Assembly: GCF_025869345.1 (NCBI RefSeq)
Contig: NZ_JAOZVW010000040.1
Coordinates: forward strand, 1 to 64,000
Reading direction: 5' to 3'
DNA length: 64,000 bases
Source of the DNA: Sphingopyxis sp.
GTDB lineage: Bacteria; Pseudomonadota; Alphaproteobacteria; Sphingomonadales; Sphingomonadaceae
The notes under the pieces were generated by a model. It was not told the DNA's origin. It was given only the letters and a program-made list of their open reading frames with translations, and ran no database searches. Below are positions 1 to 64,000 of the stretch, piece after piece. A program made the translations under genes and the position numbers. Position 1 is the first letter of the stretch, and the number at the start of each line of letters is the position of its first letter.

Positions 1-79
1 CGTCATTCCCGCGAAAGCGGGAACCCAGAGCGGGCGTCGGCTGACCCCACCCTAGGTTCCCGCTTTCGCGGGAATGACG
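1..79. repeat. Palindromic intergenic repeat, family A (25-bp arms)
   Basis: Two perfect inverted arms of 25 bases (1-25 and 55-79, beginning CGTCATTCCCGCGAAAGC) enclose a 29-base centre. Each arm is itself partly self-complementary (CCCGC-GAAA-GCGGG), so the element can fold as a long hairpin. It lies beyond the 3' end of the ferredoxin gene. Related CGTCA...TGACG palindromes occur at 126 and 1679. Confidence 0.85.
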
Positions 80-125
80 AAAATAGGAGATGAAAACTGT
101 CACTTACCTGCCGCCTATGAGCTCT

Positions 126-154
126 CGTCATCCCGGACTTGATCCGGGATGACG
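126..154. repeat. 29-bp palindrome, family A
   Basis: Arms CGTCATCCCGGA and TCCGGGATGACG surround the five bases CTTGA. The same arm sequence, with one or two changes, forms the ends of the longer element at 1679-1754. It lies 48 bases past the ferredoxin stop codon and could also act as a transcript-end hairpin, although no T-run follows. Confidence 0.85.
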
Positions 155-202
155 ATGGAGGATAGGTCAGCTTCCGATCGAAAACGATCCCCGCCGACCC
201 GA

Positions 203-538
203 TCAGCGCGGCCCCTGCATATTGCGGCTCTCCGCCGGGATATGCACCGTCAGCCCATCGAGATCGCCGGTCAGGACGATCTGGCAGGCAAGCCGGCTGG
301 TGCGCCGGGCCCCGGCGGCCAGGTCGAGCATATCTTCCTCCTCCTCGCTCGCGGGCGGCAGGCGGTCGAAATCCGCTTTCGCGACGATGACGTGGCAGGT
401 CGAGCAGGCCATCTGCCCCTCGCACGTCCCTTCGAGCGGCATCAGATGCGCCTGCGCGACGTCGAGCAGGACGTCGCCCGCATTTGCTTCGGTCTCGGTG
501 CGCCCCTTGCCGTCGGCGTGGATGAAGGTCACGCGCAC
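203..538 (-). CDS. 2Fe-2S ferredoxin, adrenodoxin/plant type
   Basis: A 111-residue electron carrier. The four cluster ligands are C39, C45, C48 (pattern C-X5-C-X2-C in CEGQMACSTC) and C85 (RLACQI), as in adrenodoxin-type ferredoxins. An acidic patch (SEEEED, about residues 64-69) is typical of the partner-binding surface. The GTG start directly abuts the stop codon of the upstream cysteine desulfurase gene, so the two are surely one transcript. The ferredoxin may take its cluster from, or serve, the Fe-S assembly reaction started by that enzyme. The exact redox partner cannot be told from sequence. Confidence 0.93.
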   Translation of the reverse strand: MRVTFIHADGKGRTETEANAGDVLLDVAQAHLMPLEGTCEGQMACSTCHVIVAKADFDRLPPASEEEEDMLDLAAGARRTSRLACQIVLTGDLDGLTVHIPAESRNMQGPR

Positions 539-1624
539 TCAATTCACTCCCTGAAGCCGCGCCGCATCCTTGATCGCGGTCAGCCCGGCGCGCAATTCCG
601 CTTCGCTGGTATAGCGTCCCCAGCCGAGCCGGATCGAGGCGCGGGCGTCGGCTTCACTCACCCCCATCGCGCGCAGCACATGGCTGACCTTGCCCGATCC
701 GCTGCCGCACGCGCTGCCGAGCGAGAAAGCGACGTTCCGGGCGTCGGACATCAGCCGCAGCCCGTTCACCCCATCGCGCCGGACATTGAGATTGCCGTGA
801 TAGCGCGGGGCCGCGGCGCCGCCCAGCGTCCATTCGGGCAGCATGTCCATCGCCAGCGACCAGAGCCGCTCGACATGCGCGGCGTCCGCATCGAAGCGCT
901 CGGCCGCGAGCGCCGCCGCCGCGCCGAATCCGGCGCACAGAGCCGGGGAGACGGTGCCCGAGCGCATCCCCTGCTCCTGCGCGCCGCCGAGCATCAGCGG
1001 TTCGAGGTCGACGCCGTCGCGCACCCACAGCGCGCCGATCCCCTTCGGCCCATGAATCTTGTGCGCCGAAAGCGCGATCAGGTCCGCGCCATCGGGAATC
1101 GCGACCCGGCCGTAACCCTGCACCGCGTCGCAGAGCAGCAAGCTGTTCTTCGCGTGCGCGGCGGCGGCGAAATCGGCGACCGGCTGGATCGTTCCGACCT
1201 CATTGTTCACCAGCATCGCCGCGACGAGGCCGTTTTCGGGGATCAGCGCGTCATCGGGCGGCAGCGCCAGCCCCGCACCATCGACCGGCAGAATGTTCGC
1301 ATTCAGCCGTTCGAGACATTGCAACGACGCGGCATGTTCGATGCTCAGCCCCGCAACGCCGCCGGGTTTCGCCTCCGCGCCGCGAAACAGGGCCCAGTTG
1401 AGCGCCTCGGTCGCGCCCGAAGTGAAGAAGACGCGTCCGCCCCGCGGCAGCAGCGCCGCGACCTGATCGCGCGCGACCTCGACCGCCGCCGCCGCGGCGC
1501 GGCCCGCCTTGTGCGTGCTGGAGGGATTCGCAAAGGTGTCGCCTTCGTCGCCCAGCCAGCGCAGCATCGCCTCCCGCGCCTCGGGTGCGAGCGGCGTCGT
1601 GGCCTGGTAATCGAGGTAGATCAT
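539..1624 (-). CDS. Cysteine desulfurase / class V aminotransferase (IscS/NifS-like)
   Basis: A 361-residue PLP enzyme of fold type I that takes sulfur from cysteine for Fe-S or thio-cofactor synthesis. Visible features are the N-terminal YLDYQATTPL, the ANPSSTH substrate loop near residues 32-38, the cofactor lysine K189 in SAHKIHGPKG, and the sulfur-accepting cysteine C306 in SLGSACGSGSGK. The loop around C306 looks like the longer class I (IscS/NifS) form rather than the SufS form. No iscU or iscA gene is adjacent; only the ferredoxin follows. The upstream intergenic space holds a Fur-like palindrome, so iron control is possible. The gene is shorter than E. coli IscS (404 residues), so assigning it as the main IscS would be unsafe. 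Confidence 0.9.
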   Translation of the reverse strand: MIYLDYQATTPLAPEAREAMLRWLGDEGDTFANPSSTHKAGRAAAAAVEVARDQVAALLPRGGRVFFTSGATEALNWALFRGAEAKPGGVAGLSIEHAASLQCLERLNANILPVDGAGLALPPDDALIPENGLVAAMLVNNEVGTIQPVADFAAAAHAKNSLLLCDAVQGYGRVAIPDGADLIALSAHKIHGPKGIGALWVRDGVDLEPLMLGGAQEQGMRSGTVSPALCAGFGAAAALAAERFDADAAHVERLWSLAMDMLPEWTLGGAAAPRYHGNLNVRRDGVNGLRLMSDARNVAFSLGSACGSGSGKVSHVLRAMGVSEADARASIRLGWGRYTSEAELRAGLTAIKDAARLQGVN

Positions 1625-1678
1625 CTTGCGAGCCTCTGCCCCCTAATCCCGTTCGTGTCGAGTAACGCATGAAATCCT

Positions 1679-1754
1679 CGTCACCCCGGACTTGATCCGG
1701 GGTCCCGCTTATCACCGCCGCTGAGCGGGACCCCGGATCAAGTCCGGGGTGACG
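1679..1754. repeat. Long perfect inverted repeat, family A (31-bp arms)
   Basis: Arms 1679-1709 and 1724-1754 are perfect inverted copies over 31 bases, with a 14-base centre. They start CGTCACCCCGGACTTGATCC, matching the ends of the 29-bp palindrome at 126-154. The element sits upstream of the cysteine desulfurase gene and of the divergent hydrolase gene. No coding potential is seen. Confidence 0.9.
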
Positions 1755-1779
1755 AAACGAAGGATGGCAAGGCCTCTTA

Positions 1780-1796
1780 TTGCGAACGATTCGCAA
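1780..1796. promoter_or_regulatory. Candidate Fur-type operator
   Basis: The 17-base palindrome TTGCGAACGATTCGCAA has 7-base arms and a 3-base centre. It resembles the alphaproteobacterial Fur box pattern as I recall it (TGC-AAT-ATT-GCA-like dyads). It lies in the divergent gap between the cysteine desulfurase/ferredoxin pair and an alpha/beta hydrolase gene, just upstream of a possible -35 element for the latter. Assignment to Fur is an inference from the motif alone. Confidence 0.5.
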
Positions 1797-1799
1797 AAG

Positions 1800-1827
1800 T
1801 TGCAACTTGCCACCTATTTTCTATATA
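1800..1827 (+). promoter_or_regulatory. Possible sigma-70 promoter for the hydrolase gene
   Basis: TTGCAA, a 16-base spacer and TATATA lie about 75 bases upstream of the hydrolase start codon, in an unusually AT-rich patch. The Fur-like palindrome ends four bases before the -35 box, so a bound repressor would block it. Confidence 0.4.
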
Positions 1828-1901
1828 GGCGCCGCTTTCGCTCCGCCACCCCGTCTCCCGGCGAATCACTGGCAAGCCCAAGAACCATAGAAGGTGCGCC
1901 C

Positions 1902-2558
1902 ATGCCCGACGTTATTTTTCCCGGCCCCGAGGGCCGCATCGAAGGCCGCTTCTCGCCTCCGCCACGCCCGCGCGCGCCGGTCGCGCTGATCCTGCACCCG
2001 CACCCGCAGGGCGGCGGCACGATGAACGACCGCATCACCCAGGCGATGTACAAGAGCTTCGTCGCGCGCGGCTTCGCGGTGCTGCGCTTCAATTTTCGCG
2101 GCGTCGGCCGCAGCCAGGGGACGTTCGACAACGGCATCGGCGAGCTCAGCGACGCCGCCTCGGCGCTCGACTGGGTGCAGTCGATCCATCCCGAGGCGCA
2201 GACGACCTGGGTCGCGGGCTTCAGCTTCGGCGCCTGGATCGGCATGCAGCTTCTGATGCGCCGCCCCGAGATCCGCGGCTTCCTGTCGGTCGCGCCGCCC
2301 GCCAATATGTATGACTTCAGCTTCCTCGCCCCCTGCCCCTCGTCGGGGATCATCGTCGCGGGCGGGCAGGACGAGATCGTGCCGCCGCCCGCGATCCAGA
2401 AGCTGGTCGACAAGCTGCGCACGCAGAAGGGGATCACCATCCACCACGACGAAATCCCGCGCGCGAACCATTTCTTCGAGCACGAGCTCGACCAGCTCAT
2501 GAAGTCGCTCGATAATTATCTGGATATGCGCCTCGCGCCCGATTCGCCGATTCGGTGA
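1902..2558 (+). CDS. Alpha/beta hydrolase
   Basis: A 218-residue serine hydrolase of the small cytoplasmic dienelactone-hydrolase-like group. The oxyanion-side motif HPHPQGGGTM follows the first strand. The nucleophile serine is in GFSFGAW, a charge-relay acid is likely in GGQDEIVPP, and the histidine is in ANHFFEHE. The start was chosen at the ATG before PDVIFPGPEG because the open frame further upstream runs through the promoter and repeat region. It is convergent with the small membrane-protein gene that follows. The substrate is unknown; proteins of this type are often annotated only as alpha/beta hydrolases. Confidence 0.85.
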   Translation: MPDVIFPGPEGRIEGRFSPPPRPRAPVALILHPHPQGGGTMNDRITQAMYKSFVARGFAVLRFNFRGVGRSQGTFDNGIGELSDAASALDWVQSIHPEAQTTWVAGFSFGAWIGMQLLMRRPEIRGFLSVAPPANMYDFSFLAPCPSSGIIVAGGQDEIVPPPAIQKLVDKLRTQKGITIHHDEIPRANHFFEHELDQLMKSLDNYLDMRLAPDSPIR

Positions 2559-2570
2559 CGAATCAAACCT

Positions 2571-2653
2571 AGTCATTGCGAGCGGCGAAGCCGCGCGGCA
2601 ATCTAGAGCCTGCGTAAACCGCCCTGGATTGCTTCGCTCCGCTCGCAATGACG
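2571..2653. repeat. Palindromic intergenic repeat, family B
   Basis: An element of about 83 bases with ends GTCATTGCGAGCGG and CCGCTCGCAATGAC. It contains GCAATCTAGAGC and, towards the right end, GGATTGCTTCGCTCCG. Five further copies lie at 34632, 41092, 51841, 54610 and 57484. It sits between the convergent ends of the hydrolase gene and the small membrane-protein gene. Confidence 0.9.
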
Positions 2654-2669
2654 AAGGTTTTTGTCGGAT

Positions 2670-2834
2670 CTATTTCGCCGGCACCAGCCAGATCGCGATA
2701 TTCGCGAACATCACCAGCGCCGCGACGAACATCAGCAGCGCGCGCTTGCGGTCGCCGGTGCGGAAAATATAGACGGCGCCGCCGGTCAGCGCGACCCCGG
2801 CGAGCATCAGCAGGGACATGATGGTGTCGGACAT
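2670..2834 (-). CDS. Small two-helix membrane protein
   Basis: A 54-residue open frame read directly from the sequence, starting MSDTIMSLLM and ending AIWLVPAK. It has two hydrophobic segments (about residues 5-23 and 32-51) separated by the basic turn FRTGDRKRA, which predicts a helical hairpin in the inner membrane. A positive loop of this kind normally faces the cytoplasm. It is divergent from rpiB. I do not recognise a family. The regular hydrophobic pattern and clean start and stop in a gap that otherwise lacks a gene support it being real, but its role is unknown. Confidence 0.65.
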   Translation of the reverse strand: MSDTIMSLLMLAGVALTGGAVYIFRTGDRKRALLMFVAALVMFANIAIWLVPAK

Positions 2835-2948
2835 GGGGCGGCTTTATCGCCCGCGTCACAAATTTGCCACCTGGCTTATGGTCAATCCGGGCGGCTTCGC
2901 CTAAAGCGCGCTCATCGATTCCCTGTCACCCCTGCGGGAGCCGCCCCG

Positions 2949-3401
2949 ATGCGCATCGCGATAGCCTCTGACCACGCCGCCTACGAGCTGAAAGCCGTGC
3001 TCGCGGCTTGGCTGCGAGACCTCGATCACGAGGTGCTGGACCTCGGTCCAGCGACGGCGGACCGGGTGGATTATCCCGACTTCGGCTACAAGCTCGCCGA
3101 GGCCATCGCCGATGGCCGCGCCGAACGCGGTATCGCGCTCTGCGGTTCGGGGATCGGCATTTCGATCGCGGTCAACCGCCATCCCGCCGCCCGCTGCGCG
3201 TTGGTGAGTGACCCCTATTCGGCGGCGCTCTCCCGGGAGCATAATGACGCCAATGTGCTCGCAATGGGCGCGCGGCTGATCGGCGAGGATATGGCAAAGG
3301 CCTGCGTCGCATCCTTTCTCGTCGGTGATTTTGCCGGCGGCCGCCATGGCCCGCGCGTCGACAAGCTTTCCCACCCGCCCCAACTGGAGACCAGCCGATG
3401 A
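2949..3401 (+). CDS. rpiB: Ribose-5-phosphate isomerase B
   Basis: A 150-residue isomerase of the RpiB/LacAB family that interconverts ribose 5-phosphate and ribulose 5-phosphate. Recognisable motifs are the N-terminal SDHAAYELK, the phosphate and active-site loop [15 protein letters not shown] with its catalytic cysteine, and the helix [15 protein letters not shown]. The length is normal. The ATG follows GGAG at a good distance. The stop overlaps the glyA start by four bases (ATGA), so the two genes are translationally coupled. The order rpiB-glyA-nrdR is common in alphaproteobacteria. Confidence 0.96.
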
Positions 3402-4705
3402 CCACCGAAACGCTCGACAAGCCCATCAAATCGGCCGGCTATTTCACCGACGGTGTCGCCGCGACCGACCCTGCGGTCGCGGCGGCGATGAAGCATGAAC
3501 TCGACCGCGAACAGCATCAGATCGAACTGATCGCGTCGGAAAATATCGTCTCCAAGGCGGTTCTCGAGGCGCAGGGCAGCGTCTTCACCAACAAATATGC
3601 CGAAGGCTATCCGGGCAAGCGCTATTATCAGGGCTGCGGCCCGTCCGACGAGGTCGAGACGCTGGCGATCGATCGCGCGAAACAGCTTTTCGACTGCAAT
3701 TTCGCCAACGTCCAGCCGCACTCGGGCGCGCAAGCGAACGGCGCAGTCATGCTCGCGCTGACCAAGCCCGGCGCGACGATCATGGGCATGAGCCTCGACG
3801 CAGGCGGCCACCTGACCCACGGCGCGGCGCCCGCGATGTCGGGAAAATGGTATGATGCCGTTCAGTACGGCGTGCGCGCCGACGACCATCTCGTCGACTT
3901 CGATCAGGTCGAGCGCCTTGCGAAGGAACATCGCCCCTCGCTGATCATCGCGGGCGGCTCGGCCTATCCGCGCACCCTCGACTTCGCGCGATTCCGCGCC
4001 ATCGCCGACGATGTCGGCGCGCTGCTGATGGTCGACATGGCGCATTTCGCGGGGCTCGTCGCCGGCGGCGTGCATCCCTCGCCGATGGAGCATGCGCATG
4101 TCGTCACCACGACGACGCACAAGACGCTGCGCGGCCCGCGCGGCGGCATGATTCTGACCAATGATGAGGCGATCGCGAAGCGCATCAACTCGGCGGTATT
4201 CCCCGGCCTCCAGGGCGGCCCGCTGGTCCACGTCATCGCCGCGAAGGCGGTTGCCTTCGGCGAAGCGCTGCGCCCCGAGTTCAAGGCCTATGCCAAAGCG
4301 ACGATCGCCAATGCGCAGGCGCTCGCGAACCGGCTGAAGGCGCGCGGCGCCGACGTCGTCGCAGGCGGCACCGACACCCACCTCGCGCTGATCGATCTCC
4401 GCCCGCTCGGCATCACCGGCCGCGACGCCGACGAAGCGCTCGAACGCAGCGCGATCACCTGCAACAAGAACGGCGTTCCCTTCGATCCGCTGCCGCCGGT
4501 CAAGACCAGCGGCATCCGCGTCGGCTCGCCGGCGGGCACGACGCGCGGCTTCGGCATCGCGGAATTCGAGGAGATCGGCGACATGGTCGCGGACGTGCTC
4601 GAAGCGCTGCGCGACAAGGGCGAGCATGGCGACGCCGATGTCGAAGCCGACGTCCGCAGCCGCGTCCGCGCGCTCTGCGAGCGCTTCCCCATCTATCAGG
4701 GCTAA
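3398..4705 (+). CDS. glyA: Serine hydroxymethyltransferase
   Basis: A 435-residue PLP enzyme converting serine and tetrahydrofolate to glycine and methylene-tetrahydrofolate, the main source of one-carbon units. Diagnostic stretches are the N-terminal [10 protein letters not shown], the glycine-rich [13 protein letters not shown], the cofactor lysine in [14 protein letters not shown], and the C-terminal folate region with [18 protein letters not shown]. It is full length. It overlaps rpiB by four bases and is followed after five bases by a small membrane-protein gene and nrdR, so the four genes form one operon. Confidence 0.98.
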
Positions 4706-4710
4706 GCGCG

Positions 4711-4929
4711 ATGGCGCGGCAGCACCCCGAGGAGCCGACGCTGGCCGAGCGGACGATCGAAGAGGTCAAGGCGATGGGCAGGCAGGGGATCGACCATCCC
4801 TCGACGCGCCCCGTCCTGACCGGCGGAGTCGTCGGCGCGATCGCGGGCGCGGTGCTGCCGGTCGTCACCTGGCCGGTGGGCCTGTTCGCGGGCGCCGCCA
4901 TCGTGCTCTATTCGCGGGTGAAACGCTGA
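4711..4929 (+). CDS. Small hydrophobic protein in the glyA-nrdR operon
   Basis: A 72-residue protein with a charged N-terminal half (MARQHPEEPT...) and one long hydrophobic stretch, about residues 37-66, rich in glycine and alanine, ending in the basic tail SRVKR. It probably sits in the membrane as one helix or a tight hairpin. It lies five bases after glyA and three bases before nrdR, so it is co-transcribed with them. No known domain is recognised and no link to folate or nucleotide metabolism is visible. Confidence 0.8.
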   Translation: MARQHPEEPTLAERTIEEVKAMGRQGIDHPSTRPVLTGGVVGAIAGAVLPVVTWPVGLFAGAAIVLYSRVKR

Positions 4930-4932
4930 CCG

Positions 4933-5397
4933 ATGCGCTGCCCCTATTGTGGACATGAAGACAGTCAGGTGAAGGACAGCCGTCCGACCGAGGACGGCGC
5001 CGCGATCCGCCGCCGCCGCCAGTGCGAGGATTGCGGCGCGCGCTTCACGACCTTCGAACGCATCCAGCTTCGTGAGGTCGCGGTGCTCAAGGCGGGCGGC
5101 ACCCGCGAGCCCTTCGACCGCGAGAAACTGATGCGCAGCGTCCAGATCGCCTGCCGCAAGCGCCCGATCGACGGCGCGCGGATCGAGCGGCTCGTCTCGG
5201 GCATCCAGCGCCAGCTCGAAACCTCGGGCGACAACGAGGTGCAGGCGTCGCAGATCGGCGCAATGGTGATGGAAGCGCTGAAGGGCTTCGACAATGTCGC
5301 CTATATCCGCTTCGCCAGCGTCTATCGCGATTTCACCGAAGCCAGGGATTTCGAGGAATTCGCCTCGTCGATCACCGAGGCGGCGCATAAGAGCTAA
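4933..5397 (+). CDS. nrdR: Transcriptional repressor NrdR
   Basis: A 154-residue repressor of ribonucleotide reductase genes that senses ATP and dATP. The N-terminal zinc ribbon is seen as C3-P-Y-C6 and C36-E-D-C39, with the RRRRQC segment between them. The ATP-cone domain follows, from about residue 49 ([16 protein letters not shown]) to the C-terminus. Length and start match the family. It is the fourth gene of the rpiB-glyA operon. Confidence 0.98.
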
Positions 5398-5410
5398 ATC
5401 CCGCCCCACC

Positions 5411-5460
5411 CCGATTCCCCGAGCGAAGCCGAGGGGCATTTTCGAGCGAAGCGAGAACGC
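5411..5460. repeat. Partial palindromic repeat, family C
   Basis: It begins CCGATTCCCCGAGCGAAGCC and continues to GAGCGAAGCGAGAACGC, matching the left half of the complete elements at 39941 and 60364. The right half is missing. It lies between the nrdR stop and the start of the GIY-YIG reading frame, so that domain has a family C copy on both sides. Confidence 0.8.
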
Positions 5461-5475
5461 GGCAACGGACAATAT

Positions 5476-6621
5476 ATGAGCTTCTGGACATACCTCCTCC
5501 ATTGCGCCGACCGCACCTATTATACCGGCCACACCGATGACCTCGACAGGCGTCTCTATCAGCATCAGGAGGGCATTCTCGGCGGATACACCTCGACCCG
5601 TCGACCCGTCGAATTGGTCTGGGCGGAAGCCTTCGCAACCCGCGAGGAAGCCAAGGCGGCGGAGCTCAAGATCAAGAACTGGTCGCGTGCGAAGAAGGAA
5701 GCATTGATTGCGCGGGATTGGGATCGCCTGCAGCGCGCGTCGATTCCACCGGCCGAACGCCGCGCCCGCCTAATCGGTGTCCCCGAGCAAAGCCGAGGGG
5801 CCATGCCGAGCGAAGTCGAGGCTGCGACGGTGCGGGTTCTCGCTTCGCTCGAACGAACCCCTCGGCTTCGCTCGGGGAATCGGGGAGAGGATGGCTCCGT
5901 TTCGGCTCCCCCTCCCGTCATCGTTCTCGTCCACCCCCAGCTCGGCGAAAATATCGGCAAGGCGGCGCGGGCGATGCTCAATTTCGGGCTCACCGAACTC
6001 CGCCTCGTCGCCCCGCGCGACGGCTGGCCGAACCCCGATGCGGGCCCGGCGGCATCGGGCGCCGATGTCGTGCTGGCCGAGGCCACAGTTTACGACAGTC
6101 TCGCCGCGGCGGTCGCCGACTGCACCACCGTCTATGCCACCACCGTGCGCAAGCGCGGCGTGACCAAGCCGGTGCTGACGCCCGAAGCCGCCGCGAAGCA
6201 GGTCCATGCGAGCGCGGGCCGCTCGGCCTATGTTTTCGGGCCCGAACGATCGGGACTCGAAACCGACGACGTCGCCTTGGCGCACAGCATCGTCACCGTG
6301 CCGATCAATCCGGAGTTCGGCTCGCTCAACCTTGCGCAGGCGGTAATTCTGCTCGCCTATGAATGGTCGAAGGGCGTCGCGCTGGCGAGTCCGCCCGATG
6401 TTCCGCTCGATCCGCCCGCACCGCAGGGCGAACTCGAACAATTGGTCGAGCATCTGAGCCGCGACCTCGACGCCGCCGGCTATTTCTTCCCGCCCGAGCG
6501 AACCGACGCGACGCTGCGCACCTTGCGCACCGCGCTCACCAAGACCGGATGGTCCCATAACGACATCAGGATGATGCACGGCATCATAACGGCGCTTGGC
6601 CGGACGAAAAAACCGTCCTAG
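5476..6621 (+). CDS. GIY-YIG endonuclease domain joined in frame to a TrmJ-type RNA methyltransferase
   Basis: One 381-codon open frame with two unrelated parts. Residues 1 to about 90 are a small GIY-YIG nuclease domain of the UPF0213 type (TYLLHCADRTYYTGHT, then LGGYTSTRRPVELVW). Residues about 99-138 are encoded by a family C repeat. Residues about 147-381 are a SPOUT methyltransferase of the TrmJ/TrmH family: VHPQLGENIGKAARAML, the cofactor knot FGPERSGLETDD and NPEFGSLNLAQAV, and a C-terminal helical tail. TrmJ methylates the 2'-O of residue 32 in tRNAs. No usable in-frame start lies between the repeat and the methyltransferase core. Either a fusion protein is made, or translation restarts inside the repeat at the ATG at 5803, which follows GAGGGG. 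Confidence 0.8.
   Translation: MSFWTYLLHCADRTYYTGHTDDLDRRLYQHQEGILGGYTSTRRPVELVWAEAFATREEAKAAELKIKNWSRAKKEALIARDWDRLQRASIPPAERRARLIGVPEQSRGAMPSEVEAATVRVLASLERTPRLRSGNRGEDGSVSAPPPVIVLVHPQLGENIGKAARAMLNFGLTELRLVAPRDGWPNPDAGPAASGADVVLAEATVYDSLAAAVADCTTVYATTVRKRGVTKPVLTPEAAAKQVHASAGRSAYVFGPERSGLETDDVALAHSIVTVPINPEFGSLNLAQAVILLAYEWSKGVALASPPDVPLDPPAPQGELEQLVEHLSRDLDAAGYFFPPERTDATLRTLRTALTKTGWSHNDIRMMHGIITALGRTKKPS
5772..5885. repeat. Family C repeat lying inside a coding frame
   Basis: Arms CCCCGAGCAAAGCCGAGGGG (5781-5800) and CCCCTCGGCTTCGCTCGGGG (5858-5877) are inverted copies with one mismatch. They enclose a second nested arm pair around GAGCGAAGTCGAG and CGCTTCGCTCGAA. The element length leaves the reading frame open, so it encodes the linker between the GIY-YIG and methyltransferase domains. 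Confidence 0.88.
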
Positions 6622-6652
6622 GGACGCGCATTCTTTCAAAAGCGAGTAATAT

Positions 6653-6874
6653 ATGATCTCCACGATATTGTCCCTGGCCCTGGCCGCGACCTCCGCCAAC
6701 GCGGCCGGAGACGTTCCTGTGAAACCCGCCAAACCCAGGAAGATTTGCGAGAAGGTAGAGATTACCGGCAGCCGGGTGTCGAAACGCATATGCCGGACGG
6801 TCGAAGCCCCGAAGCCGAAGGATGAAGCGGTGCAGACCAGCACCGAAAAGACGGCGGCCGCCGAAACCAATTAG
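6653..6874 (+). CDS. Small secreted protein with a two-cysteine motif
   Basis: A 73-residue protein with a hydrophobic start (MISTILSLALAATSANAAGD) that looks like a signal peptide cleaved after alanine near residue 18. The mature part is short and basic and has the spaced pair C-EKVEITGSRVSKRI-C, which could form a disulfide. It ends in a lysine and glutamate-rich tail. The motif 'E-[VI]-TGSR-[VI]' recurs, from memory, in small sphingomonad hypothetical proteins. No function is known. Confidence 0.7.
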   Translation: MISTILSLALAATSANAAGDVPVKPAKPRKICEKVEITGSRVSKRICRTVEAPKPKDEAVQTSTEKTAAAETN

Positions 6875-6895
6875 GATTCTGGCGCGAACCGGCGA

Positions 6896-7204
6896 TCAGG
6901 CGCGCAGCCGATCCCACTTGACCGCTTCATAAGCGATCGACTGTTCGACCAGTTCGTTCCACACCGCGCGAAGCCGCTCGGGCTCGAGACCGGCGGCGGC
7001 GGCGGCGCGCGCGACATTGTCGAGCACCTCAGCCTTGCGCGCTTCGTCGCGAACGGTGCCGCGGTCGTTCTTGATGCGCGCGGCGGCATCCATGTACCCG
7101 AAACGGCGGACGAGCAGCGCGACCAGCGCGCGATCGACCTCGTCGACTCCGATCCGGACTTCGGTCATCGTTTCGCACTGCTCGGGAAGTTTGGCGGAGG
7201 TCAT
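6896..7204 (-). CDS. Chorismate mutase, AroQ class
   Basis: A 102-residue all-helical chorismate mutase that converts chorismate to prephenate for phenylalanine and tyrosine synthesis. The first helix carries VDEVDRALVALLVRRFGYM with the conserved arginine pair, followed by IKNDRGTVRDEARKAEVLDN, where the R-x-x-x-R-x-x-E-V pattern of the active site is seen, and a final helix ending VEQSIAYEAVKWDRLR. It stands alone, unfused to prephenate dehydratase, and resembles the PchB/monofunctional type. The start was taken at MTSAKLPEQ; the internal ATG before TEVRIG is also possible. It is divergent from rpsD. Confidence 0.88.
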   Translation of the reverse strand: MTSAKLPEQCETMTEVRIGVDEVDRALVALLVRRFGYMDAAARIKNDRGTVRDEARKAEVLDNVARAAAAAGLEPERLRAVWNELVEQSIAYEAVKWDRLRA

Positions 7205-7331
7205 AGGCGCTGCCTTTAGCGGCTTTTTCCGCGCTGTCGAGGCATCGCGCCGATGCGCGCGCCGCGCTTGACTTTCCGCGCTTCCCCGTCTAACCGCGCG
7301 CCTTCGCAATGGACCCCGCACCCCGGTGAAG

Positions 7332-7380
7332 CGGCGGTCGCATAGGACATATGCCCTATGGTGCGACCCGGGAACCGCCG
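7332..7380 (+). promoter_or_regulatory. Structured leader upstream of rpsD
   Basis: Outer arms CGGCGGT (7332-7338) and ACCGCCG (7374-7380) enclose a near-perfect 20-base palindrome CATAGGACATATGCCCTATG (7341-7360) and a bulged TCGCA/TGCGA pair. The transcript would form a bulged hairpin ending 34 bases before the rpsD start. Ribosomal protein S4 is a known translational autoregulator in other bacteria, so this may be its own binding site. That role is inferred. Confidence 0.4.
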
Positions 7381-7414
7381 AAATCCTTCGGCACACAGCA
7401 TATTGGAGACGACA

Positions 7415-8026
7415 ATGTCGAAGCGCCAGAGCGCCAAGTATAAACTCGACCGCCGCATGGGCGAGAATATCTGGGGCCGCCCGAAGAGCCCGGTCAACCG
7501 CCGCGAATATGGCCCCGGCCAGCACGGTCAGCGCCGCAAGGGCAAGATGTCGGACTTCGGCATCCAGCTCCGCGCGAAGCAGAAGCTGAAGGGCTATTAC
7601 GGCGACATCACCGAAAAGCAGTTCAAGAAGAACTATTTCGAGGCGTCGCGCATGAAGGGCGACACCGGCCAGAACCTGATCGGCCTGCTCGAACGCCGCC
7701 TCGATGCGGTCGTCTATCGCTCGAAGTTCACGCCGACCATCTTCTCGGCGCGCCAGCTCGTCAGCCATGGTCACGTCTATGTGAACGGCGTGAAGTGCAA
7801 CGTCGCCAGCCGTCTCGTGAAGCCGGGCGACGAAATCACCCTCGGCAAGAAGGCGCAGGAAATGGCGCTGGTCGCCGAAGCGCAGAGCCTGCCCGAGCGC
7901 GACCTGCCCGAATATCTGTCGGTCGACGGCACCAAGACGACCTACGTCCGCGTTCCGACCCTCGACGAAGTGCCCTATCCGGTGAAGATGGAACCGAATC
8001 TGGTCGTCGAATTCTATTCGCGCTGA
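7415..8026 (+). CDS. rpsD: 30S ribosomal protein S4
   Basis: A 203-residue primary 16S rRNA-binding protein of the small subunit. It shows the N-terminal [20 protein letters not shown], the basic [15 protein letters not shown], and the S4 domain ([28 protein letters not shown]). Length and sequence are typical of the alphaproteobacterial S4 without the zinc-binding cysteines. The ATG follows TTGGAGACGACA, a good ribosome-binding site. It stands alone, outside the main ribosomal protein cluster, with its own terminator. Confidence 0.98.
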
Positions 8027-8049
8027 TCGGCTCGATTGCGAAATTACGA

Positions 8050-8080
8050 GGGGCGGCCCGGAAACGGGCCGCCCCTTTTT
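8050..8080 (+). terminator. Rho-independent terminator of rpsD
   Basis: A perfect 11-bp stem (GGGGCGGCCCG / CGGGCCGCCCC) with the loop GAAA is followed by TTTTT. It lies 24 bases after the rpsD stop codon. The convergent peptidase gene ends four bases further on. Confidence 0.95.
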
Positions 8081-8083
8081 CGT

Positions 8084-10045
8084 TCAGTGCGGCAGGAATC
8101 CGGTGATCCGCGCAAGCATCGCAGTCCGCGTGTCGCTGTCGCCCAGGTTATGCGCCAGCCCTGGATATTCGATCAGTTCGACCTTCTTTCCTGCCGAGAG
8201 CAGCGCCCCGCGCATGATCCGCGCCTGGTCGATATCGACATTCTGGTCCAGCGTGCCGTGGAACATCAGCACAGGTGCCGCGATCCGGCCGGCATTGCGC
8301 GCCGGCGATCCCTCGATGATATGCGGACCCGAACCGATGAAATCGCGAATGATCGCGCCGCTGGTATAGCGCGCACTTTCGGTCTTCAGCTTGCCGAGAT
8401 CGGTCACCGGCGCGATCGCAACGATGGCGCGAAACAGGTCGGGCGCGACGACGCCCGACTGCAACGCGGCATAGCCGCCATAGGACCAGCCCACGATCGA
8501 CAATTTGGCGGGGTCGGCCCCCTGCGCCAATATCCAGCGGCCGGCGTCGTTCACGTCTCCGATCGCGACCTTCCACGACTGGAAACCATTGTTCTGATAC
8601 CATTGATCGCCATAGCCCGACGAACCGCGGTAATTGGGCTGGACGACCGCAAAACCCGCCTGGGCGAAATATTGCGCGAGCCAGTCGAACCCCCATTCGT
8701 CGCGCGAAGAGGGGCCACCATGCGGCATCACGATCGCCGGCACCCCCTTGGCATCGCTGCGCCCCGGCGGAAGGGTCAGATAACCGGGGATCATCGTGCC
8801 GTCGGACGCGGGATAGCGTATTGCCTTGACTGGCGAGAGCGTCAGTTCCGACAGCAAAGGCCGGTCCTCGAGCAACGGCCGGAGTTGCTTCGCCGCAGGC
8901 GTATAGCGATAATAGCGCCCCGGATCGACATCCGATCCGGCCCATAACAGCCACTGAGACTCGTCGGCCGACGCATCGATAAAATAGACTTGCCGGCCGC
9001 CGAGCGCCTGCGACAGCGAACTGGCCATTGCCGCGACATGCGTGTCGGTCGTCACCATCTGGCGGCGGTCGGTGGCATAGGTCGCGCCCACGACGCGCTG
9101 ATCGCGGCCGACGCGAACCAGTCCGTCGACATCGACCTCGGGATGGCGATAGAGTGTTTCGCCCCTCCCCGTTCCGTCGAGCTTGACCGCCATGACGGCG
9201 AGACGCCCGTCGATCTTGCCGAAACCGATCGCACGGTTGGTTGCGGCATCGACCACCCAGGGCTCGAATCCTTCACGCGACAGCGTATCGAGCGATGACA
9301 ATGGTTGCCAGTCGCCGCCATCCGCGGACTTATAGAAGTAACGCACGACGGGACTGAGATTGTCCGTCCGTCCTGTCATCGGCTGGGTGCCCATGATACG
9401 CACCTTGCCCTTGCCGTCGGTGATATATTCGATGGTGTCGCGTCTGGGTTTCTCGACGACCTTCACCGACCCTTCGACCACATTCACGAGATCGACGCCC
9501 ATTCCCTCCTCGTCCTTGGTGATCAGCGAGGCGGTATGGCGGTTCGCTTCGGGAACGTGGCTGCGCATCATCAACACGCTGGCGGGCGGTCCCGGCTGCC
9601 AGTCGATGATACTGCCACCACGAAAATCGAAGCCCAGCGCATTGTCGCCCCGCCGCGTACTCAGCGTCTTGACGTTGCCGCCCGCCGCATCGACGGCGAG
9701 CAGGGAAGAAAAGCCATAGATGAACTCGCCTACCTTTTGCCGGCCGCCGATCTGACAGATCAGCCGTGCGTCGGTCGCCCATCTGCACCATCGCAGGATT
9801 TCGGGATCGCCGCTGGCGCGCAGGATGCGGCGGGGAGAGGCGCCATCGGCAATATCGACCACGAACAGGTCATTTGCCTGCCCCTTGTTCGGCGCGAGAA
9901 AGGCCAGACTCTGCCCGTCGGGGGACAGGCTAACCTGCGTGACGCCGTCGAGCGTGCCGAAGCGGCGCGCGATGTCGCCTTCCTGCGCCTGCGCAGTCCC
10001 CGCCACGATCCCCAAACCCAGCAAATATAGCCGGTGCCCCCGCAT
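8084..10045 (-). CDS. S9 family peptidase (prolyl oligopeptidase/acylaminoacyl peptidase type)
   Basis: A 653-residue secreted or periplasmic serine peptidase. It has a short signal peptide (MRGHRLYLLGLGIVAGTAQA). A beta-propeller region follows (for example VSLSPDGQSLAFLAP near the start), then the catalytic alpha/beta hydrolase domain at the C-terminus with IVMPHGGPSSRDEWGFD, the nucleophile in GWSYGGYAAL, the acid in HGTLDQNVD and the histidine in GLAHNLGD. The start was placed at the ATG preceded by AGGGGG; a TTG seven codons earlier is less likely. It converges on the rpsD terminator. Such enzymes degrade short peptides; the natural substrate is unknown. Confidence 0.92.
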   Translation of the reverse strand: MRGHRLYLLGLGIVAGTAQAQEGDIARRFGTLDGVTQVSLSPDGQSLAFLAPNKGQANDLFVVDIADGASPRRILRASGDPEILRWCRWATDARLICQIGGRQKVGEFIYGFSSLLAVDAAGGNVKTLSTRRGDNALGFDFRGGSIIDWQPGPPASVLMMRSHVPEANRHTASLITKDEEGMGVDLVNVVEGSVKVVEKPRRDTIEYITDGKGKVRIMGTQPMTGRTDNLSPVVRYFYKSADGGDWQPLSSLDTLSREGFEPWVVDAATNRAIGFGKIDGRLAVMAVKLDGTGRGETLYRHPEVDVDGLVRVGRDQRVVGATYATDRRQMVTTDTHVAAMASSLSQALGGRQVYFIDASADESQWLLWAGSDVDPGRYYRYTPAAKQLRPLLEDRPLLSELTLSPVKAIRYPASDGTMIPGYLTLPPGRSDAKGVPAIVMPHGGPSSRDEWGFDWLAQYFAQAGFAVVQPNYRGSSGYGDQWYQNNGFQSWKVAIGDVNDAGRWILAQGADPAKLSIVGWSYGGYAALQSGVVAPDLFRAIVAIAPVTDLGKLKTESARYTSGAIIRDFIGSGPHIIEGSPARNAGRIAAPVLMFHGTLDQNVDIDQARIMRGALLSAGKKVELIEYPGLAHNLGDSDTRTAMLARITGFLPH

Positions 10046-10195
10046 CTCTATCCCCCTGTTATTCAATTCCCTTTCTCTTCCCTAAAGCCCGGCGTCCGCT
10101 TTTCCAAGCGCCGGGAAGGGCGCAAGCGGCGCTTGCGCCTTCAACGCCGGGCTGGCACAAGTCCGCGATCGAATACAAAAGCCTGAGGAATTTCC

Positions 10196-11881
10196 ATGCT
10201 TCGCTTCCCCCGTACCGCCGCGGCTTTCGCGGTTCTTTTGTCCGTTGCTGCGTGCAGCGGCTCCGACAAGGCGGCCGGCCCCGATGCGGCCTCGCTTCCC
10301 GACGTCCAGTTTCCCGAGCTGTCGCTGCAGACGCTGCAGGACGTGACCAAGGAATTGTCGTCGGACGCCTATGAGGGCCGCGCGCCGGGCACCGCGGGCG
10401 AGGAAAAGACCCTCGCCTATCTGATCAAGCAGTTCGAGGAAGCGGGGCTCAAGCCCGGCAACAACGGCAAGTGGACGCAGGACGTGCCGCTGGTCGAGAT
10501 CACCGCGCAGAATGCGACGCCGCTCAGCTTCACCGGCGGCAAGGCGCCGGTCACGCTGAACTATGGCAACGACTATGTCGCCTTCAGCTATCGCGTCCAG
10601 CCGAAGACCGAGGTCAAGGACAGCGACGTCGTCTTCGTCGGTTACGGCATCAACGCCCCCGAAAAGGGCTGGAACGATTATGCCGGGCTCGACGTCAAGG
10701 GCAAGACCGTCATCATTCTCGTCAACGACCCCGACTGGCAGACGCCCGAAGCCAAGGGCGAGTTCGGCGGCCGCGCGATGACCTATTATGGCCGCTGGAC
10801 CTATAAATATGAGGAAGCGGCGCGCCAGGGCGCCGCCGCGGCGCTGATCGTCCACGACACCGAACCCGCCGCCTATGGCTGGAACGTCGTGGAATCGAGC
10901 AACACCGGCACCCAATATCTCGCCGAGACCAAGAACGGCGGCGCCGACCAGACCGTGGCAAACGGCTGGATCCAGCTTGCGAAGGCGAAGGAACTGCTCG
11001 CGAGCGCCGGACAGGATTTCGACAAGCTGCGCGCCGCGGCGGGCAAGAAGGGCTTCAAGGCCGTCCCGCTGACCGGGGTGAAAGCTTCGTTCGGCTTCGA
11101 CAACCAGATCGCGAAGAAGATGTCGCATAACGTCGTCGGCGTGCTGCCGGGGACGAAGCGCCCCGACGAATATGTGCTCTATACCGCGCACTGGGACCAT
11201 CTTGGCCGCTGCACGCCGGTGAACGGCGACGATATCTGCAACGGCGCGGTCGACAATGCGACCGGAACCGCCGCGCTCGTGACGCTGGCGCAGGCCTATC
11301 AAAAGGCCGGTGCGCCCGATCGCAGCGTCGTCTTCCTGGCCGTGACGGCCGAGGAATCCGGCCTGCTCGGCTCCGAATATTATGCCGCCAATCCGATCTT
11401 CCCGCTCGCGCAGACGGTCGGCGGGGTCAATATGGACGCGCTCAACCCGAACGGTCCGGCGAAGGACATCGTCGTCGTCGGCCGCGGCAAGTCCGATCTC
11501 GACACCTATCTGGAAAAGATCGCCCAGGCGGCAAAGGTCACGATCGTCGATGAGCCGACCCCCGAAAAGGGCTTCTATTACCGCTCCGACCATTTCAGCT
11601 TTGCGAAGCGCGGCGTGCCCTTCTTCAACTTCGGCGCCGGCGAAGACCTGGTCGATGGCGGCAAGGAAGCCGGCAAGAAGGCGGCCGAGGATTATGAGAA
11701 GAATCGCTATCACGCCCCCGGCGACGAATATGCGGCGATCAAGAATTGGGACGGCATGATCGCCGATCTCAAGCTCTTCTATGCCGCCGGGCGGATGCTC
11801 GCCTCGACCGACGCCTGGCCGAACTGGGTGAAGGGCGACGAGTTCCGCGCCGCGCGCGACAAGTCGCGCCCCGCGAAATAA
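10196..11881 (+). CDS. M28 family zinc aminopeptidase, lipoprotein
   Basis: A 561-residue di-zinc aminopeptidase. The N-terminus carries a lipoprotein signal with the lipobox SVAAC, so it is anchored to a membrane on the periplasmic side. A PA (protease-associated) domain lies in the middle, about residues 120-270 (DVVFVGYGINAPEKGW). The M28 catalytic domain follows with the metal ligands H in TAHWDHLG, D in GAVDNATG, the EE pair in TAEESGLLG, D in GVNMDAL and H in YRSDHFSF. It is followed after 13 bases by aguA, so the two may be co-transcribed, perhaps linking peptide breakdown to amine recycling. That link is speculative. Confidence 0.94.
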   Translation: MLRFPRTAAAFAVLLSVAACSGSDKAAGPDAASLPDVQFPELSLQTLQDVTKELSSDAYEGRAPGTAGEEKTLAYLIKQFEEAGLKPGNNGKWTQDVPLVEITAQNATPLSFTGGKAPVTLNYGNDYVAFSYRVQPKTEVKDSDVVFVGYGINAPEKGWNDYAGLDVKGKTVIILVNDPDWQTPEAKGEFGGRAMTYYGRWTYKYEEAARQGAAAALIVHDTEPAAYGWNVVESSNTGTQYLAETKNGGADQTVANGWIQLAKAKELLASAGQDFDKLRAAAGKKGFKAVPLTGVKASFGFDNQIAKKMSHNVVGVLPGTKRPDEYVLYTAHWDHLGRCTPVNGDDICNGAVDNATGTAALVTLAQAYQKAGAPDRSVVFLAVTAEESGLLGSEYYAANPIFPLAQTVGGVNMDALNPNGPAKDIVVVGRGKSDLDTYLEKIAQAAKVTIVDEPTPEKGFYYRSDHFSFAKRGVPFFNFGAGEDLVDGGKEAGKKAAEDYEKNRYHAPGDEYAAIKNWDGMIADLKLFYAAGRMLASTDAWPNWVKGDEFRAARDKSRPAK

Positions 11882-11894
11882 TCGGACGGCGCCC

Positions 11895-12878
11895 ATGACG
11901 CTGCGCATGGTTGCCGAATGGGCGCCGCACGAAGCGGTATGGATCGGCTTTCCCCACCTCGACGAGGAGTGGGCGGGCCGGATCGACGCGGCACGTGCCG
12001 ATGTCGCCGCTTTCGCGAACGCCGTCCATGACGGCGGCCGCGGCGAGGAGGTGCGGCTGGTCGTCAACGATGCGCGCCAGGCGGACATCGCCGCCGGGCT
12101 CGTCGAGGCGGGCGTGCGCATTCTCGTCCAGCCGCTCGGCGACATCTGGCTGCGCGATACCGGGCCGATCGTCGCGGGCACCGGCGCGACGCGGCGCGCG
12201 CGCAATTTCGAATTCAACTGGTGGGGCGAGAAATTCGTCATGCCCGGTGACCGGGAAGTCGGCGCCGCGCTCGCGCAAGCTGGCGGGCTGCCGGTCGACG
12301 ACCAGGACTGGGTGCTCGAAGGCGGCGCGATCGACGTCGACGGCACCGGGCTCTGCGTCACCACCGAGGAATGCCTGCTCAACTCGAACCGCAATCCGAC
12401 GCTGACGCGCGAGGACATCGCGGTCAGGCTGCACCAGTCGCTCGGCATCGAGCGGCTGCTGTGGCTCGGCAAGGGGCTGATCGGCGATCATACCGACGGC
12501 CATGTCGACAATCTGGCGCGCTTCGTCGGCGAAGGCCGGCTCGCGACCCCCGTCGCGGCGGGCGGTGACGACCCCAATGCCGAAATCTACGCCGATGCGC
12601 GCGCCCGCGCGGCGGCGTTCGGGGATATCGAAATCGTCGACCTCCCCTCACCCGGCCGTGTCGAGATCGATGGCGATCTCGCGGCAGCGAGTTATATGAA
12701 CTTCTACATCGGCAACAGCACCGTAGTCGCGCCGACCTATGGCGTGCCGAACGATCAAGCGGCGGTCGATGCACTTGCCGCGCTCTTCCCCGACCGCCGC
12801 ACCGTGGGCGTTCCCGCACGCGGTATCCTCGTCGGCGGCGGCAGCTTCCACTGTTCGAGCCAGCAGCTTCCCCGGTAG
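11895..12878 (+). CDS. aguA: Agmatine deiminase
   Basis: A 327-residue member of the guanidine-modifying enzyme family (porphyromonas-type peptidylarginine deiminase). It hydrolyses agmatine to N-carbamoylputrescine and ammonia. Visible motifs are RMVAEWAPHEAVWIGFP at the start, IWLRDTGPI, the substrate-binding FEFNWWGEKF, GLIGDHTDGHVDN with the catalytic histidine, and the nucleophile cysteine in GGGSFHCSSQQ near the C-terminus. N-carbamoylputrescine amidase is encoded next (54-base gap), which supports agmatine as substrate over a peptide-arginine substrate. Confidence 0.95.
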   Translation: MTLRMVAEWAPHEAVWIGFPHLDEEWAGRIDAARADVAAFANAVHDGGRGEEVRLVVNDARQADIAAGLVEAGVRILVQPLGDIWLRDTGPIVAGTGATRRARNFEFNWWGEKFVMPGDREVGAALAQAGGLPVDDQDWVLEGGAIDVDGTGLCVTTEECLLNSNRNPTLTREDIAVRLHQSLGIERLLWLGKGLIGDHTDGHVDNLARFVGEGRLATPVAAGGDDPNAEIYADARARAAAFGDIEIVDLPSPGRVEIDGDLAAASYMNFYIGNSTVVAPTYGVPNDQAAVDALAALFPDRRTVGVPARGILVGGGSFHCSSQQLPR

Positions 12879-12931
12879 ATTCAAGGCAGATTCGCGCTGG
12901 CAAGATGCGCCGCCTCCCCTATATCCGCTCC

Positions 12932-13783
12932 ATGACCCGCACCATCTCCGTCGCCGCGCTGCAGCTTGCCCTGCCCGGCCCCGTCCAGCCGAATATCGAC
13001 GCGGTCGCCGCGCTCGTCGAGGAGGCGGCCGCGAAGGGCGCGCAGATCGTTCTGCCGCCCGAACTCTTCGAAGGCCCCTATTTCTGCCAGGTCGAGGAGG
13101 AAGAGCTCTTCGCCAATGCGCGGCCGACCGCCGAGCATCCGAGCGTCATCGCGATGCGGGCGCTGGCGGAAAAGCTGAAGGTCGCGATCCCGACGAGCTT
13201 TTTCGAAAAGGACGGCCCGCATTATTACAATACGCTCGCGATGATCGGACCCGACGGCGCGATCATGGGCACCTATCGCAAGAGCCACATTCCCGATGGT
13301 CCCGGCTATGAGGAAAAATATTATTTCCGCCCCGGCAATACGGGATTCAAGGTCTGGGACGTGTTCGGGACGCGGGTCGGTGTCGGCGTGTGCTGGGACC
13401 AATGGTATCCCGAATGCGCGCGCGCGATGGCGCTGATGGGGGCCGAACTGCTTTTCTATCCGACCGCGATCGGATCGGAACCCTATGACGCCGACCTCGA
13501 CACCAGCCGCATGTGGCGCCGCGCGATGCAGGGCCATGCGGTATCGAACTGTATGCCGGTGATCGCCGCGAACCGCATCGGCGCCGAGGGCGAGGCGAAC
13601 TTCTATGGCCACAGCTTCATCACCGACGAATGGGGCGACCTGACGCAATCATTCGGCGCGAGCGAGACCGGCGTTCTTATCCAGACGATCGACCTCGATC
13701 GCGCGGCGAAGCATCGCGCCGGCATGGGCTTTTTCCGCGACCGCCGGCCGCAGCTCTATGCACGGTTGGCCGAAGACATCTGA
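12932..13783 (+). CDS. aguB: N-carbamoylputrescine amidase
   Basis: A 283-residue nitrilase-superfamily amidase giving putrescine, carbon dioxide and ammonia. The catalytic triad is seen as Glu in PPELFEGPYF, Lys in YRKSHIPDGPGY and Cys in GVGVCWDQWYPE. Together with the preceding agmatine deiminase it completes the two-step agmatine-to-putrescine route. The start was set at MTRTISVAALQ because nitrilases begin just before this strand; an ATG nine codons upstream is the alternative and neither has a strong ribosome-binding site. Confidence 0.96.
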   Translation: MTRTISVAALQLALPGPVQPNIDAVAALVEEAAAKGAQIVLPPELFEGPYFCQVEEEELFANARPTAEHPSVIAMRALAEKLKVAIPTSFFEKDGPHYYNTLAMIGPDGAIMGTYRKSHIPDGPGYEEKYYFRPGNTGFKVWDVFGTRVGVGVCWDQWYPECARAMALMGAELLFYPTAIGSEPYDADLDTSRMWRRAMQGHAVSNCMPVIAANRIGAEGEANFYGHSFITDEWGDLTQSFGASETGVLIQTIDLDRAAKHRAGMGFFRDRRPQLYARLAEDI

Positions 13784-13803
13784 CAGACCCAAAAGGGGGC
13801 AGC

Positions 13804-14445
13804 ATGGACATACCCAAGGACATCTTCACCGAGCCCGAGGACGTCGATCCCGATACGCTCGCCAATCTCGGCCCGCTGCGACGGCTTGCGGGCGTCTGGG
13901 AAGGGACGCGCGGCGTCGACGTGAATCCCAAGGCCGACGGTCCCGAGACGCGCAAATATTACGAGCGGATCGAGATGCATCCGATCGACCCGCAGGCGAA
14001 CGGGCCGCAGCTCTTTTATGGCCTGCGCTATCACGTCCATATCAACACGCCCGAGGAGGACATCGCCTTCCACGACCAGGTCGGCTATTGGCTCTATGAA
14101 GCGGCGACGGGCCTGATCATTCAGACGCTCGCTATCCCGCGCGGCCAGATCGCGATCGCGGCGGGGAATGCCAAGCCCGATGCGAAGCAGTTAATCGTCA
14201 AGGCGACACGCGGACAAAGTGAATATGGCATCTGCTCGACAACCTTCCTCGAACAGGCCTTTCGCACCGACAGCTATGAACTGACCGTCGATTTCCACGA
14301 CGACGGGACGTGGAGCTATGTCTCCGACACGATGCTGATGGTGAAGGATCAGGGGCTGTTCCGGCACCGCGACCACAACCGGCTGAGCAAGATCGCCGAG
14401 CCCGACCTCAACCCGTGGGCCAAGATCGTGAAGGGCGCGGCCTGA
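13804..14445 (+). CDS. Heme-binding-like beta-barrel protein (THAP4/nitrobindin-like family)
   Basis: A 213-residue cytoplasmic protein with the features of the FABP-like/nitrobindin fold. It has the opening NLGPLRRLAGVWEGTRGVD, a long run of beta strands, and LIIQTLAIPRGQIAIAAG, resembling the family's conserved IxIPRG segment. The ATG follows AAAGGGGGCAGC, a strong ribosome-binding site, and the gene begins 20 bases after aguB, so it probably shares its transcript. Heme binding is inferred from the family; the exact ligand histidine is not clear. Confidence 0.75.
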   Translation: MDIPKDIFTEPEDVDPDTLANLGPLRRLAGVWEGTRGVDVNPKADGPETRKYYERIEMHPIDPQANGPQLFYGLRYHVHINTPEEDIAFHDQVGYWLYEAATGLIIQTLAIPRGQIAIAAGNAKPDAKQLIVKATRGQSEYGICSTTFLEQAFRTDSYELTVDFHDDGTWSYVSDTMLMVKDQGLFRHRDHNRLSKIAEPDLNPWAKIVKGAA

Positions 14446-14449
14446 ACGG

Positions 14450-15070
14450 TCAGTTCTGAAAGCGGCGGATGCTTTCGAGGTCGGCGCGGTCGAGCGGCTG
14501 GGTCAGCCACAAACCGCCGCGCGTTCCGCGCGACCAGCGCACGATCGCCTTGCGGCGGATTCCGCTCGCGAGCACGAGGTCGAGCTCCTTGCCGACTTCC
14601 AGATGCCCATCGTGGACGAAACCCGCGCCGCTCTGCGACAGGTCGACGAGTTCGATCTCGCTCGTGCCTTCGTCGGTCACCACCTGCGCGCTGCTGTGGA
14701 CGGGAAGCCGCGGCTGGCGATAGCCGCTCGCGCGCTGTTCGGCGGCTAGCTGCTTGAGCACGTCGGCGACGTCGACCTCCTCGTCGAACGCGACGCCGCA
14801 ACGGCCGCCTTCGGACCACACCACCTTGCCGCGCACGGTCACCGCATCCGAAAGCGCGATTTCGAGCCGTTCGCCGACCGTGATGGGCACATCGGCGGCG
14901 AGCATCATGCCGTTGTCGGACATGTTGCGCACACGCCACAGGCCGACGTCGCCATCGCGCGTCACCTTCGCGATGCGCCACACGGTGCGATAGCGGTCGG
15001 CGCCGCGGCGATCGACTTCGCCGGGCGATAGCGGCTCGGGCGTTGCGTTGGAGAGGAGCGGTTTCTTCAT
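14450..15070 (-). CDS. Protein with two PilZ domains
   Basis: A 206-residue soluble protein with two PilZ-like domains in tandem. The first begins near DRRGADRYRTVWR and continues with VRNMSDNGMMLAADVP; the second carries EIELVDLSQSGAGFVHDG. The R-x-x-x-R and (D/N)-x-S-x-x-G motifs that bind cyclic di-GMP are present in the first domain and only partly kept in the second (D-L-S-Q-S-G without the RxxxR part). The start was placed at MKKPLLSN, preceded by GAGG, rather than at an ATG 15 codons upstream. A role in c-di-GMP response is likely; the partner is unknown. Confidence 0.82.
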   Translation of the reverse strand: MKKPLLSNATPEPLSPGEVDRRGADRYRTVWRIAKVTRDGDVGLWRVRNMSDNGMMLAADVPITVGERLEIALSDAVTVRGKVVWSEGGRCGVAFDEEVDVADVLKQLAAEQRASGYRQPRLPVHSSAQVVTDEGTSEIELVDLSQSGAGFVHDGHLEVGKELDLVLASGIRRKAIVRWSRGTRGGLWLTQPLDRADLESIRRFQN

Positions 15071-15363
15071 GCCATCCTCGTTGAAAGCAGCACCGGAAGA
15101 AGGAGAATATGTCATACGATACTCAAAACATCTCGATGCCGGTGCCGAATATTAGCGAAATTCTGCATAATATTCAATGGCACTAGAAATCGCAGTTAAT
15201 ATAAATTCAACGAACTGGCCTTCGCTCGAACAACCATGGCGGGCGATTATGAATAAAATCCCCAATTTGCAGAATTTAACGGCACCATAGTGGCAGCATT
15301 AAGCGATCACAGTCGCGGCCCGTCGAAAAGCGCCGAGGCGGATCGGCCGAGCCCGAAACGCCC
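15071..15363. other. AT-rich intergenic region without a gene
   Basis: A 293-base gap between the PilZ gene (its 5' side) and the end of dctD. The stretch from about 15115 to 15290 is clearly AT-richer than its surroundings (TTCTGCATAATATTCAATGG, GTTAATATAAATTC) and probably holds the promoter of the PilZ gene. No convincing open frame, tRNA or repeat was found. Confidence 0.6.
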
Positions 15364-16701
15364 TCAGTTCCGATAGATTTTCGGATCGATGCCGTGGCGC
15401 GCGATCTTGTCGTAGAGCGTCTTGCGCGGGATGCGCAGGAACGCCAGCGTCGCCGCGATATCGCCGCCCGCACTCGCCAGCGCGTCGCGAATGGCGTGCG
15501 CCTCGAACTGCGCCACTCGCTCGGGCAGCGCCGGCGGTATCGCGCCATCTTCCGGGACCGGCGCCTCCAGTCCCAGCACCTCGCTATAGGCGAAATTGCG
15601 AAGCTCGCGGACATTGCCCGGCCAGTCATGTTCGATCAGGTGCCGGCGCGCGGCATCGCCCAGGGTGAAATCCCGCGCGCCCATGCGGCCGGTCGCTTCC
15701 TCGACGAACGACGCAAAAAGCTGCGGGATGTCGGCCCTGCGCTCGCGAAGCGGCGGCATCCGCAGCCGCACGACGTTGAGGCGATAGAAAAGGTCTTCGC
15801 GAAACTCGCCGGCGCGGACCGCCTGCTGCAGGTCGCGACGCGACGATGCGATGATGCGCAGGTCGACCCCGCGCGGCTCGCTCGCGCCGATCGGCCGGAT
15901 CTTGCGCTCCTCGACGACGCGCAGCAGCATCGACTGGATCGCGAGCGGCATATTGTCGATGCCGTCGAGGAACAAAGTGCCGCGATGGCTCTGTTCGATC
16001 CACCCTTCGCGGGCGATCGGGCCATAGCCAGGGGCGCCGCGATCGTGGCCGAACAGTTCAACCTCGGCGAGCCCTTCGGGAAGCGCACCGCAATCGACCG
16101 CGACGAACGGGCGGCCCGAGCGTGGCCCCTTGCGGTGGAGGAGCAGCGCCGCAAGCTCCTTGCCCGTCCCCGTCTCGCCCTCGACGAGCACGTCGATGTC
16201 GGCGCGCGCGATCTGGACGATCGTCGCGCGAAGCTGCGCCATGACCGGACTGTCGCCGATCAGCGGGCTGTCGACGCTGGTTTCGGCCGCTGCGCGCAGC
16301 ATCCGGTTGTCGAGAATCAGACGCCGGGAGGTGAGCGCCTTGCGCACGGCGGCGATCAGATGATCGGTCGCATAGGGCTTGGCGAGGAAGTCGAATGCCC
16401 CGCCCTTCAGCGCCCCGATCGCCATCGGCACGTCGGCGTGCCCGGTGATCAGGATGACGGGGATTTCGGGGTCGATCGCCCGGATGCGCGCAAAGAATTC
16501 GAGCCCGTCGAGGCGCGGCATGCGGATATCGGTGACCACCGCGCCGCTGAACGCGTCGTCGATCGCCGCGAGCGCCGTCTCGGCATCGGCGAAGGCCCGG
16601 ACCTCGATATCGGCGAGTTCGAGCGACTGCACCGTCGCCGCGCGCAAGGCGTCGTCGTCGTCGACGAAAATGACCTGCTGGCGAGTCACGAATTCGCTCA
16701 T
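15364..16701 (-). CDS. dctD: DctD-type response regulator with a degenerate sigma-54 activation domain
   Basis: A 445-residue NtrC-family regulator, partner of the DctB kinase encoded just upstream. The receiver domain (residues 1-125) has D58 in VVTDIRMPRLDG and K108 in FLAKPY. The AAA+ domain has an intact Walker A (GETGTGKE, 175-182). The GAFTGA loop that touches sigma-54 reads GAPGYG (222-227), and Walker B reads GTLFLDG instead of GTLFLDE (241-247). A Fis-type helix-turn-helix ends the protein (IPRKTLYDKIARHG). It probably controls the divergent dctA operon, but with this altered AAA+ domain it may not activate sigma-54 promoters. Its start overlaps the dctB stop by four bases. Confidence 0.93.
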   Translation of the reverse strand: MSEFVTRQQVIFVDDDDALRAATVQSLELADIEVRAFADAETALAAIDDAFSGAVVTDIRMPRLDGLEFFARIRAIDPEIPVILITGHADVPMAIGALKGGAFDFLAKPYATDHLIAAVRKALTSRRLILDNRMLRAAAETSVDSPLIGDSPVMAQLRATIVQIARADIDVLVEGETGTGKELAALLLHRKGPRSGRPFVAVDCGALPEGLAEVELFGHDRGAPGYGPIAREGWIEQSHRGTLFLDGIDNMPLAIQSMLLRVVEERKIRPIGASEPRGVDLRIIASSRRDLQQAVRAGEFREDLFYRLNVVRLRMPPLRERRADIPQLFASFVEEATGRMGARDFTLGDAARRHLIEHDWPGNVRELRNFAYSEVLGLEAPVPEDGAIPPALPERVAQFEAHAIRDALASAGGDIAATLAFLRIPRKTLYDKIARHGIDPKIYRN

Positions 16702-18452
16702 GCGCGGCGAACCTCCAGCCGAAAGGCCGCGCCGCCCAGCGGCGACGCGATGCTGTCGAGTGCGCCGCCGAATTCGCGCGCGATATCGCGCGCGATGCCC
16801 AGCCCCAGCCCGAGCCCATCGGCCTTTCCGGTGACGAAGGGCGTGAAGAGATTGTCGGCGACGTCGGACGCGATCCCCGGCCCGTTGTCGGCGACGGTGA
16901 TCGCGATATCGCCCTCCGCTCGCGTTTCGATACGGATGCGCGGATCGGGCCGGCCGGTCAGTGCATCGAGCGCGTTCTGGAGCAGATTGACGAGAATCTG
17001 TTCGAGCCGCACGCGGTCGGCGATGCAGCGCATTCCCGGCGCCTCGCCGACGCGCTCGACCGTGACGCCATGTTCGCGGATACGATCGCCGACGAGCAGC
17101 AGCGCACCGTCGATCACCCGCGCGACCTCGACTGGGCCGGGCGCGGGCGTGCTGCGCCGCGCGAAGCTACGCAATTCGGCGATGATCGCCGCGATCCGCT
17201 CGGTCAGCGCAACGATCGTCCCGATATTGTCGCGCGCCTTGCCCGGATCGCCGCGGTCGAGAAACGTGCCGGCGTTTTCGGCGAAACCGCGGATCGCCGC
17301 GACCGGCTGATTGATCTCGTGCGCAACGCCCGCGGTGATCTGTCCGATCGTGCCGAGGCGGCTCGCCTGCGACAATTCCTCGCGCGCAGCGCGGAACCGC
17401 CGGTTCGCCTCGACCAGATCGGCGGTGCGCGCCGCAACTTCGATCTCGAGCATGTGGCGCGCCTCCACCTGCAATCGCTGCTTCTCGCGCGCGCGGAACA
17501 CCCAGGTCAGTAGCGCGGCGAGCAGGATGAAGGCGATCAGGATCGCGGTGCGCGCGGTCGCGTTGGCGCTCGCCTCGGCGGGCGCGAGCGGCTGGAAGGC
17601 GTGCAGCCGCGCGCCCGCCATCGGCACCGGAACCGCCGCTTCGCGATAGCGCGCGTCGCCGTTCGCCCAGGTCGCGCCGTCCTTCGCGAGAGGCAGCGGC
17701 GTAAGCGGCAGATCGCCGAATTGCAGCACCGCGCGGATCGCCGCGCGCGTCCGCTCGTCGATGGGCGCGAGGGTGCGAAAGCGCCAGTCGGGGCGGCTGG
17801 TGATGATGACGACGCCATGATCGTCGGTGACGAAGGTCGCGAGCGGCTGGCGCGCCCATTCGGCTTCGAGACCGCCGAACTCGACCTTGACGACGATCAC
17901 GCCGAGCGCCCGGCCGCCCTCCTCGACGCGGCGCGCGATGAACAGGCCGGGCCGGCCGCTGACGGTGCCGAGCGCGAACAATTCGGCGCTGCCCCGGGCC
18001 ATGGCGTCGCGGAAATAGGGACGAAAGCCGTAGTTCTGGCCGACGAAGCTCTGCGGGCGGCGCCAGTTGCTCGCGGCGATCGTCCGGCCGTCGCGCGCGA
18101 TCAGATAGATGACCGCGGCGTCGGTGCGGTCGGCGAGCAGTTCGAGCTTGTCGTTCATCCGCCGCGCCGCCGCGGCATCGCCGCTGCCCAGCACGGTGCG
18201 GACATCAGGATATTCGGTGAGCACCAGCGGCAGCAGGCGGAATTTCTGAAGCTCGCCCGCCAGGCGGCGCGACGCGCTGCGTGCCTGCTGCTCGGCGGCG
18301 GCGTCGGAGGCGACGCGCGCATGGCCCGCCGCCCAGCCGAAGGCGGCGACCGCGATCATCGCCAGCAGCAGCAGGGCGAGCAAAGCGGCCCAAATCAGGC
18401 GCCGCCCCGTGCCCGGCGCGCGCGAATCATCGAGGAGAGCCGGAGTCGCCAT
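16698..18452 (-). CDS. dctB: C4-dicarboxylate sensor histidine kinase DctB
   Basis: A 584-residue inner-membrane kinase. Two transmembrane segments (about 19-40 and 301-319) bracket a periplasmic double-Cache/PAS-like sensor with the conserved SNWRRPQSFVGQNYGFRPYF ligand region. The cytoplasmic part has a coiled linker, the phosphoacceptor H378 in GVAHEINQP, and the ATPase motifs ILVNLLQNALDA (N box), DNGPGIA (G1) and GLGLGLGI (G2). It senses succinate, malate or fumarate in known homologues and phosphorylates DctD. A perfect inverted repeat overlaps its start codon. Confidence 0.95.
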   Translation of the reverse strand: MATPALLDDSRAPGTGRRLIWAALLALLLLAMIAVAAFGWAAGHARVASDAAAEQQARSASRRLAGELQKFRLLPLVLTEYPDVRTVLGSGDAAAARRMNDKLELLADRTDAAVIYLIARDGRTIAASNWRRPQSFVGQNYGFRPYFRDAMARGSAELFALGTVSGRPGLFIARRVEEGGRALGVIVVKVEFGGLEAEWARQPLATFVTDDHGVVIITSRPDWRFRTLAPIDERTRAAIRAVLQFGDLPLTPLPLAKDGATWANGDARYREAAVPVPMAGARLHAFQPLAPAEASANATARTAILIAFILLAALLTWVFRAREKQRLQVEARHMLEIEVAARTADLVEANRRFRAAREELSQASRLGTIGQITAGVAHEINQPVAAIRGFAENAGTFLDRGDPGKARDNIGTIVALTERIAAIIAELRSFARRSTPAPGPVEVARVIDGALLLVGDRIREHGVTVERVGEAPGMRCIADRVRLEQILVNLLQNALDALTGRPDPRIRIETRAEGDIAITVADNGPGIASDVADNLFTPFVTGKADGLGLGLGIARDIAREFGGALDSIASPLGGAAFRLEVRRA

Positions 18453-18474
18453 ATGTGCGGATTATCGCACATAT
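18451..18474. promoter_or_regulatory. Perfect inverted repeat, operator candidate between dctB and dctA
   Basis: Arms ATATGTGCG (18451-18459) and CGCACATAT (18466-18474) with the 6-base centre GATTAT. It overlaps the dctB start codon. Two further ATCGCA half-sites follow at 18495 and 18519 towards dctA. The placement suggests a site where DctD or another regulator controls both directions. No TGGCAC-N5-TTGC (sigma-54) element was seen in this gap. Confidence 0.65.
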
Positions 18475-18648
18475 TGGCTCATGGTAAGCGGAAAATCGCA
18501 CAGTCAAAGCGGGGAAATATCGCAGCCCCCTCCGCAATGACCTTATTTTCAGCCATTTTTCGGATAATGCGAAGTTCGTGGACCGGCGATGGGGCCGGCC
18601 ATAATTTTGAGGAAGCAACGGCGAAAGGCCGTGCTCGGGAGGATGTAC

Positions 18649-19989
18649 GTGGCAGCCATCATATTCGACGAGACCGGACAGGCGCCGGCGGGAGCGACGC
18701 CGCTCTACCGCCACCTCTATGTCCAGGTGCTCGCCGCCATTCTTCTGGGCGTGATCATCGGCCATCTCTGGCCCGCGACGGGCGAGGCGCTGCGACCGCT
18801 CGGCGACGGCTTCATCAAGCTCGTCAAGATGATCATCGCCCCGGTGATCTTCGTCACGCTCGTCACCGGCATCGCGGGGATGACCGAATTGCGCTCGGTC
18901 GGCCGCGTCGCGGGCAAGGCCTTCGCCTATTTCCTCTTCTTCTCGACGCTGGCGCTGGTCGTCGGCCTGATCGTCGCCAACACGGTGCAGCCCGGCGCGG
19001 GCATGAACATCGACCCGGCGACGCTCGATACCGGCGCGGTGACCGGCTATGTCGAAAAGGCGAAGCACAGCGGACTGGTCGATTTCGTGATGTCGGCGAT
19101 TCCGACCACTTTGGTCTCGGCGCTCACCGGGGATTCGCTGCTCCAGGTGCTGCTGGTATCGATCCTGTTCGGGATTGCGCTGTCGATGGTTGGCGAGCCC
19201 GCCGCGCCGGTGCGCGATCTGTTCGAACGCGTCGGGCTCGTCATCTTCCGGCTCGTCGCGATCCTGATGCGCGCCGCGCCGATCGGGGCGTTCGGCGCGA
19301 TGGCGTTCACGATCGGCAAATATGGGGTCGGGTCGCTCGCGAACCTCGCCGGGCTGCTCGCGACCTTCTACCTCACCTCGGCGATCTTCGTGGTCGTCGT
19401 GCTCGGCATTACGGCGCGGCTCGCGGGCTTTTCGATCTTCAAGCTGATTCGCTATCTGCGCGCCGAGCTGCTACTCGTGCTCGGCACCTCCTCATCCGAA
19501 AGCGCGCTGCCCAGCCTGATGGAGAAGATGGAGCGCGCCGGCTGCGCCAAGTCGGTCGTCGGGCTGGTGGTGCCGACGGGCTACAGCTTCAACCTCGACG
19601 GCACCAACATCTATATGACGCTCGCCGCGCTGTTCATCGCGCAGGCCTGTAACGTCGACCTGTCGCTCGGCCAGCAGGTCGCGCTGCTGCTCGTCGCGAT
19701 GATCAGCTCGAAGGGGGCCGCGGGCGTCACCGGCGCGGGGTTCGTCACGCTCGCTGCGACGCTGTCGATCGTGCCGTCGGTTCCGGTCGCAGGCATGGCG
19801 CTAATCCTCGGCATCGACCGCTTCATGTCGGAATGCCGCAGCCTCACCAATTTCATCGGCAACGCAGTCGCGACGGTCGTCGTCGCCCGCTGGGACAATG
19901 CGCTCGATCGCGATCAGCTGCGACTGGCGCTGGACGGCGGCGCACCGTCTCCACTGGCCGCGCCGCCCGTCGAACAGGACATGGATTGA
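18649..19989 (+). CDS. dctA: C4-dicarboxylate transporter DctA (DAACS family)
   Basis: An inner-membrane symporter of about 446 residues that takes up succinate, fumarate or malate with cations. It shows the family's serine-rich hairpin ([14 protein letters not shown]), the [16 protein letters not shown] motif, [14 protein letters not shown], and [22 protein letters not shown] with the substrate-binding arginine and asparagine. Eight or so hydrophobic helices are visible. The GTG start was chosen because GGGAGG lies six bases before it; an ATG two codons upstream overlaps that site. It begins the dctA-receptor-hydrolase operon and is divergent from dctBD. Confidence 0.95.
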
Positions 19990-20008
19990 AAGCAAAGGGA
20001 GAAGGATA

Positions 20009-23000
20009 ATGAGGGGTTCGACATCGGCATTGCTGCTCGCGAGCACGGCGATCTGCCTGTTCGCTTGCACTCCCGCCCGGGCGCAGGATAACGCACCCGC
20101 CGCGCAGGACGACGCGGCCGATGGCGAGAGCCAGGGCGGCGACGGCTCCGACATCGTCGTCGTCGGCTCGCGGATCGAGGGCGCGCGCGTCACCGAAGCG
20201 CTGCCGGTGGTGGTCTTTGATCAGGATCGGATCGACGCCGCCGGTGTGGTCAGCGGCGACGAACTGATCCGCAGCATTCCGCAGATGGGCGACGTCAGCT
20301 TCAACCCCGGCAACAATGCGCAGACGAGCAATGCGGCGCGCGGCGACGTCGGTTCGGTCAATCTCCGCTCGCTCGGCGTCGGCAACACGCTGGTGCTGCT
20401 CAACGGTCGCCGTATCGTTACCCATCCCGCGAGCCAGGGGCTGTCGGACACGGGCACCGTGCCGGTGCTGAGCTATAACTCCAACGCGATCCCGACGACC
20501 GGGCTCCAGCGGTTCGAGGTGCTGCTCGACGGCGCCGCGGCGCTTTATGGCTCGGATGCGGTCGCGGGCGTCGTCAACACGGTGCTCAAGGACAATTACG
20601 ACGGCCTGAGGCTACAGGCGCAATATGGCGGCGCCGAGGGCACCCATCTGCGCGAGTTTCAGGGCAATATCCTGGCGGGCAAGAGCTTCGATCGCGGTAA
20701 CATCACCGTCTCGTTCGAATTTACCGATCGCTCGGCCCTGCGCGCCGAGGATCAGGATTTCACCGCGTCGGCCGACCTGCGTCCGCTGTTCGCCGATTAT
20801 CCCGATTTCGCCGATTCGACGACGCCCGACGGACGCGCGACGCGCGGTCCGTGGCCCGCGTTGCAGGTTCAGATCGCCGGCGGACGGCCGCGCCTCGGCT
20901 CGACCAACATGACCACGGCGGCAGGCTCCTTCACCGTCCGCCCGCCGAGCTTCGGCGGCTGCACCTATCAGCTTTCGCCCGACCTCTGCCTGGTGAACAC
21001 CTCGCTCGCGACGAACAATACGTTCCGCAACCTGCGTTACGACACCGCGATCGGCACCACCGTCATGCCGCGCGTCAAGCGCTACAACGGCTTCGCCAAC
21101 GGGCATTACGACCTGACCGACACGCTGACTTTGTTCGGCGAGTTCGGCTATTATTATTCGGACACGCTGCGGGGCCAGCCGGCAGTGATCAACCTCAACC
21201 AGATCTGGATCCCGGCGACCAACTATTACAATCCCTTCGGGCCGGTTGGCAGCCCCAACCGCATCCCCGGGCTGACCAACGTCCCCGACGAGGGCCTGCC
21301 GGTGCTGCTCACCAATTACCGCTATGTCGATGCGGGGCCGCAGACGGTGCATGTCACCGGCGAACAGCTTCGCGCCCTCCTCGGCATCCGGGGCGAGACC
21401 GCGGGTTTCAAATGGGACAGCGCCTTCACCTATTCGGAGGCGAGCGCGCACGACAGCAGCTTCGCGGTGCGCAGTTCGGCGCTGCAACAGAGCCTCGCGC
21501 TGTCGACGCCCGACGCCTATAATCCGTTCAACGGCGGCTGCGCGACGGCGACCACCTATGGCGACTGCACGCCCAGTTCGCAGGTCGCGCTCGACGCGAT
21601 CGGTTTCCAGCTCCAGCGCCGGTCGAAGACGACGCTGACGATGGGCGATTTCCGCGCCTCGCGCCCCGACCTCTTCAAGCTGCCCGGCGGCGACGTCGGC
21701 ATGGCGTTCGGCGTCGAAGTCCGGCGCGAGACCCAGCGCGACGACCGCGACGCCGCGGTCGACGGCTCCGATCCCTTCGTCGACATGGTGTCGGGCGCGA
21801 TCACGATCAGCGACGCCGCCGCGGTCAGCGACAATCCCGACACCTATGGCAAGCGCACCGTCGCCGCGGCCTATGCCGAGCTGGCGGTGCCTTTGGTGTC
21901 GGAGGATATGAACATCCCGCTGATGCGGCGTTTCGACCTCCAGCTCGCCGGACGCTATGAGCATTACAGCGACTTCGGCAGCGTCGCGCGGCCGAAGATC
22001 GCGGCGGCGTGGGACGTGGTCGACGGCCTCCGCTTCCGCGGCTCCTTCTCGCAAGGCTTCCGCGCGCCGAACCTCGAACAGGTCAATGCGGTCGAATATG
22101 CCCGCCTCGCGACCAGCCAGGATTTCCTGCGCTGCGAGGTCGATCTGCGCGCCGGGCGGATCGACAGCTTCACCGCCTGCGGCAACAATGTTGGCTATTC
22201 GCGCCGCGTGTCGGGCAACCCCGACCTCAAGCCCGAAAAGAGCACCAACTATAATCTCGGCGCGGTGTTCGAACCGGCCTTCCTCCCCGCCGATCTCGGC
22301 CGGGTGACCTTCACGGTCGACTATTGGTCGATCCGGCAAAAGGGCATCGTCGGCATCCTCGGCAACAATACCGCCGTCGCGCTCGACTATCTGCTGCGCC
22401 TGCAGGGGTCGTCTAATCCCAACGTCATCCGCGACGCCGCCAACGCCGACGATGTCGAAGCCTTTGCGGGAACCGGCATCGCACCCGTGGGCCGCATCCT
22501 GACGGTGCGCGACCAGTTCATCAACCTTCAGCCGCAGACGGTGCGCGGGCTCGATTTCGCTTTCTATTGGCAGTCGCCGAAGACGAGCATCGGCAAGTTC
22601 AACCTGGCCGTGAACGCGACCCGGCTGCTCAAATTCTCCCGCGCGCCGGGCGATGCGGTCGACATGCTCGTCGCCGCGCGCGAGGCGGGCGACATCAACG
22701 CCGCGACCCCGCTGCCCGAGACCGAGGATCTGATCGAGGCGAACGGCCGCCCGAAATGGCGCGGTTCGGCATCGCTGACCTGGTCGCTCGGCCAGTTCCA
22801 GCTCGGCGCCTTTGCGCGCTATACCGGCGCGGTCGACGAAACCGGCTTCGTCGACGCCGACGGCAATCCGTGGCGGGTCAAGTCGCAGCTCACCGCGAAC
22901 CTCTATGCCCAGGTCCGCATCCGCGACCGGGGCGGGATCGGCGGCGACATGCGCTGGCGCGTCGGCGTCCGCAACATCGCCGACAAAAAGCCGCCGCTGT

Positions 23001-23077
23001 CGTCGGAAGGCTATCTGGGGTCGCTCTACAGCCCCTATGGCCGCTATTGGTACAGCTCGGTAACCACGGAGTTCTGA
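20009..23077 (+). CDS. TonB-dependent outer-membrane receptor
   Basis: A 1022-residue outer-membrane receptor. A signal peptide (MRGSTSALLLASTAICLFAC...ARAQ) precedes a TonB-box-like DIVVVGSRI, then the plug domain with GDVGSVNLRSLGVGNTLVLL and ALYGSDAVAGVVN. A barrel of aromatic-rich strands follows and ends in phenylalanine (SSVTTEF), the signal for barrel assembly. It starts 19 bases after dctA and is preceded by GAGAAGG, so it is in the dctA operon. Iron or sugar uptake is usual for such receptors, but the company of DctA suggests a ligand containing or releasing a C4-dicarboxylate. That is inference. Confidence 0.94.
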   Translation: MRGSTSALLLASTAICLFACTPARAQDNAPAAQDDAADGESQGGDGSDIVVVGSRIEGARVTEALPVVVFDQDRIDAAGVVSGDELIRSIPQMGDVSFNPGNNAQTSNAARGDVGSVNLRSLGVGNTLVLLNGRRIVTHPASQGLSDTGTVPVLSYNSNAIPTTGLQRFEVLLDGAAALYGSDAVAGVVNTVLKDNYDGLRLQAQYGGAEGTHLREFQGNILAGKSFDRGNITVSFEFTDRSALRAEDQDFTASADLRPLFADYPDFADSTTPDGRATRGPWPALQVQIAGGRPRLGSTNMTTAAGSFTVRPPSFGGCTYQLSPDLCLVNTSLATNNTFRNLRYDTAIGTTVMPRVKRYNGFANGHYDLTDTLTLFGEFGYYYSDTLRGQPAVINLNQIWIPATNYYNPFGPVGSPNRIPGLTNVPDEGLPVLLTNYRYVDAGPQTVHVTGEQLRALLGIRGETAGFKWDSAFTYSEASAHDSSFAVRSSALQQSLALSTPDAYNPFNGGCATATTYGDCTPSSQVALDAIGFQLQRRSKTTLTMGDFRASRPDLFKLPGGDVGMAFGVEVRRETQRDDRDAAVDGSDPFVDMVSGAITISDAAAVSDNPDTYGKRTVAAAYAELAVPLVSEDMNIPLMRRFDLQLAGRYEHYSDFGSVARPKIAAAWDVVDGLRFRGSFSQGFRAPNLEQVNAVEYARLATSQDFLRCEVDLRAGRIDSFTACGNNVGYSRRVSGNPDLKPEKSTNYNLGAVFEPAFLPADLGRVTFTVDYWSIRQKGIVGILGNNTAVALDYLLRLQGSSNPNVIRDAANADDVEAFAGTGIAPVGRILTVRDQFINLQPQTVRGLDFAFYWQSPKTSIGKFNLAVNATRLLKFSRAPGDAVDMLVAAREAGDINAATPLPETEDLIEANGRPKWRGSASLTWSLGQFQLGAFARYTGAVDETGFVDADGNPWRVKSQLTANLYAQVRIRDRGGIGGDMRWRVGVRNIADKKPPLSSEGYLGSLYSPYGRYWYSSVTTEF

Positions 23078-23079
23078 CG

Positions 23080-24024
23080 ATGAAATACGGGTCCGGTATC
23101 TGGCTCCTGATCGGCTGCGCCGGGCTCGCCGTCGCGCCGGCGGCAGCGGCAAAGGAGAGCGCGCCCGCGCCGACCGCCGCCGGCGCGGCTTCCGCTTCCC
23201 TCGCTCCGAAAGCGGCGCCGCGAACGATCCTGTTCATCGGCAACAGCTTCACCCAGGGCGCGCATTCGGCGGCGCGCAACTGGCACGCGAGCACCGTCAC
23301 CGATCTCAACGGCGCCGGCTATGGCGGGGTTCCGGCGCTGTTCAAGGCCTTTTGCGAGCAGATGGGACTCGATTACACCGTCAGCCTCGAGACGCAGGGC
23401 GGCAAATCGCTCGGCTTTCATTATGACGAGCGGCGCGCGCTGTTCGACAAGCCGTGGGACGTCGTCGTCCTCCAGGAATATAGCGTTCTCGACCGCGCCC
23501 GGCCCGGCGATCCGGCGGCCTATATCCGCGATGTCGGCCGAATGGCCGCGCTATTCCGCAAGCGCAATCCGGCGGTCGATATCCGGCTCGCCGCGACGTG
23601 GACGCGCGCCGACCAGACCTATACGCCCAAGGGGCATTGGTACGGCAAGCCGGTGAGCGCGATGGCCGACGACCTGCGCGCCGCCGCCGAACAGGCCCGC
23701 GCCGCCAACCCCGCCGTCCGGGGCATTTTGCCCGTGGGCGAGGCGTGGAACCGGGCGATGACGACCGGCGTCGCCGACCCCGATCCCTATGACGGCATCG
23801 CCTATGGCCAGCTCGACCTTTGGACCTACGACCATTATCATGCGAGCGTCGCGGGCTATTATCTGTCGGCGCTCGTCACCTTCGGCGCGATCACCGGCGT
23901 CGATCCGGTCAGCCTTGGCGCACACGAAAAGAGCGCCGATGCGCTCGGCCTGTCCGACGCGCAGGCGGCCGCGTTGCAGGCAGTCGCGCGCGACGAGCTG
24001 GCACGATCGAATGCCGCGCGCTAA
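23080..24024 (+). CDS. Secreted SGNH/GDSL-type hydrolase (DUF4886-like)
   Basis: A 314-residue protein with a signal peptide (WLLIGCAGLAVAPAAAA). The first SGNH block is ILFIGNSFTQGAHS with the nucleophile serine. A VVLQEYSVL stretch follows, and the C-terminal DHYHASVAGYYLS supplies the D-x-x-H pair. SGNH enzymes are esterases, deacetylases or lipases. The start is two bases after the receptor stop, so it is the third gene of the dctA operon. A periplasmic esterase here could free an acid from an ester brought in by the receptor; this is untested inference. Confidence 0.82.
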   Translation: MKYGSGIWLLIGCAGLAVAPAAAAKESAPAPTAAGAASASLAPKAAPRTILFIGNSFTQGAHSAARNWHASTVTDLNGAGYGGVPALFKAFCEQMGLDYTVSLETQGGKSLGFHYDERRALFDKPWDVVVLQEYSVLDRARPGDPAAYIRDVGRMAALFRKRNPAVDIRLAATWTRADQTYTPKGHWYGKPVSAMADDLRAAAEQARAANPAVRGILPVGEAWNRAMTTGVADPDPYDGIAYGQLDLWTYDHYHASVAGYYLSALVTFGAITGVDPVSLGAHEKSADALGLSDAQAAALQAVARDELARSNAAR

Positions 24025-24027
24025 TCG

Positions 24028-25098
24028 CTACGCACGCCGCGCCGCTTCCAGTTCCGCCGCCAACGCCGCGACAAGGTCGGCCGCCGGCATCGCGCGCGCC
24101 AGCGGCGCGCCCTGCCCCGCCCATTGCGCCCCGAATCCATACTCGCCCCGCGCCTTGGCGGCGGCGTGCAGCGCTTTGCCCAGATCATAAGTGATCGGAT
24201 AGGCGGGGATTTCGGCCGGGTCGATCGCGGTATCCTGCGCCGCGAAGCGATTGGACAGGATACGCGCCGGCCGGCCCGATACGGCGCGCACCATCGCGGT
24301 ATGACGCGCGGCGTCGCCGCGCAGCGCGGCGCGGTAGGCGGCATCGGCCAAACTCTCGTCACAGGCGACGAAAGCCGTGCCGAGCTGCGCGGCAGCGGCG
24401 CCAAGGTCCAGCGCCGCCGCGATGCCCGCGCCGTCCATGATCCCGCCCGCCGCGATCACCGGCCGGCCGAGCGACCGTGCGAGCAGGCGGGTGAGCGCCA
24501 TCGTCCCGAGCCGGTCGTCGCGCGCGTCGGGATCGAACATCCCCCGATGACCGCCCGCCTCCCATCCCTGCGCGACGACGGCGTCGATTCCGGCCGCCGT
24601 CACGGCCTCCGCCTCGGCGAGGCTGGTCGCGGTGGCGAGCAGGACGATCCCGGCGGCACGCAGCGCCGCGATCGCCTCGTCCGTGGGCAAGCCGAAATGG
24701 AAGCTGACGACCGCGGGGCGCTCTGCGACCAGCATATCCAGCATCGCGTCATGGCCGACAAAGCTGCGATAGATTTCGCCGAGAGCCTCCGGCGGTTCGG
24801 CACCGAACTCGGCGAACAGCGGGCGGAAGCGTTCGATCCACCGGCGTTCCCGATCGGCATCCGCAATCGCGGGCCGGTGGCAGAATAGATTAACCTGAAA
24901 CGGCCGCGCCGTGCGTGCACGCACCTGGGCGATCATCCGCCGCGCCCCATCGACATCGGTCGCGCCGACCCCGATCGACCCTAAGGCCCCCGCCTCGCTG
25001 ACTGCCGCCGCCATGTCGGGCGACGACACCCCCGCCATCGGCGCCTGGACGATCGGCAGATCGATGCCGAGAAGCGAGAGGAGATCGTGGCGGGCCAT
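24028..25098 (-). CDS. Nitronate monooxygenase (2-nitropropane dioxygenase family)
   Basis: A 356-residue FMN-dependent TIM-barrel enzyme that oxidises alkyl nitronates, including the toxin propionate-3-nitronate. It shows PIVQAPMAGVSSPDMAAAVSEAG at the first strand, the class I segment VVSFHFGLP, the phosphate-gripping AQGWEAGGHRGMF, and VIAAGGIMDG ... AAAQLGTAF at the FMN phosphate site. The likely catalytic histidine is in SFHFG or GGHRG. It is convergent with the SGNH hydrolase gene (3-base gap) and downstream of tRNA-Ser. Confidence 0.92.
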   Translation of the reverse strand: MARHDLLSLLGIDLPIVQAPMAGVSSPDMAAAVSEAGALGSIGVGATDVDGARRMIAQVRARTARPFQVNLFCHRPAIADADRERRWIERFRPLFAEFGAEPPEALGEIYRSFVGHDAMLDMLVAERPAVVSFHFGLPTDEAIAALRAAGIVLLATATSLAEAEAVTAAGIDAVVAQGWEAGGHRGMFDPDARDDRLGTMALTRLLARSLGRPVIAAGGIMDGAGIAAALDLGAAAAQLGTAFVACDESLADAAYRAALRGDAARHTAMVRAVSGRPARILSNRFAAQDTAIDPAEIPAYPITYDLGKALHAAAKARGEYGFGAQWAGQGAPLARAMPAADLVAALAAELEAARRA

Positions 25099-25157
25099 GG
25101 GCGAGCCCTATGACCGTTTTGGCCGGACTTCAAAAGCAAAGGTGTTGGGAAGGGTGG

Positions 25158-25247
25158 CGGAGACGGAGGGATTCGAACCCTCGGTACCGGATTTACCAGT
25201 ACGACGGTTTAGCAAACCGTTGGTTTCAGCCACTCACCCACGTCTCC
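25158..25247 (-). tRNA. tRNA-Ser (anticodon GCT)
   Basis: A 90-base class II tRNA. The acceptor stem GGAGACG/CGTCTCC closes with discriminator G; the anticodon stem-loop has GGTTTGCTAAACC with anticodon GCT. A long variable arm (TACTGG...CCGGTA) is followed by the T arm GAGGGTTCGAATCCCTC. The CCA end is not encoded. It reads AGC and AGT serine codons. Confidence 0.97.
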
Positions 25248-25486
25248 GCATGGTCTGCCGCGCTAACGGCAGGCTGGCTTAGGCGGGTCGCTATAGCCAT
25301 GCGCTTCGCGCCCCGCAACGCCTAACATTGGTCCCTTTCGACCTTATTTTGACGGCTTCACGGCAAAAAGGATTCGGTCCAACGCAAAATCGACTCAAGT
25401 CATCGCCCGTTCATTGCCCGCGATTCACAGTCGGAGTCATGGTAAACCCGTCCGGCGCATCAGGCGCCGACCGATTTGGGGGACAT

Positions 25487-26263
25487 ATGCGTAAGACGCT
25501 CGCCACTTTTGCCGCCACCACCCTGGCATCGATCGGGCTTATGCTCGCGCCGGTCGCGGCGAATGGCCAAATGACCTCGGTCGACCCCAACACCGCGATC
25601 GATTCCGATCTCGACAATCCCCAGCCCGTGACTCCGGCGCCTTCCGTGAACGATCCAGCACCTGCCGATCCGACCCTGAACAGCGACCTTGCCACCGGCG
25701 ACGAACAATATTCGACGACACCCGACACCGGCGTCGCGACCACCACCGCCGATAGCGCGACGGCGGCCGCTTCCGATGGTTCGACCTACAAGAAAGACGA
25801 CCTGATCGGCGCCGCCGAGGGCGTGTTCGGCAAGGGCGCGCAGGGCCTGGCGGGACTGATCGAGGACATCCTCAAGAAGCAGGGCGAGCCCAACGCCTAT
25901 ATCGTCGGGCGCGAGGCCGGCGGCGCGCTGGGCATCGGCGTCCGCTATGGCTCGGGCACGCTGCACCACAAGATCGAGGGCGAACGGCCGGTTTACTGGA
26001 CCGGCCCGTCGATCGGCTTCGACGCGGGCGCCAACGCGGGCAGCACCTTCGTCCTCGTCTACAATCTCTTCGACACCGAGGATATCTACAAGCGCTATCC
26101 GGCGGGCGAAGGGGCAGCCTATCTCGTCGGCGGCTTCAACGCGAGCTATCTGCGCCGCGGCGATGTCGTGTTGATCCCGATCCGGGTCGGCGTCGGCGCG
26201 CGGCTGGGGATCAATGTCGGCTATATGAAGATCCGCAAGAAGCAGAATTGGGTGCCCTTCTAA
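25487..26263 (+). CDS. eipA: EipA/DUF1134 family envelope protein
   Basis: A 258-residue periplasmic protein. After a signal peptide (MRKTLATFAATTLASIGLML...ANGQ) comes a low-complexity acidic and Thr/Ala/Pro-rich linker to about residue 100. The DUF1134 domain follows: GAAEGVFGKGAQGLAGLIED, then IVGREAGGALGIGVRYGSGTL and SIGFDAGANAGSTFVLVYNL. In Brucella the homologue EipA is needed for envelope integrity. The start was chosen at the ATG behind GGGGGACAT. The extended frame upstream has no signal peptide and is unlikely. The gene has its own terminator. Confidence 0.92.
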   Translation: MRKTLATFAATTLASIGLMLAPVAANGQMTSVDPNTAIDSDLDNPQPVTPAPSVNDPAPADPTLNSDLATGDEQYSTTPDTGVATTTADSATAAASDGSTYKKDDLIGAAEGVFGKGAQGLAGLIEDILKKQGEPNAYIVGREAGGALGIGVRYGSGTLHHKIEGERPVYWTGPSIGFDAGANAGSTFVLVYNLFDTEDIYKRYPAGEGAAYLVGGFNASYLRRGDVVLIPIRVGVGARLGINVGYMKIRKKQNWVPF

Positions 26264-26294
26264 GGCGCCGAGAGCTTGCCAAGGGGGCGAGCAT

Positions 26295-26320
26295 AGCCCG
26301 CGCTTCGGCGCGGGCTTTTT
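26295..26320 (+). terminator. Rho-independent terminator of the EipA-like gene
   Basis: A 9-bp stem AGCCCGCGC/GCGCGGGCT with the loop TTCG, followed by TTTT, lies 31 bases after the stop codon. Confidence 0.93.
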
Positions 26321-26381
26321 CTTTGGAAGCCCACGGGACGAACCTGATTGCCCACGGTCGGCTGCCGTGCAAATATGTGGT

Positions 26382-27317
26382 ATGGCGTCCTTGCTGTCCT
26401 CGCTCCTCACCGCCGTGTCGGCGCTGGCGCTCGGCTCAACCGGGAGTTGGGACTTGAGGGCCGGCGATCAGACGTTCTTCCGCATCGAAATCAGGGAGAC
26501 GCCGGACGGCGCGACCGCGACGTGGGAGCGACCCGAGCATTTCCAAACCGATGGTGAGAATTTTTCGCGTGTCAGCGGCCCGGTGATCCGGCGCCAGACA
26601 CGCAGCGTTCGCTCGGTGGGCGCCGATATCGAAATCGTCTTCGATGATCCGACGCCCGGATCCGCACCGGACATTCTGCGCCTGCACCCGGTCGATACGG
26701 ATCATATGGAGATGACGATCGCAGGCGCTCCTTTCGAACCCTTCCCCCTGATCAGGACGCGCGCGGATGCGGCTTCGCTGGGGCCATGGGATTCGGGGCG
26801 CAGCTATGCCATCACCTTCGTTCGTCCGAGCAACGCGGAAATGAGCGCGATTTTCGATGCCGATCAGGCCGATCGCGAAAGCGCCGACATCGATTGGTCC
26901 ATCGTCGGCCCCGCCGACGACGAGCGGCGCGGCAGAGCCAGGCGATTGCTGGATTCGGGCGCGCTGCAAAGCGGCGACGATTATTATCACGCCGCCTTCG
27001 TTTTCCAGCACGGCAGCGACGCCAATGATTATCTGATGGCGCACCTGCTCGCGACGATCGCCATCGCAAGGGGGAGGTCCGATGCCGTCTGGATCGCCTC
27101 GGCGACACTCGACAGATATTTGCAGGCTATCGGCAAGCCGCAAATTCTAGGCACGCAATACACCATTTCCGCTGGCGCTCCGGCGACACAGGAGCCCTAC
27201 GATCGCGCCCTGATATCGGATGCGATGCGCAAGGCACTCCATGTTCCGTCGATCAAGGAACAGGAGGAGCGGCGACGGCAATACGGGGAAGCGGCCCCAG
27301 CGCCCCAAAAGAATTAG
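26382..27317 (+). CDS. Secreted protein with a DUF6624-like domain
   Basis: A 311-residue protein. A weak signal peptide (MASLLSSLLTAVSALALGS) precedes a beta-rich N-terminal half of about 150 residues with no known match. The C-terminal half (DDYYHAAFVFQHGSDANDY, LATIAIARG, ATLDRYLQAIGKPQILGTQY) matches the DUF6624 pattern as I remember it, where an FQHG motif and a 'GxPQxxGTQ' segment are diagnostic. The function of that domain is unknown. The start was put at the ATG rather than a GTG five codons before. Confidence 0.7.
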   Translation: MASLLSSLLTAVSALALGSTGSWDLRAGDQTFFRIEIRETPDGATATWERPEHFQTDGENFSRVSGPVIRRQTRSVRSVGADIEIVFDDPTPGSAPDILRLHPVDTDHMEMTIAGAPFEPFPLIRTRADAASLGPWDSGRSYAITFVRPSNAEMSAIFDADQADRESADIDWSIVGPADDERRGRARRLLDSGALQSGDDYYHAAFVFQHGSDANDYLMAHLLATIAIARGRSDAVWIASATLDRYLQAIGKPQILGTQYTISAGAPATQEPYDRALISDAMRKALHVPSIKEQEERRRQYGEAAPAPQKN

Positions 27318-27486
27318 AGGCGGCGGGTCTGGCTGTCTTCGGGCCGCGAAGCGATCGCAGACCTGATTGAACAAGCGACCGTGTCGTCGATCAAGCCCCG
27401 GCAATATCGAGAAATTTCAGGTCCGGGCTACGGAAGCCTCGGATGATGCGGATCGACGCCGCATGACCGACGACCCCGCCGAGGAC

Positions 27487-27518
27487 GGGAGGACGACCCC
27501 ATGTGGAGTCGCCCTCCC
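27487..27518 (-). terminator. Hairpin downstream of petC, possible terminator
   Basis: Arms GGGAGG/CCTCCC and CGAC/GTCG pair with single mismatches around a short ATGT loop, nine bases past the petC stop. No T-run follows on the transcribed strand, so termination may need Rho or the hairpin may only protect the mRNA end. Confidence 0.4.
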
Positions 27519-27526
27519 CTCGTTTA

Positions 27527-28339
27527 TCAATGCTTCTTGTCGGCCCAGATGTTCCGGTACGACATATAGGTCAGGCCGGTGAAGATGAGCAGAAAGATGA
27601 AGGCTGCCCAGCCCACCTGATGGCGCTTCACCAGCTTCGGCTCGGCGGTCCACACCAGGAAGGCGGCGACGTCGCTGGCCATCGCCTTCACATCGTTCGG
27701 CGAACCGTCGGCGAAGGTCACCTGGCCGTCGTGCAGCGGCGGCGCCATCGCGAGGTTGAGGTTCGCGAAATAGGGGTTGAAGTGCAGGCCCGTCGGCGGC
27801 TGCAGTTCCTTCGGCAGGTTCGCCGGGGGATTCTGGAAGCCGGTCAGCAGCGAATAGACATAGTTCTTGCCGCCTTCGCGCGCCTTGGTGATCAGCGACA
27901 GGTCGGGCGGCAGCGCATTGTTGTTCGCCGCGCGCGCCGCGGTTTCATTGGCATAGGGCGCCGGGAAATGATCCGACGGCAGGCCGGTGCGCGTCGACGG
28001 TTCGCCGGTGTCGGGGTTGATCGACGGGATCGTGTCATAGCTCTTGGCAAAGCTCTTGATCTGCCCCTCGCTATAGCCGAGATCCGCGATGTCGCGGAAG
28101 GCGACGAGGTTCAGGCTGTGGCACGCCGAACAGACTTCCTTATACACCTGCATCCCGCGCTGCAGCTTGGCCTTGTCCCAATGCGGGAGCAGGCCGTCGC
28201 TGGACAGCGCCAGATGCTTCGGCTCCTTGTGGAACGCGTGCGAGGCGTTGGGTTCATTGGTGAGCGGTGTCGTGAAGATCGCGCACAGCAGGGCTGCAAT
28301 GAAACCCAGACCGACGAGAAAACCGAGCGGACGAACCAT
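27527..28339 (-). CDS. petC: Cytochrome c1 of the bc1 complex
   Basis: A 270-residue heme protein that passes electrons from the Rieske protein to cytochrome c. An N-terminal hydrophobic signal or anchor (VRPLGFLVGLGFIAALLCAIF) precedes the CSACHSLN heme-attachment motif. The axial methionine is in NLAMAPPLHDG. A C-terminal transmembrane anchor (VGWAAFIFLLIFTGLTYMSY) ends in a basic tail. The start follows ATAGGAG. It is the last gene of petABC, 31 bases after petB. Confidence 0.97.
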   Translation of the reverse strand: MVRPLGFLVGLGFIAALLCAIFTTPLTNEPNASHAFHKEPKHLALSSDGLLPHWDKAKLQRGMQVYKEVCSACHSLNLVAFRDIADLGYSEGQIKSFAKSYDTIPSINPDTGEPSTRTGLPSDHFPAPYANETAARAANNNALPPDLSLITKAREGGKNYVYSLLTGFQNPPANLPKELQPPTGLHFNPYFANLNLAMAPPLHDGQVTFADGSPNDVKAMASDVAAFLVWTAEPKLVKRHQVGWAAFIFLLIFTGLTYMSYRNIWADKKH

Positions 28340-28370
28340 GGCTGTATCAGCTCCTATTAAAGTCCGGCGC

Positions 28371-29651
28371 TCAGGCCGTGGCCGCCGACTTGTCGTCGGC
28401 ATGCTTTGCGAGGACCGCTTCGGTGATCGAGTTCGGCATCGGCAACGGCCGTTCGATCCGCGAAATGATCGGCAGGATGATCAGGAAGTGGGCGAAATAA
28501 TACGCCGCGCAGAACTGGCTGAGGAACACATAGGGTTGTTCAGCCGGGCTCTTGCCACACCATCCGAGGACGAACACATCGAGGACGAGCAACCAGAAGA
28601 AGATGCGGTTGAGCGGACGATAGTTCGACGATTTCACCGGCGAGCTGTCGAGCCACGGCAGGAAGAACAGCAGCGCGATCGCCGCGAACATCGCGATGAC
28701 GCCCCACAGCTTCGCGTCGATCCACAGGAAGTTGAAGGTGAAGGCGCGCAGGATCGCGTAGAAGGGCCAGAAATACCATTCGGGCACGATATGCGCGGGG
28801 GTCGAGAGCGGATTCGCGGGGATATAGTTATCCGCGTGACCGAGCAGGTTCGGGCTGAAGAAGGTCAGCGCGACGAAGACGAGCAGGAACACGCCGACGC
28901 CGAAGCCGTCTTTCGCGGTGTAATAGGGGTGGAACGGGACGGTGTCCTGTTCGTCCTTCACCTCGATGCCCGTCGGGTTCGACGACCCCGGAATATGCAG
29001 CGCCCAGATGTGCAGGATGATGACCCCCGCGATCACGAAGGGCAGCAGATAGTGCAGCGAGAAGAAGCGGTTGAGCGCGGCATTGTCGGGCGCGAAGCCG
29101 CCGAGCAGCCAGACGCGGATCGGATCGCCGACGACCGGAATCGCCGAGAAGAAGCCGGTGATCACCTGCGCGCCCCAGAAGCTCATCTGGCCCCAGGGAA
29201 GGACATAGCCCATGAAGGCGGTCGCCATCATCAGGAGGAAGATCACGACGCCGAGCAGCCACACCATTTCGCGCGGCGCCTTGTACGATCCGTAATAGAG
29301 GCCGCGGAAGATGTGCAGATAGACGACGATGAAGAACATGCTCGCGCCGTTCATATGCGCGTAGCGGATGAACCAGCCGGCGTTCACGTCGCGCATGATA
29401 TGCTCGACCGAGTTGAAGGCGACGCCCGCATTGGCGGCATAATGCATCGCCAGCACGATGCCGGTGACGATCTGGATGACCAGCGCGGCACCCGCGAGGA
29501 CGCCGAAGTTCCAGAAATAGTTGAGGTTGCGCGGAACCGGATAGCCGGGACCAGTGGCATTATAGACGAGCCGCGGAATCGGCAGCTTCTCGTCCATCCA
29601 CTTCATCAGCGGATGCTGGGGTTCATATGGTTTGGCCCAGGGAAAGCTCAT
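28371..29651 (-). CDS. petB: Cytochrome b of the bc1 complex
   Basis: A 426-residue integral membrane protein with eight helices holding hemes bL and bH. Recognisable are the [11 protein letters not shown] and [21 protein letters not shown] regions, the Qo-site segment [19 protein letters not shown], the heme ligand histidines in helices B and D, and the Qo-site motif PEWYF. It follows petA by 13 bases. The complex oxidises ubiquinol and pumps protons. Confidence 0.98.
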
Positions 29652-29664
29652 CTTATCTCGCTCC

Positions 29665-30222
29665 TCAGCCGATCGTCACGACGGTGTCGCTGTTGAATTC
29701 ATAGGGCGGCACAGCCAGATTCTTGGGTGCCGGGCCCTTACGGATGCGCGCCGCGGTGTCGTAGTGCGACCCGTGGCACGGGCAGAAATAACCGCCGTAA
29801 TCGCCGCGATTCTCACCCTCGGCGGCGCCGAGCGGCACGCAGCCGAGATGGGTGCAGACGCCCAGCGTGATCAGCCAGTTTTCCTTGCCGGGCTTGGTGC
29901 GCTCGTCGATCGTCTGCGGGTCGCGCAGTTCGCTCAAGGGAACCTTCTTCGCTTCCGCGATCTCGACCGGGGTCAGGTTGCGGACGAACACCGGCTGTTT
30001 GCGCCAGCTCGTCTTGATCGCCTGCCCCGGCTGGATCGCCGAAATGTCGATTTCGGTCGACGACAGCGCGAGCACGTCGGCGGAAGGATTCATCTGGTTG
30101 ACCAGGGGAAGCACCACCGCCGCCGCACCGACACCGGCGAAACTGACCGCCGCGATATTGATGAAGTCCCGGCGCCGCACGCCATCTTCGATGCCGGCGG
30201 TAGTTTCGGTTTCACTGGCCAT
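29665..30222 (-). CDS. petA: Rieske iron-sulfur subunit of the bc1 complex
   Basis: A 185-residue protein with an N-terminal [20 protein letters not shown] that serves as a Tat signal and membrane anchor. The Rieske cluster ligands are in CTHLGC and CPCHGSHYD. The C-terminal [14 protein letters not shown] is usual. The start was set at [10 protein letters not shown], preceded by AAGGGCAGTCG; a longer frame with 41 extra residues has no such site. It heads petA-petB-petC. Confidence 0.97.
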
Positions 30223-30446
30223 TCGACTGCCCTTGCATGGGTGAACTGACAAAGTCCCCGAAGAAGGATGGCCCGCCCCGTTGCGCGCGCACAAAACGGC
30301 GCAGCCCGGCGGCCCCTCCGGGAATTGCGGGCCTGATAGCCGCACAGTCCGGGCTTGCCAACAGGCAATTTCCCCTTCGTCTCATCGATCGGCCCTTCGG
30401 ACCCTAAGCTCTCGATTCCTTCGCCCGCCGGGACTATGGCGACGGC

Positions 30447-30905
30447 ATGGAAATCGCCCTGTTTCAGCCCGATATCGCGGGCAATGTCGGCACGATCCTG
30501 CGCACCGCCGCCTGTTTCGGGGCGCCCGCGCATATCATCGAGCCGTGCGGTTTCCCCTTCGGCGACGCGGCGCTGAAGCGCGCCGGAATGGATTATGCGG
30601 TGCGCGCCAATGTCCGGCGGCACCCCGGCTGGGATGCATTCCGCCAATGGGCGCAGATCGGCGGCCAGCGCCTCGTCCTGCTTTCGACTGCGGGCGCGAC
30701 TCCGCTGCCCGGCTTTGATTTCGATCAAGGCGATGTGCTGCTGTTCGGATCAGAGAGCGCCGGCGTTCCGCACCATGTCCACGAGGCCGTCGCCGCGCGG
30801 GTCGCGATTCCGATGCAGCCCGGCTTTCGCTCCTTGAATGTCGCGGTCGCGGCTGGCATCGCGCTCGCCGAGGCGCTCCGCCAAACGAAAGGCTTTTCCG
30901 CATGA
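30447..30905 (+). CDS. trmL: tRNA (cytidine/uridine-34-2'-O)-methyltransferase
   Basis: A 152-residue minimal SPOUT methyltransferase acting at the wobble base of leucine tRNAs. It opens with ALFQPDIAGNVGTILRTAAC and has the trefoil-knot cofactor loop LLFGSESAGVP and the final IPMQPGFRSLNVAVAAGIAL. Length and motifs match TrmL. It is divergent from petA and overlaps hemF by four bases. Confidence 0.96.
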   Translation: MEIALFQPDIAGNVGTILRTAACFGAPAHIIEPCGFPFGDAALKRAGMDYAVRANVRRHPGWDAFRQWAQIGGQRLVLLSTAGATPLPGFDFDQGDVLLFGSESAGVPHHVHEAVAARVAIPMQPGFRSLNVAVAAGIALAEALRQTKGFSA

Positions 30906-31762
30906 TTTCGCTCGATCCCCAGCAACAGGCGGCGCGAAGCTGGTTCGAGTCGCTGCGCGACCGCATCTGCGCCGCGTTCGAAGCGATCGAGCGCGAGGCC
31001 GGCAGCGACGCGAGCTTCGCCTATACCCCATGGGACCGCGAGGCCGAAGGGATCGCGCCCGGCGCGGGCGGCGGCGGCGTGCGCGCGGTGATGACGGGGC
31101 AGGTCTTCGAAAAGGTCGGGGTCAACGTCTCGACCGTCGGCGGCGAATTCGCACCCGATTTCGCGGCGTCGATCCACGGCGCGGGCGAAGACCCCAGTTT
31201 TTTCGCGACCGGAATCAGCCTGGTGGCGCATATGGCGAACCCGCATGTGCCCGCGGTGCATATGAACACGCGCTTCCTCGCGACGACGAAGCGCTGGTTC
31301 GGCGGCGGCGCCGACCTCAATCCGCCGATTCCCTATGCGGAAGACACCGACGCCTTTCACGCGCGCTTTCGCGCCGCCTGCGCGCCCTATGGCCCCGACG
31401 TCTACGAACGCTACGCCAAATGGGCCGACGATTATTTCTATATCCCGCATCGCGGCGTGCATCGCGGCGTCGGCGGCATCTTCTACGACCATCTCGAATG
31501 CGGCGACGATGCCGAGTTCGACCGCAATTTCGCCTTCACCCAAGGCGTCGGCGAAGCTTTCCTCGATATCTTCCCGCAGATCGTGCGGCGCCGCATGACC
31601 CTGCCCTTCACCGACGCCGATCGCGAGGAACAGCTCGTCTGGCGCGGGCGCTATGCCGAATTCAACCTCGTCTACGATCGCGGAACGCTGTTCGGGCTCA
31701 AGACCGGCGGCAATATCGACGCGATCCTGATGAGCCTGCCGCCGCTCGCCAAATGGAGCTGA
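30902..31762 (+). CDS. hemF: Oxygen-dependent coproporphyrinogen III oxidase
   Basis: A 286-residue cytoplasmic enzyme of heme synthesis converting coproporphyrinogen III to protoporphyrinogen IX with oxygen. The family signatures FGGGADLNPPIPYAED, the NPHVPAVHMNTRF strand, the RGVHRGVGGIFYDHLE loop and the C-terminal NLVYDRGTLFGLKTGGNID are all present. Its ATGA start overlaps the end of trmL. Being next to the cytochrome bc1 operon suits its role in heme supply. Confidence 0.98.
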   Translation: MISLDPQQQAARSWFESLRDRICAAFEAIEREAGSDASFAYTPWDREAEGIAPGAGGGGVRAVMTGQVFEKVGVNVSTVGGEFAPDFAASIHGAGEDPSFFATGISLVAHMANPHVPAVHMNTRFLATTKRWFGGGADLNPPIPYAEDTDAFHARFRAACAPYGPDVYERYAKWADDYFYIPHRGVHRGVGGIFYDHLECGDDAEFDRNFAFTQGVGEAFLDIFPQIVRRRMTLPFTDADREEQLVWRGRYAEFNLVYDRGTLFGLKTGGNIDAILMSLPPLAKWS

Positions 31763-31765
31763 CGC

Positions 31766-31797
31766 GAAAAAGGGCGCCCCGCCTGCGGAGCGCCCTC
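31766..31797 (-). terminator. Terminator of the paralogous membrane-protein genes
   Basis: On the minus strand the stem GGGCGCTCC...GGGGCGCCC is followed by TTTTT. It lies between the convergent stop codons of hemF and the 298-residue membrane protein and probably ends the latter's transcript; on the plus strand the T-run is weak. Confidence 0.7.
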
Positions 31798-31816
31798 ATT
31801 TCGGATCAGCCTCCGG

Positions 31817-32713
31817 TCAGGCGAAAACGCCGGCGTTGCTGTCGGTGTTGACGCAGCGATAGATCGCCGCCGGCGTCGCGACCGACAGCAGGATCAGCGG
31901 AACATAGATCAGCAGGCCGAAAATAACGGCGAACAGGATCGTGCCCGCGCCCGCGCCGGGGCTTCCCATCGCGCCGAAGATGCCCCCCGCCGCTCCGGCG
32001 ATACCGCCGAAGATCAGGTTGGCGACCATCAGGAAAACGAACGACAGGATCGCGATGATCAGGTTGAAGCCGACGATCGTCCACTGCGACGCGCCGGTCA
32101 ATTTCCAGGACGCGCCCAAGGCGGCGAACGGGTTCGACCGGCGGTGCGCCGCCATCCACGGTCCCGCGACCCCCAGCCGCCCGAACAGCCACAGGAAAAA
32201 GACGAGGATCGCGATATAGACGATGATCCCAAAGACGATCAGTCCGCCCGAAACGCCGCCGTTCATGAAGATTTCGGGCGACAGGCCGCTCACCCCGAAC
32301 AGTGCGACCGCGAACAGCCCGACGATCAGGAGAATGATATACATCGCGATGACCATCCCGATGTAGAGGATGAACAGCGCCCCGACATAGGCAGCGCCGG
32401 CGCCGAGCGACCAGCCGATGTCCGCGGCCGGATCGCCCCCGACCAGACCGCTGCGCCAGATGAGAAGGCTCGCCGCGAACATCACCGTCCCCGCGATGAT
32501 CGCAAAGAAGAAGATTTTGCCGAAGATACCCAGCACGATGGAGGGATCGTTGGGCGACGCCATCATCGACGCGAAGGTACTGCCGAGCAGCAGCCAGCCC
32601 AGCAACGCGATCGCCACCAGCGCCCCGCCCAGATACAGCAACATCCGCGCCCAATTGGCGCCCAGAAAGGCGAACGTCTCCGAAAAGGCCGCCCCTATGC
32701 TCATTTTGGCCAT
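31817..32713 (-). CDS. Polytopic membrane protein, paralogue of its upstream neighbour
   Basis: A 298-residue inner-membrane protein with about six hydrophobic helices, glycine and alanine rich. It shares with the upstream gene product the pattern 'NPFAALGASWKLTGASQW' just before the last helices. This layout resembles the membrane domain of glycerophosphodiester phosphodiesterase-like (GdpD membrane) or DUF7544-type proteins, but no catalytic part is attached. It is encoded 60 bases downstream of its paralogue. Function unknown. Confidence 0.75.
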   Translation of the reverse strand: MAKMSIGAAFSETFAFLGANWARMLLYLGGALVAIALLGWLLLGSTFASMMASPNDPSIVLGIFGKIFFFAIIAGTVMFAASLLIWRSGLVGGDPAADIGWSLGAGAAYVGALFILYIGMVIAMYIILLIVGLFAVALFGVSGLSPEIFMNGGVSGGLIVFGIIVYIAILVFFLWLFGRLGVAGPWMAAHRRSNPFAALGASWKLTGASQWTIVGFNLIIAILSFVFLMVANLIFGGIAGAAGGIFGAMGSPGAGAGTILFAVIFGLLIYVPLILLSVATPAAIYRCVNTDSNAGVFA

Positions 32714-32773
32714 GTCTCTTCCCCTGTTGTTAACCCCGACTGTCCTTCACATATTTCGTCCTGATGGGATGGA

Positions 32774-33517
32774 TTACTGGAAAATATCCCCCGCGCCCCG
32801 CGCCGCCAGTTGCCGATAGACCGATGCGAGCACCGCCGTGTTGAGCAGGCCGAAGCCCGCGGACACGGCCGAATTGATTACGCTGCCGATCAGATAGCCG
32901 AAAGAGCCGCGGACGCCGAAGATGCCGGTCACCTGCTGAACGATCAGCGAAATGACGATCAGGACGATCAGGAACAGGAAAACGAAGAAGGCGACCCGCC
33001 AGCCGTTGCCGCTCGTCAATTGCCAGCTGCCCATCAGGGCGGCGAACGGATTCTTGATATTGCGATCCGCCAGCAAGGGATAGGCGGCGGCGAGCCGGCC
33101 AAAGAGATAGATCGCCGGCACGATCAGCAGCAGGAACGCAATCCCCATCAACAGCGATTGCACCACGAACATCGCGATCATCGTCGGGATCATCGCCAGC
33201 GTAAAGAGCAGCGCCTCGCCGACGCTGGTGCCCGCCCGGGCAAGCCACAGCCGCAGAATCGCGAGCGATCCCAGCGTCGATGCCATGGTGATCGCCAGAA
33301 GCCACGGGAATTGCTGCTTCAAATCCGCGATGAGCATCGCATTGAGCTGTTCCGGGGTGATATTGCCGGGCGGCGAAAGCGGCACGGGGCCGAGCAGCGC
33401 CATCATCATGCCGGGCAGGAAAAAGAACAGCCCGGCCAGCACGCCGGTCAGCGGCAAGTGCGCGCGAACCAGCATCGTCGCATCGTCCCACGCCGCGCCC
33501 ATGTCGAATTTTGTCAT
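32774..33517 (-). CDS. Polytopic membrane protein, paralogue of its downstream neighbour
   Basis: A 247-residue protein beginning MTKFDMGAAWDDATMLVRAH, with helices at about 25-45, 75-100, 110-140 and 175-205. The segment NPFAALMGSWQLTSGNGW aligns with the matching part of the next gene product, and both start with a short amphipathic part ahead of the first helix. The start is the ATG behind GGGGTATCA. The pair probably arose by tandem duplication. Function unknown. Confidence 0.75.
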   Translation of the reverse strand: MTKFDMGAAWDDATMLVRAHLPLTGVLAGLFFFLPGMMMALLGPVPLSPPGNITPEQLNAMLIADLKQQFPWLLAITMASTLGSLAILRLWLARAGTSVGEALLFTLAMIPTMIAMFVVQSLLMGIAFLLLIVPAIYLFGRLAAAYPLLADRNIKNPFAALMGSWQLTSGNGWRVAFFVFLFLIVLIVISLIVQQVTGIFGVRGSFGYLIGSVINSAVSAGFGLLNTAVLASVYRQLAARGAGDIFQ

Positions 33518-33625
33518 TGATACCCCATCATTTTCTTTTCCCGGTTGCGGTCGAAACTGACGGCCTTCGCCCCCAATGTCCAGCCTCTTGCATCTGCGCC
33601 CGCGAAGCGGCACTTACCCCTCGCA

Positions 33626-34279
33626 ATGACCCGGCTTTCCACCCCCGAATGGACCGTCGCACCCGGCCGGACCGATTATGCCGCCGCGCTCGCCGACATG
33701 GAGGCGCGCGCGGCGGCGATCCAGGCGGGCACGGGGCGCGAGCGCGTCTGGCTGATCGAGCACCCGCCGCTCTATACCGCCGGGACCAGCGCCGATCCCG
33801 CCGAATTGCTCGACCCGCGCTTTCCGGTGTTCGATGCCGGGCGCGGCGGGCGCTATACCTATCATGGTCCCGGCCAGCGCGTCGGCTATGTCCAGCTCGA
33901 CCTCGCGAAACGCGGGCGCGACGTGCGCGCCTATGTCTCGGCGCTCGAGGGCTGGGTGATCGATGCGCTCGCGCTGCTCGGCGTCGCCGCGCGCCGCGCC
34001 GAGGGGCGCATCGGCATCTGGACCGACGATCCGGACGGGCGCGAAGCCAAGATCGGCGCGATCGGCGTCCGGGTGAAGCGCTGGGTCACGCTCCACGGCT
34101 TTTCGCTCAACGTCGATCCCGACATGACGCATTTCTCGGGGATCGTGCCGTGCGGGATCGCCGAGTTTCCGGTCACCAGCCTCGCGATGCTGGGGAAGCA
34201 GGCGTCGTTCGCCGAGGTCGATCGCGCGCTGGCCGGCGCCTTCCCCGCCTTTCTCGACAAGCTGCGGGCGAGCGACTAG
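33626..34279 (+). CDS. lipB: Octanoyltransferase LipB
   Basis: A 217-residue enzyme that moves octanoyl groups from acyl carrier protein to lipoyl domains. It shows [15 protein letters not shown], the [21 protein letters not shown] loop, the catalytic lysine in AKIGAIGVR and the acyl-accepting cysteine in [15 protein letters not shown]. The size is normal. The start was placed at the ATG of MTRLSTPEW. lipA is not in the window. Confidence 0.96.
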
Positions 34280-34289
34280 GAACGGCGCC

Positions 34290-34619
34290 ATGACGCGGAT
34301 CATCCTCAGCTCGCTCCTCCTGCTTTCGCTCGCGGCCTGCGGCAGCGAACCATCGGGCAAATCGACGGCCAAGCTCGATGCGGTGGAGGTTCAGCCCGGC
34401 TCGATCAGCGATTCGATGATCATCCTCGACAATGCGGCGGGCGACGGGACCGCGGTCGACAACAGCGTCCCCGACGATGGCGCCAAGAAGGACAGCGCCA
34501 AGCCCGCGACCGACACGGCGGAGGGCGACGAGGTCGCATCGGACAATCCCGATGCCGTGGAGGCGCCGTTGGCGCAGAAGGCGGTGACCGCCGACAGCGC
34601 GGCGAAGAAGGCCGAATAG
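34290..34619 (+). CDS. Small lipoprotein, low complexity
   Basis: A 109-residue protein whose N-terminus MTRIILSSLLLLSLAACGS is a lipoprotein signal with lipobox LAAC. The remainder is acidic and rich in Ala, Asp and Ser, probably disordered (TAVDNSVPDDGAKKDSAKPA). It begins 10 bases after lipB and may be co-transcribed with it. No family recognised. Confidence 0.78.
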   Translation: MTRIILSSLLLLSLAACGSEPSGKSTAKLDAVEVQPGSISDSMIILDNAAGDGTAVDNSVPDDGAKKDSAKPATDTAEGDEVASDNPDAVEAPLAQKAVTADSAAKKAE

Positions 34620-34631
34620 CCCGAGTCCGCT

Positions 34632-34714
34632 CGTCATTGCGAGCGGAGCGAAGCAATCCAGAGCGGTTTACGCCTGCCCCGGATTGCCGCGCGGCTTCGC
34701 CGCTCGCAATGACG
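34632..34714. repeat. Palindromic intergenic repeat, family B
   Basis: Ends CGTCATTGCGAGCGGAGCGA and CGCCGCTCGCAATGACG. The left half contains AAGCAATCCAGAGCGGTTTA, shared with the copies at 41092, 51841 and 54610. It lies between the convergent lipoprotein and queE genes. Confidence 0.92.
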
Positions 34715-34729
34715 GTGGATGTAATCTCT

Positions 34730-35362
34730 CTATCGCAGCCCCAGCGATTTGTGCGTCTGCAGCGACAGCCGCCAGCGCGGATCGGCCATCACCAGATCGA
34801 TGCAGGCCTGCACATTGGCCGCCGCGTTGGGATCGTCGAGCGGCTGAATCAGCCGGTGCGCGAAATCGAGCTCCGCGAGCGCCGCGACGTCGCTGCCCGG
34901 CTGCGGCCAGACGAGTTTCAGTTCGTCGCCGCTGCGCTGGACCAGCTCGCTGCCCGCCTTGGGGCTGACGCAGATCCAGTCGATGGTGCGCGGCACCGCG
35001 TGGGTGCCGTTGGTTTCGATCGCGATCGTGAAACCCCGTGCGTGCAAGGCGTCGATCAGCGGCGCATCGACCTGGAGCATCGGCTCGCCGCCGGTCAGCA
35101 CGACATAGCGGTCGCCCGCCCCTTCGCCCCAGCTTTCGCCGATCACCCGCGCCAGCGCCGCCGCATCGGCATATTTCGCACCGAGCGTGCCGTCGGTGCC
35201 GACGAAATCGGTATCGCAGAATTTGCAGACCGCCTTCGCGCGATCCCGCTCGCGCCCGGTCCACAGGTTGCAGCCCGCGAAGCGGCAGAAGACCGCGCGG
35301 CGCCCCGCCTGCGCGCCCTCGCCCTGCAGGGTCAGGAATATCTCTTTGACGGCATAGGCCAT
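34730..35362 (-). CDS. queE: 7-carboxy-7-deazaguanine synthase
   Basis: A 210-residue radical-SAM enzyme, third step of queuosine precursor synthesis. The start IFLTLQGEGAQAGRRAVFCR and the cluster cysteines in CNLWTG...CKFCDTDF show the expanded CX14CX2C spacing typical of many QueE proteins. The GGEP motif is LTGGEPML. It starts four bases after queC, in the same operon. Confidence 0.97.
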   Translation of the reverse strand: MAYAVKEIFLTLQGEGAQAGRRAVFCRFAGCNLWTGRERDRAKAVCKFCDTDFVGTDGTLGAKYADAAALARVIGESWGEGAGDRYVVLTGGEPMLQVDAPLIDALHARGFTIAIETNGTHAVPRTIDWICVSPKAGSELVQRSGDELKLVWPQPGSDVAALAELDFAHRLIQPLDDPNAAANVQACIDLVMADPRWRLSLQTHKSLGLR

Positions 35363-35366
35363 GGGA

Positions 35367-36050
35367 TCAGGCGTAGCGCGTCGGGTCGGCGAGCCCGGCC
35401 TCGGCGAAGCCCTTGCTGCGCAGCCGGCAACTGTCGCACGCGCCGCAATGCAGGCCGTCCGGGGTCGGGTCGTAGCACGACCAGCTCATCCCCGCGTCCA
35501 TGCCGAGCCGCGCCGCCTCGGCCGCGATATCGGCCTTGGTCATATATTGGAGCGGGGCCTGGATGCGAAAGGCGACGCCCTTGTCGCCGTCGCGCGTCGC
35601 CAGCGCCGCCAGTTTCTCGAAGCCCGCGATGAAATCGGGGCGGCAGTCGGGATAGCCCGAATAGTCGAGCGCGTTGACGCCGATCATGATGTCCTGCGCC
35701 TGCCGCGCCTCGGCCAGCCCGAGCGTCAGCGACAGGAAGATGAGGTTGCGCGCGGGCACGTAAGTGACCGGAACCTCGTCCCCCACCCCGTCCTTGGGCA
35801 CGTCGATGTCGGCGGTCAGCGCCGAGCCGCCGAAACGGCGAAGGTCGAGCGGCAGCACGATATGCTCGGCCGCGCCGACCTCGGCCGCGATGCGCGCCGC
35901 CGATTCGAGCTCGACGCGGTGGCGCTGGTTATAGTCGACCGTGAGCGCGACGATCCGCGCCCCGGCTTCGCGCGCCAGCCCCGCGCAGACCATCGAGTCG
36001 AGCCCGCCCGACAGGAGGACGATCACCGTCTTTCCGGAAAGATTTTGCAT
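35367..36050 (-). CDS. queC: 7-cyano-7-deazaguanine synthase
   Basis: A 227-residue enzyme making preQ0 from 7-carboxy-7-deazaguanine with ATP and ammonia. The PP-loop ATP site is LLSGGLDSMVC. The zinc site is formed by the cysteines of SWSCYDPTPDGLHCGACDSC. VPARNLIFLSL and the Y-S-G-Y-P-D-C-R motif are standard. The start was placed at MQNLSGKTV; the upstream extension is proline-rich and not conserved in the family. Together with queE it serves queuosine or 7-deazaguanine DNA modification; no dpd or tgt genes are in the window. Confidence 0.97.
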   Translation of the reverse strand: MQNLSGKTVIVLLSGGLDSMVCAGLAREAGARIVALTVDYNQRHRVELESAARIAAEVGAAEHIVLPLDLRRFGGSALTADIDVPKDGVGDEVPVTYVPARNLIFLSLTLGLAEARQAQDIMIGVNALDYSGYPDCRPDFIAGFEKLAALATRDGDKGVAFRIQAPLQYMTKADIAAEAARLGMDAGMSWSCYDPTPDGLHCGACDSCRLRSKGFAEAGLADPTRYA

Positions 36051-36100
36051 CGGCGCCAGATAGGCCCCTGCCTTCGCGGGTGCAAGTGTTGCAGCGCACC

Positions 36101-36137
36101 AAAGAAATGGGCCGCGCGGCGGTTGCGGCACGGCCCA
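36101..36137 (-). terminator. Possible terminator of the DUF3617 gene
   Basis: On the minus strand TGGGCCG and CGGCCCA pair around a GC-rich loop and are followed by TTTCTTT. It lies about 95 bases past the stop of the DUF3617 gene and ahead of queC. Confidence 0.6.
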
Positions 36138-36231
36138 GTTCGGCATGAAGCCGTTAGGGAGAAGGACACACATCGGTGCGTCGCCTGTCCCGTTTAGCAG
36201 GGCGTGGTTAACAGGCCGTTACCGGCGCGGA

Positions 36232-36636
36232 TCAGCAGCCGCCGGTGCGCCGCGCCTCGATCGCCTGCGAGAAGGGGCGGCCTTCGGCGATCCCCTGGGT
36301 GTCGATCTGGACCAGCCGGTTCGTTTCGCTGCGGATCGTCGTGCGGCCGTGCCCGGCGCCCGGACAGGTGTAATGGACCGTCACCGAATTCGGCGTATCC
36401 TCGATGATATAGCGCGAGCAGTTCGCGCGCGGATGCTCGATCTGGATCATCCGGCGCGCGTCGCCGAGGCACATCGTCTGCAACACCGCATCCTTGCCGC
36501 GCTCGCGGAGTTGCCAACTGCCCTTTTCGAGCCGGTCGAGCATTGCGAGCGACGGCGTCTGCGCCGGAACCGCGGTCGCTACGGCAAGGCCGAGCGCCGC
36601 AACGGACGTTCTGAAAAGCGGGAAAAAGATCGCCAT
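36232..36636 (-). CDS. Secreted DUF3617-like protein
   Basis: A 134-residue periplasmic protein with a signal peptide (FFPLFRTSVAALGLAVATAVPAQ). The mature part begins with LEKGSWQLRERG and holds three or four cysteines (TMCLGDAR, ANCSRY, HYTCPGAGHGRTTIR, RRTGGC), likely in disulfides. The layout, with WxLRxR at the start and CxG later, matches small DUF3617 proteins. The start follows GGAAGGAAAT, which fixes it over upstream ATGs. Function unknown. Confidence 0.72.
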   Translation of the reverse strand: MAIFFPLFRTSVAALGLAVATAVPAQTPSLAMLDRLEKGSWQLRERGKDAVLQTMCLGDARRMIQIEHPRANCSRYIIEDTPNSVTVHYTCPGAGHGRTTIRSETNRLVQIDTQGIAEGRPFSQAIEARRTGGC

Positions 36637-36773
36637 ATTTCCTTCCATCTGGTCGTCCTTCATGGACGGAAATGCGACCCCATCAAGCAAGAGGTAGCAA
36701 GCCAGATGGTGGATTTCAACCGCTTGGCGCTGATTTGCCCCGTTTCACCGTCGGGATGACCCAAATGGTGGTG

Positions 36774-37697
36774 CTAAGCCGCCGAACCATGCGCGGCGAT
36801 CTCGTCGAGCGAGATGGGGAAGATGCGCGAGCAGAAGGCGCAGTCGACATTGACCAGCCCCGCCGCGTCGGCCATTTCGCCGCGCTCGGCTTCGGGAAAT
36901 TTCGACAGCACGCCGGCGAAATAATCGACGCTGCACCGGCAGCCGCGCGAGACGAAGCGGCCGGCCTCGACGCGCACTTCGTCCTCGTGGAACAGCCGCC
37001 ACGCCAGCGTCTCGAGCGAGGTCGCAGGGTCGGTCAGTTCCTCGCCCTTCAACGTCTCGGCGATCGTGCGCGCATGGTCCCACTCGGGATGGTCGTGGCG
37101 GACGTGCAGGCGATCGCGCCCGACCTCACCCTCAGGAAGATGCTGGAGCAGCAGGCCGCCCGCGACGCACCCCGCCTCCGCATCGTGGCGCGCGGCGAGC
37201 TTGATCAGGCTGGGGATCTGTTCCGACTGTTCGAAATAATGTTCGGCGGCGTCGCCGATCGACGCGCCTTCGAGCGGGACGATGCCCTGATAGCGCTCGG
37301 CGTTCGCCGCCTGGTCGAAGGTGATGGCAAGGAAGCCTTCGCCGAACAAGGCGAACAGGGTGGGATCGGTGCCCACCTCGGCCAGCCGCTCGGCATCGAA
37401 TTTCAGATAGCCGCGCAGTTCGCCGCCCTTGTAGTCGCAGACGAGCAGTTCGACGGGCCCGCCGCCGGTCTGCGCCTGCAAGGTGAGCTGGCTCTCCTCG
37501 CCTTTCAGCGTCGAGCCGAGCAACGCGGTCAGCACCAGCGCCTCGGCGAGCAGCTTTTCGGCGACGGGTGGGTAGCTGTGCGCCGCCATCACCGTGTTCA
37601 GCACGGGGCCGAGGCGGATCAGGCGCCCGCGCACATGGCGATCGGCGATCGTGAAGACCAAAGGCTGGTCGAACCAGGTTTCCGAAATCTCGCTCAC
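36774..37697 (-). CDS. hslO: Redox-regulated chaperone Hsp33
   Basis: A 307-residue holdase activated by oxidation. The N-terminal substrate-binding domain shows [19 protein letters not shown] and [12 protein letters not shown]. The C-terminal redox switch has four zinc-binding cysteines in [10 protein letters not shown] and [11 protein letters not shown], with the CxC and CxxC spacing expected. The start is the GTG that overlaps the argF stop (GTGA); a GTG six codons upstream also exists. It is the third gene of argD-argF-hslO, a common alphaproteobacterial order. Confidence 0.95.
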
Positions 37698-38617
37698 AAC
37701 CTGCCGAGCGCCCACAGCAGGACCGATTTCTGCGCATGAACGCGGTTCTCGGCCTCGTCCCAGACGCGCGACTGCTGGCCGTCGATCACCGCGTCGACGA
37801 CCTCCTCACCGCGATGTGCGGGCAGGCAATGGAGAAAGAGCGCGTCGCTTTTCGCCGCGCCCATCAATCGCTCGTCGACCTGATAGGGCGCCATCGCCGC
37901 GAGCTTGTTGTGCGCATGGTCCTGCCCCATCGACACCCAGGTGTCGGTGACGACGAGGTCGGCGCCGGCGACCGCTTCGCGCGCATCGCGGACGATGTCG
38001 ATGCGCGCACCGCGCGACCGCGCCGCCGCGACGAAACCCGCGTCGGGTTCATAACCCTGCGGCACCCCGGCGCGAACATTGAAGCCGAACAGCCCCGCCG
38101 CCTCGATCAGCGAGGCGAGGACGTTGTTGCCGTCGCCGAGCCATGCAAGCTCCAGCCCCGGCAGCGCCTTGCCGCTCTCGACGATCGTCAGCAGGTCAGC
38201 GACGATCTGGCACGGGTGCGACAGGTCGGTCAGCCCGTTGATCACCGGAACGTCGGCGTGGGCGGCCAGTTCCTCGATCTTGTCATGATGATCGGTGCGG
38301 ATCATGATCGCGTCGGCATAGCGCGACAGCACGCGCGCGGTGTCGGCGATCGTCTCGCCGCGGCCGAGTTGGCTCGTCCCGGCGTCGAGGATCATCGGCA
38401 CCCCGCCCAATTGACGGATCGCGAGGTCGAACGAGCAGCGCGTGCGCGTCGAATTTTTCTCGAACACCATCGCCAGCACATGATCGGCGAGCGGCTTGTC
38501 GGCGTCGGGCCGCGCCTTCGGCCAGCCCGCGCGCGCCGCCTTGCGGTCGATCGCATCGGCGAGCATCGCCGCGACGGCGTCCCCGCCCGCGTCGGACAGG
38601 TTCAGGAAATTGGGCAT
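37694..38617 (-). CDS. argF: Ornithine carbamoyltransferase
   Basis: A 307-residue trimeric enzyme of arginine synthesis that makes citrulline. It carries the carbamoyl-phosphate motif [39 protein letters not shown], the ornithine-binding DTWVSMGQ, and [13 protein letters not shown]. The start codon shares a base with the argD stop (TGATG), which sets it at MPNFLNLSD. It is full length. Confidence 0.98.
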
Positions 38618-39804
38618 CAGGCGTCCGGCGGCGTATAGCTCGCCGCCCCCGCCGACAATTTCTCGATACACTCGTCGATATGGCCCTGCTCGATGTTGAG
38701 CGGCGGCAGGATGCGGATGACATTGTCGCCCGCCGCCACCGTCAGCAGCCCATGATGGTCGCGCAGGTGCGCAACGAAGGCGCGGCTGTCGGACTTCATC
38801 TTGACGCCGAGCATCAGTCCCATGCCGCGCACGCTTTCGAACAGCGTGTCGTGGTTCGGGATCAGTTGTTCGAGCGCGCCGCGCAGCCGTTCGCCGGTCG
38901 TCCGGACCTGCTCGAGAAAGCCGTCTTCCAGGATCACGTCAAACACCGCCTGCCCCGCCGCCATCGCGAGCGGGTTGCCGCCATAGGTCGAACCGTGGGT
39001 GCCGATCGTCATGCCGCGCGCCGCCTTTTCGGTCGCGAGGCAGGCGCCCATCGGGAAACCGCCGCCGATGCCCTTCGCGCTGGCAAGAATGTCGGGCGCC
39101 AGGCCGTATTGTTCATAGGCATAGAGCGAGCCGGTGCGCGCGACACCGCACTGGACCTCGTCGAAGATCAGCATCAGGTCGCGCTCGTTGCAGATGTCGC
39201 GCAGGCCCTGAAGGAAGGGCTGCGACGCGGGGCGGATGCCGCCCTCACCCTGCACCGGCTCGACAAGGAAACCCGCGGTGCTGTCGTCGACCAGATCGAG
39301 CGCGGCGTTGAGATCGTCGAAGGGCGCATAGGCGAAGCCGGGGAGCAGCGGATCGAAGCCCTTGCGCAGCTTTTCCTGATTGGTCGCCGAGATGGTGCCG
39401 AGGGTGCGGCCGTGGAAGGCGTTGTTGAAGGTGATGAGCGTATGCTTGTGGGCATTGCCCGCGCTCGAATGATAGGCGCGCGCGGTCTTGATCGCGCATT
39501 CGACCGCCTCGGCGCCCGAATTGGTGAAGAACACCGTGTCAGCGAAGGTGTTGTCGACGAGCCGCTGCGCGAACGCCTCACCCTGCGGGCTGCCGTAGAG
39601 GTTCGACACATGGATCAGCGTCGCGGCCTGATCCTGGATCGCCTGGGTCAGGTGCGGGTGACCGTGGCCGAGCAGATTGACCGCGATGCCGCTCGCAAAG
39701 TCGAGATAGCGTTCGCCGCGCTCGCCGATCAGATAGGCCCCTTCGCCTCGCACCGGACGCACGGCGCACCGGGGGTAAACGGGCATCAGCGGCGTGATCG
39801 ACAT
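38617..39804 (-). CDS. argD: Acetylornithine/succinyldiaminopimelate aminotransferase
   Basis: A 395-residue class III PLP aminotransferase in arginine synthesis (N-acetylornithine), often also acting in lysine synthesis. It shows [45 protein letters not shown], the cofactor lysine in [15 protein letters not shown], and [12 protein letters not shown]. The start was set at [10 protein letters not shown] because AAAGG lies eight bases upstream. A promoter and a terminator-like hairpin lie just before it, so expression may be attenuated. It heads argD-argF-hslO. Confidence 0.97.
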
Positions 39805-39833
39805 GTCAGGCACCTTTCCGTGAGGAACAAAGG

Positions 39834-39860
39834 AAAAAGGCGACCCCGGATGGGCCGCCC
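39834..39860 (-). terminator. Terminator-like hairpin in the argD leader
   Basis: On the minus strand GGCGGCCC and GGGTCGCC pair (one G-U pair) around ATCCG and are followed by TTTTT. It lies between a promoter-like pair and the argD start. A competing upstream hairpin GCCC-GAACAA-GGGC would use part of the same left arm, so the two cannot form together. This is the layout of an attenuator; it could also simply end the transcript of the LLM oxidoreductase gene. Confidence 0.55.
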
Positions 39861-39874
39861 TTGTTCGGGCCGTC

Positions 39875-39904
39875 CCTATACTGCCGCGGCCGGAGCCGCG
39901 TCAA
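39875..39904 (-). promoter_or_regulatory. Possible sigma-70 promoter for argD
   Basis: On the minus strand TTGACG, an 18-base spacer and TATAGG lie about 70 bases before the argD start. Transcription would start roughly 10 bases upstream of the terminator-like hairpin. Confidence 0.5.
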
Positions 39905-39940
39905 CATGGGGGTGCTACGATGATCCGGACCTAGCCCAAG

Positions 39941-40050
39941 CCGATTCCCCGAGCGAAGCCGAGGGGCTCGTTCGAGCGTAGCGAGAACCCGCAGCGTCGC
40001 CGCCTCGACTTCGCTCGGCAAAGCCCCTCGGCTTCGCTCGGGGAATCGGG
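39941..40050. repeat. Palindromic intergenic repeat, family C (complete)
   Basis: Outer arms CCGATTCCCCGAGCGAAGCC... and the inverted GGCTTCGCTCGGGGAATCGG enclose a second arm pair (TCGAGCGTAGCGAGAAC and CTCGACTTCGCTCGGC). It lies directly after the LLM oxidoreductase stop codon. It is the reference copy for the partial copy at 5411 and the in-frame copy at 5772. Confidence 0.92.
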
Positions 40051-40061
40051 GCATATCTTGA

Positions 40062-41048
40062 TCAGAGCGCCCTCGCCGCCTCCATCGCGAGCGCGACCGA
40101 GCGTTTGCGCGCATCATGGTCGTACATCGATGAGGCGATGATGACCTCATCGACGCTGGTGCGCGCCTGAAACGCCTTGAGCCCCGCGGCGACGTCCTCG
40201 ACGGTGCCGACCGCCGAGCATTGCAGCACATGGTCGAGGATCGCGCGCGCATTGGGCGGCAGGCTGTCTTTGTAGCCCGCGAGCGGCGGCTTCATCTTGC
40301 CCGGATTGCCGGTGCGCAGCGCGACGAACGCCTGCTGCTGCGACGAGGCGAGCAGTTCGGCCTCCTCGCGCGTATCGGCGGCGAAGACGTTGAACGCCGC
40401 GGCGGCGTAAGGCTCGGCAAGCTGCTCCGACGGCTTGAACTGGCGGCGATAGATGTCGAGCGCCTCGTCGAGCGCGTCGGGCGCGAAATGGCTAGCGAAA
40501 GCGTAGGGCAGCCCCAGCATCGCCGCGAGCTGCGCCCCGAACAGGCTCGATCCCAAGATCCAGAGCGGAACCTTCGCCCCCTCGCCCGGCACCGCGCGGA
40601 TGCCGAGCCGGTCGTCGCCCGCCAGAAAGGCCTGCAGTTCGACGACATCCTGCGGAAACTGCCGCTCGTCGCTCGCGAGGTTGCGGCGCAGCGCCCGCGC
40701 GACGACGCCGTCCGAGCCGGGCGCACGACCAAGGCCGAGATCGACGCGGCCGGGGAACAAGGCCTCCAACGTCCCGAACTGCTCGGCGATCACCATCGGC
40801 GCATGGTTCGGCAGCATGATCCCGCCCGCGCCGATGCGGATGGTGGAGGTCGCCTGCCCGATATGCCCGAGCACGACCGAGGTCGCGGCGCTCGCGATCC
40901 CGGCCATGCCGTGATGCTCGGCGACCCAGTACCGCTCATAGCCTAATGCCTCGGCATGGCGCGCAAGATCGGCGGCGTTGGCGAGCGATTGCGAGATCGT
41001 GCCCGTGTCGGTCACGGGGACGAGGTCGAGGAAGGAGAGTTTCACCAT
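40062..41048 (-). CDS. LLM-class flavin-dependent oxidoreductase (luciferase-like)
   Basis: A 328-residue TIM-barrel flavin enzyme of the bacterial-luciferase superfamily. It begins [16 protein letters not shown] and shows [64 protein letters not shown], and [14 protein letters not shown], the layout of the 'MsnO8/LLM' group. Such proteins oxidise small organic substrates with FMNH2. The substrate is unknown. It ends 11 bases before a family C repeat. Confidence 0.9.
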
Positions 41049-41091
41049 GCAACTGATATGCGGTTTGGAAGCCGCCGGTTCAACATCCCTT

Positions 41092-41176
41092 CGTCATTGC
41101 GAGCGAAGCGAAGCAATCCAGAGCGGTTTACGCGGGCTCTGGATTGCCGCGTCGCCTCCGGCTCCTCGCAATGACG
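41092..41176. repeat. Palindromic intergenic repeat, family B
   Basis: Ends CGTCATTGCGAGCGAAGCGA and CTCGCAATGACG, with AAGCAATCCAGAGCGGTTTA in the left half and CTGGATTGCCGCGTCG to the right. It lies between the 5' end of the LLM gene and the 3' end of the Lrp gene. Confidence 0.92.
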
Positions 41177-41189
41177 ATCGGATATGGTG

Positions 41190-41642
41190 CTACGCCCGCT
41201 CGTCCTTCGGCGAATCCATCAGCACATAGGTGGTGATCGAATGCACCTGCGGCAGCACGCCGAGCACCTCGGTATGGAAATGCTTGTAGGCCGCCAGATC
41301 CGCCGTCTCGACGCGGAGGAGATATTCGATCGTCCCGGTGATATTGTGGCATTCGCGCACCTCGGGCGCTTCGGCCATCGCCGCCTCGAACCCCGCCTGC
41401 GATTTCTTGGTGTGCGACGACAGGCCCACGGTCACATAGGCGAGGAAGGTCAGGCCGCGCTTCGCGGGATCGATCACCGCGCGATAGCCCTTGATCACGC
41501 CGCTGCGTTCGAGTTCCTGCACCCGGCGCAGACAGGCCGAGGGCGACAGGCCGACGCGATCGGCCAGCTCGATGTTCGAGATTCGCCCGTCGCGCGACAA
41601 TTCCTGCAATATATTGCGGCTTATCGCGTCAATTTTGCTCAT
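41190..41642 (-). CDS. Lrp/AsnC family transcriptional regulator
   Basis: A 150-residue regulator. The N-terminal helix-turn-helix is seen in LQELSRDGRISNIELADRVGLSPSACLRRV, followed by the ligand-binding RAM domain (LTFLAYVTVGLSSH, EVRECHNITGTIEYLLRVET, LPQVHSITTYVLM). It is divergent from a LysE exporter gene with 72 bases between them, an arrangement in which such regulators usually control the exporter in response to an amino acid. An ATG four codons upstream is a possible start. Confidence 0.93.
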   Translation of the reverse strand: MSKIDAISRNILQELSRDGRISNIELADRVGLSPSACLRRVQELERSGVIKGYRAVIDPAKRGLTFLAYVTVGLSSHTKKSQAGFEAAMAEAPEVRECHNITGTIEYLLRVETADLAAYKHFHTEVLGVLPQVHSITTYVLMDSPKDERA

Positions 41643-41714
41643 AGGTTGCATCATATACAGAATTTCGGTTCAACTTTGCAATCCGGCGTTCTGAAAGCCC
41701 GATATATTGCGTGC

Positions 41715-42305
41715 ATGGAACAAACCGCCCTCGCCGCGCTGTCCGCCTTCGCCGTCGCCACCTCGATCACGCCGGGGCCGAACAATATGATGCTGATGGC
41801 ATCGGGGGCCAATTTCGGCCTGCGCCGTACCGTGCCGCACGCGCTCGGCGTCGGGATCGGCTTCACGCTGATGATCGTGCTCGTCGGCGTCGGGCTGATG
41901 GAATTGTTCGACCTGTTTCCCGTTCTCAACACCGTGCTCAAGCTGGTCAGCATCGTCTATATGCTCTGGCTCGCGTGGAAGATCGCGAATGCCGCCGCGC
42001 CGAGCGATGGCGAGCACCCGCAAGGCACGCCGATGAGCTTCTTTCAGGCGGTGCTGTTCCAGTGGGTCAACCCCAAGGCCTGGTCGATGGCGCTGACCGC
42101 GATCGCGCTCTATGCGCCCGACCGCAATCTGGCCGCGGTGCTGCTCGTCGCGCTCGTCTTCGGAATCATCAACCTTCCCTCGACCAGCCTGTGGGCGGTG
42201 ATGGGGGTGTCGCTGCGCGGCTGGCTGTCGAGTCCGGGGCGGCTGCGCGCCTTCAACTGGACGATGGCGGCGCTGCTGGTGGGGTCGCTCGCGCTGCTTC
42301 TCTGA
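41715..42305 (+). CDS. LysE family amino-acid exporter
   Basis: A 196-residue inner-membrane protein with about six helices. The family signature near the N-terminus is SITPGPNNMMLMASGANFG; the central QAVLFQWVNPKAWSMALTAI with its NPK motif is also typical. It is probably controlled by the divergent Lrp regulator. Members export lysine, threonine, homoserine lactones or cysteine; the substrate cannot be set from sequence. Confidence 0.93.
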   Translation: MEQTALAALSAFAVATSITPGPNNMMLMASGANFGLRRTVPHALGVGIGFTLMIVLVGVGLMELFDLFPVLNTVLKLVSIVYMLWLAWKIANAAAPSDGEHPQGTPMSFFQAVLFQWVNPKAWSMALTAIALYAPDRNLAAVLLVALVFGIINLPSTSLWAVMGVSLRGWLSSPGRLRAFNWTMAALLVGSLALLL

Positions 42306-42315
42306 CCCGATTGCA

Positions 42316-42334
42316 AGGTTGCGGATCGCAACCT
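42316..42334. promoter_or_regulatory. Palindrome upstream of the aldo/keto reductase gene
   Basis: Arms AGGTTGCG and CGCAACCT with the centre GAT form a perfect 19-base dyad, 34 bases before the reductase start codon. The size and place suit an operator for a dimeric regulator such as MerR, TetR or LysR types. No regulator gene is adjacent on that side. Confidence 0.5.
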
Positions 42335-42368
42335 AAAGACGGCGCTCCCCCTACTGGAGAAGAGAGCC

Positions 42369-43385
42369 ATGCAAAGCCGCCGCCTCGGAAAAAGCGCCAT
42401 CCACGTCTCCGACATCTGCATGGGGACGATGACGTTCGGCAGCCAGACCGACGAGGCGGAAGCGCATCGCATCCTCGACCGCTGTTTCGACGAGGGGATC
42501 GATTTCTACGACACCGCGGAGGGCTATCCGGTGCCGCCCGACACCAAATGGGTCGGCCGCACCGAAGAGATCGTCGGGCGCTGGCTGAAGACCAAGAACC
42601 GCGATGCGATCATCCTCGCGACCAAGGTGTCGGGGCCGAGCCATCTCTGGTTCAAATCGCCGTGCCGCGGCGGGATGACGGCGCTCGACCGTCACAACAT
42701 CCGCAGCGCGATCGAGGGCAGCCTGACGCGGCTGCAAACCGACTATGTCGACCTCTATCAAACCCACTGGCCAGACCCCGACGCGCCCTATGACGAGATG
42801 ATGGACGCGCTCGACGAACTGGTGCGCGAGGGCAAGGTGCGCATCCTCGGCTGCTCGAACGAGACGAGCTGGGGGCTGATGAAATCGCTCGCCGCGTCGG
42901 AGCGGCTGGGCGTCGCGCGCCACCACACGATCCAGAATAATTTCAGCCTCAACAACCGCCGCTTCGAGGATGAACTGGCGCAGGTCTGCCGGCAGGAAGG
43001 CGTCAGCCTGATCCCTTATTCGCCGCTCGCCGGCGGGGTCTTGTCGGGCAAATATCAGGACGGCGCCCGGCCCAAGGGCGCGCGCTTCTCGCGCTATCTC
43101 GCGATGGAGGGCCGGCAGGCGGCGATGGGGCAGCGCTTCGTCAACGAGCGGAGCCTCGCCGCGACCGCGCGCTATCTGGCGATCGCCGAAGAGCATGGCC
43201 TGCATCCGGTGACGATGGCGACCGCCTGGTCGAAGCAGCACGACTTCGTCGCCTCGACGATCGTCGGGGTGAGCGCTTACGATCAGGTCGAGCCGATCCT
43301 CGCCGCGAAGGAACTGGTGCTCGGCGACGATCTGATGAAGGCGCTGCACAGGGTAGGCAGGGACATCCTCTATCCGATGGGCTGA
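42369..43385 (+). CDS. Aldo/keto reductase
   Basis: A 338-residue NADPH-dependent TIM-barrel reductase, of the group related to Tas and YajO/NDP-hexose ketoreductases. The catalytic Asp-Tyr pair is in GIDFYDTAEGYP, the lysine in LATKVSGPS, and the histidine in YVDLYQTHWPDPDAPYD. The cofactor segment near the end is STIVGVSAYDQVEPIL. GGAGAAGAG precedes the ATG. The C-terminal 16 bases overlap the end of the convergent next gene. Substrate unknown. Confidence 0.92.
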   Translation: MQSRRLGKSAIHVSDICMGTMTFGSQTDEAEAHRILDRCFDEGIDFYDTAEGYPVPPDTKWVGRTEEIVGRWLKTKNRDAIILATKVSGPSHLWFKSPCRGGMTALDRHNIRSAIEGSLTRLQTDYVDLYQTHWPDPDAPYDEMMDALDELVREGKVRILGCSNETSWGLMKSLAASERLGVARHHTIQNNFSLNNRRFEDELAQVCRQEGVSLIPYSPLAGGVLSGKYQDGARPKGARFSRYLAMEGRQAAMGQRFVNERSLAATARYLAIAEEHGLHPVTMATAWSKQHDFVASTIVGVSAYDQVEPILAAKELVLGDDLMKALHRVGRDILYPMG

Positions 43386-43951
43386 CCGATCCGGCGGAGC
43401 GTCGGCCATTCGAGGACGAGCGCTTCTCCGATCTTCAGGCCTCGCCACGCCTTCGACACCGCGTCGAAGGCTGCGAATATATCCGCCTGTCTTGCGTCGA
43501 GCCGCGCGCGCTCTTCATCGCCGAGTGTGGCCCGCGTCCGTGCCGCCTCGCCGAGCGCTGCCTGCTGCGCCGCACTGTCGGCGCGCGTCCGGCTGCGCCA
43601 GCCGATATCGAACAGGAAGGCCGCGAGCTCGGACAGCTCGCCTTCGCGTCCTTGCGCCTTGATCAGCGCGGCGCCCTTCGCAGCCTGTTTGCGTGCTGCG
43701 CGGCGATGGCTTCTGGCGTCGGCCCCTTCCGGCCCACCGATGTGGAACGAGCCGGCATTGCCGCCCGCCGCAATCTGTCCGAACACACCGTTCTTCAGCC
43801 CAAGAACCGCCTCGACGACGAAATGCACCATATCGTGCGGCAAGTCGGGATCGAAGCCCGGTGCCGGATCCATCACCAGCATCGGCCCCGACGGGCGCTC
43901 GATCCGCATCGCATAGCGCCGCGCGCCCGACCGGATGAAATGCACCTTCAT
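43370..43951 (-). CDS. Conserved hypothetical protein
   Basis: A 193-residue soluble protein with no recognised domain. It starts MKVHFIRSGARRYAMRIERP, has an HDMVHFVVEAVLGLKNGVFG segment in the first third (a histidine-rich helix of the kind seen in metal sites), and a long charged, probably helical C-terminal half. It is 16 bases from the dienelactone hydrolase gene upstream, in the same direction, so the two are likely co-transcribed. Confidence 0.7.
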   Translation of the reverse strand: MKVHFIRSGARRYAMRIERPSGPMLVMDPAPGFDPDLPHDMVHFVVEAVLGLKNGVFGQIAAGGNAGSFHIGGPEGADARSHRRAARKQAAKGAALIKAQGREGELSELAAFLFDIGWRSRTRADSAAQQAALGEAARTRATLGDEERARLDARQADIFAAFDAVSKAWRGLKIGEALVLEWPTLRRIGQPIG

Positions 43952-43967
43952 CGCAGCATCGGCGGCA

Positions 43968-44837
43968 TCAGAGACTCGCCTTGAACAATTCGAGCATCCG
44001 TCCCCACGCCTTCTCCGCTGCCGCCTCGTTATAGGCGCGGCCGTCGGGCGGGCACCAGCCGTGCATCGCGCCCTTGTAGACCTCGACCTCGTGCCATTCC
44101 GGGCGCGGGCCGAGCGCGGTTTTGAGCCGGTTCTTCTCTTCGGGGTCCTTTTGGTCGTCATTGTCGGCGATGGCGAACAGATAGCCCGCCTGCGTTTCGG
44201 GAATCAGCAGATGCGGGCTGTCGGGCTTGTCGGTGCCGACCGACGCGCCGTGGAAGCTCGCCGCTGCCTTGACCCGCGTCGGGCTGAGCGCCGCGGTATA
44301 GATGACCATCGGCCCGCCCATGCAATAGCCCGCGGTGCCGAGCCCCTTCGCGGTATCGACCTCGGCCTGCGCGTCGAGGAAGGCGAGATGCGCTTTGGCG
44401 TCGGTCTGCACGAGCGTGCGGTTCAGTTGCTTGAGGTAGCCGAACAGCGTCTCGCGCACCCCCGGATCGTCGAAGTCATGCCCGGCATGGACGACCGGCG
44501 CCTTGGCCCAGCGATAAAAGGGATTCACGCACAGCACGGCATAGCCCTCGCCCGCCAGCCGCTCGGCCATCTGGCGAAAGGCAGGGCGCAGGCCGCGAAT
44601 ATCGGGCCAGATCAGCACGCCGGGATGCTTGCCCTCGGCCGGCGCGACGAACCAGGCGTCGACGGTCCCGTCGGCAGTCTTGATCTCCACGTCGCGTCCC
44701 TTGACCGGCCCGGCGGCGCAGGCCGCGGCGGGCAGGATCGAGGCAATCGCGCCCGCACCGACCAGCGCCCCGAAATCGCGGCGGCGGACGGGGATGCCGG
44801 CGCGGTCCAGATCGGCTTCGGTGATGTCGTCGCACAT
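43968..44837 (-). CDS. Exported dienelactone hydrolase family protein
   Basis: A 289-residue alpha/beta hydrolase. The N-terminus VRRRDFGALVGAGAIASIL followed by AAACAAG looks like a Tat-type signal. The catalytic cysteine is in GYCMGGPM, the aspartate probably in ADNDDQKDP, and the histidine in GAMHGWCPP. Cytoplasmic family members open dienelactones in chlorocatechol breakdown; an exported version must have another ester substrate. The ATG follows GAGGAGAAAGCCC. Confidence 0.88.
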   Translation of the reverse strand: MCDDITEADLDRAGIPVRRRDFGALVGAGAIASILPAAACAAGPVKGRDVEIKTADGTVDAWFVAPAEGKHPGVLIWPDIRGLRPAFRQMAERLAGEGYAVLCVNPFYRWAKAPVVHAGHDFDDPGVRETLFGYLKQLNRTLVQTDAKAHLAFLDAQAEVDTAKGLGTAGYCMGGPMVIYTAALSPTRVKAAASFHGASVGTDKPDSPHLLIPETQAGYLFAIADNDDQKDPEEKNRLKTALGPRPEWHEVEVYKGAMHGWCPPDGRAYNEAAAEKAWGRMLELFKASL

Positions 44838-45222
44838 GGGCTTTCTCCTCTTTCCGGCATCGATACGCAGCGGAATGCCAAAGGCTGCGGCCGCGAAAGG
44901 CGATTCTCTGCGCGTGGCGAGAAACCGCGCAACTCCACGCTGAAAATGCGGGAGCGAAGCCGATGCCTATGAACCCAGCTAAGCACGGCCGGGCCTAATA
45001 GGAAAGGCCTTCTCCTCCTCTCCCCGTCATCCCGCAAACTCTCCCCGTCATCCCCGCGAAGACGGGGATTCAGCTTGCTTGTTGTCCCGCCTTCTTCGCG
45101 CCTTTGCGCCTTTGCGTGAGATTTTCAAAAGACTCACGCAAAGGCGCAAAGGCGCGAAGACAATAAGCGGGATCCCCGCCTTCGCGGGGATGACGGGGAA
45201 GAAACGGGGACGACGAAGGAGG
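44838..45222. other. Intergenic region filled by nested palindromes
   Basis: This 385-base gap has no convincing gene. Its first 180 bases hold the dienelactone hydrolase ribosome-binding site and presumably its promoter. The rest is mostly inverted-repeat sequence (45043-45198), with an extra partial CCCCGTCATCCC copy at 45023-45034. Confidence 0.75.
45043..45198. repeat. Nested inverted repeats
   Basis: The outer arms (45043-45069 and 45172-45198) are inverted copies with one mismatch and begin CCCCGTCATCCCCGCG. Inside them a second, unrelated pair (45094-45120 and 45133-45159) is perfect over 27 bases and consists of CGCCTTTG units repeated twice (CTTCGCGCCTTTGCGCC...). The inner loop is only 12 bases. 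It looks like one element inserted into another. Confidence 0.92.
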
Positions 45223-45882
45223 TCAGCGGATGGCGATGAGATCGTCGTAGCTGTGCGCAACCCGATGGACGCCGACCTCGCGGAGCTTCGCGCCGTGCGC
45301 CGTCCGGTCGAGGATATGCCCAGCCCCGCAGAAACCGATCACCGTCATCCCCGCCGCGAGCGCCGCGCGGGCGCCGATCGGCGAATCCTCGATCGCCAAA
45401 CAGGCGGCAGGATCGAGGCCGAGCCCCTTCGCCGCGGCGAGGTAGATGTCGGGGTGCGGCTTGCCGCGTTCCCAGCCATCGGCGCTGTAGACATGCCGCC
45501 CGAAATGATGCGCGAGCCCGAAGCGGTCGAGCGACGCCGCGATATAGGCGGGGCTGCTCGACGACGCGATCGCGCGCGGCCGGTCGCCGAGCGTATCGAG
45601 AAACGCCGGTGCGCCGGGGACGGGCGCAAACCCCTCCGCGAAACGGATTTGCGCCCGCGCGCGATGCTGCTCGCGAAAATCGGCGGGCAGCGGGCGCCCG
45701 AAGCGGGCGACGATGCGCCGCTCGGTCTCCTGCCAATTATGCCCGCAATAATCGCGCAGGCACTCCTCATAGGTCGTGGACAGCCCGATCGCGGTCAGGC
45801 TTTCGGCGAGCGTCCGGTTCGCGCGGACCTCGCTGTCGGCGATGACGCCGTCGAAATCGAAGATGATGGCGGCGGGGGGCAT
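45223..45882 (-). CDS. HAD-superfamily phosphatase, beta-phosphoglucomutase-like
   Basis: A 219-residue HAD hydrolase. Motif I is IIFDFDGVIADSE, motif II is IASSSSPAYI, motif III the lysine of RGKPHPDIYL, motif IV LAIEDSPIGARAALAAGM. The helical cap between motifs I and II is the C1 type. The start overlaps the stop of the upstream gene (TGATG), so it ends the glmS operon. A sugar phosphate substrate is likely but unproven. Confidence 0.92.
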   Translation of the reverse strand: MPPAAIIFDFDGVIADSEVRANRTLAESLTAIGLSTTYEECLRDYCGHNWQETERRIVARFGRPLPADFREQHRARAQIRFAEGFAPVPGAPAFLDTLGDRPRAIASSSSPAYIAASLDRFGLAHHFGRHVYSADGWERGKPHPDIYLAAAKGLGLDPAACLAIEDSPIGARAALAAGMTVIGFCGAGHILDRTAHGAKLREVGVHRVAHSYDDLIAIR

Positions 45883-46487
45883 CAGAGCCGCCTATCGAGG
45901 AAATCGAACAGCTCGCCCGCCCATTTCCGGCGCTGCTCGATAAGGGCAAGATAGGCTTCGGGTCGCCATGCCTGCAGATCGGCAATGACGTCCGCCAACG
46001 CCACGATATCGTCAAGGCCCGTTTCCGCCAGCGTGCTTGCACGGCCGCCGGCATCGACAGCGCCCCAGATCAGGATGGCGCCGTCAACGGGCTGCGCCAC
46101 GCCCTTCAGCGTCACATGTAGGCGCTCGCCCCGCGCCGCAGCGAGAAAAGCGGCGAAGGCTGGTTTGCGATGGTGGTCGAGCTGCCGTGGCTCGGTCAGG
46201 GTCAGATAGCGATAGCCTTGATACTCGATCTCGCATTTCTGTTCGACGACGTGAAGTCGCCCGGTACGCCGGTCGCGAAAAAGGAAATCGAGCGTGTGCC
46301 GCTTTCCGTCATGATGCACCGTCGGCCGCCCCAAATTCTCATAGGGTGCGCGAATATCCCGACACCAGAGATCGACCAGCGTTTCGGAAAAAATGCCGAA
46401 CAGTCGCGCGAGATATTTGCCACGCGCCGCCTCGGCGTCGCTCTGGCGAAACACCGCCTGAAAGGGAAGCGCAGCTTCCGCGCTCAC
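45882..46487 (-). CDS. Hypothetical protein, possible PD-(D/E)XK nuclease fold
   Basis: A 201-residue protein starting at a GTG that overlaps the glmS stop (GTGA). The central part, HTLDFLFRDRRTGRLHVVEQKCE, has the D-X(14-15)-E-x-K arrangement of PD-(D/E)XK nucleases, followed by a helix with KPAFAAFLAAARGE. The C-terminal half predicts alpha/beta structure. I do not recognise the family; the nuclease idea rests on this motif only. It lies between glmS and a HAD phosphatase and overlaps both, so it is tightly coupled to them. Confidence 0.7.
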   Translation of the reverse strand: MSAEAALPFQAVFRQSDAEAARGKYLARLFGIFSETLVDLWCRDIRAPYENLGRPTVHHDGKRHTLDFLFRDRRTGRLHVVEQKCEIEYQGYRYLTLTEPRQLDHHRKPAFAAFLAAARGERLHVTLKGVAQPVDGAILIWGAVDAGGRASTLAETGLDDIVALADVIADLQAWRPEAYLALIEQRRKWAGELFDFLDRRL

Positions 46488-48307
46488 TCCACCGTCACCG
46501 ACTTGGCGAGGTTGCGCGGCTGGTCGACATCGGTGCCCTTGGCCACCGCGACATGATAGGCGAGCAACTGAACCGGCACCGCATAGACCAGCGGGGCGAT
46601 CAGCGGGTGGACCTTGGGCATCTCGATCGTCGCCATGCAGCCGTCGCCCGCTTCGGCGAGCCCCTCGGCATCGCTGATCAGCACCACTTTGCCGCCGCGC
46701 GCCATCACCTCCTGCATGTTGCTGACGGTTTTTTCGAACAGCGGGCCGCTCGGCGCGAGGACAATCACCGGAACCGCTTCGTCGATCAGCGCGATCGGGC
46801 CGTGCTTCATTTCGCCCGAGGCATAGCCTTCGGCGTGGATGTAGCTGATTTCCTTGAGCTTCAGCGCGCCCTCGAGCGCGAGCGGATAATCGGGTCCGCG
46901 GCCGAGGTAGAGCACGTCGCGCGCCGGGGCGACGAGGTGCGCCATCTTCGCAATCTCCTCGTCGTGCGACAGCGCGGCGTTGAGCGCGGCGGGCGCCTCG
47001 ATCAGGTGGCGGACGATTTCGCGCTCCTCGGCCTCGCTGAGCTTGCCCTTCTTGAGCGCGAGATGCGCGGCGAGCGCGGCGAGCACCGCGAGCTGGCAGG
47101 TGAAGGCCTTGGTCGAGGCGACGCCGATCTCCGGCCCCGCATGGGTCGGAAGCAGCAGGTCGGCCTCGCGCGCCATGCTGCTGGTCGGCACGTTGACGAC
47201 GACCGCGATCGTCTGCCCGTTCGCCTTGCAATGACGCAGCGCCGCAAGCGTATCGGCGGTCTCGCCCGACTGCGAGATGAAGAGCGCGAGCCCGCCCGGC
47301 TGGAGCACCGGGTCGCGATAGCGGAATTCCGACGCGACATCGATGTCGACGGGGACGCGCGCGAAGGTCTCGAACCAATATTTGGCGACCATGCCGGCGT
47401 AGAAGCTGGTGCCGCAGGCGACGATGGTGATGCGCTCGATCTTGCTCAGATCGAAATCCATCTGCGGCAGCGCGACCGTCTGTTCGAGCGGGCGGATGTA
47501 GGAAGAGAGCGTCTGCGCAACCACCGTCGGCTGCTCGAAAATCTCCTTTTGCATGAAATGGCGGTAATTGCCCTTCTCGACCGCCGCCGCGGTGACACCC
47601 GACGTCGTAACGACACGCTCTACGGGATTATTTTCTCTATCGAAAATCTTCGCGCCGTCGCGGGTGATGACAACCCAGTCGCCCTCCTCCAGATAGGCGA
47701 TCTTCTGCGTCAGCGGCGCGAGTGCAAGCGCGTCGGAACCGAGATAGGTCTCCCCATCGCCGTAACCGACGACGAGCGGCGAGCCGAGACGCGCGCCGAT
47801 CAGCAGGTCGGGATGCTGGCGAAACGCGATGGCAAGCGCGAAGGCACCGCGAAGCTGCGGCAGCACCGCCTTGACCGCGTCCGCGGGCGACTGACCCGCC
47901 TCGACCTGTTCGGAGACGAGGTGCGCGACGACCTCGGTATCGGTCTCGCTCTCGAAGCTGCGGCCGCGCGCCTGCAAGGCTTCGCGCAGCGGCTTGAAAT
48001 TTTCGATGATTCCGTTGTGAACCAGCGCAATCTCGCCGGTCGCGTGCGGGTGTGCGTTGCTCGTCGTCGGCGCGCCGTGCGTCGCCCAGCGGGTGTGCGC
48101 GATGCCGACGGTGCCGGGCGCGGGATTGCCCGCGAGCTCCTTGACGAGATTGTTCAGCTTCCCCTCGGCACGGCGACGGATGAGCCGGCCGCCGTCGACC
48201 GTGCAGACACCCGCCGAGTCATAGCCGCGATATTCCATGCGCCGAAGCCCGTCGACGAGGCGATCCACGACCTGGGTCTTGCCGATAATTCCGATGATTC
48301 CGCACAT
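46484..48307 (-). CDS. glmS: Glutamine-fructose-6-phosphate aminotransferase
   Basis: A 607-residue enzyme making glucosamine 6-phosphate for cell wall and lipopolysaccharide. The start MCGIIGIIG exposes the N-terminal catalytic cysteine of the glutaminase domain; RMEYRGYDSAGV and HTRWATHGAP follow. Two SIS domains come after residue 280 (ACGTSFYAGMVAKYWFE, SQSGETADTLAALR, RGPDYPLALEGALKLKEISY) and the end is PRNLAKSVTVE. Length is exactly typical. It starts 16 bases after the toxin gene, so its promoter lies in or before the toxin-antitoxin genes, or it is read from glmU. Confidence 0.98.
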   Translation of the reverse strand: MCGIIGIIGKTQVVDRLVDGLRRMEYRGYDSAGVCTVDGGRLIRRRAEGKLNNLVKELAGNPAPGTVGIAHTRWATHGAPTTSNAHPHATGEIALVHNGIIENFKPLREALQARGRSFESETDTEVVAHLVSEQVEAGQSPADAVKAVLPQLRGAFALAIAFRQHPDLLIGARLGSPLVVGYGDGETYLGSDALALAPLTQKIAYLEEGDWVVITRDGAKIFDRENNPVERVVTTSGVTAAAVEKGNYRHFMQKEIFEQPTVVAQTLSSYIRPLEQTVALPQMDFDLSKIERITIVACGTSFYAGMVAKYWFETFARVPVDIDVASEFRYRDPVLQPGGLALFISQSGETADTLAALRHCKANGQTIAVVVNVPTSSMAREADLLLPTHAGPEIGVASTKAFTCQLAVLAALAAHLALKKGKLSEAEEREIVRHLIEAPAALNAALSHDEEIAKMAHLVAPARDVLYLGRGPDYPLALEGALKLKEISYIHAEGYASGEMKHGPIALIDEAVPVIVLAPSGPLFEKTVSNMQEVMARGGKVVLISDAEGLAEAGDGCMATIEMPKVHPLIAPLVYAVPVQLLAYHVAVAKGTDVDQPRNLAKSVTVE

Positions 48308-48323
48308 AGTTGGCTGGCTTTCT

Positions 48324-48689
48324 TCAGAGTATGTAGGGGACACGGATGCCCGGCATATTGGCTGGGAAATCCTTGGTATTGCGTGTAATCAGGATCGCCC
48401 CGTTCACTTGCGCAGTGGCGAGGATATAGGCGTCCATCAGCTTCATCCGGGACCGAAAGCGGATATCGGCGGCCGCCAGTGAAATTCTGGGGTCGATTTC
48501 CACCACCTCGAATGGCGCGATCAACTGCTTGATCACGTCACGCTTTTCGAGCGGTTCGCCGGCCAGAATTTCCGTCCACACGATCCGGCTGATCCGGTGA
48601 CGCCTGTAGCGGGAAATCTCGGCGATGGCAGGGGCTCTATCCCACAACCAGTCGATCAGGATATTTGTATCGAAAAAGGGGTCCGACAC
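48324..48689 (-). CDS. vapC: PIN-domain toxin, VapC type
   Basis: A 121-residue PIN ribonuclease. The acidic residues that bind metal are D7 in FFDTNILIDW, E in WTEILAGEP, D in KLMDAYILATA and a final D in RNTKDFP. The partner antitoxin gene lies directly upstream with a 3-base gap. The GTG start is right after the antitoxin stop. VapC toxins cleave tRNA or rRNA when the antitoxin is degraded. Confidence 0.94.
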   Translation of the reverse strand: MSDPFFDTNILIDWLWDRAPAIAEISRYRRHRISRIVWTEILAGEPLEKRDVIKQLIAPFEVVEIDPRISLAAADIRFRSRMKLMDAYILATAQVNGAILITRNTKDFPANMPGIRVPYIL

Positions 48690-48692
48690 CGC

Positions 48693-48938
48693 TCAGATAT
48701 CTTCGTATGGGCGGCGATCTTCGCGCATGGCGCGCTGATATTCGACGGCATCGCCAATATCGTCGCGCCCCTTCCAATAGCCCGCCCCCCGCATGATCCA
48801 GTCCTTGCTGTTGTCGTTCTGAGCGAGATACAGCTTCACCGCATCGCGGATCGCCGCCGCGCGCGAGCGCTTGGACTTCGCCGCCAGCGCGTCGAGCTTT
48901 TCGATGTCCTCGTCGGGAATGTCGGTCAGGATTCGCAT
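48693..48938 (-). CDS. Ribbon-helix-helix antitoxin, VapB-like
   Basis: An 81-residue protein. The N-terminal RILTDIPDEDIEKLDALAAK with SRAAAIRDAVKLYLAQ is a CopG/MetJ-type ribbon-helix-helix DNA-binding domain. The C-terminal tail (WKGRDDIGDAVEYQRAMRED) should wrap and inhibit the toxin. The start was set at MRILTDIP; an ATG six codons earlier lies in the operator palindrome. It probably represses its own operon through that palindrome. Confidence 0.88.
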   Translation of the reverse strand: MRILTDIPDEDIEKLDALAAKSKRSRAAAIRDAVKLYLAQNDNSKDWIMRGAGYWKGRDDIGDAVEYQRAMREDRRPYEDI

Positions 48939-48947
48939 TTGATATAC

Positions 48948-48968
48948 TGATATCATATCATGATATCA
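48948..48968. promoter_or_regulatory. Operator palindrome of the toxin-antitoxin pair
   Basis: Arms TGATATCAT and ATGATATCA with the centre ATC. It lies 10 bases before the antitoxin start in a markedly AT-rich patch. Ribbon-helix-helix antitoxins usually bind such dyads at their own promoter. Confidence 0.8.
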
Positions 48969-48970
48969 TG

Positions 48971-49435
48971 TCAATCGAAGAGCTTCCGATAGACGAGAAA
49001 GCCCGGCTTCTCGGCGATCCGGTCATAGAGTTTCATCGCGGTCGCGTTCGTTTCGTGCGTCTGCCAATAGACGCGCGACAACCCCTGCGTGCGTGCCGCG
49101 GCATAGACCGCCTCGATCAACGCGCGGCCGACGCCCTTTCCGCGCGCATCGGCCGTGGTGAACAGGTCCTGCAAATAGAGCGACGGCAGCAACGCCGTGG
49201 TGCTCCGGTGGAGCAGATAGTGGGTGAGGCCCAGGAGCGCGCCGTCCTGCTCGGCGACGAGCGCGAACATCGGCTCATAGGGATCGAAGAAGCGCTCCCA
49301 TGTCGCGGCGGTGATTTCGGGCGCCAGCGCAGCCGCGCCGATGCGCCCGTAAAAGGCGTTATAGCCGTCCCAGAGCGGCAGCCAGCGGTCGTAATCGGCG
49401 CGCCGGACGGGCCGGACGATCACCCCGCCGGCCAC
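48971..49435 (-). CDS. GNAT family N-acetyltransferase
   Basis: A 154-residue acetyl-CoA-dependent acetyltransferase. The acetyl-CoA-binding motif is FTTADARGKGVGRALIEA (R-G-x-G-x-G/A pattern), and the C-terminal VYWQTHETNATAMKLYDRIAE is typical. It begins with GTG one base after the stop of the preceding gene, so it is in the glmU operon. The substrate is unknown. Confidence 0.9.
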   Translation of the reverse strand: MAGGVIVRPVRRADYDRWLPLWDGYNAFYGRIGAAALAPEITAATWERFFDPYEPMFALVAEQDGALLGLTHYLLHRSTTALLPSLYLQDLFTTADARGKGVGRALIEAVYAAARTQGLSRVYWQTHETNATAMKLYDRIAEKPGFLVYRKLFD

Positions 49436-49436
49436 G

Positions 49437-49751
49437 TTAGGCGCGCCCGAAATTGCGGTCGACGAAGGTCATCGCGAATTGCGCGGGGTCGGCGGGGCGG
49501 CCGTTGCCGGCCTCGAACCGCAGCTTGCCCTCCTCCCAGATCTTGCGGATCTGCGCGGGCAATTCGGGCGCGAATTTCATCTGCTTCACGACGATCTCGG
49601 TCCAGCTTCCGGTCTGCCCCAGGCTCTGGCGCAGCGTCGGCTCCATCGCCACACAATAGGCCCGCGTGGGCTCGTCGAGATGGCCGATCGCGTTCAGCAC
49701 CCAGGCGTCGACATAGCGCAGGAAGGGCTTGTCGTCGTAGCGGTCGCTCAT
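49437..49751 (-). CDS. Conserved small hypothetical protein overlapping glmU
   Basis: A 104-residue soluble protein, MSDRYDDKPFLRYVDAWVLN, predicted mostly helical, with a W-E-E-G-K-L-R-F segment near the middle. The start overlaps the glmU stop (ATGA). No known domain is recognised. Its strict coupling to glmU and the next GNAT gene suggests a fixed stoichiometry or at least shared regulation. Confidence 0.8.
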   Translation of the reverse strand: MSDRYDDKPFLRYVDAWVLNAIGHLDEPTRAYCVAMEPTLRQSLGQTGSWTEIVVKQMKFAPELPAQIRKIWEEGKLRFEAGNGRPADPAQFAMTFVDRNFGRA

Positions 49752-51103
49752 TTCTTCGCCTCCGCCGCCTTCTTCCTGCGCATCGCGTCGTGGAAGCGGT
49801 CGGCCCAGCCGGGTTTCACCGACTGTTCGGCGCGGACGAGGCGAAGCTCGCCGTCCATCACGTCGGCGGTCACCGTGCTCCCCGCGCCGACGATCGCGTC
49901 GCGGCCGATCTTCACCGGCGCGACGAGCGCGCTGTTCGACCCGATGAAGGCATGGTCGCCGATCTCGGTCCTGTATTTGAAATAGCCGTCGTAATTGCAG
50001 GTGATCGTCCCCGCGCCGATATTCGCCCCCGCGCCGACGCTGACGTCGCCCAGATAGGTGAGGTGGTTGGCCTTGGCACCCTTGCCGAGCACCGCTTTCT
50101 TCGTCTCGACGAAATTGCCGATCTTCGCTTTCTCGCCCAGCACGGTGCCGGGGCGGAGGCGCGCGAAGGGACCGACCTCGCAGCCCTCGCCGATCGTCGC
50201 GCCCTCGATATGGCAGTTGGCGCGGATCGTCACCTTGTCGGCGACTTTCACGCCGGGGCCGAAGAAGACGTTGGGTTCGATCGTCACGTCGCGGCCGATT
50301 TCGGTGTCCCACGAGAACCAGACGGTGTCGGGTGCGCGCAGCGACGCCCCGCCCGCCATCGCTTCTTCGCGCTTGAACGCCTGCCATTGCGCTTCGGCGG
50401 CAGCGAGTTCGGCGCGGCTGTTGATGCCGGCAACCTCGTGGGCATCGGTCTCGATCGCCGCGACGCGCGCGCCTTCGGCGATCGCGCCGGTCGCGACGTC
50501 GGGCAGATAATATTCGCCCTGCGCATTGTCGTTGCCGACCGCGTCCAGCAGGCGCCACATGTCGGACGCGCCCGCGACGATGACGCCCGAATTGCACAGA
50601 TCGACCGCGCGCTCCCCGGCGCTGGCGTCCTTATATTCGACCATCTTGCGGACCGTCCCGTCGGCGTCGGCGATGATCCGGCCATAGGCGCCGGCATCCG
50701 CCGGGCGAAAGCCCAACACCGCGACGCGGGCGCCCGAATCGAGCGCCGCGCACAGCCGCCGGACGGTATCGGCGGTCAGCATCGGGCAGTCGCCGAAGCA
50801 GACGAGAATCACGCCCTCGAACCCGGCCAGCGCCTCGCGCGCCTGAAGCGCCGCGTGCGCGGTGCCCAATTGCGGCTCCTGAACCGCGGTGACCGCGCCG
50901 GTTCCGGCGAGCGCCACCTCAACCTGATCGCGCTTGTCGCCGACGACGACGACCGTGGCCGCCGGCGCCAGCGCGGCGAAGCTGTCCATCAGGTGGAGCA
51001 GCATCGGCCGCCCGGCGATCGGGTGCAGCACTTTGTGGAGGCCGGACTTCATGCGGGTGCCCTTGCCCGCGGCAAGGATGATGGCGGCGATCTGCTGGGT
51101 CAT
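49748..51103 (-). CDS. glmU: Bifunctional GlcN-1-P acetyltransferase / GlcNAc-1-P uridyltransferase
   Basis: A 451-residue enzyme that makes UDP-GlcNAc. The N-terminal uridyltransferase has the LAAGKGTRMKSGLHKVLHP motif and CFGDCPMLT. The C-terminal left-handed beta-helix (hexapeptide repeats GATIGEGCEVGPFARLRPG, GAGANIGAGTITCNYDGYFK) carries the acetyltransferase site. The start was set at MTQQIAAII. glmS lies further down the same strand, with four genes between, so the hexosamine pathway is grouped here. It is divergent from the gph gene with a 47-base gap. Confidence 0.98.
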   Translation of the reverse strand: MTQQIAAIILAAGKGTRMKSGLHKVLHPIAGRPMLLHLMDSFAALAPAATVVVVGDKRDQVEVALAGTGAVTAVQEPQLGTAHAALQAREALAGFEGVILVCFGDCPMLTADTVRRLCAALDSGARVAVLGFRPADAGAYGRIIADADGTVRKMVEYKDASAGERAVDLCNSGVIVAGASDMWRLLDAVGNDNAQGEYYLPDVATGAIAEGARVAAIETDAHEVAGINSRAELAAAEAQWQAFKREEAMAGGASLRAPDTVWFSWDTEIGRDVTIEPNVFFGPGVKVADKVTIRANCHIEGATIGEGCEVGPFARLRPGTVLGEKAKIGNFVETKKAVLGKGAKANHLTYLGDVSVGAGANIGAGTITCNYDGYFKYRTEIGDHAFIGSNSALVAPVKIGRDAIVGAGSTVTADVMDGELRLVRAEQSVKPGWADRFHDAMRRKKAAEAKK

Positions 51104-51150
51104 TCGCGCGCCATGCCAGCAAATCATTGCGGATTCCAGCACATCACGCC

Positions 51151-51831
51151 ATGCCGACCGATATGAGCGATTTCCCCTTCCGCGTCGTCGGCTTCGACCT
51201 TGACGGCACCCTCGTCGACACCGCCGCCGACCTGACCGCCGCCGTGAACCATGCCCTGTCGCTGATCGACCGCGCGCCGCTGAGCGAAGCCGAGGTCCGG
51301 CCGATGATCGGGCTCGGCGCGAAGCATATGCTCGAACAGGGGCTCCGCGCGACCGGCGGCGCGGAGGAGGGTGTCGTCGAGCGGCTCTATCCCGATCTGC
51401 TGCGCCATTATGAAGCGCATATCGCCGTGCACAGCCGGCCTTTTCCCGGCCTGACCGCCGCGCTCGACCGGCTCGACGCACTCGGCGTCCGCACCGCGGT
51501 CGCGACCAACAAAGCCGAGGGGATGGCGCGAAAGCTGCTCGGCGAGTTGGGTCTCGCCGACCGCATGGCGGCGATTATCGGCGGTGACACGCTGGGGCCC
51601 GGCAACCGCAAGCCCTCCCCCGCCCCGATCCTGGCGATGATCGCGCAGAGCGGCGGCGGCCGCACCGCCTTCGTCGGCGACAGCATCTACGACGTCATGG
51701 CGGCGCGCGCCGCGGCGACGCCGAGCATCGTCGTCGGCTTCGGCTTCCTCGACCGGCCGGCCGAGGAGCTGGGCGCCGATCATGTCATCGACCATTATGA
51801 CGAACTGGTGCCGCTGCTCGCGGGGCTTTAG
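51151..51831 (+). CDS. gph: Phosphoglycolate phosphatase
   Basis: A 226-residue HAD phosphatase. Motif I VGFDLDGTLVDTAADLTAAVN, motif II AVATNKAEGMA, motif III lysine in NRKPSPAPI, motif IV FVGDSIYDVMAARAA. The DTAADLTAA segment after motif I is usual in Gph. It removes phosphate from 2-phosphoglycolate arising from DNA repair or oxygenation. The start may be this ATG or one four codons later; neither has a clear ribosome-binding site. Confidence 0.9.
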   Translation: MPTDMSDFPFRVVGFDLDGTLVDTAADLTAAVNHALSLIDRAPLSEAEVRPMIGLGAKHMLEQGLRATGGAEEGVVERLYPDLLRHYEAHIAVHSRPFPGLTAALDRLDALGVRTAVATNKAEGMARKLLGELGLADRMAAIIGGDTLGPGNRKPSPAPILAMIAQSGGGRTAFVGDSIYDVMAARAAATPSIVVGFGFLDRPAEELGADHVIDHYDELVPLLAGL

Positions 51832-51840
51832 AGCCAGGAT

Positions 51841-51922
51841 CGTCATTGCGAGCGAAGCGAAGCAATCCAGAGCGGTTTACACTACTCTGGATTGCCGCGT
51901 CGCTTCGCTCCTCGCAATGACG
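51841..51922. repeat. Palindromic intergenic repeat, family B
   Basis: Starts CGTCATTGCGAGCGAAGCGA nine bases after the gph stop and ends CTCCTCGCAATGACG. It contains AAGCAATCCAGAGCGGTTTA and CTCTGGATTGCCGCG. It lies between the convergent gph and nucleotidyltransferase genes. Confidence 0.93.
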
Positions 51923-51942
51923 ATTCTTGCTCGCGTCCGATT

Positions 51943-52956
51943 TCAACGCTTCCGCCACTTGGTCCACAAATGCCGCGACAGCATCAGCGGCGGCATCCGC
52001 AGCCAGTGCGAACGGATGTAGAAGGCCTGCTGGAGCGCGAAATGCGTCGCATGGCCCCAATCGTCGCGCGCGAGCAGGCGGCGCTTGAACCATAGGTCGG
52101 CGGGGTCGTGCCTGTCCCATCCCGAAGGCAGCGCCGAACCGTAAAGGTCGCGCGCCAGCCTCGCCGCCCGATGCACCGGCGCGTGGAGGCCGTGCCGGTC
52201 GGCGCGGGCATCGAGCTTGCCCCAGAAACCGGGATCGGCCGCGGCGAAATCGCGCGTCAGGGAATGAAAATCCCACAAATTGCGAAGCCCGCCCTGCAGA
52301 TCGCCATCGGCGAGCAGATGCGCGGCGCAGTGACAGGCCATGTCGGTCGGGCACAGCACCGCAAAGCCGTTTTCGGTCGTCACCGCATCGCTGACGAGCG
52401 ACAGGGCATCGGGCGCGATGCGGTGGGTCTGGGGCAGAATCGTGTGATGCACGTCGATCATCCGGTCGCGCGCCTTGTGGATCAGCGGCGGCAGTTCGTG
52501 CATATGCTCGCGGTAATAGGCGTCGTCATAGGGGTCGGACTTGACCCACTCCCACCCCGCCTCGAGCAGTTCATTCTCGGCGCGGCCGATGTCGCTGACG
52601 AGGACGAGAATGTCGAGGTCGCCGATCTGCCGCCCCTCAGCGCAGGAGAGGCCTGCGGCGGCATAGGCGGTGCCTTTGAGCAGCACGAACTCGATCCGCT
52701 CGCTCGCCAGCGCGCGGCGCGCCATTTCGGCTTCCCACATGGATTGGGCCTGCGCGACCGCCGCCGCCGCGCGCTGATCGGCGAACAACGCGGCGACGGC
52801 AGGCGGCAGCGCCGCACCTTCGAGCCGGTGCGCGAGCGTCGCCAGCATCGCCTCGGCGCGCGCGACCGAGATCACGCCATCCCATTCGCGCGGCGCCAGC
52901 GCCGCCGCCTCGCGCCGCCCGGCGAGCAGATCGACGAGGGTGCGGATGGCGCTCAC
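51943..52956 (-). CDS. Nucleotidyltransferase family protein (NTP_transf_5-like)
   Basis: A 337-residue protein of the NTP_transf_5 family. The nucleotidyltransferase core has VLLKGTAYAAAG and the metal-binding GRQIGDLDILVLV with the D-x-D pair; further acidic residues follow near YDDAYYREH. The C-terminal third is helical. The GTG start overlaps the stop of the kinase-like gene (GTGA). In other proteobacteria such proteins accompany HprK-related kinases and PqqD-like proteins, as here. Its substrate is unknown. Confidence 0.88.
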   Translation of the reverse strand: MSAIRTLVDLLAGRREAAALAPREWDGVISVARAEAMLATLAHRLEGAALPPAVAALFADQRAAAAVAQAQSMWEAEMARRALASERIEFVLLKGTAYAAAGLSCAEGRQIGDLDILVLVSDIGRAENELLEAGWEWVKSDPYDDAYYREHMHELPPLIHKARDRMIDVHHTILPQTHRIAPDALSLVSDAVTTENGFAVLCPTDMACHCAAHLLADGDLQGGLRNLWDFHSLTRDFAAADPGFWGKLDARADRHGLHAPVHRAARLARDLYGSALPSGWDRHDPADLWFKRRLLARDDWGHATHFALQQAFYIRSHWLRMPPLMLSRHLWTKWRKR

Positions 52957-53819
52957 CGGACCGCCTCGGCGAAAAGCTGCTCGACCAGCGCCAGGCCGGT
53001 CGTGCTGTCGGGGTAGGAGATGCCAAACGCCGGCGTCTCGCGCACCAGCCGCGTCAGCGCGGCAAAACCCGGTTCGCCGAGCGCGACATAGTTGGTCGAG
53101 GCTTCGGTCAGGCGCACGAAGGCCTCGCCCTCGCCCATCGGCTCGATCGCCGCTTCGCCGCCGAAGCGCGGAAAGAGCAGCAGCGCCGGGCGCGCGGGCT
53201 CGTGCATCGCGGCGATGGCGTCGGCGCGCGGGATCAGGTGGCGGATGTCGCCCTTCGGCGTTCCCGCCAGCAAGGGGCCAAGGCGTGCGGTATCGACCCG
53301 CGCCGCAACCTCGGCGATCGCCGCATTCTTGAGGCTGACCGCGCGCGGGAACGCCAGCGCGTCGCCGCCCGCCGGGTCGATCAGCGTGAATTCGTCGCCC
53401 ATCAGCCGCCAGCCATCCTCGCCGAGCAGCGCCGCCAGCGTCGACTTGCCCGATCCCGACTCGCCCGACATGATGACGGCGCGTCCGTCGCGCGCGACCG
53501 CGCTCGCGTGAAGCAGCAGATGCCGCCGCCAGCCGAGCGCAACCTGCAAATTCATCCCCATCTCGGCGGCGAGCAGCCCCATCGACAGCGGCAGCGGCAA
53601 CGCATCGGGAATCACGAAATCGCCGCCGATCTGCACCGAGGGGCGCAGCCAGCGCCGCCACGGGCGCGCCGCGAACAGCCGCACGGTCGCGTCGGCGGGA
53701 CGGGTATCGTCCCGCGGATAGCCCGCATAGAGCCGGTCGAGCACCGCGACCGGCGCGCGCCAGTCGCTGCCGATGCGAAACTGGACCGGACCGACCGCGA
53801 TGCGCGTGCTGTGCCTCAC
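52953..53819 (-). CDS. HprK-related kinase A
   Basis: A 288-residue protein with the core of HPr kinase. The P-loop is GESGSGKST (residues 119-127), preceded by LLLHASAVARDG, with GDEFTLID at the place of the second motif. The second half has alternating strands and helices and no HPr partner is encoded nearby. It resembles the family named HprK-related kinase A in the HPr-rel-A system. The start is a GTG that overlaps the PqqD-like stop. Whether it phosphorylates a protein is unproven. Confidence 0.88.
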   Translation of the reverse strand: MRHSTRIAVGPVQFRIGSDWRAPVAVLDRLYAGYPRDDTRPADATVRLFAARPWRRWLRPSVQIGGDFVIPDALPLPLSMGLLAAEMGMNLQVALGWRRHLLLHASAVARDGRAVIMSGESGSGKSTLAALLGEDGWRLMGDEFTLIDPAGGDALAFPRAVSLKNAAIAEVAARVDTARLGPLLAGTPKGDIRHLIPRADAIAAMHEPARPALLLFPRFGGEAAIEPMGEGEAFVRLTEASTNYVALGEPGFAALTRLVRETPAFGISYPDSTTGLALVEQLFAEAVR

Positions 53820-54097
53820 GCCTCCGCCACCAGCCCCATCGCGGCGAGTTCGGCCAGCCGCTCGGCAATCAGCGGCATCGGATCGCCCTCGCCGCCGAGG
53901 TCGAAGCGCGCCGCCAGCCGCTCGGCAACCGTCGCCGCGTTGCAGCGATCATCCGCCATCGCGGCCAATATTTCGGGCATCGGCTGGATCATCAGGTGCG
54001 TCTGCATCGATCGGCGGTCGAACAGCACGGTCAGATCGCCGAGCGCCTCGATGCGCAACGTCTCCGGCGGCGCCGCGCGATAGACGCGGTCAGCCAT
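53816..54097 (-). CDS. PqqD-like protein of the HPr-rel-A system
   Basis: A 93-residue PqqD-like protein with the fold's winged-helix pattern: RIEALGDLTVLFDRRSMQTHLM, then the helix ATVAERLAARFDL and LIAERLAELAAMGLVAE. PqqD proteins bind peptide precursors (RRE domains) and deliver them to modifying enzymes. No precursor peptide or radical-SAM gene is visible nearby. It overlaps the MarR gene by 8 bases and the kinase-like gene by 4. Confidence 0.82.
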   Translation of the reverse strand: MADRVYRAAPPETLRIEALGDLTVLFDRRSMQTHLMIQPMPEILAAMADDRCNAATVAERLAARFDLGGEGDPMPLIAERLAELAAMGLVAEA

Positions 54098-54536
54098 AAT
54101 CTTCGGCGGCCGCGGTCAGTTTCGCCAGGATCGCCATCAGCGTCGCGCGCTCGGCGCCGCTGAGCTTCGATTCGAGCTGCGCCTCGCTGGCGAGCGCGGC
54201 GGGCACGATGGCGTCGTAGAGCGAGCGGCCGGTGTCGGTCAGTTCCAGATGGTGCGAGCGCCCGTCGGCCTCGTGCGCCTGGCGCGCGATGAGATGGCGG
54301 TCGGCGAGCGCCTTGGCCGCGCGGTTGACCGTCACCTTGTCCATCCGCGTCGCGGCGACGAGCTCGCGCTGCGTCTTGGGCTTGCCTTCGCCGAGCACCG
54401 CCATCAGCCGCCACTCGGGAATCTTGAGCCCGAAGCGGTTCTGATATTCGGCGGCAATCCGGCTCGATAGCGTGTTCGACGCGATCGACAGGCGGTAAGG
54501 CAGGAAATTGTCGAGATTCAGCTTTTTCGCGGCCAT
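54090..54536 (-). CDS. MarR family transcriptional regulator
   Basis: A 148-residue winged-helix regulator. The DNA-binding part is seen in IPEWRLMAVLGEGKPKTQRE and TRMDKVTVNRAAKALADRHL, with the beta wing at HEADGRSHHLELTDTG. It is the first gene of the operon and overlaps the PqqD-like gene. It may regulate the operon itself. The ATG of MAAKKLNL was chosen over GTG codons just upstream. Confidence 0.9.
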   Translation of the reverse strand: MAAKKLNLDNFLPYRLSIASNTLSSRIAAEYQNRFGLKIPEWRLMAVLGEGKPKTQRELVAATRMDKVTVNRAAKALADRHLIARQAHEADGRSHHLELTDTGRSLYDAIVPAALASEAQLESKLSGAERATLMAILAKLTAAAEDYG

Positions 54537-54609
54537 CACCTTGCACCCCACATCACCGTCGCCGTCACGCTCTTTGCGTTATCTAGAACAGGATGCCGTC
54601 TATTGGAAT

Positions 54610-54685
54610 CGTCATTGCGAGCGGAGCGAAGCAATCCAGAGCGGTTTACGCCACTCTGGATTGCTTCGCTCCGCTCGCAATGACG
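54610..54685. repeat. Palindromic intergenic repeat, family B
   Basis: A compact, more symmetrical copy of 76 bases: CGTCATTGCGAGCGGAGCGA and its inverted end match over more than 25 bases, leaving a short centre with GGTTTACGCCACT. It lies upstream of the MarR operon and downstream of the TonB receptor gene. Confidence 0.93.
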
Positions 54686-54721
54686 AAATTACCAATCGCA
54701 TTCCAATCCCGGCCGCGAAAA

Positions 54722-56788
54722 TCAGAACCGCGCGCGCGCGCCGATCCAGAGCGTGCGCGGCGTCGCACGCTCGACGATCCCCGCCGACGAGATCGCCGCG
54801 GGCACGAGGGTGTTGGTCAGATTCTCGCCCCGCGCCTCGATGCTGACCGCATCGGTGACGCGCCACGACAGGCCCGCATCGAGCGTCAGCGCGTCGTCCA
54901 GCACCTGAAGCCCGAGATCGTCCTCATTCTGCTTGCCGATATAGCGCAAGGTCGCAAAGCCCCCGAACGGACCGTTTCCGTTCGACCGCAGCGACACGCT
55001 GCCGCTGTTTTTCGCGATCTGCGCCGGACGGCGGCCGTCGAGGCTTGCCGCGGCGCCTGCGGCGTCGACCTTCGCATCGGTAAAGGCCCAGGTCGCGCGC
55101 AGCGCCACCGGGCCGAGCTGCTGGTCGGCGGCGAATTCGATCCCCTTGCTGTCGATCGCACCCAGATTTTGCCGCTGGCTGAGGTTCGGCGCGAGCGTCA
55201 CATTGGCGATCGCATTTTCGAGCCGGTTGGCGAAGAAGGTTACCGACAGCTTGGTGCCGTCGCGGCTCCAGTCCGCGCCGGCCTCGCCGCCCCACAGCCG
55301 TTCGGGCCTCAGCAATTCGTTCGCGATGGTCGTGTCGGCGCCGACCCGGAACGGGCGATAGAGTTCGTTGAGGGTCGGCAGACGCCAGCCGCGATAGGCC
55401 GCGGCGCGCAGCGCGAAGCCGTCCGAGGTCCAGCGCACGCCCGCGCGGCCGCTGCCTTCCCAGCCGGTTCGCGCTGGAAAATCGAGGTCGGTGATCAGCG
55501 GCCCGCCGATATTGCGTTCGAGCCGATAGCCGGTGCCGAGCCACCAGCGGTCGATCCGGCCGCCGAGGGTCCAGAGCAGGCCATCGCCTGCGTCGCCCGA
55601 ACTCCATTCGGCGAACGTGCCGACCGTGTCGCTGCTGCCCCCGGCGATGCGGTGGCGGCCCGGCGTGGTGCCGGAGAAGAAATAATCCTCCTCGGTGCGG
55701 CCGGTGGTGCGGCGCCAGTCGACGCCGACGCGGAGCGGATTGGCGTCGCCGATCGCGGGGCGCACCTCGACGCGCGCGCCGATCCCGGTCGCGGGAACGC
55801 TTTGGAAGAGCGCGGGCGCGACACTGTTCCGCCCCGCCGCGACGCTCGCGAAGCCGCTGTCGAAATCGCGAAGCTGGAGATAGGCGAGCGCCAGCCATTG
55901 GGTCGCGCCCGCCGGATCGTGAACGAAGCGCAGACTCGCATCGATCCCGTCGAACTTGCTCGTCGTAAAATCGGTGCCGCGGTCGCGATGGTCCGAAAAG
56001 CCGCGCAGACTCGCCTCGATCCGGCTGTCGGCGCCGGCGTCGAAGCGCAGGCGGATGCCGAGCCCGCCCTGCTCGTAGGGCGCGGCGCGGTCGACCGTGC
56101 CGCGCTGGCTCTTCACGATCGGAATGAACCCGTCGCCGCGGCTGTAGCGGCCATCGATCGCGACTTGCCCGCTGCCGAGCCCGGTTCCGGCGCTGGCCGA
56201 AAAGTCGAGGCTGTCGCGGCTGCCATAGGCGGCGCTCGCTTCGGCGCCGTCGGTCATCGTCGAATAGAGGCCGATCGTCCCCGCCAGCGCGCCGGGTCCG
56301 TCGACCCCGCTGCCGCCGCCGCGCGTGACGATGATGCCGCCGAGGTTGATCGCGTCATAGGCGCTCCATGCCACCCAGCCGCCGAACGGATCGGCCTGCG
56401 GTACCCCGTCGAGCGTGACCAGCGCGCGGCTCGACGCATTGCCGCCGAGTCCGCGCAAGGTCACCCCCTGGCTCGTCGGATGCGCGGTGCGCCCGTCGGA
56501 ACGGCGGAACTGGACGATCCCCGCTTCGTCGCGGAGGCGGTTTTCGATGCGGGCGCCGAGGCCGGGATCGAGGTCGGAAATCACGCTTGCGCCCTGAACC
56601 CTGTCGCTGTCGGTGCGCCGCAAAAGACCGCTGCCATTGACGATGATTTCTTCTGGGGGCCGCCGAGGTGGATAGACCAAGTCCACTTCCGCCCATGGGT
56701 TTTCCCATGCGTTTTCATCGCTCGCATCCTGCGCCATCGCCACTACCGGCAGCGCCAGCGCCGCAACCCCCGTCAGAAGCCGGATCAC
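54722..56788 (-). CDS. TonB-dependent outer-membrane receptor
   Basis: A 688-residue receptor. A signal peptide (VIRLLTGVAALALPVVAMAQ) precedes EEIIVNGSGLL (TonB-box-like), and the plug has TSQGVTLRGLGGNASSRALVTLDG and FGGWVAWSAYD. A barrel follows, ending in phenylalanine (IGARARF). Sequence near the plug resembles vitamin B12/catecholate-type receptors, but the ligand is unknown. The GTG start overlaps the maleylacetoacetate isomerase stop (GTGA), so they are co-transcribed. Confidence 0.92.
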   Translation of the reverse strand: MIRLLTGVAALALPVVAMAQDASDENAWENPWAEVDLVYPPRRPPEEIIVNGSGLLRRTDSDRVQGASVISDLDPGLGARIENRLRDEAGIVQFRRSDGRTAHPTSQGVTLRGLGGNASSRALVTLDGVPQADPFGGWVAWSAYDAINLGGIIVTRGGGSGVDGPGALAGTIGLYSTMTDGAEASAAYGSRDSLDFSASAGTGLGSGQVAIDGRYSRGDGFIPIVKSQRGTVDRAAPYEQGGLGIRLRFDAGADSRIEASLRGFSDHRDRGTDFTTSKFDGIDASLRFVHDPAGATQWLALAYLQLRDFDSGFASVAAGRNSVAPALFQSVPATGIGARVEVRPAIGDANPLRVGVDWRRTTGRTEEDYFFSGTTPGRHRIAGGSSDTVGTFAEWSSGDAGDGLLWTLGGRIDRWWLGTGYRLERNIGGPLITDLDFPARTGWEGSGRAGVRWTSDGFALRAAAYRGWRLPTLNELYRPFRVGADTTIANELLRPERLWGGEAGADWSRDGTKLSVTFFANRLENAIANVTLAPNLSQRQNLGAIDSKGIEFAADQQLGPVALRATWAFTDAKVDAAGAAASLDGRRPAQIAKNSGSVSLRSNGNGPFGGFATLRYIGKQNEDDLGLQVLDDALTLDAGLSWRVTDAVSIEARGENLTNTLVPAAISSAGIVERATPRTLWIGARARF

Positions 56789-57417
56789 GCCGCTTTCACC
56801 GCATCGGGGTGCGCCTTCCGGAAGGCATCCAGTTCCATGCACGCCGCATCGATCTCGATCAGGCGCGGATAATGGTCGATCGGCACCTCGAAGCGCCGCG
56901 CATTATACATCTGCGGCACGAGACAGCAGTCGGCGATCCCCGGCGCGTCGCCGCCGAGATATTGACCCTCGCCCGCCATGGCTTCCAGCGCGTCGAAGCC
57001 CTGCAAGATCCATTCGTGAATCCAGCGGTCCTTGGTCTGCTCGTTGAGCCCCAGATCGCGGGTCAGATATTTGAGGATGCGCAGATTGTTGAGCGGGTGG
57101 ATGTCGCACGCAACGACATAGGCCTGCGCGAGCGCGACCGCGCGCGGCATCGCTTCGTCGGGAATCAGCCGCGGCTGGGGGAAGGCGCGGTCGAGCCAGT
57201 CGATGATCGCGAGGCTCTGGATGATCGTCTCGCCGTCCGCGACCAGCATCGGCACGAAACCCTGCGCATTCTGCGCCAGATATTCGTCGCTCTTCTGCTC
57301 GCCCGCGATCAGGCTGACCTCGACGCGCTCATAGGCGAGCCCTTTGAGGTTCAGCGCGATGCGGACGCGATAGCTGGCCGAGGAGCGGAAATAATCGTGG
57401 AGGACGAGAGAGGTCAT
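56785..57417 (-). CDS. maiA: Maleylacetoacetate isomerase (zeta-class GST)
   Basis: A 210-residue glutathione transferase of the zeta class that isomerises maleylacetoacetate in tyrosine and homogentisate breakdown. The active-site motif is YFRSSASYRVRIALN (SSxSxRVR pattern), with QGFVPMLVADGETIIQSLAI for glutathione binding. The C-terminal helical domain has QAYVVACDIHPLNNLRILKYL. Partner genes hmgA and fahA are not in the window. It overlaps a TonB receptor gene. Confidence 0.93.
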   Translation of the reverse strand: MTSLVLHDYFRSSASYRVRIALNLKGLAYERVEVSLIAGEQKSDEYLAQNAQGFVPMLVADGETIIQSLAIIDWLDRAFPQPRLIPDEAMPRAVALAQAYVVACDIHPLNNLRILKYLTRDLGLNEQTKDRWIHEWILQGFDALEAMAGEGQYLGGDAPGIADCCLVPQMYNARRFEVPIDHYPRLIEIDAACMELDAFRKAHPDAVKAA

Positions 57418-57483
57418 GCGCGGACCTAGGATCAGTTCGGCCCTTTTGGCAAGCGCCCTGCCAAAGCAGCGTCATCCAACACT

Positions 57484-57566
57484 CGTCATTGCGAGCGGCG
57501 AAGCCGCGCGGCAATCCAGAGCGTGCGGTAACCGCTCTGGATTGCTTCGCTCCGCTCGCAATGACG
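57484..57566. repeat. Palindromic intergenic repeat, family B
   Basis: Starts CGTCATTGCGAGCGGCGAAG and ends CTCCGCTCGCAATGACG. It contains GCAATCCAGAGC on the left and CTCTGGATTGCTTCGCTCC on the right. It lies between the 5' end of maiA and the 3' end of the cytochrome gene. Confidence 0.93.
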
Positions 57567-57590
57567 AGATGGGGAATGAAACGTCCCGCT

Positions 57591-58613
57591 TCACTCGCCC
57601 TTCGGCATCTCCGATATCCATTGTCGCAGCAACGCCGCGCCTTCCTTGTGAACCGTCGAGCGCCCCAGCTCAGGCATCGCGATTCCGGGGTCGAGGCTTT
57701 CGAGGCGATAGATCAAGAAGCTGTGGTCGGGGTCGCCCGGCTGAATCGCGAAATCCATCCCGCCGCTGCCGCGCCCCGCCGCCGTGGGGCGCTTGCCGAT
57801 GCCGTAATTGACCCCGACCGGGTCGGTCCAGCGCAGGAACAGGCCGCTGTTCGACGCGCTGCCTTGCGGGTTATGGCAATGCGCGCAATTGGCATCGAGA
57901 TAGGCGCGGGCGCGGTCCTGCACCGTGCCGCTTGTCGGGTCGTCCCAACGCGGCATCACCGGCTGCAACGCTTCGGGATTATCGAAATAGAGGTGCTTCG
58001 CATCATCCGTCATCGCCGTCGGCAGCACCAGGTTGCGCGCCTTGGGGCCGATCGGCTCGATCGTTCCCGCCAGATTGTGGCATTCCTTGCACTGGTTGCG
58101 GTTGGGCACGCCGTAGCGGATGCTGTGCGCCTCGCCGTCGGGGCTTTTGAACGTCACCGGCACGCGGCGCCCGGCGATGGCGAGCGAGGCGTCCTTGCCG
58201 TCGGCATCCCAGATATAGGGGAGCGCGACCCAGCCCTTGGCGCGGTGGATCAGGAGCCGCGTCTCGACGGGGCGTCCGCCGTTCCAGTCGGGCCAGCCGA
58301 AGCTCTTGACGATGACGGTGCCGACCGGAAAATCGATCGTCCCGTCCGCGCGCACTTTCGCTTTCTGCCCCGCGGGGATCGAGACGAAGCGATGCTTTTC
58401 GGCATAGTCGCTGAACAGCGGCGTCTCCAGCGTATAGGCGAAGCTCGCGACGGGACGCGCGGGATCGTTCGCGGCGAACAGCCCGAACGCCGACAGCTTC
58501 GGCGGCGTCGCATCGCCATCGATCAGCGCCTGATCGACATGCGGCGGCGCCCCGCCGCTCGCGCCGCTCGCGCAGAGCAGCGCCGCCGCGAGCGCCGCGA
58601 CCGCGCGTTTCAC
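57591..58613 (-). CDS. Diheme c-type cytochrome, HNE_0200/SO2930 family
   Basis: A 340-residue exported protein with a short signal peptide (AVAALAAALLCASGASG). Two heme-attachment motifs, CKECH and CAHCH, lie in the C-terminal half; the N-terminal 150 residues form a beta-rich domain with ETPLFSDYAEKHRFVSIPAG. This matches the family that always pairs with a beta-helix protein. The GTG start overlaps the beta-helix stop (GTGA). The reaction is unknown. Confidence 0.87.
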   Translation of the reverse strand: MKRAVAALAAALLCASGASGGAPPHVDQALIDGDATPPKLSAFGLFAANDPARPVASFAYTLETPLFSDYAEKHRFVSIPAGQKAKVRADGTIDFPVGTVIVKSFGWPDWNGGRPVETRLLIHRAKGWVALPYIWDADGKDASLAIAGRRVPVTFKSPDGEAHSIRYGVPNRNQCKECHNLAGTIEPIGPKARNLVLPTAMTDDAKHLYFDNPEALQPVMPRWDDPTSGTVQDRARAYLDANCAHCHNPQGSASNSGLFLRWTDPVGVNYGIGKRPTAAGRGSGGMDFAIQPGDPDHSFLIYRLESLDPGIAMPELGRSTVHKEGAALLRQWISEMPKGE

Positions 58614-59827
58614 TGGACCTTCGCCTCCATGGCTTCGGGCAGCGTGATGCCGGGCAGCGGCGCGGGCGGCGTGCCTTTCGACAGGTCGGCGGGCGCCGGC
58701 TTGGCCTCGCTCTGCGGCGTCGTCACGTCGGGCAGGCCGAGCGACAGCACCCCGACCTTGTCGAGCACCACCGCGTCGCCCGCGCCGTCCCACAGGATCG
58801 GCGGAATCGCGCCGCCCAACGCCGCCGCGATCTCGGCGCCGCCCGCGAAGGCGGGGGCATAGCCCGCCTTTCCATGCTGATTATCGCGCACGACGATCGC
58901 CTTCGGCAGCGGCTGATATTTGGGGTCCTTCTGATCGTAGCGATAGCCGACGATCATCACATTGGCGGTGCCGTTCTGATCGAAGGCGTTGCCGAACACC
59001 TCGACATGCGTGTTCGCCATCACCAGCACCCCGGTGCCGGTCGGCACGCTCGCGACGATATTGCCCTTCGGCGCGAAATTGGGCGTGCTGTTGTCGCTCA
59101 CGATATTCTCGAACACCCGGACATTGTGCCCGCCCTGCTGCGGCAGGTTCGGCAGGTCGAACACCAATATGCCGCCGGTGTTCTTCGTCGCGATATTGTC
59201 GTGAACGTCGGCGTCGAAGCTGTTCTCGATCTCGATCCCCGCGACATTCTCGGTCGCGATCGAATCGCGGACGACGATGTTCCTCGACTGGCCGACATAG
59301 ATGCCCGCGTCGGAGGCGCCGCGGACATAGACGCTGTCGATCAGCACGTCGCTGCTCTCGACCGGATAGACGCCATAGGCGCCGTTGGTCGCCTTCGGCC
59401 CTCCGGTCCATTCGACGCGAAGCTCGTGATAGACGATGCGGTCGGCGCCCTTCGACTTGATCCCGTCGCCGCGCGTGTTGAGCACCGCGAAATTGGTGAG
59501 GAAAACATCGTCGGAGGTGACGAGCAGCCCCTCGCCCGCCCCCTGCTGGCCCGAGAAGTCGAGGATCGATCCCTCGCCGTCCTTGGTCCCCGCGCCGCGC
59601 ACGGTGACATTGTCGACGTCGAGCGACAGGCCGTCGGTCAGCTTCCACACCCCCGCGCCGAGTTCGACCGTGTCGCCGGGCTCGGCGAGGATCAGCGCCT
59701 CCTGCAGCTTTTCATTGGCGTCGGGCGTATCGGCGCTGACGCTGATCGTCTTGGCCGCCGCCGGGCTGGCGATGAAAGCCGCGACGAGGGCAAGCGTCGC
59801 CGCGTAGCGAAAGCCATGGAATCGCAT
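58610..59827 (-). CDS. Exported parallel beta-helix protein paired with the diheme cytochrome
   Basis: A 405-residue periplasmic protein. A signal peptide (AATLALVAAFIASPAAA) precedes a domain made of right-handed parallel beta-helix turns (for example NIVVRDSIATENVAGIEIEN, NIATKNTGGILVFDLP), then a Pro-rich tail. The ATG follows AAGGGAGAGACCT. Such folds are common in polysaccharide lyases and hydrolases, but no catalytic set is clear. It overlaps the diheme cytochrome gene downstream. Confidence 0.88.
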   Translation of the reverse strand: MRFHGFRYAATLALVAAFIASPAAAKTISVSADTPDANEKLQEALILAEPGDTVELGAGVWKLTDGLSLDVDNVTVRGAGTKDGEGSILDFSGQQGAGEGLLVTSDDVFLTNFAVLNTRGDGIKSKGADRIVYHELRVEWTGGPKATNGAYGVYPVESSDVLIDSVYVRGASDAGIYVGQSRNIVVRDSIATENVAGIEIENSFDADVHDNIATKNTGGILVFDLPNLPQQGGHNVRVFENIVSDNSTPNFAPKGNIVASVPTGTGVLVMANTHVEVFGNAFDQNGTANVMIVGYRYDQKDPKYQPLPKAIVVRDNQHGKAGYAPAFAGGAEIAAALGGAIPPILWDGAGDAVVLDKVGVLSLGLPDVTTPQSEAKPAPADLSKGTPPAPLPGITLPEAMEAKVQ

Positions 59828-59925
59828 AGGTCTCTCCCTTGTTTGGGCGGATCATGCGGCAAGACTTGACGGATGCCAAGCAGGTTGCTGACATGGCTGT
59901 AGCTAAAAAATGGGGAGAGGTCGCA

Positions 59926-60339
59926 ATGTTCTATAGAGTTGCCCTGGCGCTTGGCGCCCTGGTCGCCGTCCCATCCGTAGCCGCCGCGCCCGCGTCGGTC
60001 GGCGGGCGCTGGAAGACCGACGACGGGAAGGCCATCGTCGCGATGGCGCCGTGCGGCGCGAAGATGTGTGGGCGGATCGAGCGCCTGCTGATCAGGCAGC
60101 CGGCAGGCGGCCAGCTCGACGAGCGCAACCCCGACAAGGCGAAGCGCGGCCGCGCGGTGACCGGGCTGCAAATCTATTGGGACCTCGTGCCGGGCGACGA
60201 CGGCTGGCGCGGTCAGGGCTACAGCCCCGAAGACGGCCGCTATTACAAGGCACACTTGCGCGTCGCGGGCAACAAGCTGACGATGAAGGGCTGCGTCGCG
60301 GTCTTCTGCCGCACCGTGACCTGGACGCGGGTGAGCTAG
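59926..60339 (+). CDS. DUF2147 family secreted protein
   Basis: A 137-residue periplasmic protein with signal peptide MFYRVALALGALVAVPSVAAA and the DUF2147 pattern: GRWKTDDGKAIVAMAPCG, CGRIERLL, GLQIYWDLVPGDDGWRGQGY, and NKLTMKGCVAVFCRTVTW. The GGGGAGAGG just before fixes the start over an upstream ATG. The family is often called Ig-like or uncharacterised. It is divergent from the beta-helix gene. Confidence 0.85.
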   Translation: MFYRVALALGALVAVPSVAAAPASVGGRWKTDDGKAIVAMAPCGAKMCGRIERLLIRQPAGGQLDERNPDKAKRGRAVTGLQIYWDLVPGDDGWRGQGYSPEDGRYYKAHLRVAGNKLTMKGCVAVFCRTVTWTRVS

Positions 60340-60363
60340 GGAACCAACATCCCTTTATCAAAC

Positions 60364-60472
60364 CCGATTCCCCGCGCGACGCCGAGGGGCTCCGCCGAGC
60401 GAAGTCGAGGCTATTACGGTGCGGTTCTCGCTCCGCTCGAACAAGCCCCTCGGCTTCGCTCGGGGAATCGGG
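60364..60472. repeat. Palindromic intergenic repeat, family C (complete)
   Basis: Begins CCGATTCCCCGCGCGACGCC and ends CTCGGGGAATCGGG, with inner GAGCGAAGTCGAG and CTCGCTCCGCTCGAAC arms. It lies between the DUF2147 gene and the racemase gene, both of whose 3' ends face it. Confidence 0.92.
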
Positions 60473-60502
60473 ACATTCCAGCGATGTCGTGCTTTACCCG
60501 GC

Positions 60503-61201
60503 TCAGGGCGCATCCCCCAGTATCCAGTCCACCCCCGCCGCGACATGAATGCGCGTCGTGTCGTAGATCGGCAGGACATTGGCGTCGGGGTCGACCAGCA
60601 TCACCAGTTCGGTGCAGGCGAGCACCAGCGCCTGCACATCCTGCTTGGCGATGTCGGTGATGAAGGTCCGCATCGTGCGGCGCGCGTCTTCGGTGACCTT
60701 GCCCTGCATGAGCTGGTCATAGATGATATCGTCGATCACCTCGGCGCGCGACGCGTCATAGGGCGCGAGGGTCAGCCCGTGGCGGACGAGACGCTGGCGG
60801 AACCAGGGTTCGGCCATCACGTTGCGGGTGCCGATTACCGCCGCCGACCTGATCCCGTCGGCCTTCATCTTCTCGCCCGTCTCGTCGACGATATGGAGCA
60901 GCGGGATAGAGATCGCCGCCGCGACATCCTCGGCAACCTTGTGCATCGAATTGGCCGCGATCATCAGCGCGGTCGCGCCCGCGTCCTCCAGCCGCTTCGC
61001 CGATGCGATCAGCACCTCCTTCGCATGGTCCCATTGCTCGGGCGTCGAAAGGCGCGACAGGTCGCAATAGTTGAGGCTTTCGAGCAGGATCGGCGCCGAG
61101 CAGGACGTCCCAATCCGTTTCTGCACGCCCTTGTTGAGATGGCGGTAATAAAGCTCGGTCGAGGCCCAGCTCATGCCGCCGATCAGGCCGATTTTGCGCA
61201 T
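60503..61201 (-). CDS. Aspartate/glutamate racemase family protein with an altered active site
   Basis: A 232-residue protein of the YgeA-like racemase family, starting MRKIGLIGGMSWASTELYY. The second catalytic cysteine is intact (C196 in VLACTELV). At the first site the expected Cys or Thr before N-(S/T) is Ala (IAANSMHK, A83). Two-base racemases need both, so the enzyme may be inactive as a racemase or may do another job. The start follows AGGGA. Nothing upstream shares its direction. Confidence 0.88.
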   Translation of the reverse strand: MRKIGLIGGMSWASTELYYRHLNKGVQKRIGTSCSAPILLESLNYCDLSRLSTPEQWDHAKEVLIASAKRLEDAGATALMIAANSMHKVAEDVAAAISIPLLHIVDETGEKMKADGIRSAAVIGTRNVMAEPWFRQRLVRHGLTLAPYDASRAEVIDDIIYDQLMQGKVTEDARRTMRTFITDIAKQDVQALVLACTELVMLVDPDANVLPIYDTTRIHVAAGVDWILGDAP

Positions 61202-61333
61202 ATGATCATTTCCCTGGTTCGAATTTTTGCCTGCCTTACCGGCAAGTTGCCGCCCGGTCGAGGCGCTGCTTGACCCGCCGCGCCGAATATCGTTCATCTG
61301 CGCTGGACGCGGCAGGAAAGAGGAGCGAAGGCG

Positions 61334-61741
61334 ATGGACCCGATACGCAGATGGGGCTGGATCTATTTCGCGGCGCTCGTCGCGGTGGTGATCATCGGCT
61401 ATATCCCGGCGTTCGAGGATGCCGACGGCAATCTTTTCGGCCTGTTCAAGCTCGATCTCTATGACGACGCGCTTCATCTCGCCTCGGGCCTGTGGGGCGG
61501 GATCGCCGCCTGGCATTCGCGCCGCACCGCGGAACAATATTTCCGGGTCTTCGGCCCGCTCTATTTCCTCGACGGGGTGCTCGGGCTCATCACCGGCATG
61601 GGCTATCTCGACGGCGGCATCTTCCTTTATGGCCCCATCGATCTACCGCTGATCACCCGCTTCTTCGCCAACCTGCCGCACCTGATCCTCGGCGGATGGG
61701 CGGCTTATGTCGGCTATGTCATGGCGCGGAAGACCGCGTGA
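61334..61741 (+). CDS. Membrane protein, first gene of an uncharacterised operon
   Basis: A 135-residue inner-membrane protein with about four helices (IYFAALVAVVIIGYI, LHLASGLWGGIAAW, the YFLDGVLGLITGMGYL stretch and LPHLILGGWAAYVGYV). It carries an LYDDALHLASG motif that recurs, from memory, in a small family of membrane proteins. The stop overlaps the next start (GTGA). Function unknown. Confidence 0.8.
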   Translation: MDPIRRWGWIYFAALVAVVIIGYIPAFEDADGNLFGLFKLDLYDDALHLASGLWGGIAAWHSRRTAEQYFRVFGPLYFLDGVLGLITGMGYLDGGIFLYGPIDLPLITRFFANLPHLILGGWAAYVGYVMARKTA

Positions 61742-62799
61742 CCGGAAAGAAGAAGCGCCGATTCAGGAAGCGCTATGCGCTGGCGCTGCTACTCTTCGCG
61801 CTGATCCTCTGGCCGGTCCTCTATATCGAACTCGGCTGCGGGCCATCGGCGCAGGCCGCCGCGCCTTACCGTCCGCTGCTCGCGAACGCGGCCGACCGGC
61901 GACCCGAAGCGCGCACGCTCCTGACCTATCCCGAATGGCATATCGTCTATTCGGCCGAGAGCCTGGGCCGCCACCTCGCCGACAAGCCGCCGAGCAGCTA
62001 TCGCTATCTCCGCGACATTCGCAGTTTCTGGTCGAGCTATTGCGCGCTCAATCGCGCCGCCGACCCCGATGATGCGGGCGATGCGAAGGTGATGCTCTAT
62101 ACGATCGGCATCAGCTTCAGCGCCGAAATGGCGGTGAAGGCGGCGTGGGAGAATACGGTCGGCCGCCTCTTCGAAGGAATGGGCGGCTATCGCAGCGCCG
62201 AGGATCGCTATGCCGCGGGGGTGCAGCAGCGCTATGGCGCCTTCATGCACGAAACGCCCTGGTATCGCTTTCCCTTCGGGCAGGCGTTCACCGGCCTCTG
62301 GCACACCGATTTCGGCGGCGTGCGCGGCGTCGAGCGGCGCGTCGCGCTCAGCCTCGAATATGGGGTGAAGACGGGCTATGCGAAGCTGATCGGCTGGGCG
62401 AGCGGCACCGCGCTGGGCGCCGACGAGGTGCGGATGCGGCTGGTGCTCGACGCGACGCCCGAACAAATCACGGCGATCGACCCGCGACTGAAGGTCATCT
62501 CGTCCGGCGCGCAAGGCACAGTGGTCGATGCACCGCGTTATGCCCAATTCACCGACATTGCGCGGAAGATCGCCGCGGCCGGAATCGCGTTCCGCGAGAT
62601 TGCGGGCAACGACGATATCTTCCTCACCGTCCTCGCGCCCGCGTCGAAGCCCGCAGGCCAGCCGCTGCTGTCGATGGCGCTCGGCGACCGGCCGGGCTGG
62701 GAACGGCGCGGCTATCTGGTCAAAGTACCCGCGCTGTCGGCAAGGCTCGCCGCGCTCCCTGCCGAGGGCGCGACCCTCGAACATATCTACGATTACTGA
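61738..62799 (+). CDS. Membrane-anchored protein, second gene of the uncharacterised operon
   Basis: A 353-residue protein. A single hydrophobic segment (YALALLLFALILWPVLYIEL) follows a basic N-terminal stretch (KKKRRFRKR), so it is anchored with the main part in the periplasm. That part starts with a tyrosine-rich region (LTYPEWHIVYSAESLGRHL) and has several W, Y and R residues. No catalytic set is recognised. The GTG start overlaps the first gene and its stop shares a base with the third gene's start. Confidence 0.78.
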   Translation: MTGKKKRRFRKRYALALLLFALILWPVLYIELGCGPSAQAAAPYRPLLANAADRRPEARTLLTYPEWHIVYSAESLGRHLADKPPSSYRYLRDIRSFWSSYCALNRAADPDDAGDAKVMLYTIGISFSAEMAVKAAWENTVGRLFEGMGGYRSAEDRYAAGVQQRYGAFMHETPWYRFPFGQAFTGLWHTDFGGVRGVERRVALSLEYGVKTGYAKLIGWASGTALGADEVRMRLVLDATPEQITAIDPRLKVISSGAQGTVVDAPRYAQFTDIARKIAAAGIAFREIAGNDDIFLTVLAPASKPAGQPLLSMALGDRPGWERRGYLVKVPALSARLAALPAEGATLEHIYDY

Positions 62800-63104
62800 T
62801 GAAGCGCACGCTGACCGGCGCCGCCCTTGCCCTGCTCGCATGGGTCGCGATCATGCTCTTCCTGCCCTTCGCCGGTCCCTCGGGGCGGCAGGTCGCGGTG
62901 GTGGGCGACACGGGCAAGGCGCTGCGTACCATCGCCGATGCCGGCGGCCGCGTCGTCGCGGTGCGCAAGAATGCGGTGATAGCGGTCGCGACCGACGATC
63001 GGGGGTTCGTGTGGCGGCTCTACCGGAACGGAGCGCCGCTGGTGATCGAGGGGCGGATCGCAGCGGCGTGTTTTCCGGTTGCTACACCGGCATCGCGGAA
63101 ATAG
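62799..63104 (+). CDS. Small membrane-anchored protein, third gene of the uncharacterised operon
   Basis: A 101-residue protein, MKRTLTGAALALLAWVAIML with one hydrophobic anchor at the start, then a short alpha/beta periplasmic part (RTIADAGGRVVAVRKNAVIA). Its start codon shares a base with the stop of the 353-residue gene (TGATG), so translation is coupled. No family recognised. Confidence 0.75.
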   Translation: MKRTLTGAALALLAWVAIMLFLPFAGPSGRQVAVVGDTGKALRTIADAGGRVVAVRKNAVIAVATDDRGFVWRLYRNGAPLVIEGRIAAACFPVATPASRK

Positions 63105-63123
63105 ACTGTTCCCCCGCGAAGGA

Positions 63124-63185
63124 GCATCGGGTCGGATCGTCCCCCGGACGATCCTTGACCATGCGGGGCATGGTCAACCCGATGC
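63124..63185. repeat. Cloverleaf-like structured element
   Basis: Outer arms GCATCGGGT and ACCCGATGC enclose two perfect hairpins side by side: GGATCGTCC-CCC-GGACGATCC and TTGACCATGC-GGG-GCATGGTCAA. Single-stranded DNA or RNA would fold into a three-way junction. It lies 20 bases after the last gene of the operon. Nothing similar is elsewhere in the window. It may be an RNA terminator-like element or a mobile repeat. Confidence 0.8.
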
Positions 63186-63229
63186 TGGTCCATCTCCGGC
63201 CGGTGCCAGTCCGAAACGGCAAGAGATGG

Positions 63230-63249
63230 GTCCCCGCCTGCGCGGGGAC
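63230..63249. terminator. Short hairpin downstream of the three-gene operon
   Basis: GTCCCCGC and GCGGGGAC pair around CTGC. A strong T-run is absent on both strands, so it is at most a weak terminator between convergent genes. Confidence 0.35.
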
Positions 63250-63260
63250 ACGTGGTTTAT

Positions 63261-64000
63261 TTACGTGGATTCCGCATAGCGATCATACCAGCGGTTCCGG
63301 AACAGCCCCTCCGGATCCCATTTCCTCTTCTCCACGACGAACGCATCGAACTCGGGATAGGCCCGCCTGAGCTGCTCGCCCGAATAATGAAGCTGGTAGG
63401 GCAGGAAGAAGCGCCCGCCATGCTTCGCGGTCAGGTCGATCAGTTCGCGGGTCAGCCGGTCCATCTCCGCATTCCCCGCGGCGTCGGTCGGCTGGTTGAT
63501 ATAGAGAACGACCGAAAACGCCGGTTCGGGCGCATAGCTCAGCGCATTCTCCTCCTTCTCGACCGCGCGGATCGAGGCGTTGAGAAGGTTGGTCTTGCGC
63601 CGCTTGAACACCGCGCGCAGGTCGGCGACGAACGGCAGCAGGGCCGCGCGCGGCACGAAATATTCGTGGAGGATGTCGGTCTCGCCGCGCAGATCATTGT
63701 AGAGATAAGGCACCGAGTCATGCATCGGGTCGTTGCGCGACACGAGGCATGCTTCGCCGTCCCGCATCGCCTGCGCCCGCGTGACGGTGCAGCTTTCGAT
63801 GCGATGCTCGATATTCTTCTCGGTCCACCATTTGAGCGACTTGAGCCAGTCGGCGCGCTTCGACATATTGACCGTCAGGCGGCGTAGCTTGACCGCGCCG
63901 ACCTCCGACAAGGGCGCGCGCTCCAGCCCCGCTTCATCAGGCACTTTGGTGTAGCGATAGACCAGCGCTTCCTCGAGCAGGCTGCCCGGCGCGGTCGACA
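63261..64000 (-). CDS. FAD-linked oxidase, C-terminal part (gene runs off the window)
   Basis: At least 246 codons of a gene whose 5' part lies beyond the window. The visible part reads on from STAPGSLLEEALVYRY through ALLPFVADLRAVFKRRKTNLL and ends in KWDPEGLFRNRWYDRY, a C-terminus like those of FAD-binding oxidases of the D-arabinono-lactone/gulonolactone and related groups. The FAD-binding domain itself is not seen here. The frame stays open to position 64000 with no start codon needed inside the window. Confidence 0.8.
   Translation of the reverse strand, partial: STAPGSLLEEALVYRYTKVPDEAGLERAPLSEVGAVKLRRLTVNMSKRADWLKSLKWWTEKNIEHRIESCTVTRAQAMRDGEACLVSRNDPMHDSVPYLYNDLRGETDILHEYFVPRAALLPFVADLRAVFKRRKTNLLNASIRAVEKEENALSYAPEPAFSVVLYINQPTDAAGNAEMDRLTRELIDLTAKHGGRFFLPYQLHYSGEQLRRAYPEFDAFVVEKRKWDPEGLFRNRWYDRYAEST

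Follow-up and report, generated by a model that had tools for sequence, protein, structure and literature searches.

A small signal-bearing protein as candidate client of the HPr-rel-A kinase system in Sphingopyxis and its relatives

Background

The closest described systems are linear polyphosphorylated peptides (LPP) and certain lasso peptides. According to PMC13381572, LPP combines an RRE, an HprK-like kinase and an NTP transferase with a linear precursor, and one to four phosphates are placed on one serine, which is core residue 3. When lppN, the gene of the LPP NTP transferase, was deleted, nothing detectable changed. The paper describes LPP as restricted to Bacillota; its clusters encode a leader peptidase of the SipW-like kind and an exporter resembling MsbA, and the leader carries YxxP. 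For lasso peptides, PMC9266682 reports kinases, described with a His-Lys-Asp-Asp set, that phosphorylate the C-terminal Ser of precursors, including SyanK of a Sphingobium. PsmN, annotated as a nucleotidyltransferase, adds a hexose on the phosphoserine, and a host glycosyltransferase could not be excluded there (PMC9266682).

The window, that is, the whole stretch of 64,000 nucleotides of Sphingopyxis sp. (genome G000) analysed here, carries a gene set that fits HPr-rel-A (TIGR04352, TIGR04353): its kinase and PqqD-like protein pass the cut-offs and a nucleotidyltransferase adjoins them, and the client protein proposed below fits no NCBIfam model. The literature was searched with most subscription journals and bioRxiv outside the scope, and within it no paper was found on HPr-rel-A, on the HprK-related kinase, on their TIGR or Pfam identifiers, or on the combination of HprK, PqqD and nucleotidyltransferase; among titles and abstract openings, none describes the client.

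The likeness to LPP lies in a discrete RRE, an HprK-like kinase, an NTP transferase and one precursor with no cyclase needed, one Ser being phosphorylated in LPP (PMC13381572), whereas the Tat-like signal and the C-x-x-S motif are found here. When the clusters of conserved neighbours at 61 loci of the window's family were read without a profile search, neither a SipW-like (SpI) peptidase nor an MsbA-like exporter was among them. With lasso peptides of the paeninodin and pseudomycoidin type, the likeness is an HprK-like kinase for a C-terminal Ser, also in Sphingobium (SyanK), and a hexose-adding enzyme, PsmN, annotated as a nucleotidyltransferase (PMC9266682). By reading, again without a profile search, no macrolactam cyclase was found in the gene list around the trio. 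A lasso pathway was rejected as a candidate: a search of the window's genome for PF13471, the family of the lasso B2 leader protease, had 0 matches (E 0.001).

A further comparison is offered by five distant HprK-like loci (L144-L147 and L151). All five have a small signal-like protein upstream (RR in four, KR in L144) and an adjacent nucleotidyltransferase. They differ in that no separate PqqD-like gene was found, the client is without the tail motif and the kinase is below the TIGR04352 cut-off. Their kinases are longer at the N-terminus, and this extension was read as an RRE; Pfam gave nothing for it in L145 and L147.

Results

The operon in the window

The features discussed in this work are as follows.

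54090..54536, minus strand: MarR-family regulator (PF12802, MarR_2, 48.4 bits)
53816..54097, minus strand: PqqD-like (RRE-type) protein of the HPr-rel-A system (TIGR04353, 47.6 bits, cut-off 35)
52953..53819, minus strand: HprK-related kinase A, predicted Ser kinase, GTG start (TIGR04352, 229.5 bits, cut-off 200)
53439..53465, minus strand: P-loop GESGSGKST, kinase residues 119-127 (from the sequence)
51943..52956, minus strand: PF14907 nucleotidyltransferase, GTG start (PF14907, 177.7 bits, cut-off 31.2)
52612..52620, minus strand: D-x-D (D113, D115) of the nucleotidyltransferase (from the sequence)
51151..51831, plus strand: gph-like HAD phosphatase, named by reading (cluster 12, in 32/61 family loci)

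The preliminary description had presented the first four genes as one operon running in one direction with overlaps of 8, 4 and 4 bases, and both the positions and the minus strand were confirmed. The PqqD-like protein has no match in the Pfam scan. The window's genome as a whole contains one match to the kinase family and one to PF14907. Regarding membership of HPr-rel-A, both the kinase and the adjacent PqqD-like protein score above their cut-offs, and the nucleotidyltransferase, which is part of how the system is defined, is in the same operon (PF14907; downstream in 61/61 family loci).

The trio and its neighbours in other genomes

The family sample consists of 199 genomes, 61 of which contain a kinase over the TIGR04352 cut-off. 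The family loci are the window and 60 other places, with up to 20 kb fetched around each. The PqqD-like gene, the kinase and the nucleotidyltransferase follow each other in this order on one strand in 60/61 family loci, the exception being L072, which is without the PqqD-like gene. On the other hand, the MarR gene is present in only three (the window, L054 and L056); it is a lineage-specific addition outside the conserved set. The lack of co-occurrence that would have refuted the preliminary description was not seen for the trio in the family; MarR does not belong to the set.

Conserved neighbours in the family, named by reading their sequences, are phoR (50/61), the pst genes, phoU, phoB, gph, glmU and glmS. 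The gph-like gene is followed by a glmU-like (cluster 7, 47/61) and a glmS-like gene (cluster 9, 44/61), and this downstream gph-like neighbour marks the ancestral position of the trio. The order gph, glmU, glmS is likewise annotated in a Sphingomonas record.

A wider draw from the phylum gave 53 loci (L092-L144), four of them from the window's family and one from its order, with L144 below the cut-off. The trio is looser here: the PqqD-like gene is upstream in 39/53 and the nucleotidyltransferase downstream in 40/53. Three of the 13 loci without a downstream nucleotidyltransferase end within 350 bases of the kinase, and the overlapping gene in L098 escapes the rule used for counting.

The neighbours in other groups are of a different kind. 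Glycosyltransferases (cluster 10) occur in 26/60 loci, asparagine-synthase-like proteins (cluster 14) in 23/60, two of them lasso-cyclase-like, a TPR-sulfotransferase (cluster 23) in 10/60, and a serine protease-like gene (cluster 26) near the trio in 8/60, these being of PEP-CTERM type. With one representative taken for each of the first three clusters, TIGR03087, TIGR03088 and TIGR03108 were matched over their cut-offs and Sulfotransfer_3 with 155.9 bits. Glycosyltransferases and an amidotransferase of the XrtA system, together with a TPR-sulfotransferase, would fit a possible further elaboration of the product. The phoR/pst neighbourhood is conserved in the window's family and was not seen in the other groups, and so a role of the system in the phosphate response is only a thought.

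A candidate client upstream of the trio

In the family loci, the gene immediately before that of the PqqD-like protein encodes a small protein that bears an RR signal and closes with [ST]C-x-x-S-[LIF]. It was detected in 36/61 loci by gene calling and in 56/61 by a profile (same strand, within 1.5 kb). A survey of such operons for shared neighbours, especially a short conserved gene, had been suggested beforehand, and it is this signal-bearing client that the survey returned. In L088 the client lies at 1518 bases, and the window, L054, L056 and L072 have none nearby.

In the phylum draw, the client is directly upstream on the same strand in 36/53 loci. Among the other 17, the client overlaps in L098 and is on the other strand in L108, while a different signal-bearing protein (type III) is present in L092, L095, L109, L122, L132, L134 and L137 and a small upstream protein with KR in L144. 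A type II client is encoded on another contig of the same genome for L110, L111, L117 and L125. No client was found for L135 and L138, and L131 runs off the contig end.

No Pfam or NCBIfam family could be assigned to the clients scanned, which were 20 of type I, 14 of type II, one each from Sphingomonas and Vibrio, and that of the window's genome. Stray single family matches were observed in the scan, Tat models among them. In the Sphingomonas record, the PqqD-like protein and the kinase are named and the client gene is "hypothetical"; the signal-bearing protein of the Vibrio alfacsensis record is likewise annotated as hypothetical.

The client open reading frame of the window's genome is at G000:C80:1682-2086, divergent from phoR. 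As it is encoded away from the trio, the window alone could not reveal it. The statement that no precursor gene is near is thus right for the gene list of the window, yet a candidate exists elsewhere in the genome, and a precursor-like gene beside the trio is the rule in relatives, to which the window's genus is the exception. The AlphaFold2 model of the client is poor (pLDDT 58.6, with a low-confidence tail), and a fold search through its structure was given up for that reason. Block means of 71-84 over residues 61-120 make a small ordered part likely. We also scored the region upstream of the client for a Pho box and found no signal (mean 9.0 out of 14 in 50 loci vs 8.58 in one shuffle each), using an E. 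coli-type consensus.

Co-occurrence and unlinking of client and trio

The type I client profile matches 61/199 family genomes, which is exactly the kinase-positive set, and 0/138 of the others, in counts that ignore kinship. Since this profile was derived from linked loci, the informative part is the 0/138, together with the four genomes that have no adjacent client but a client elsewhere (G000, G042, G122 and G040). The phylum sample comprises 398 genomes, of which 62 have the kinase (E up to 1e-25; 61 over the cut-off) and 336 do not. A type I or II client was found in 49/62 kinase genomes and in 0/336 of the others, kinship again being ignored. In each genome the best first-look candidates were scored, up to 20 in the family and 9 or 10 in the phylum, so that the absence of a client is not absolute.

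The best 80 of 386 client loci were named. In all 50 loci of Sphingopyxis type (L161-L210), phoR is beside the client and no trio is in the flank examined, which measures just 0.4 to 2.5 kb downstream in six of them (L172, L188, L189, L193, L198 and L208). For the remaining 30 named loci, the trio is directly downstream in 29, and L225 is at a contig edge. When 80 Sphingopyxis genomes were compared, 76 had both kinase and client. The exceptions are G623 (90% complete) with the kinase only, G624 (68%) with the client only, and G653 (76%) and G657 (estimated 100% complete) with neither. From the coordinates, client and kinase are within 1 kb of each other only in G593, G638 and G181. A second, different split is seen in G040, where the client and the PqqD-like gene are at phoR and the kinase and nucleotidyltransferase are elsewhere. 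Genes that are retained through such splits likely work together. Across genomes, the client gene occurs together with the trio, in most cases at its head, and the link between the two is well supported.

The signal and the C-x-x-S motif

The motif C-x-x-S is within the last 32 residues in 60/61 type I rows, the exception (L071) being a broken frame, in 27/31 rows of the type II profile (L094, L118, L123 and L136 are without the tail), and in 80/80 named loci; written out to six letters, the listed motifs read [ST]C-x-x-S-[LIF]. In type III, it stands just after the signal and not at the C-terminus in most loci seen, and the Vibrio client has a similar Cys/Ser there. When the profiles of types I and II are compared, 46 columns align with a probability of 96.6, limited to the signal region and the residues that directly follow. 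The two types, whose middles do not align, thus have the signal region and the tail in common. In A5 (type I), S48 and C52 match C129 and S132 in invariance, and exactly two Cys follow the RR in 52/61 type I clients.

The RR is present in 20/20 aligned type I members. In both of the libraries used, a Tat model was touched by 1/20 members; the client encoded in the window's genome touched none. From this motif we infer that the client carries a Tat-like signal, which would set its export route. A signal pattern, chosen after the clients had been seen, fits 84/92 clients and 0/25 Tat-like stretches of three Sphingopyxis genomes, of which at least one is not a real signal (L245, antisense of the window's own gene); as a client-specific mark it is only a hint. 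The profile comparison agrees with this pattern, though any two Tat-like signals may align.

The enzymes

Kinase residues H104, G122, G124, K125, S126, T127, D142 and E143 are each found in at least 98.5% of 113 kinases, and D113, D115 and D168 of the nucleotidyltransferase in at least 98.5% of 99 relatives, weak or missing ones excluded. The P-loop, described earlier as intact, and the D-x-D are present and conserved among orthologues, so that the second refuting condition of the preliminary description did not apply in the window's family either. For comparison, lasso kinases are described with His-Lys-Asp-Asp (PMC9266682), and the kinase here keeps H104, K125, D142 and E143. In a kinase tree of 37 chosen rows, a branch (98/98) separates 28 HPr-rel-A kinases from nine other HprK-like kinases, two of which are near lasso-cyclase-like genes and several long-branched; the tree was drawn without PadeK, PsmK, SyanK and LppK.

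The AlphaFold2 model of the nucleotidyltransferase is good (pLDDT 91.2, pTM 0.90). Foldseek returned two matches with E < 0.001, both MenT1, followed by ANT(2'')-Ia (0.013), LnuA and weakly FKRP (0.3). By this model, the PF14907 enzyme has a nucleotidyltransferase fold, and the fold does not say which group is transferred. A search by sequence for solved relatives of the kinase or the nucleotidyltransferase gave just P-loop and chance matches.

Discussion

We propose that the trio is probably a client-specific protein-modification module, in which a small client with a Tat-like signal is phosphorylated, capped and exported. The chemistry of LPP (PMC13381572) and of lasso peptides (PMC9266682) is carried over to the client to obtain the steps; we infer the chemistry by this analogy, and the export route from the signal motif. 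The PqqD-like protein, which is predicted to grip the client, would bind it in the cytoplasm, perhaps through the signal peptide. HprK-related kinase A would then phosphorylate the serine of the C-terminal C-x-x-S, perhaps repeatedly, as is seen for related kinases. The PF14907 enzyme, predicted to act on the phosphorylated client, would add a sugar or nucleotidyl moiety to this phosphate, and the modified client would exit by the Tat route. The preliminary description had suggested that the PqqD-like protein presents a peptide or carrier protein that the kinase phosphorylates and the nucleotidyltransferase labels; this fits our findings, and the presented protein now has a candidate, while phosphorylation and labelling stay predicted steps. 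A more detailed version is tentative: in a system of the Pseudomonadota, the Tat signal peptide may double as the RRE leader, the serine of C-x-x-S being phosphorylated by the HprK-like kinase and capped by the nucleotidyltransferase before export, with client types that have just the signal and the tetrapeptide in common.

The client could be right and the modified residue another one, such as a Thr, a Cys or the Ser that directly follows the signal, with C-x-x-S serving a disulfide or the fold. As S48 is as invariant as S132, the target could indeed be the serine after the signal, where the profile stretch shared by types I and II includes S...C, where the C-x-x-S of type III adjoins the signal, and where the phosphoserine of LPP, at core residue 3 (PMC13381572), would have its counterpart; C52 is equally invariant, and the two Cys after the RR are what a disulfide pair would have. 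We regard this reading as unlikely, because the C-terminal C-x-x-S recurs in types I and II despite their non-aligning middles, and lasso kinases of a similar kind target a C-terminal Ser (PMC9266682).

Another reading makes the small protein an effector or partner of the trio, whose target would then be a metabolite, a glycan or an HPr-like carrier. Gene co-occurrence alone cannot separate a target from a partner, and the glycosyltransferases, the XrtA amidotransferase and the TPR-sulfotransferase that adjoin the trio in other groups would suit such a role. Nevertheless, a small signal-bearing protein at the head of an RRE operon is what one sees with precursors; a small signal-like protein is also upstream in 5/5 distant HprK-like loci, and the substrates of such enzymes in LPP and lasso systems are peptides, which makes the partner role quite unlikely. 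If the client is instead a precursor from which a short peptide, e.g. the conserved tail, is cut after modification to become a small exported peptide, the well conserved tail with its low confidence in the client model, the serine protease-like gene near the PEP-CTERM-type loci and the use of PqqD-like RREs in RiPP pathways would all be accommodated. This seems very unlikely to us, as reading the clusters gave no peptidase or peptide exporter among the conserved family neighbours, and the pLDDT of residues 61-120 points to a small ordered part.

With the modification module as the preferred reading, the HPr-rel-A set, which has been named but unexplained, now has a definite candidate client together with a predicted residue, so that one mass measurement can test its function. 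If the proposal is true, the chemistry of RRE, HprK-like kinase and nucleotidyltransferase, described for lasso peptides (also in Sphingobium) and for the LPP of Bacillota, would extend to exported proteins, and in other groups the same chemistry would be tied to XrtA/PEP-CTERM loci.

Neighbourhoods of the HprK-like kinases

A second arrangement was observed in five loci (L144, L145, L146, L147 and L151), where the HprK-like kinase carries an additional N-terminal part that, by reading of its sequence, appears to be RRE-like. The nucleotidyltransferase adjoins this kinase, and a small signal-like protein is located upstream of it in all five loci, three of these five proteins being Gly-rich. 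In genome G155, which has the HPr-rel-A set too, the HprK-like kinases of loci L149 and L150 lie close to a lasso-cyclase-like protein and an RRE-like protein; the lasso-cyclase-like protein of L149 matches NF033535 below the family cut-off.

Another neighbour was found in 10 of 60 loci, L106 among them, either between the kinase and the nucleotidyltransferase or after the kinase:

L106, 7855-9549: TPR protein with a Sulfotransfer_3 domain (cluster 23 of that set)

Elements around the operon

In the window, the glmS/glmU interval is the site of two genes, identified by reading of the translations:

48324-48956, minus strand: PIN-domain-like gene and small antitoxin-like gene

Among the 61 family loci, homologues occur near glmU/glmS in 15 (cluster 15) and 16 (cluster 14). 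The operon itself is bracketed by a repeat:

51840-51925 and 54607-54690: inverted-repeat element, one copy on each side of the operon

Its core pattern has 92 and 104 matches on the two strands of the genome (up to 3 mismatches), while the reversed core pattern has 0; among the matches listed, contig ends are a frequent position. The repeat is REP-like, and it possibly plays a role in the rearrangement.
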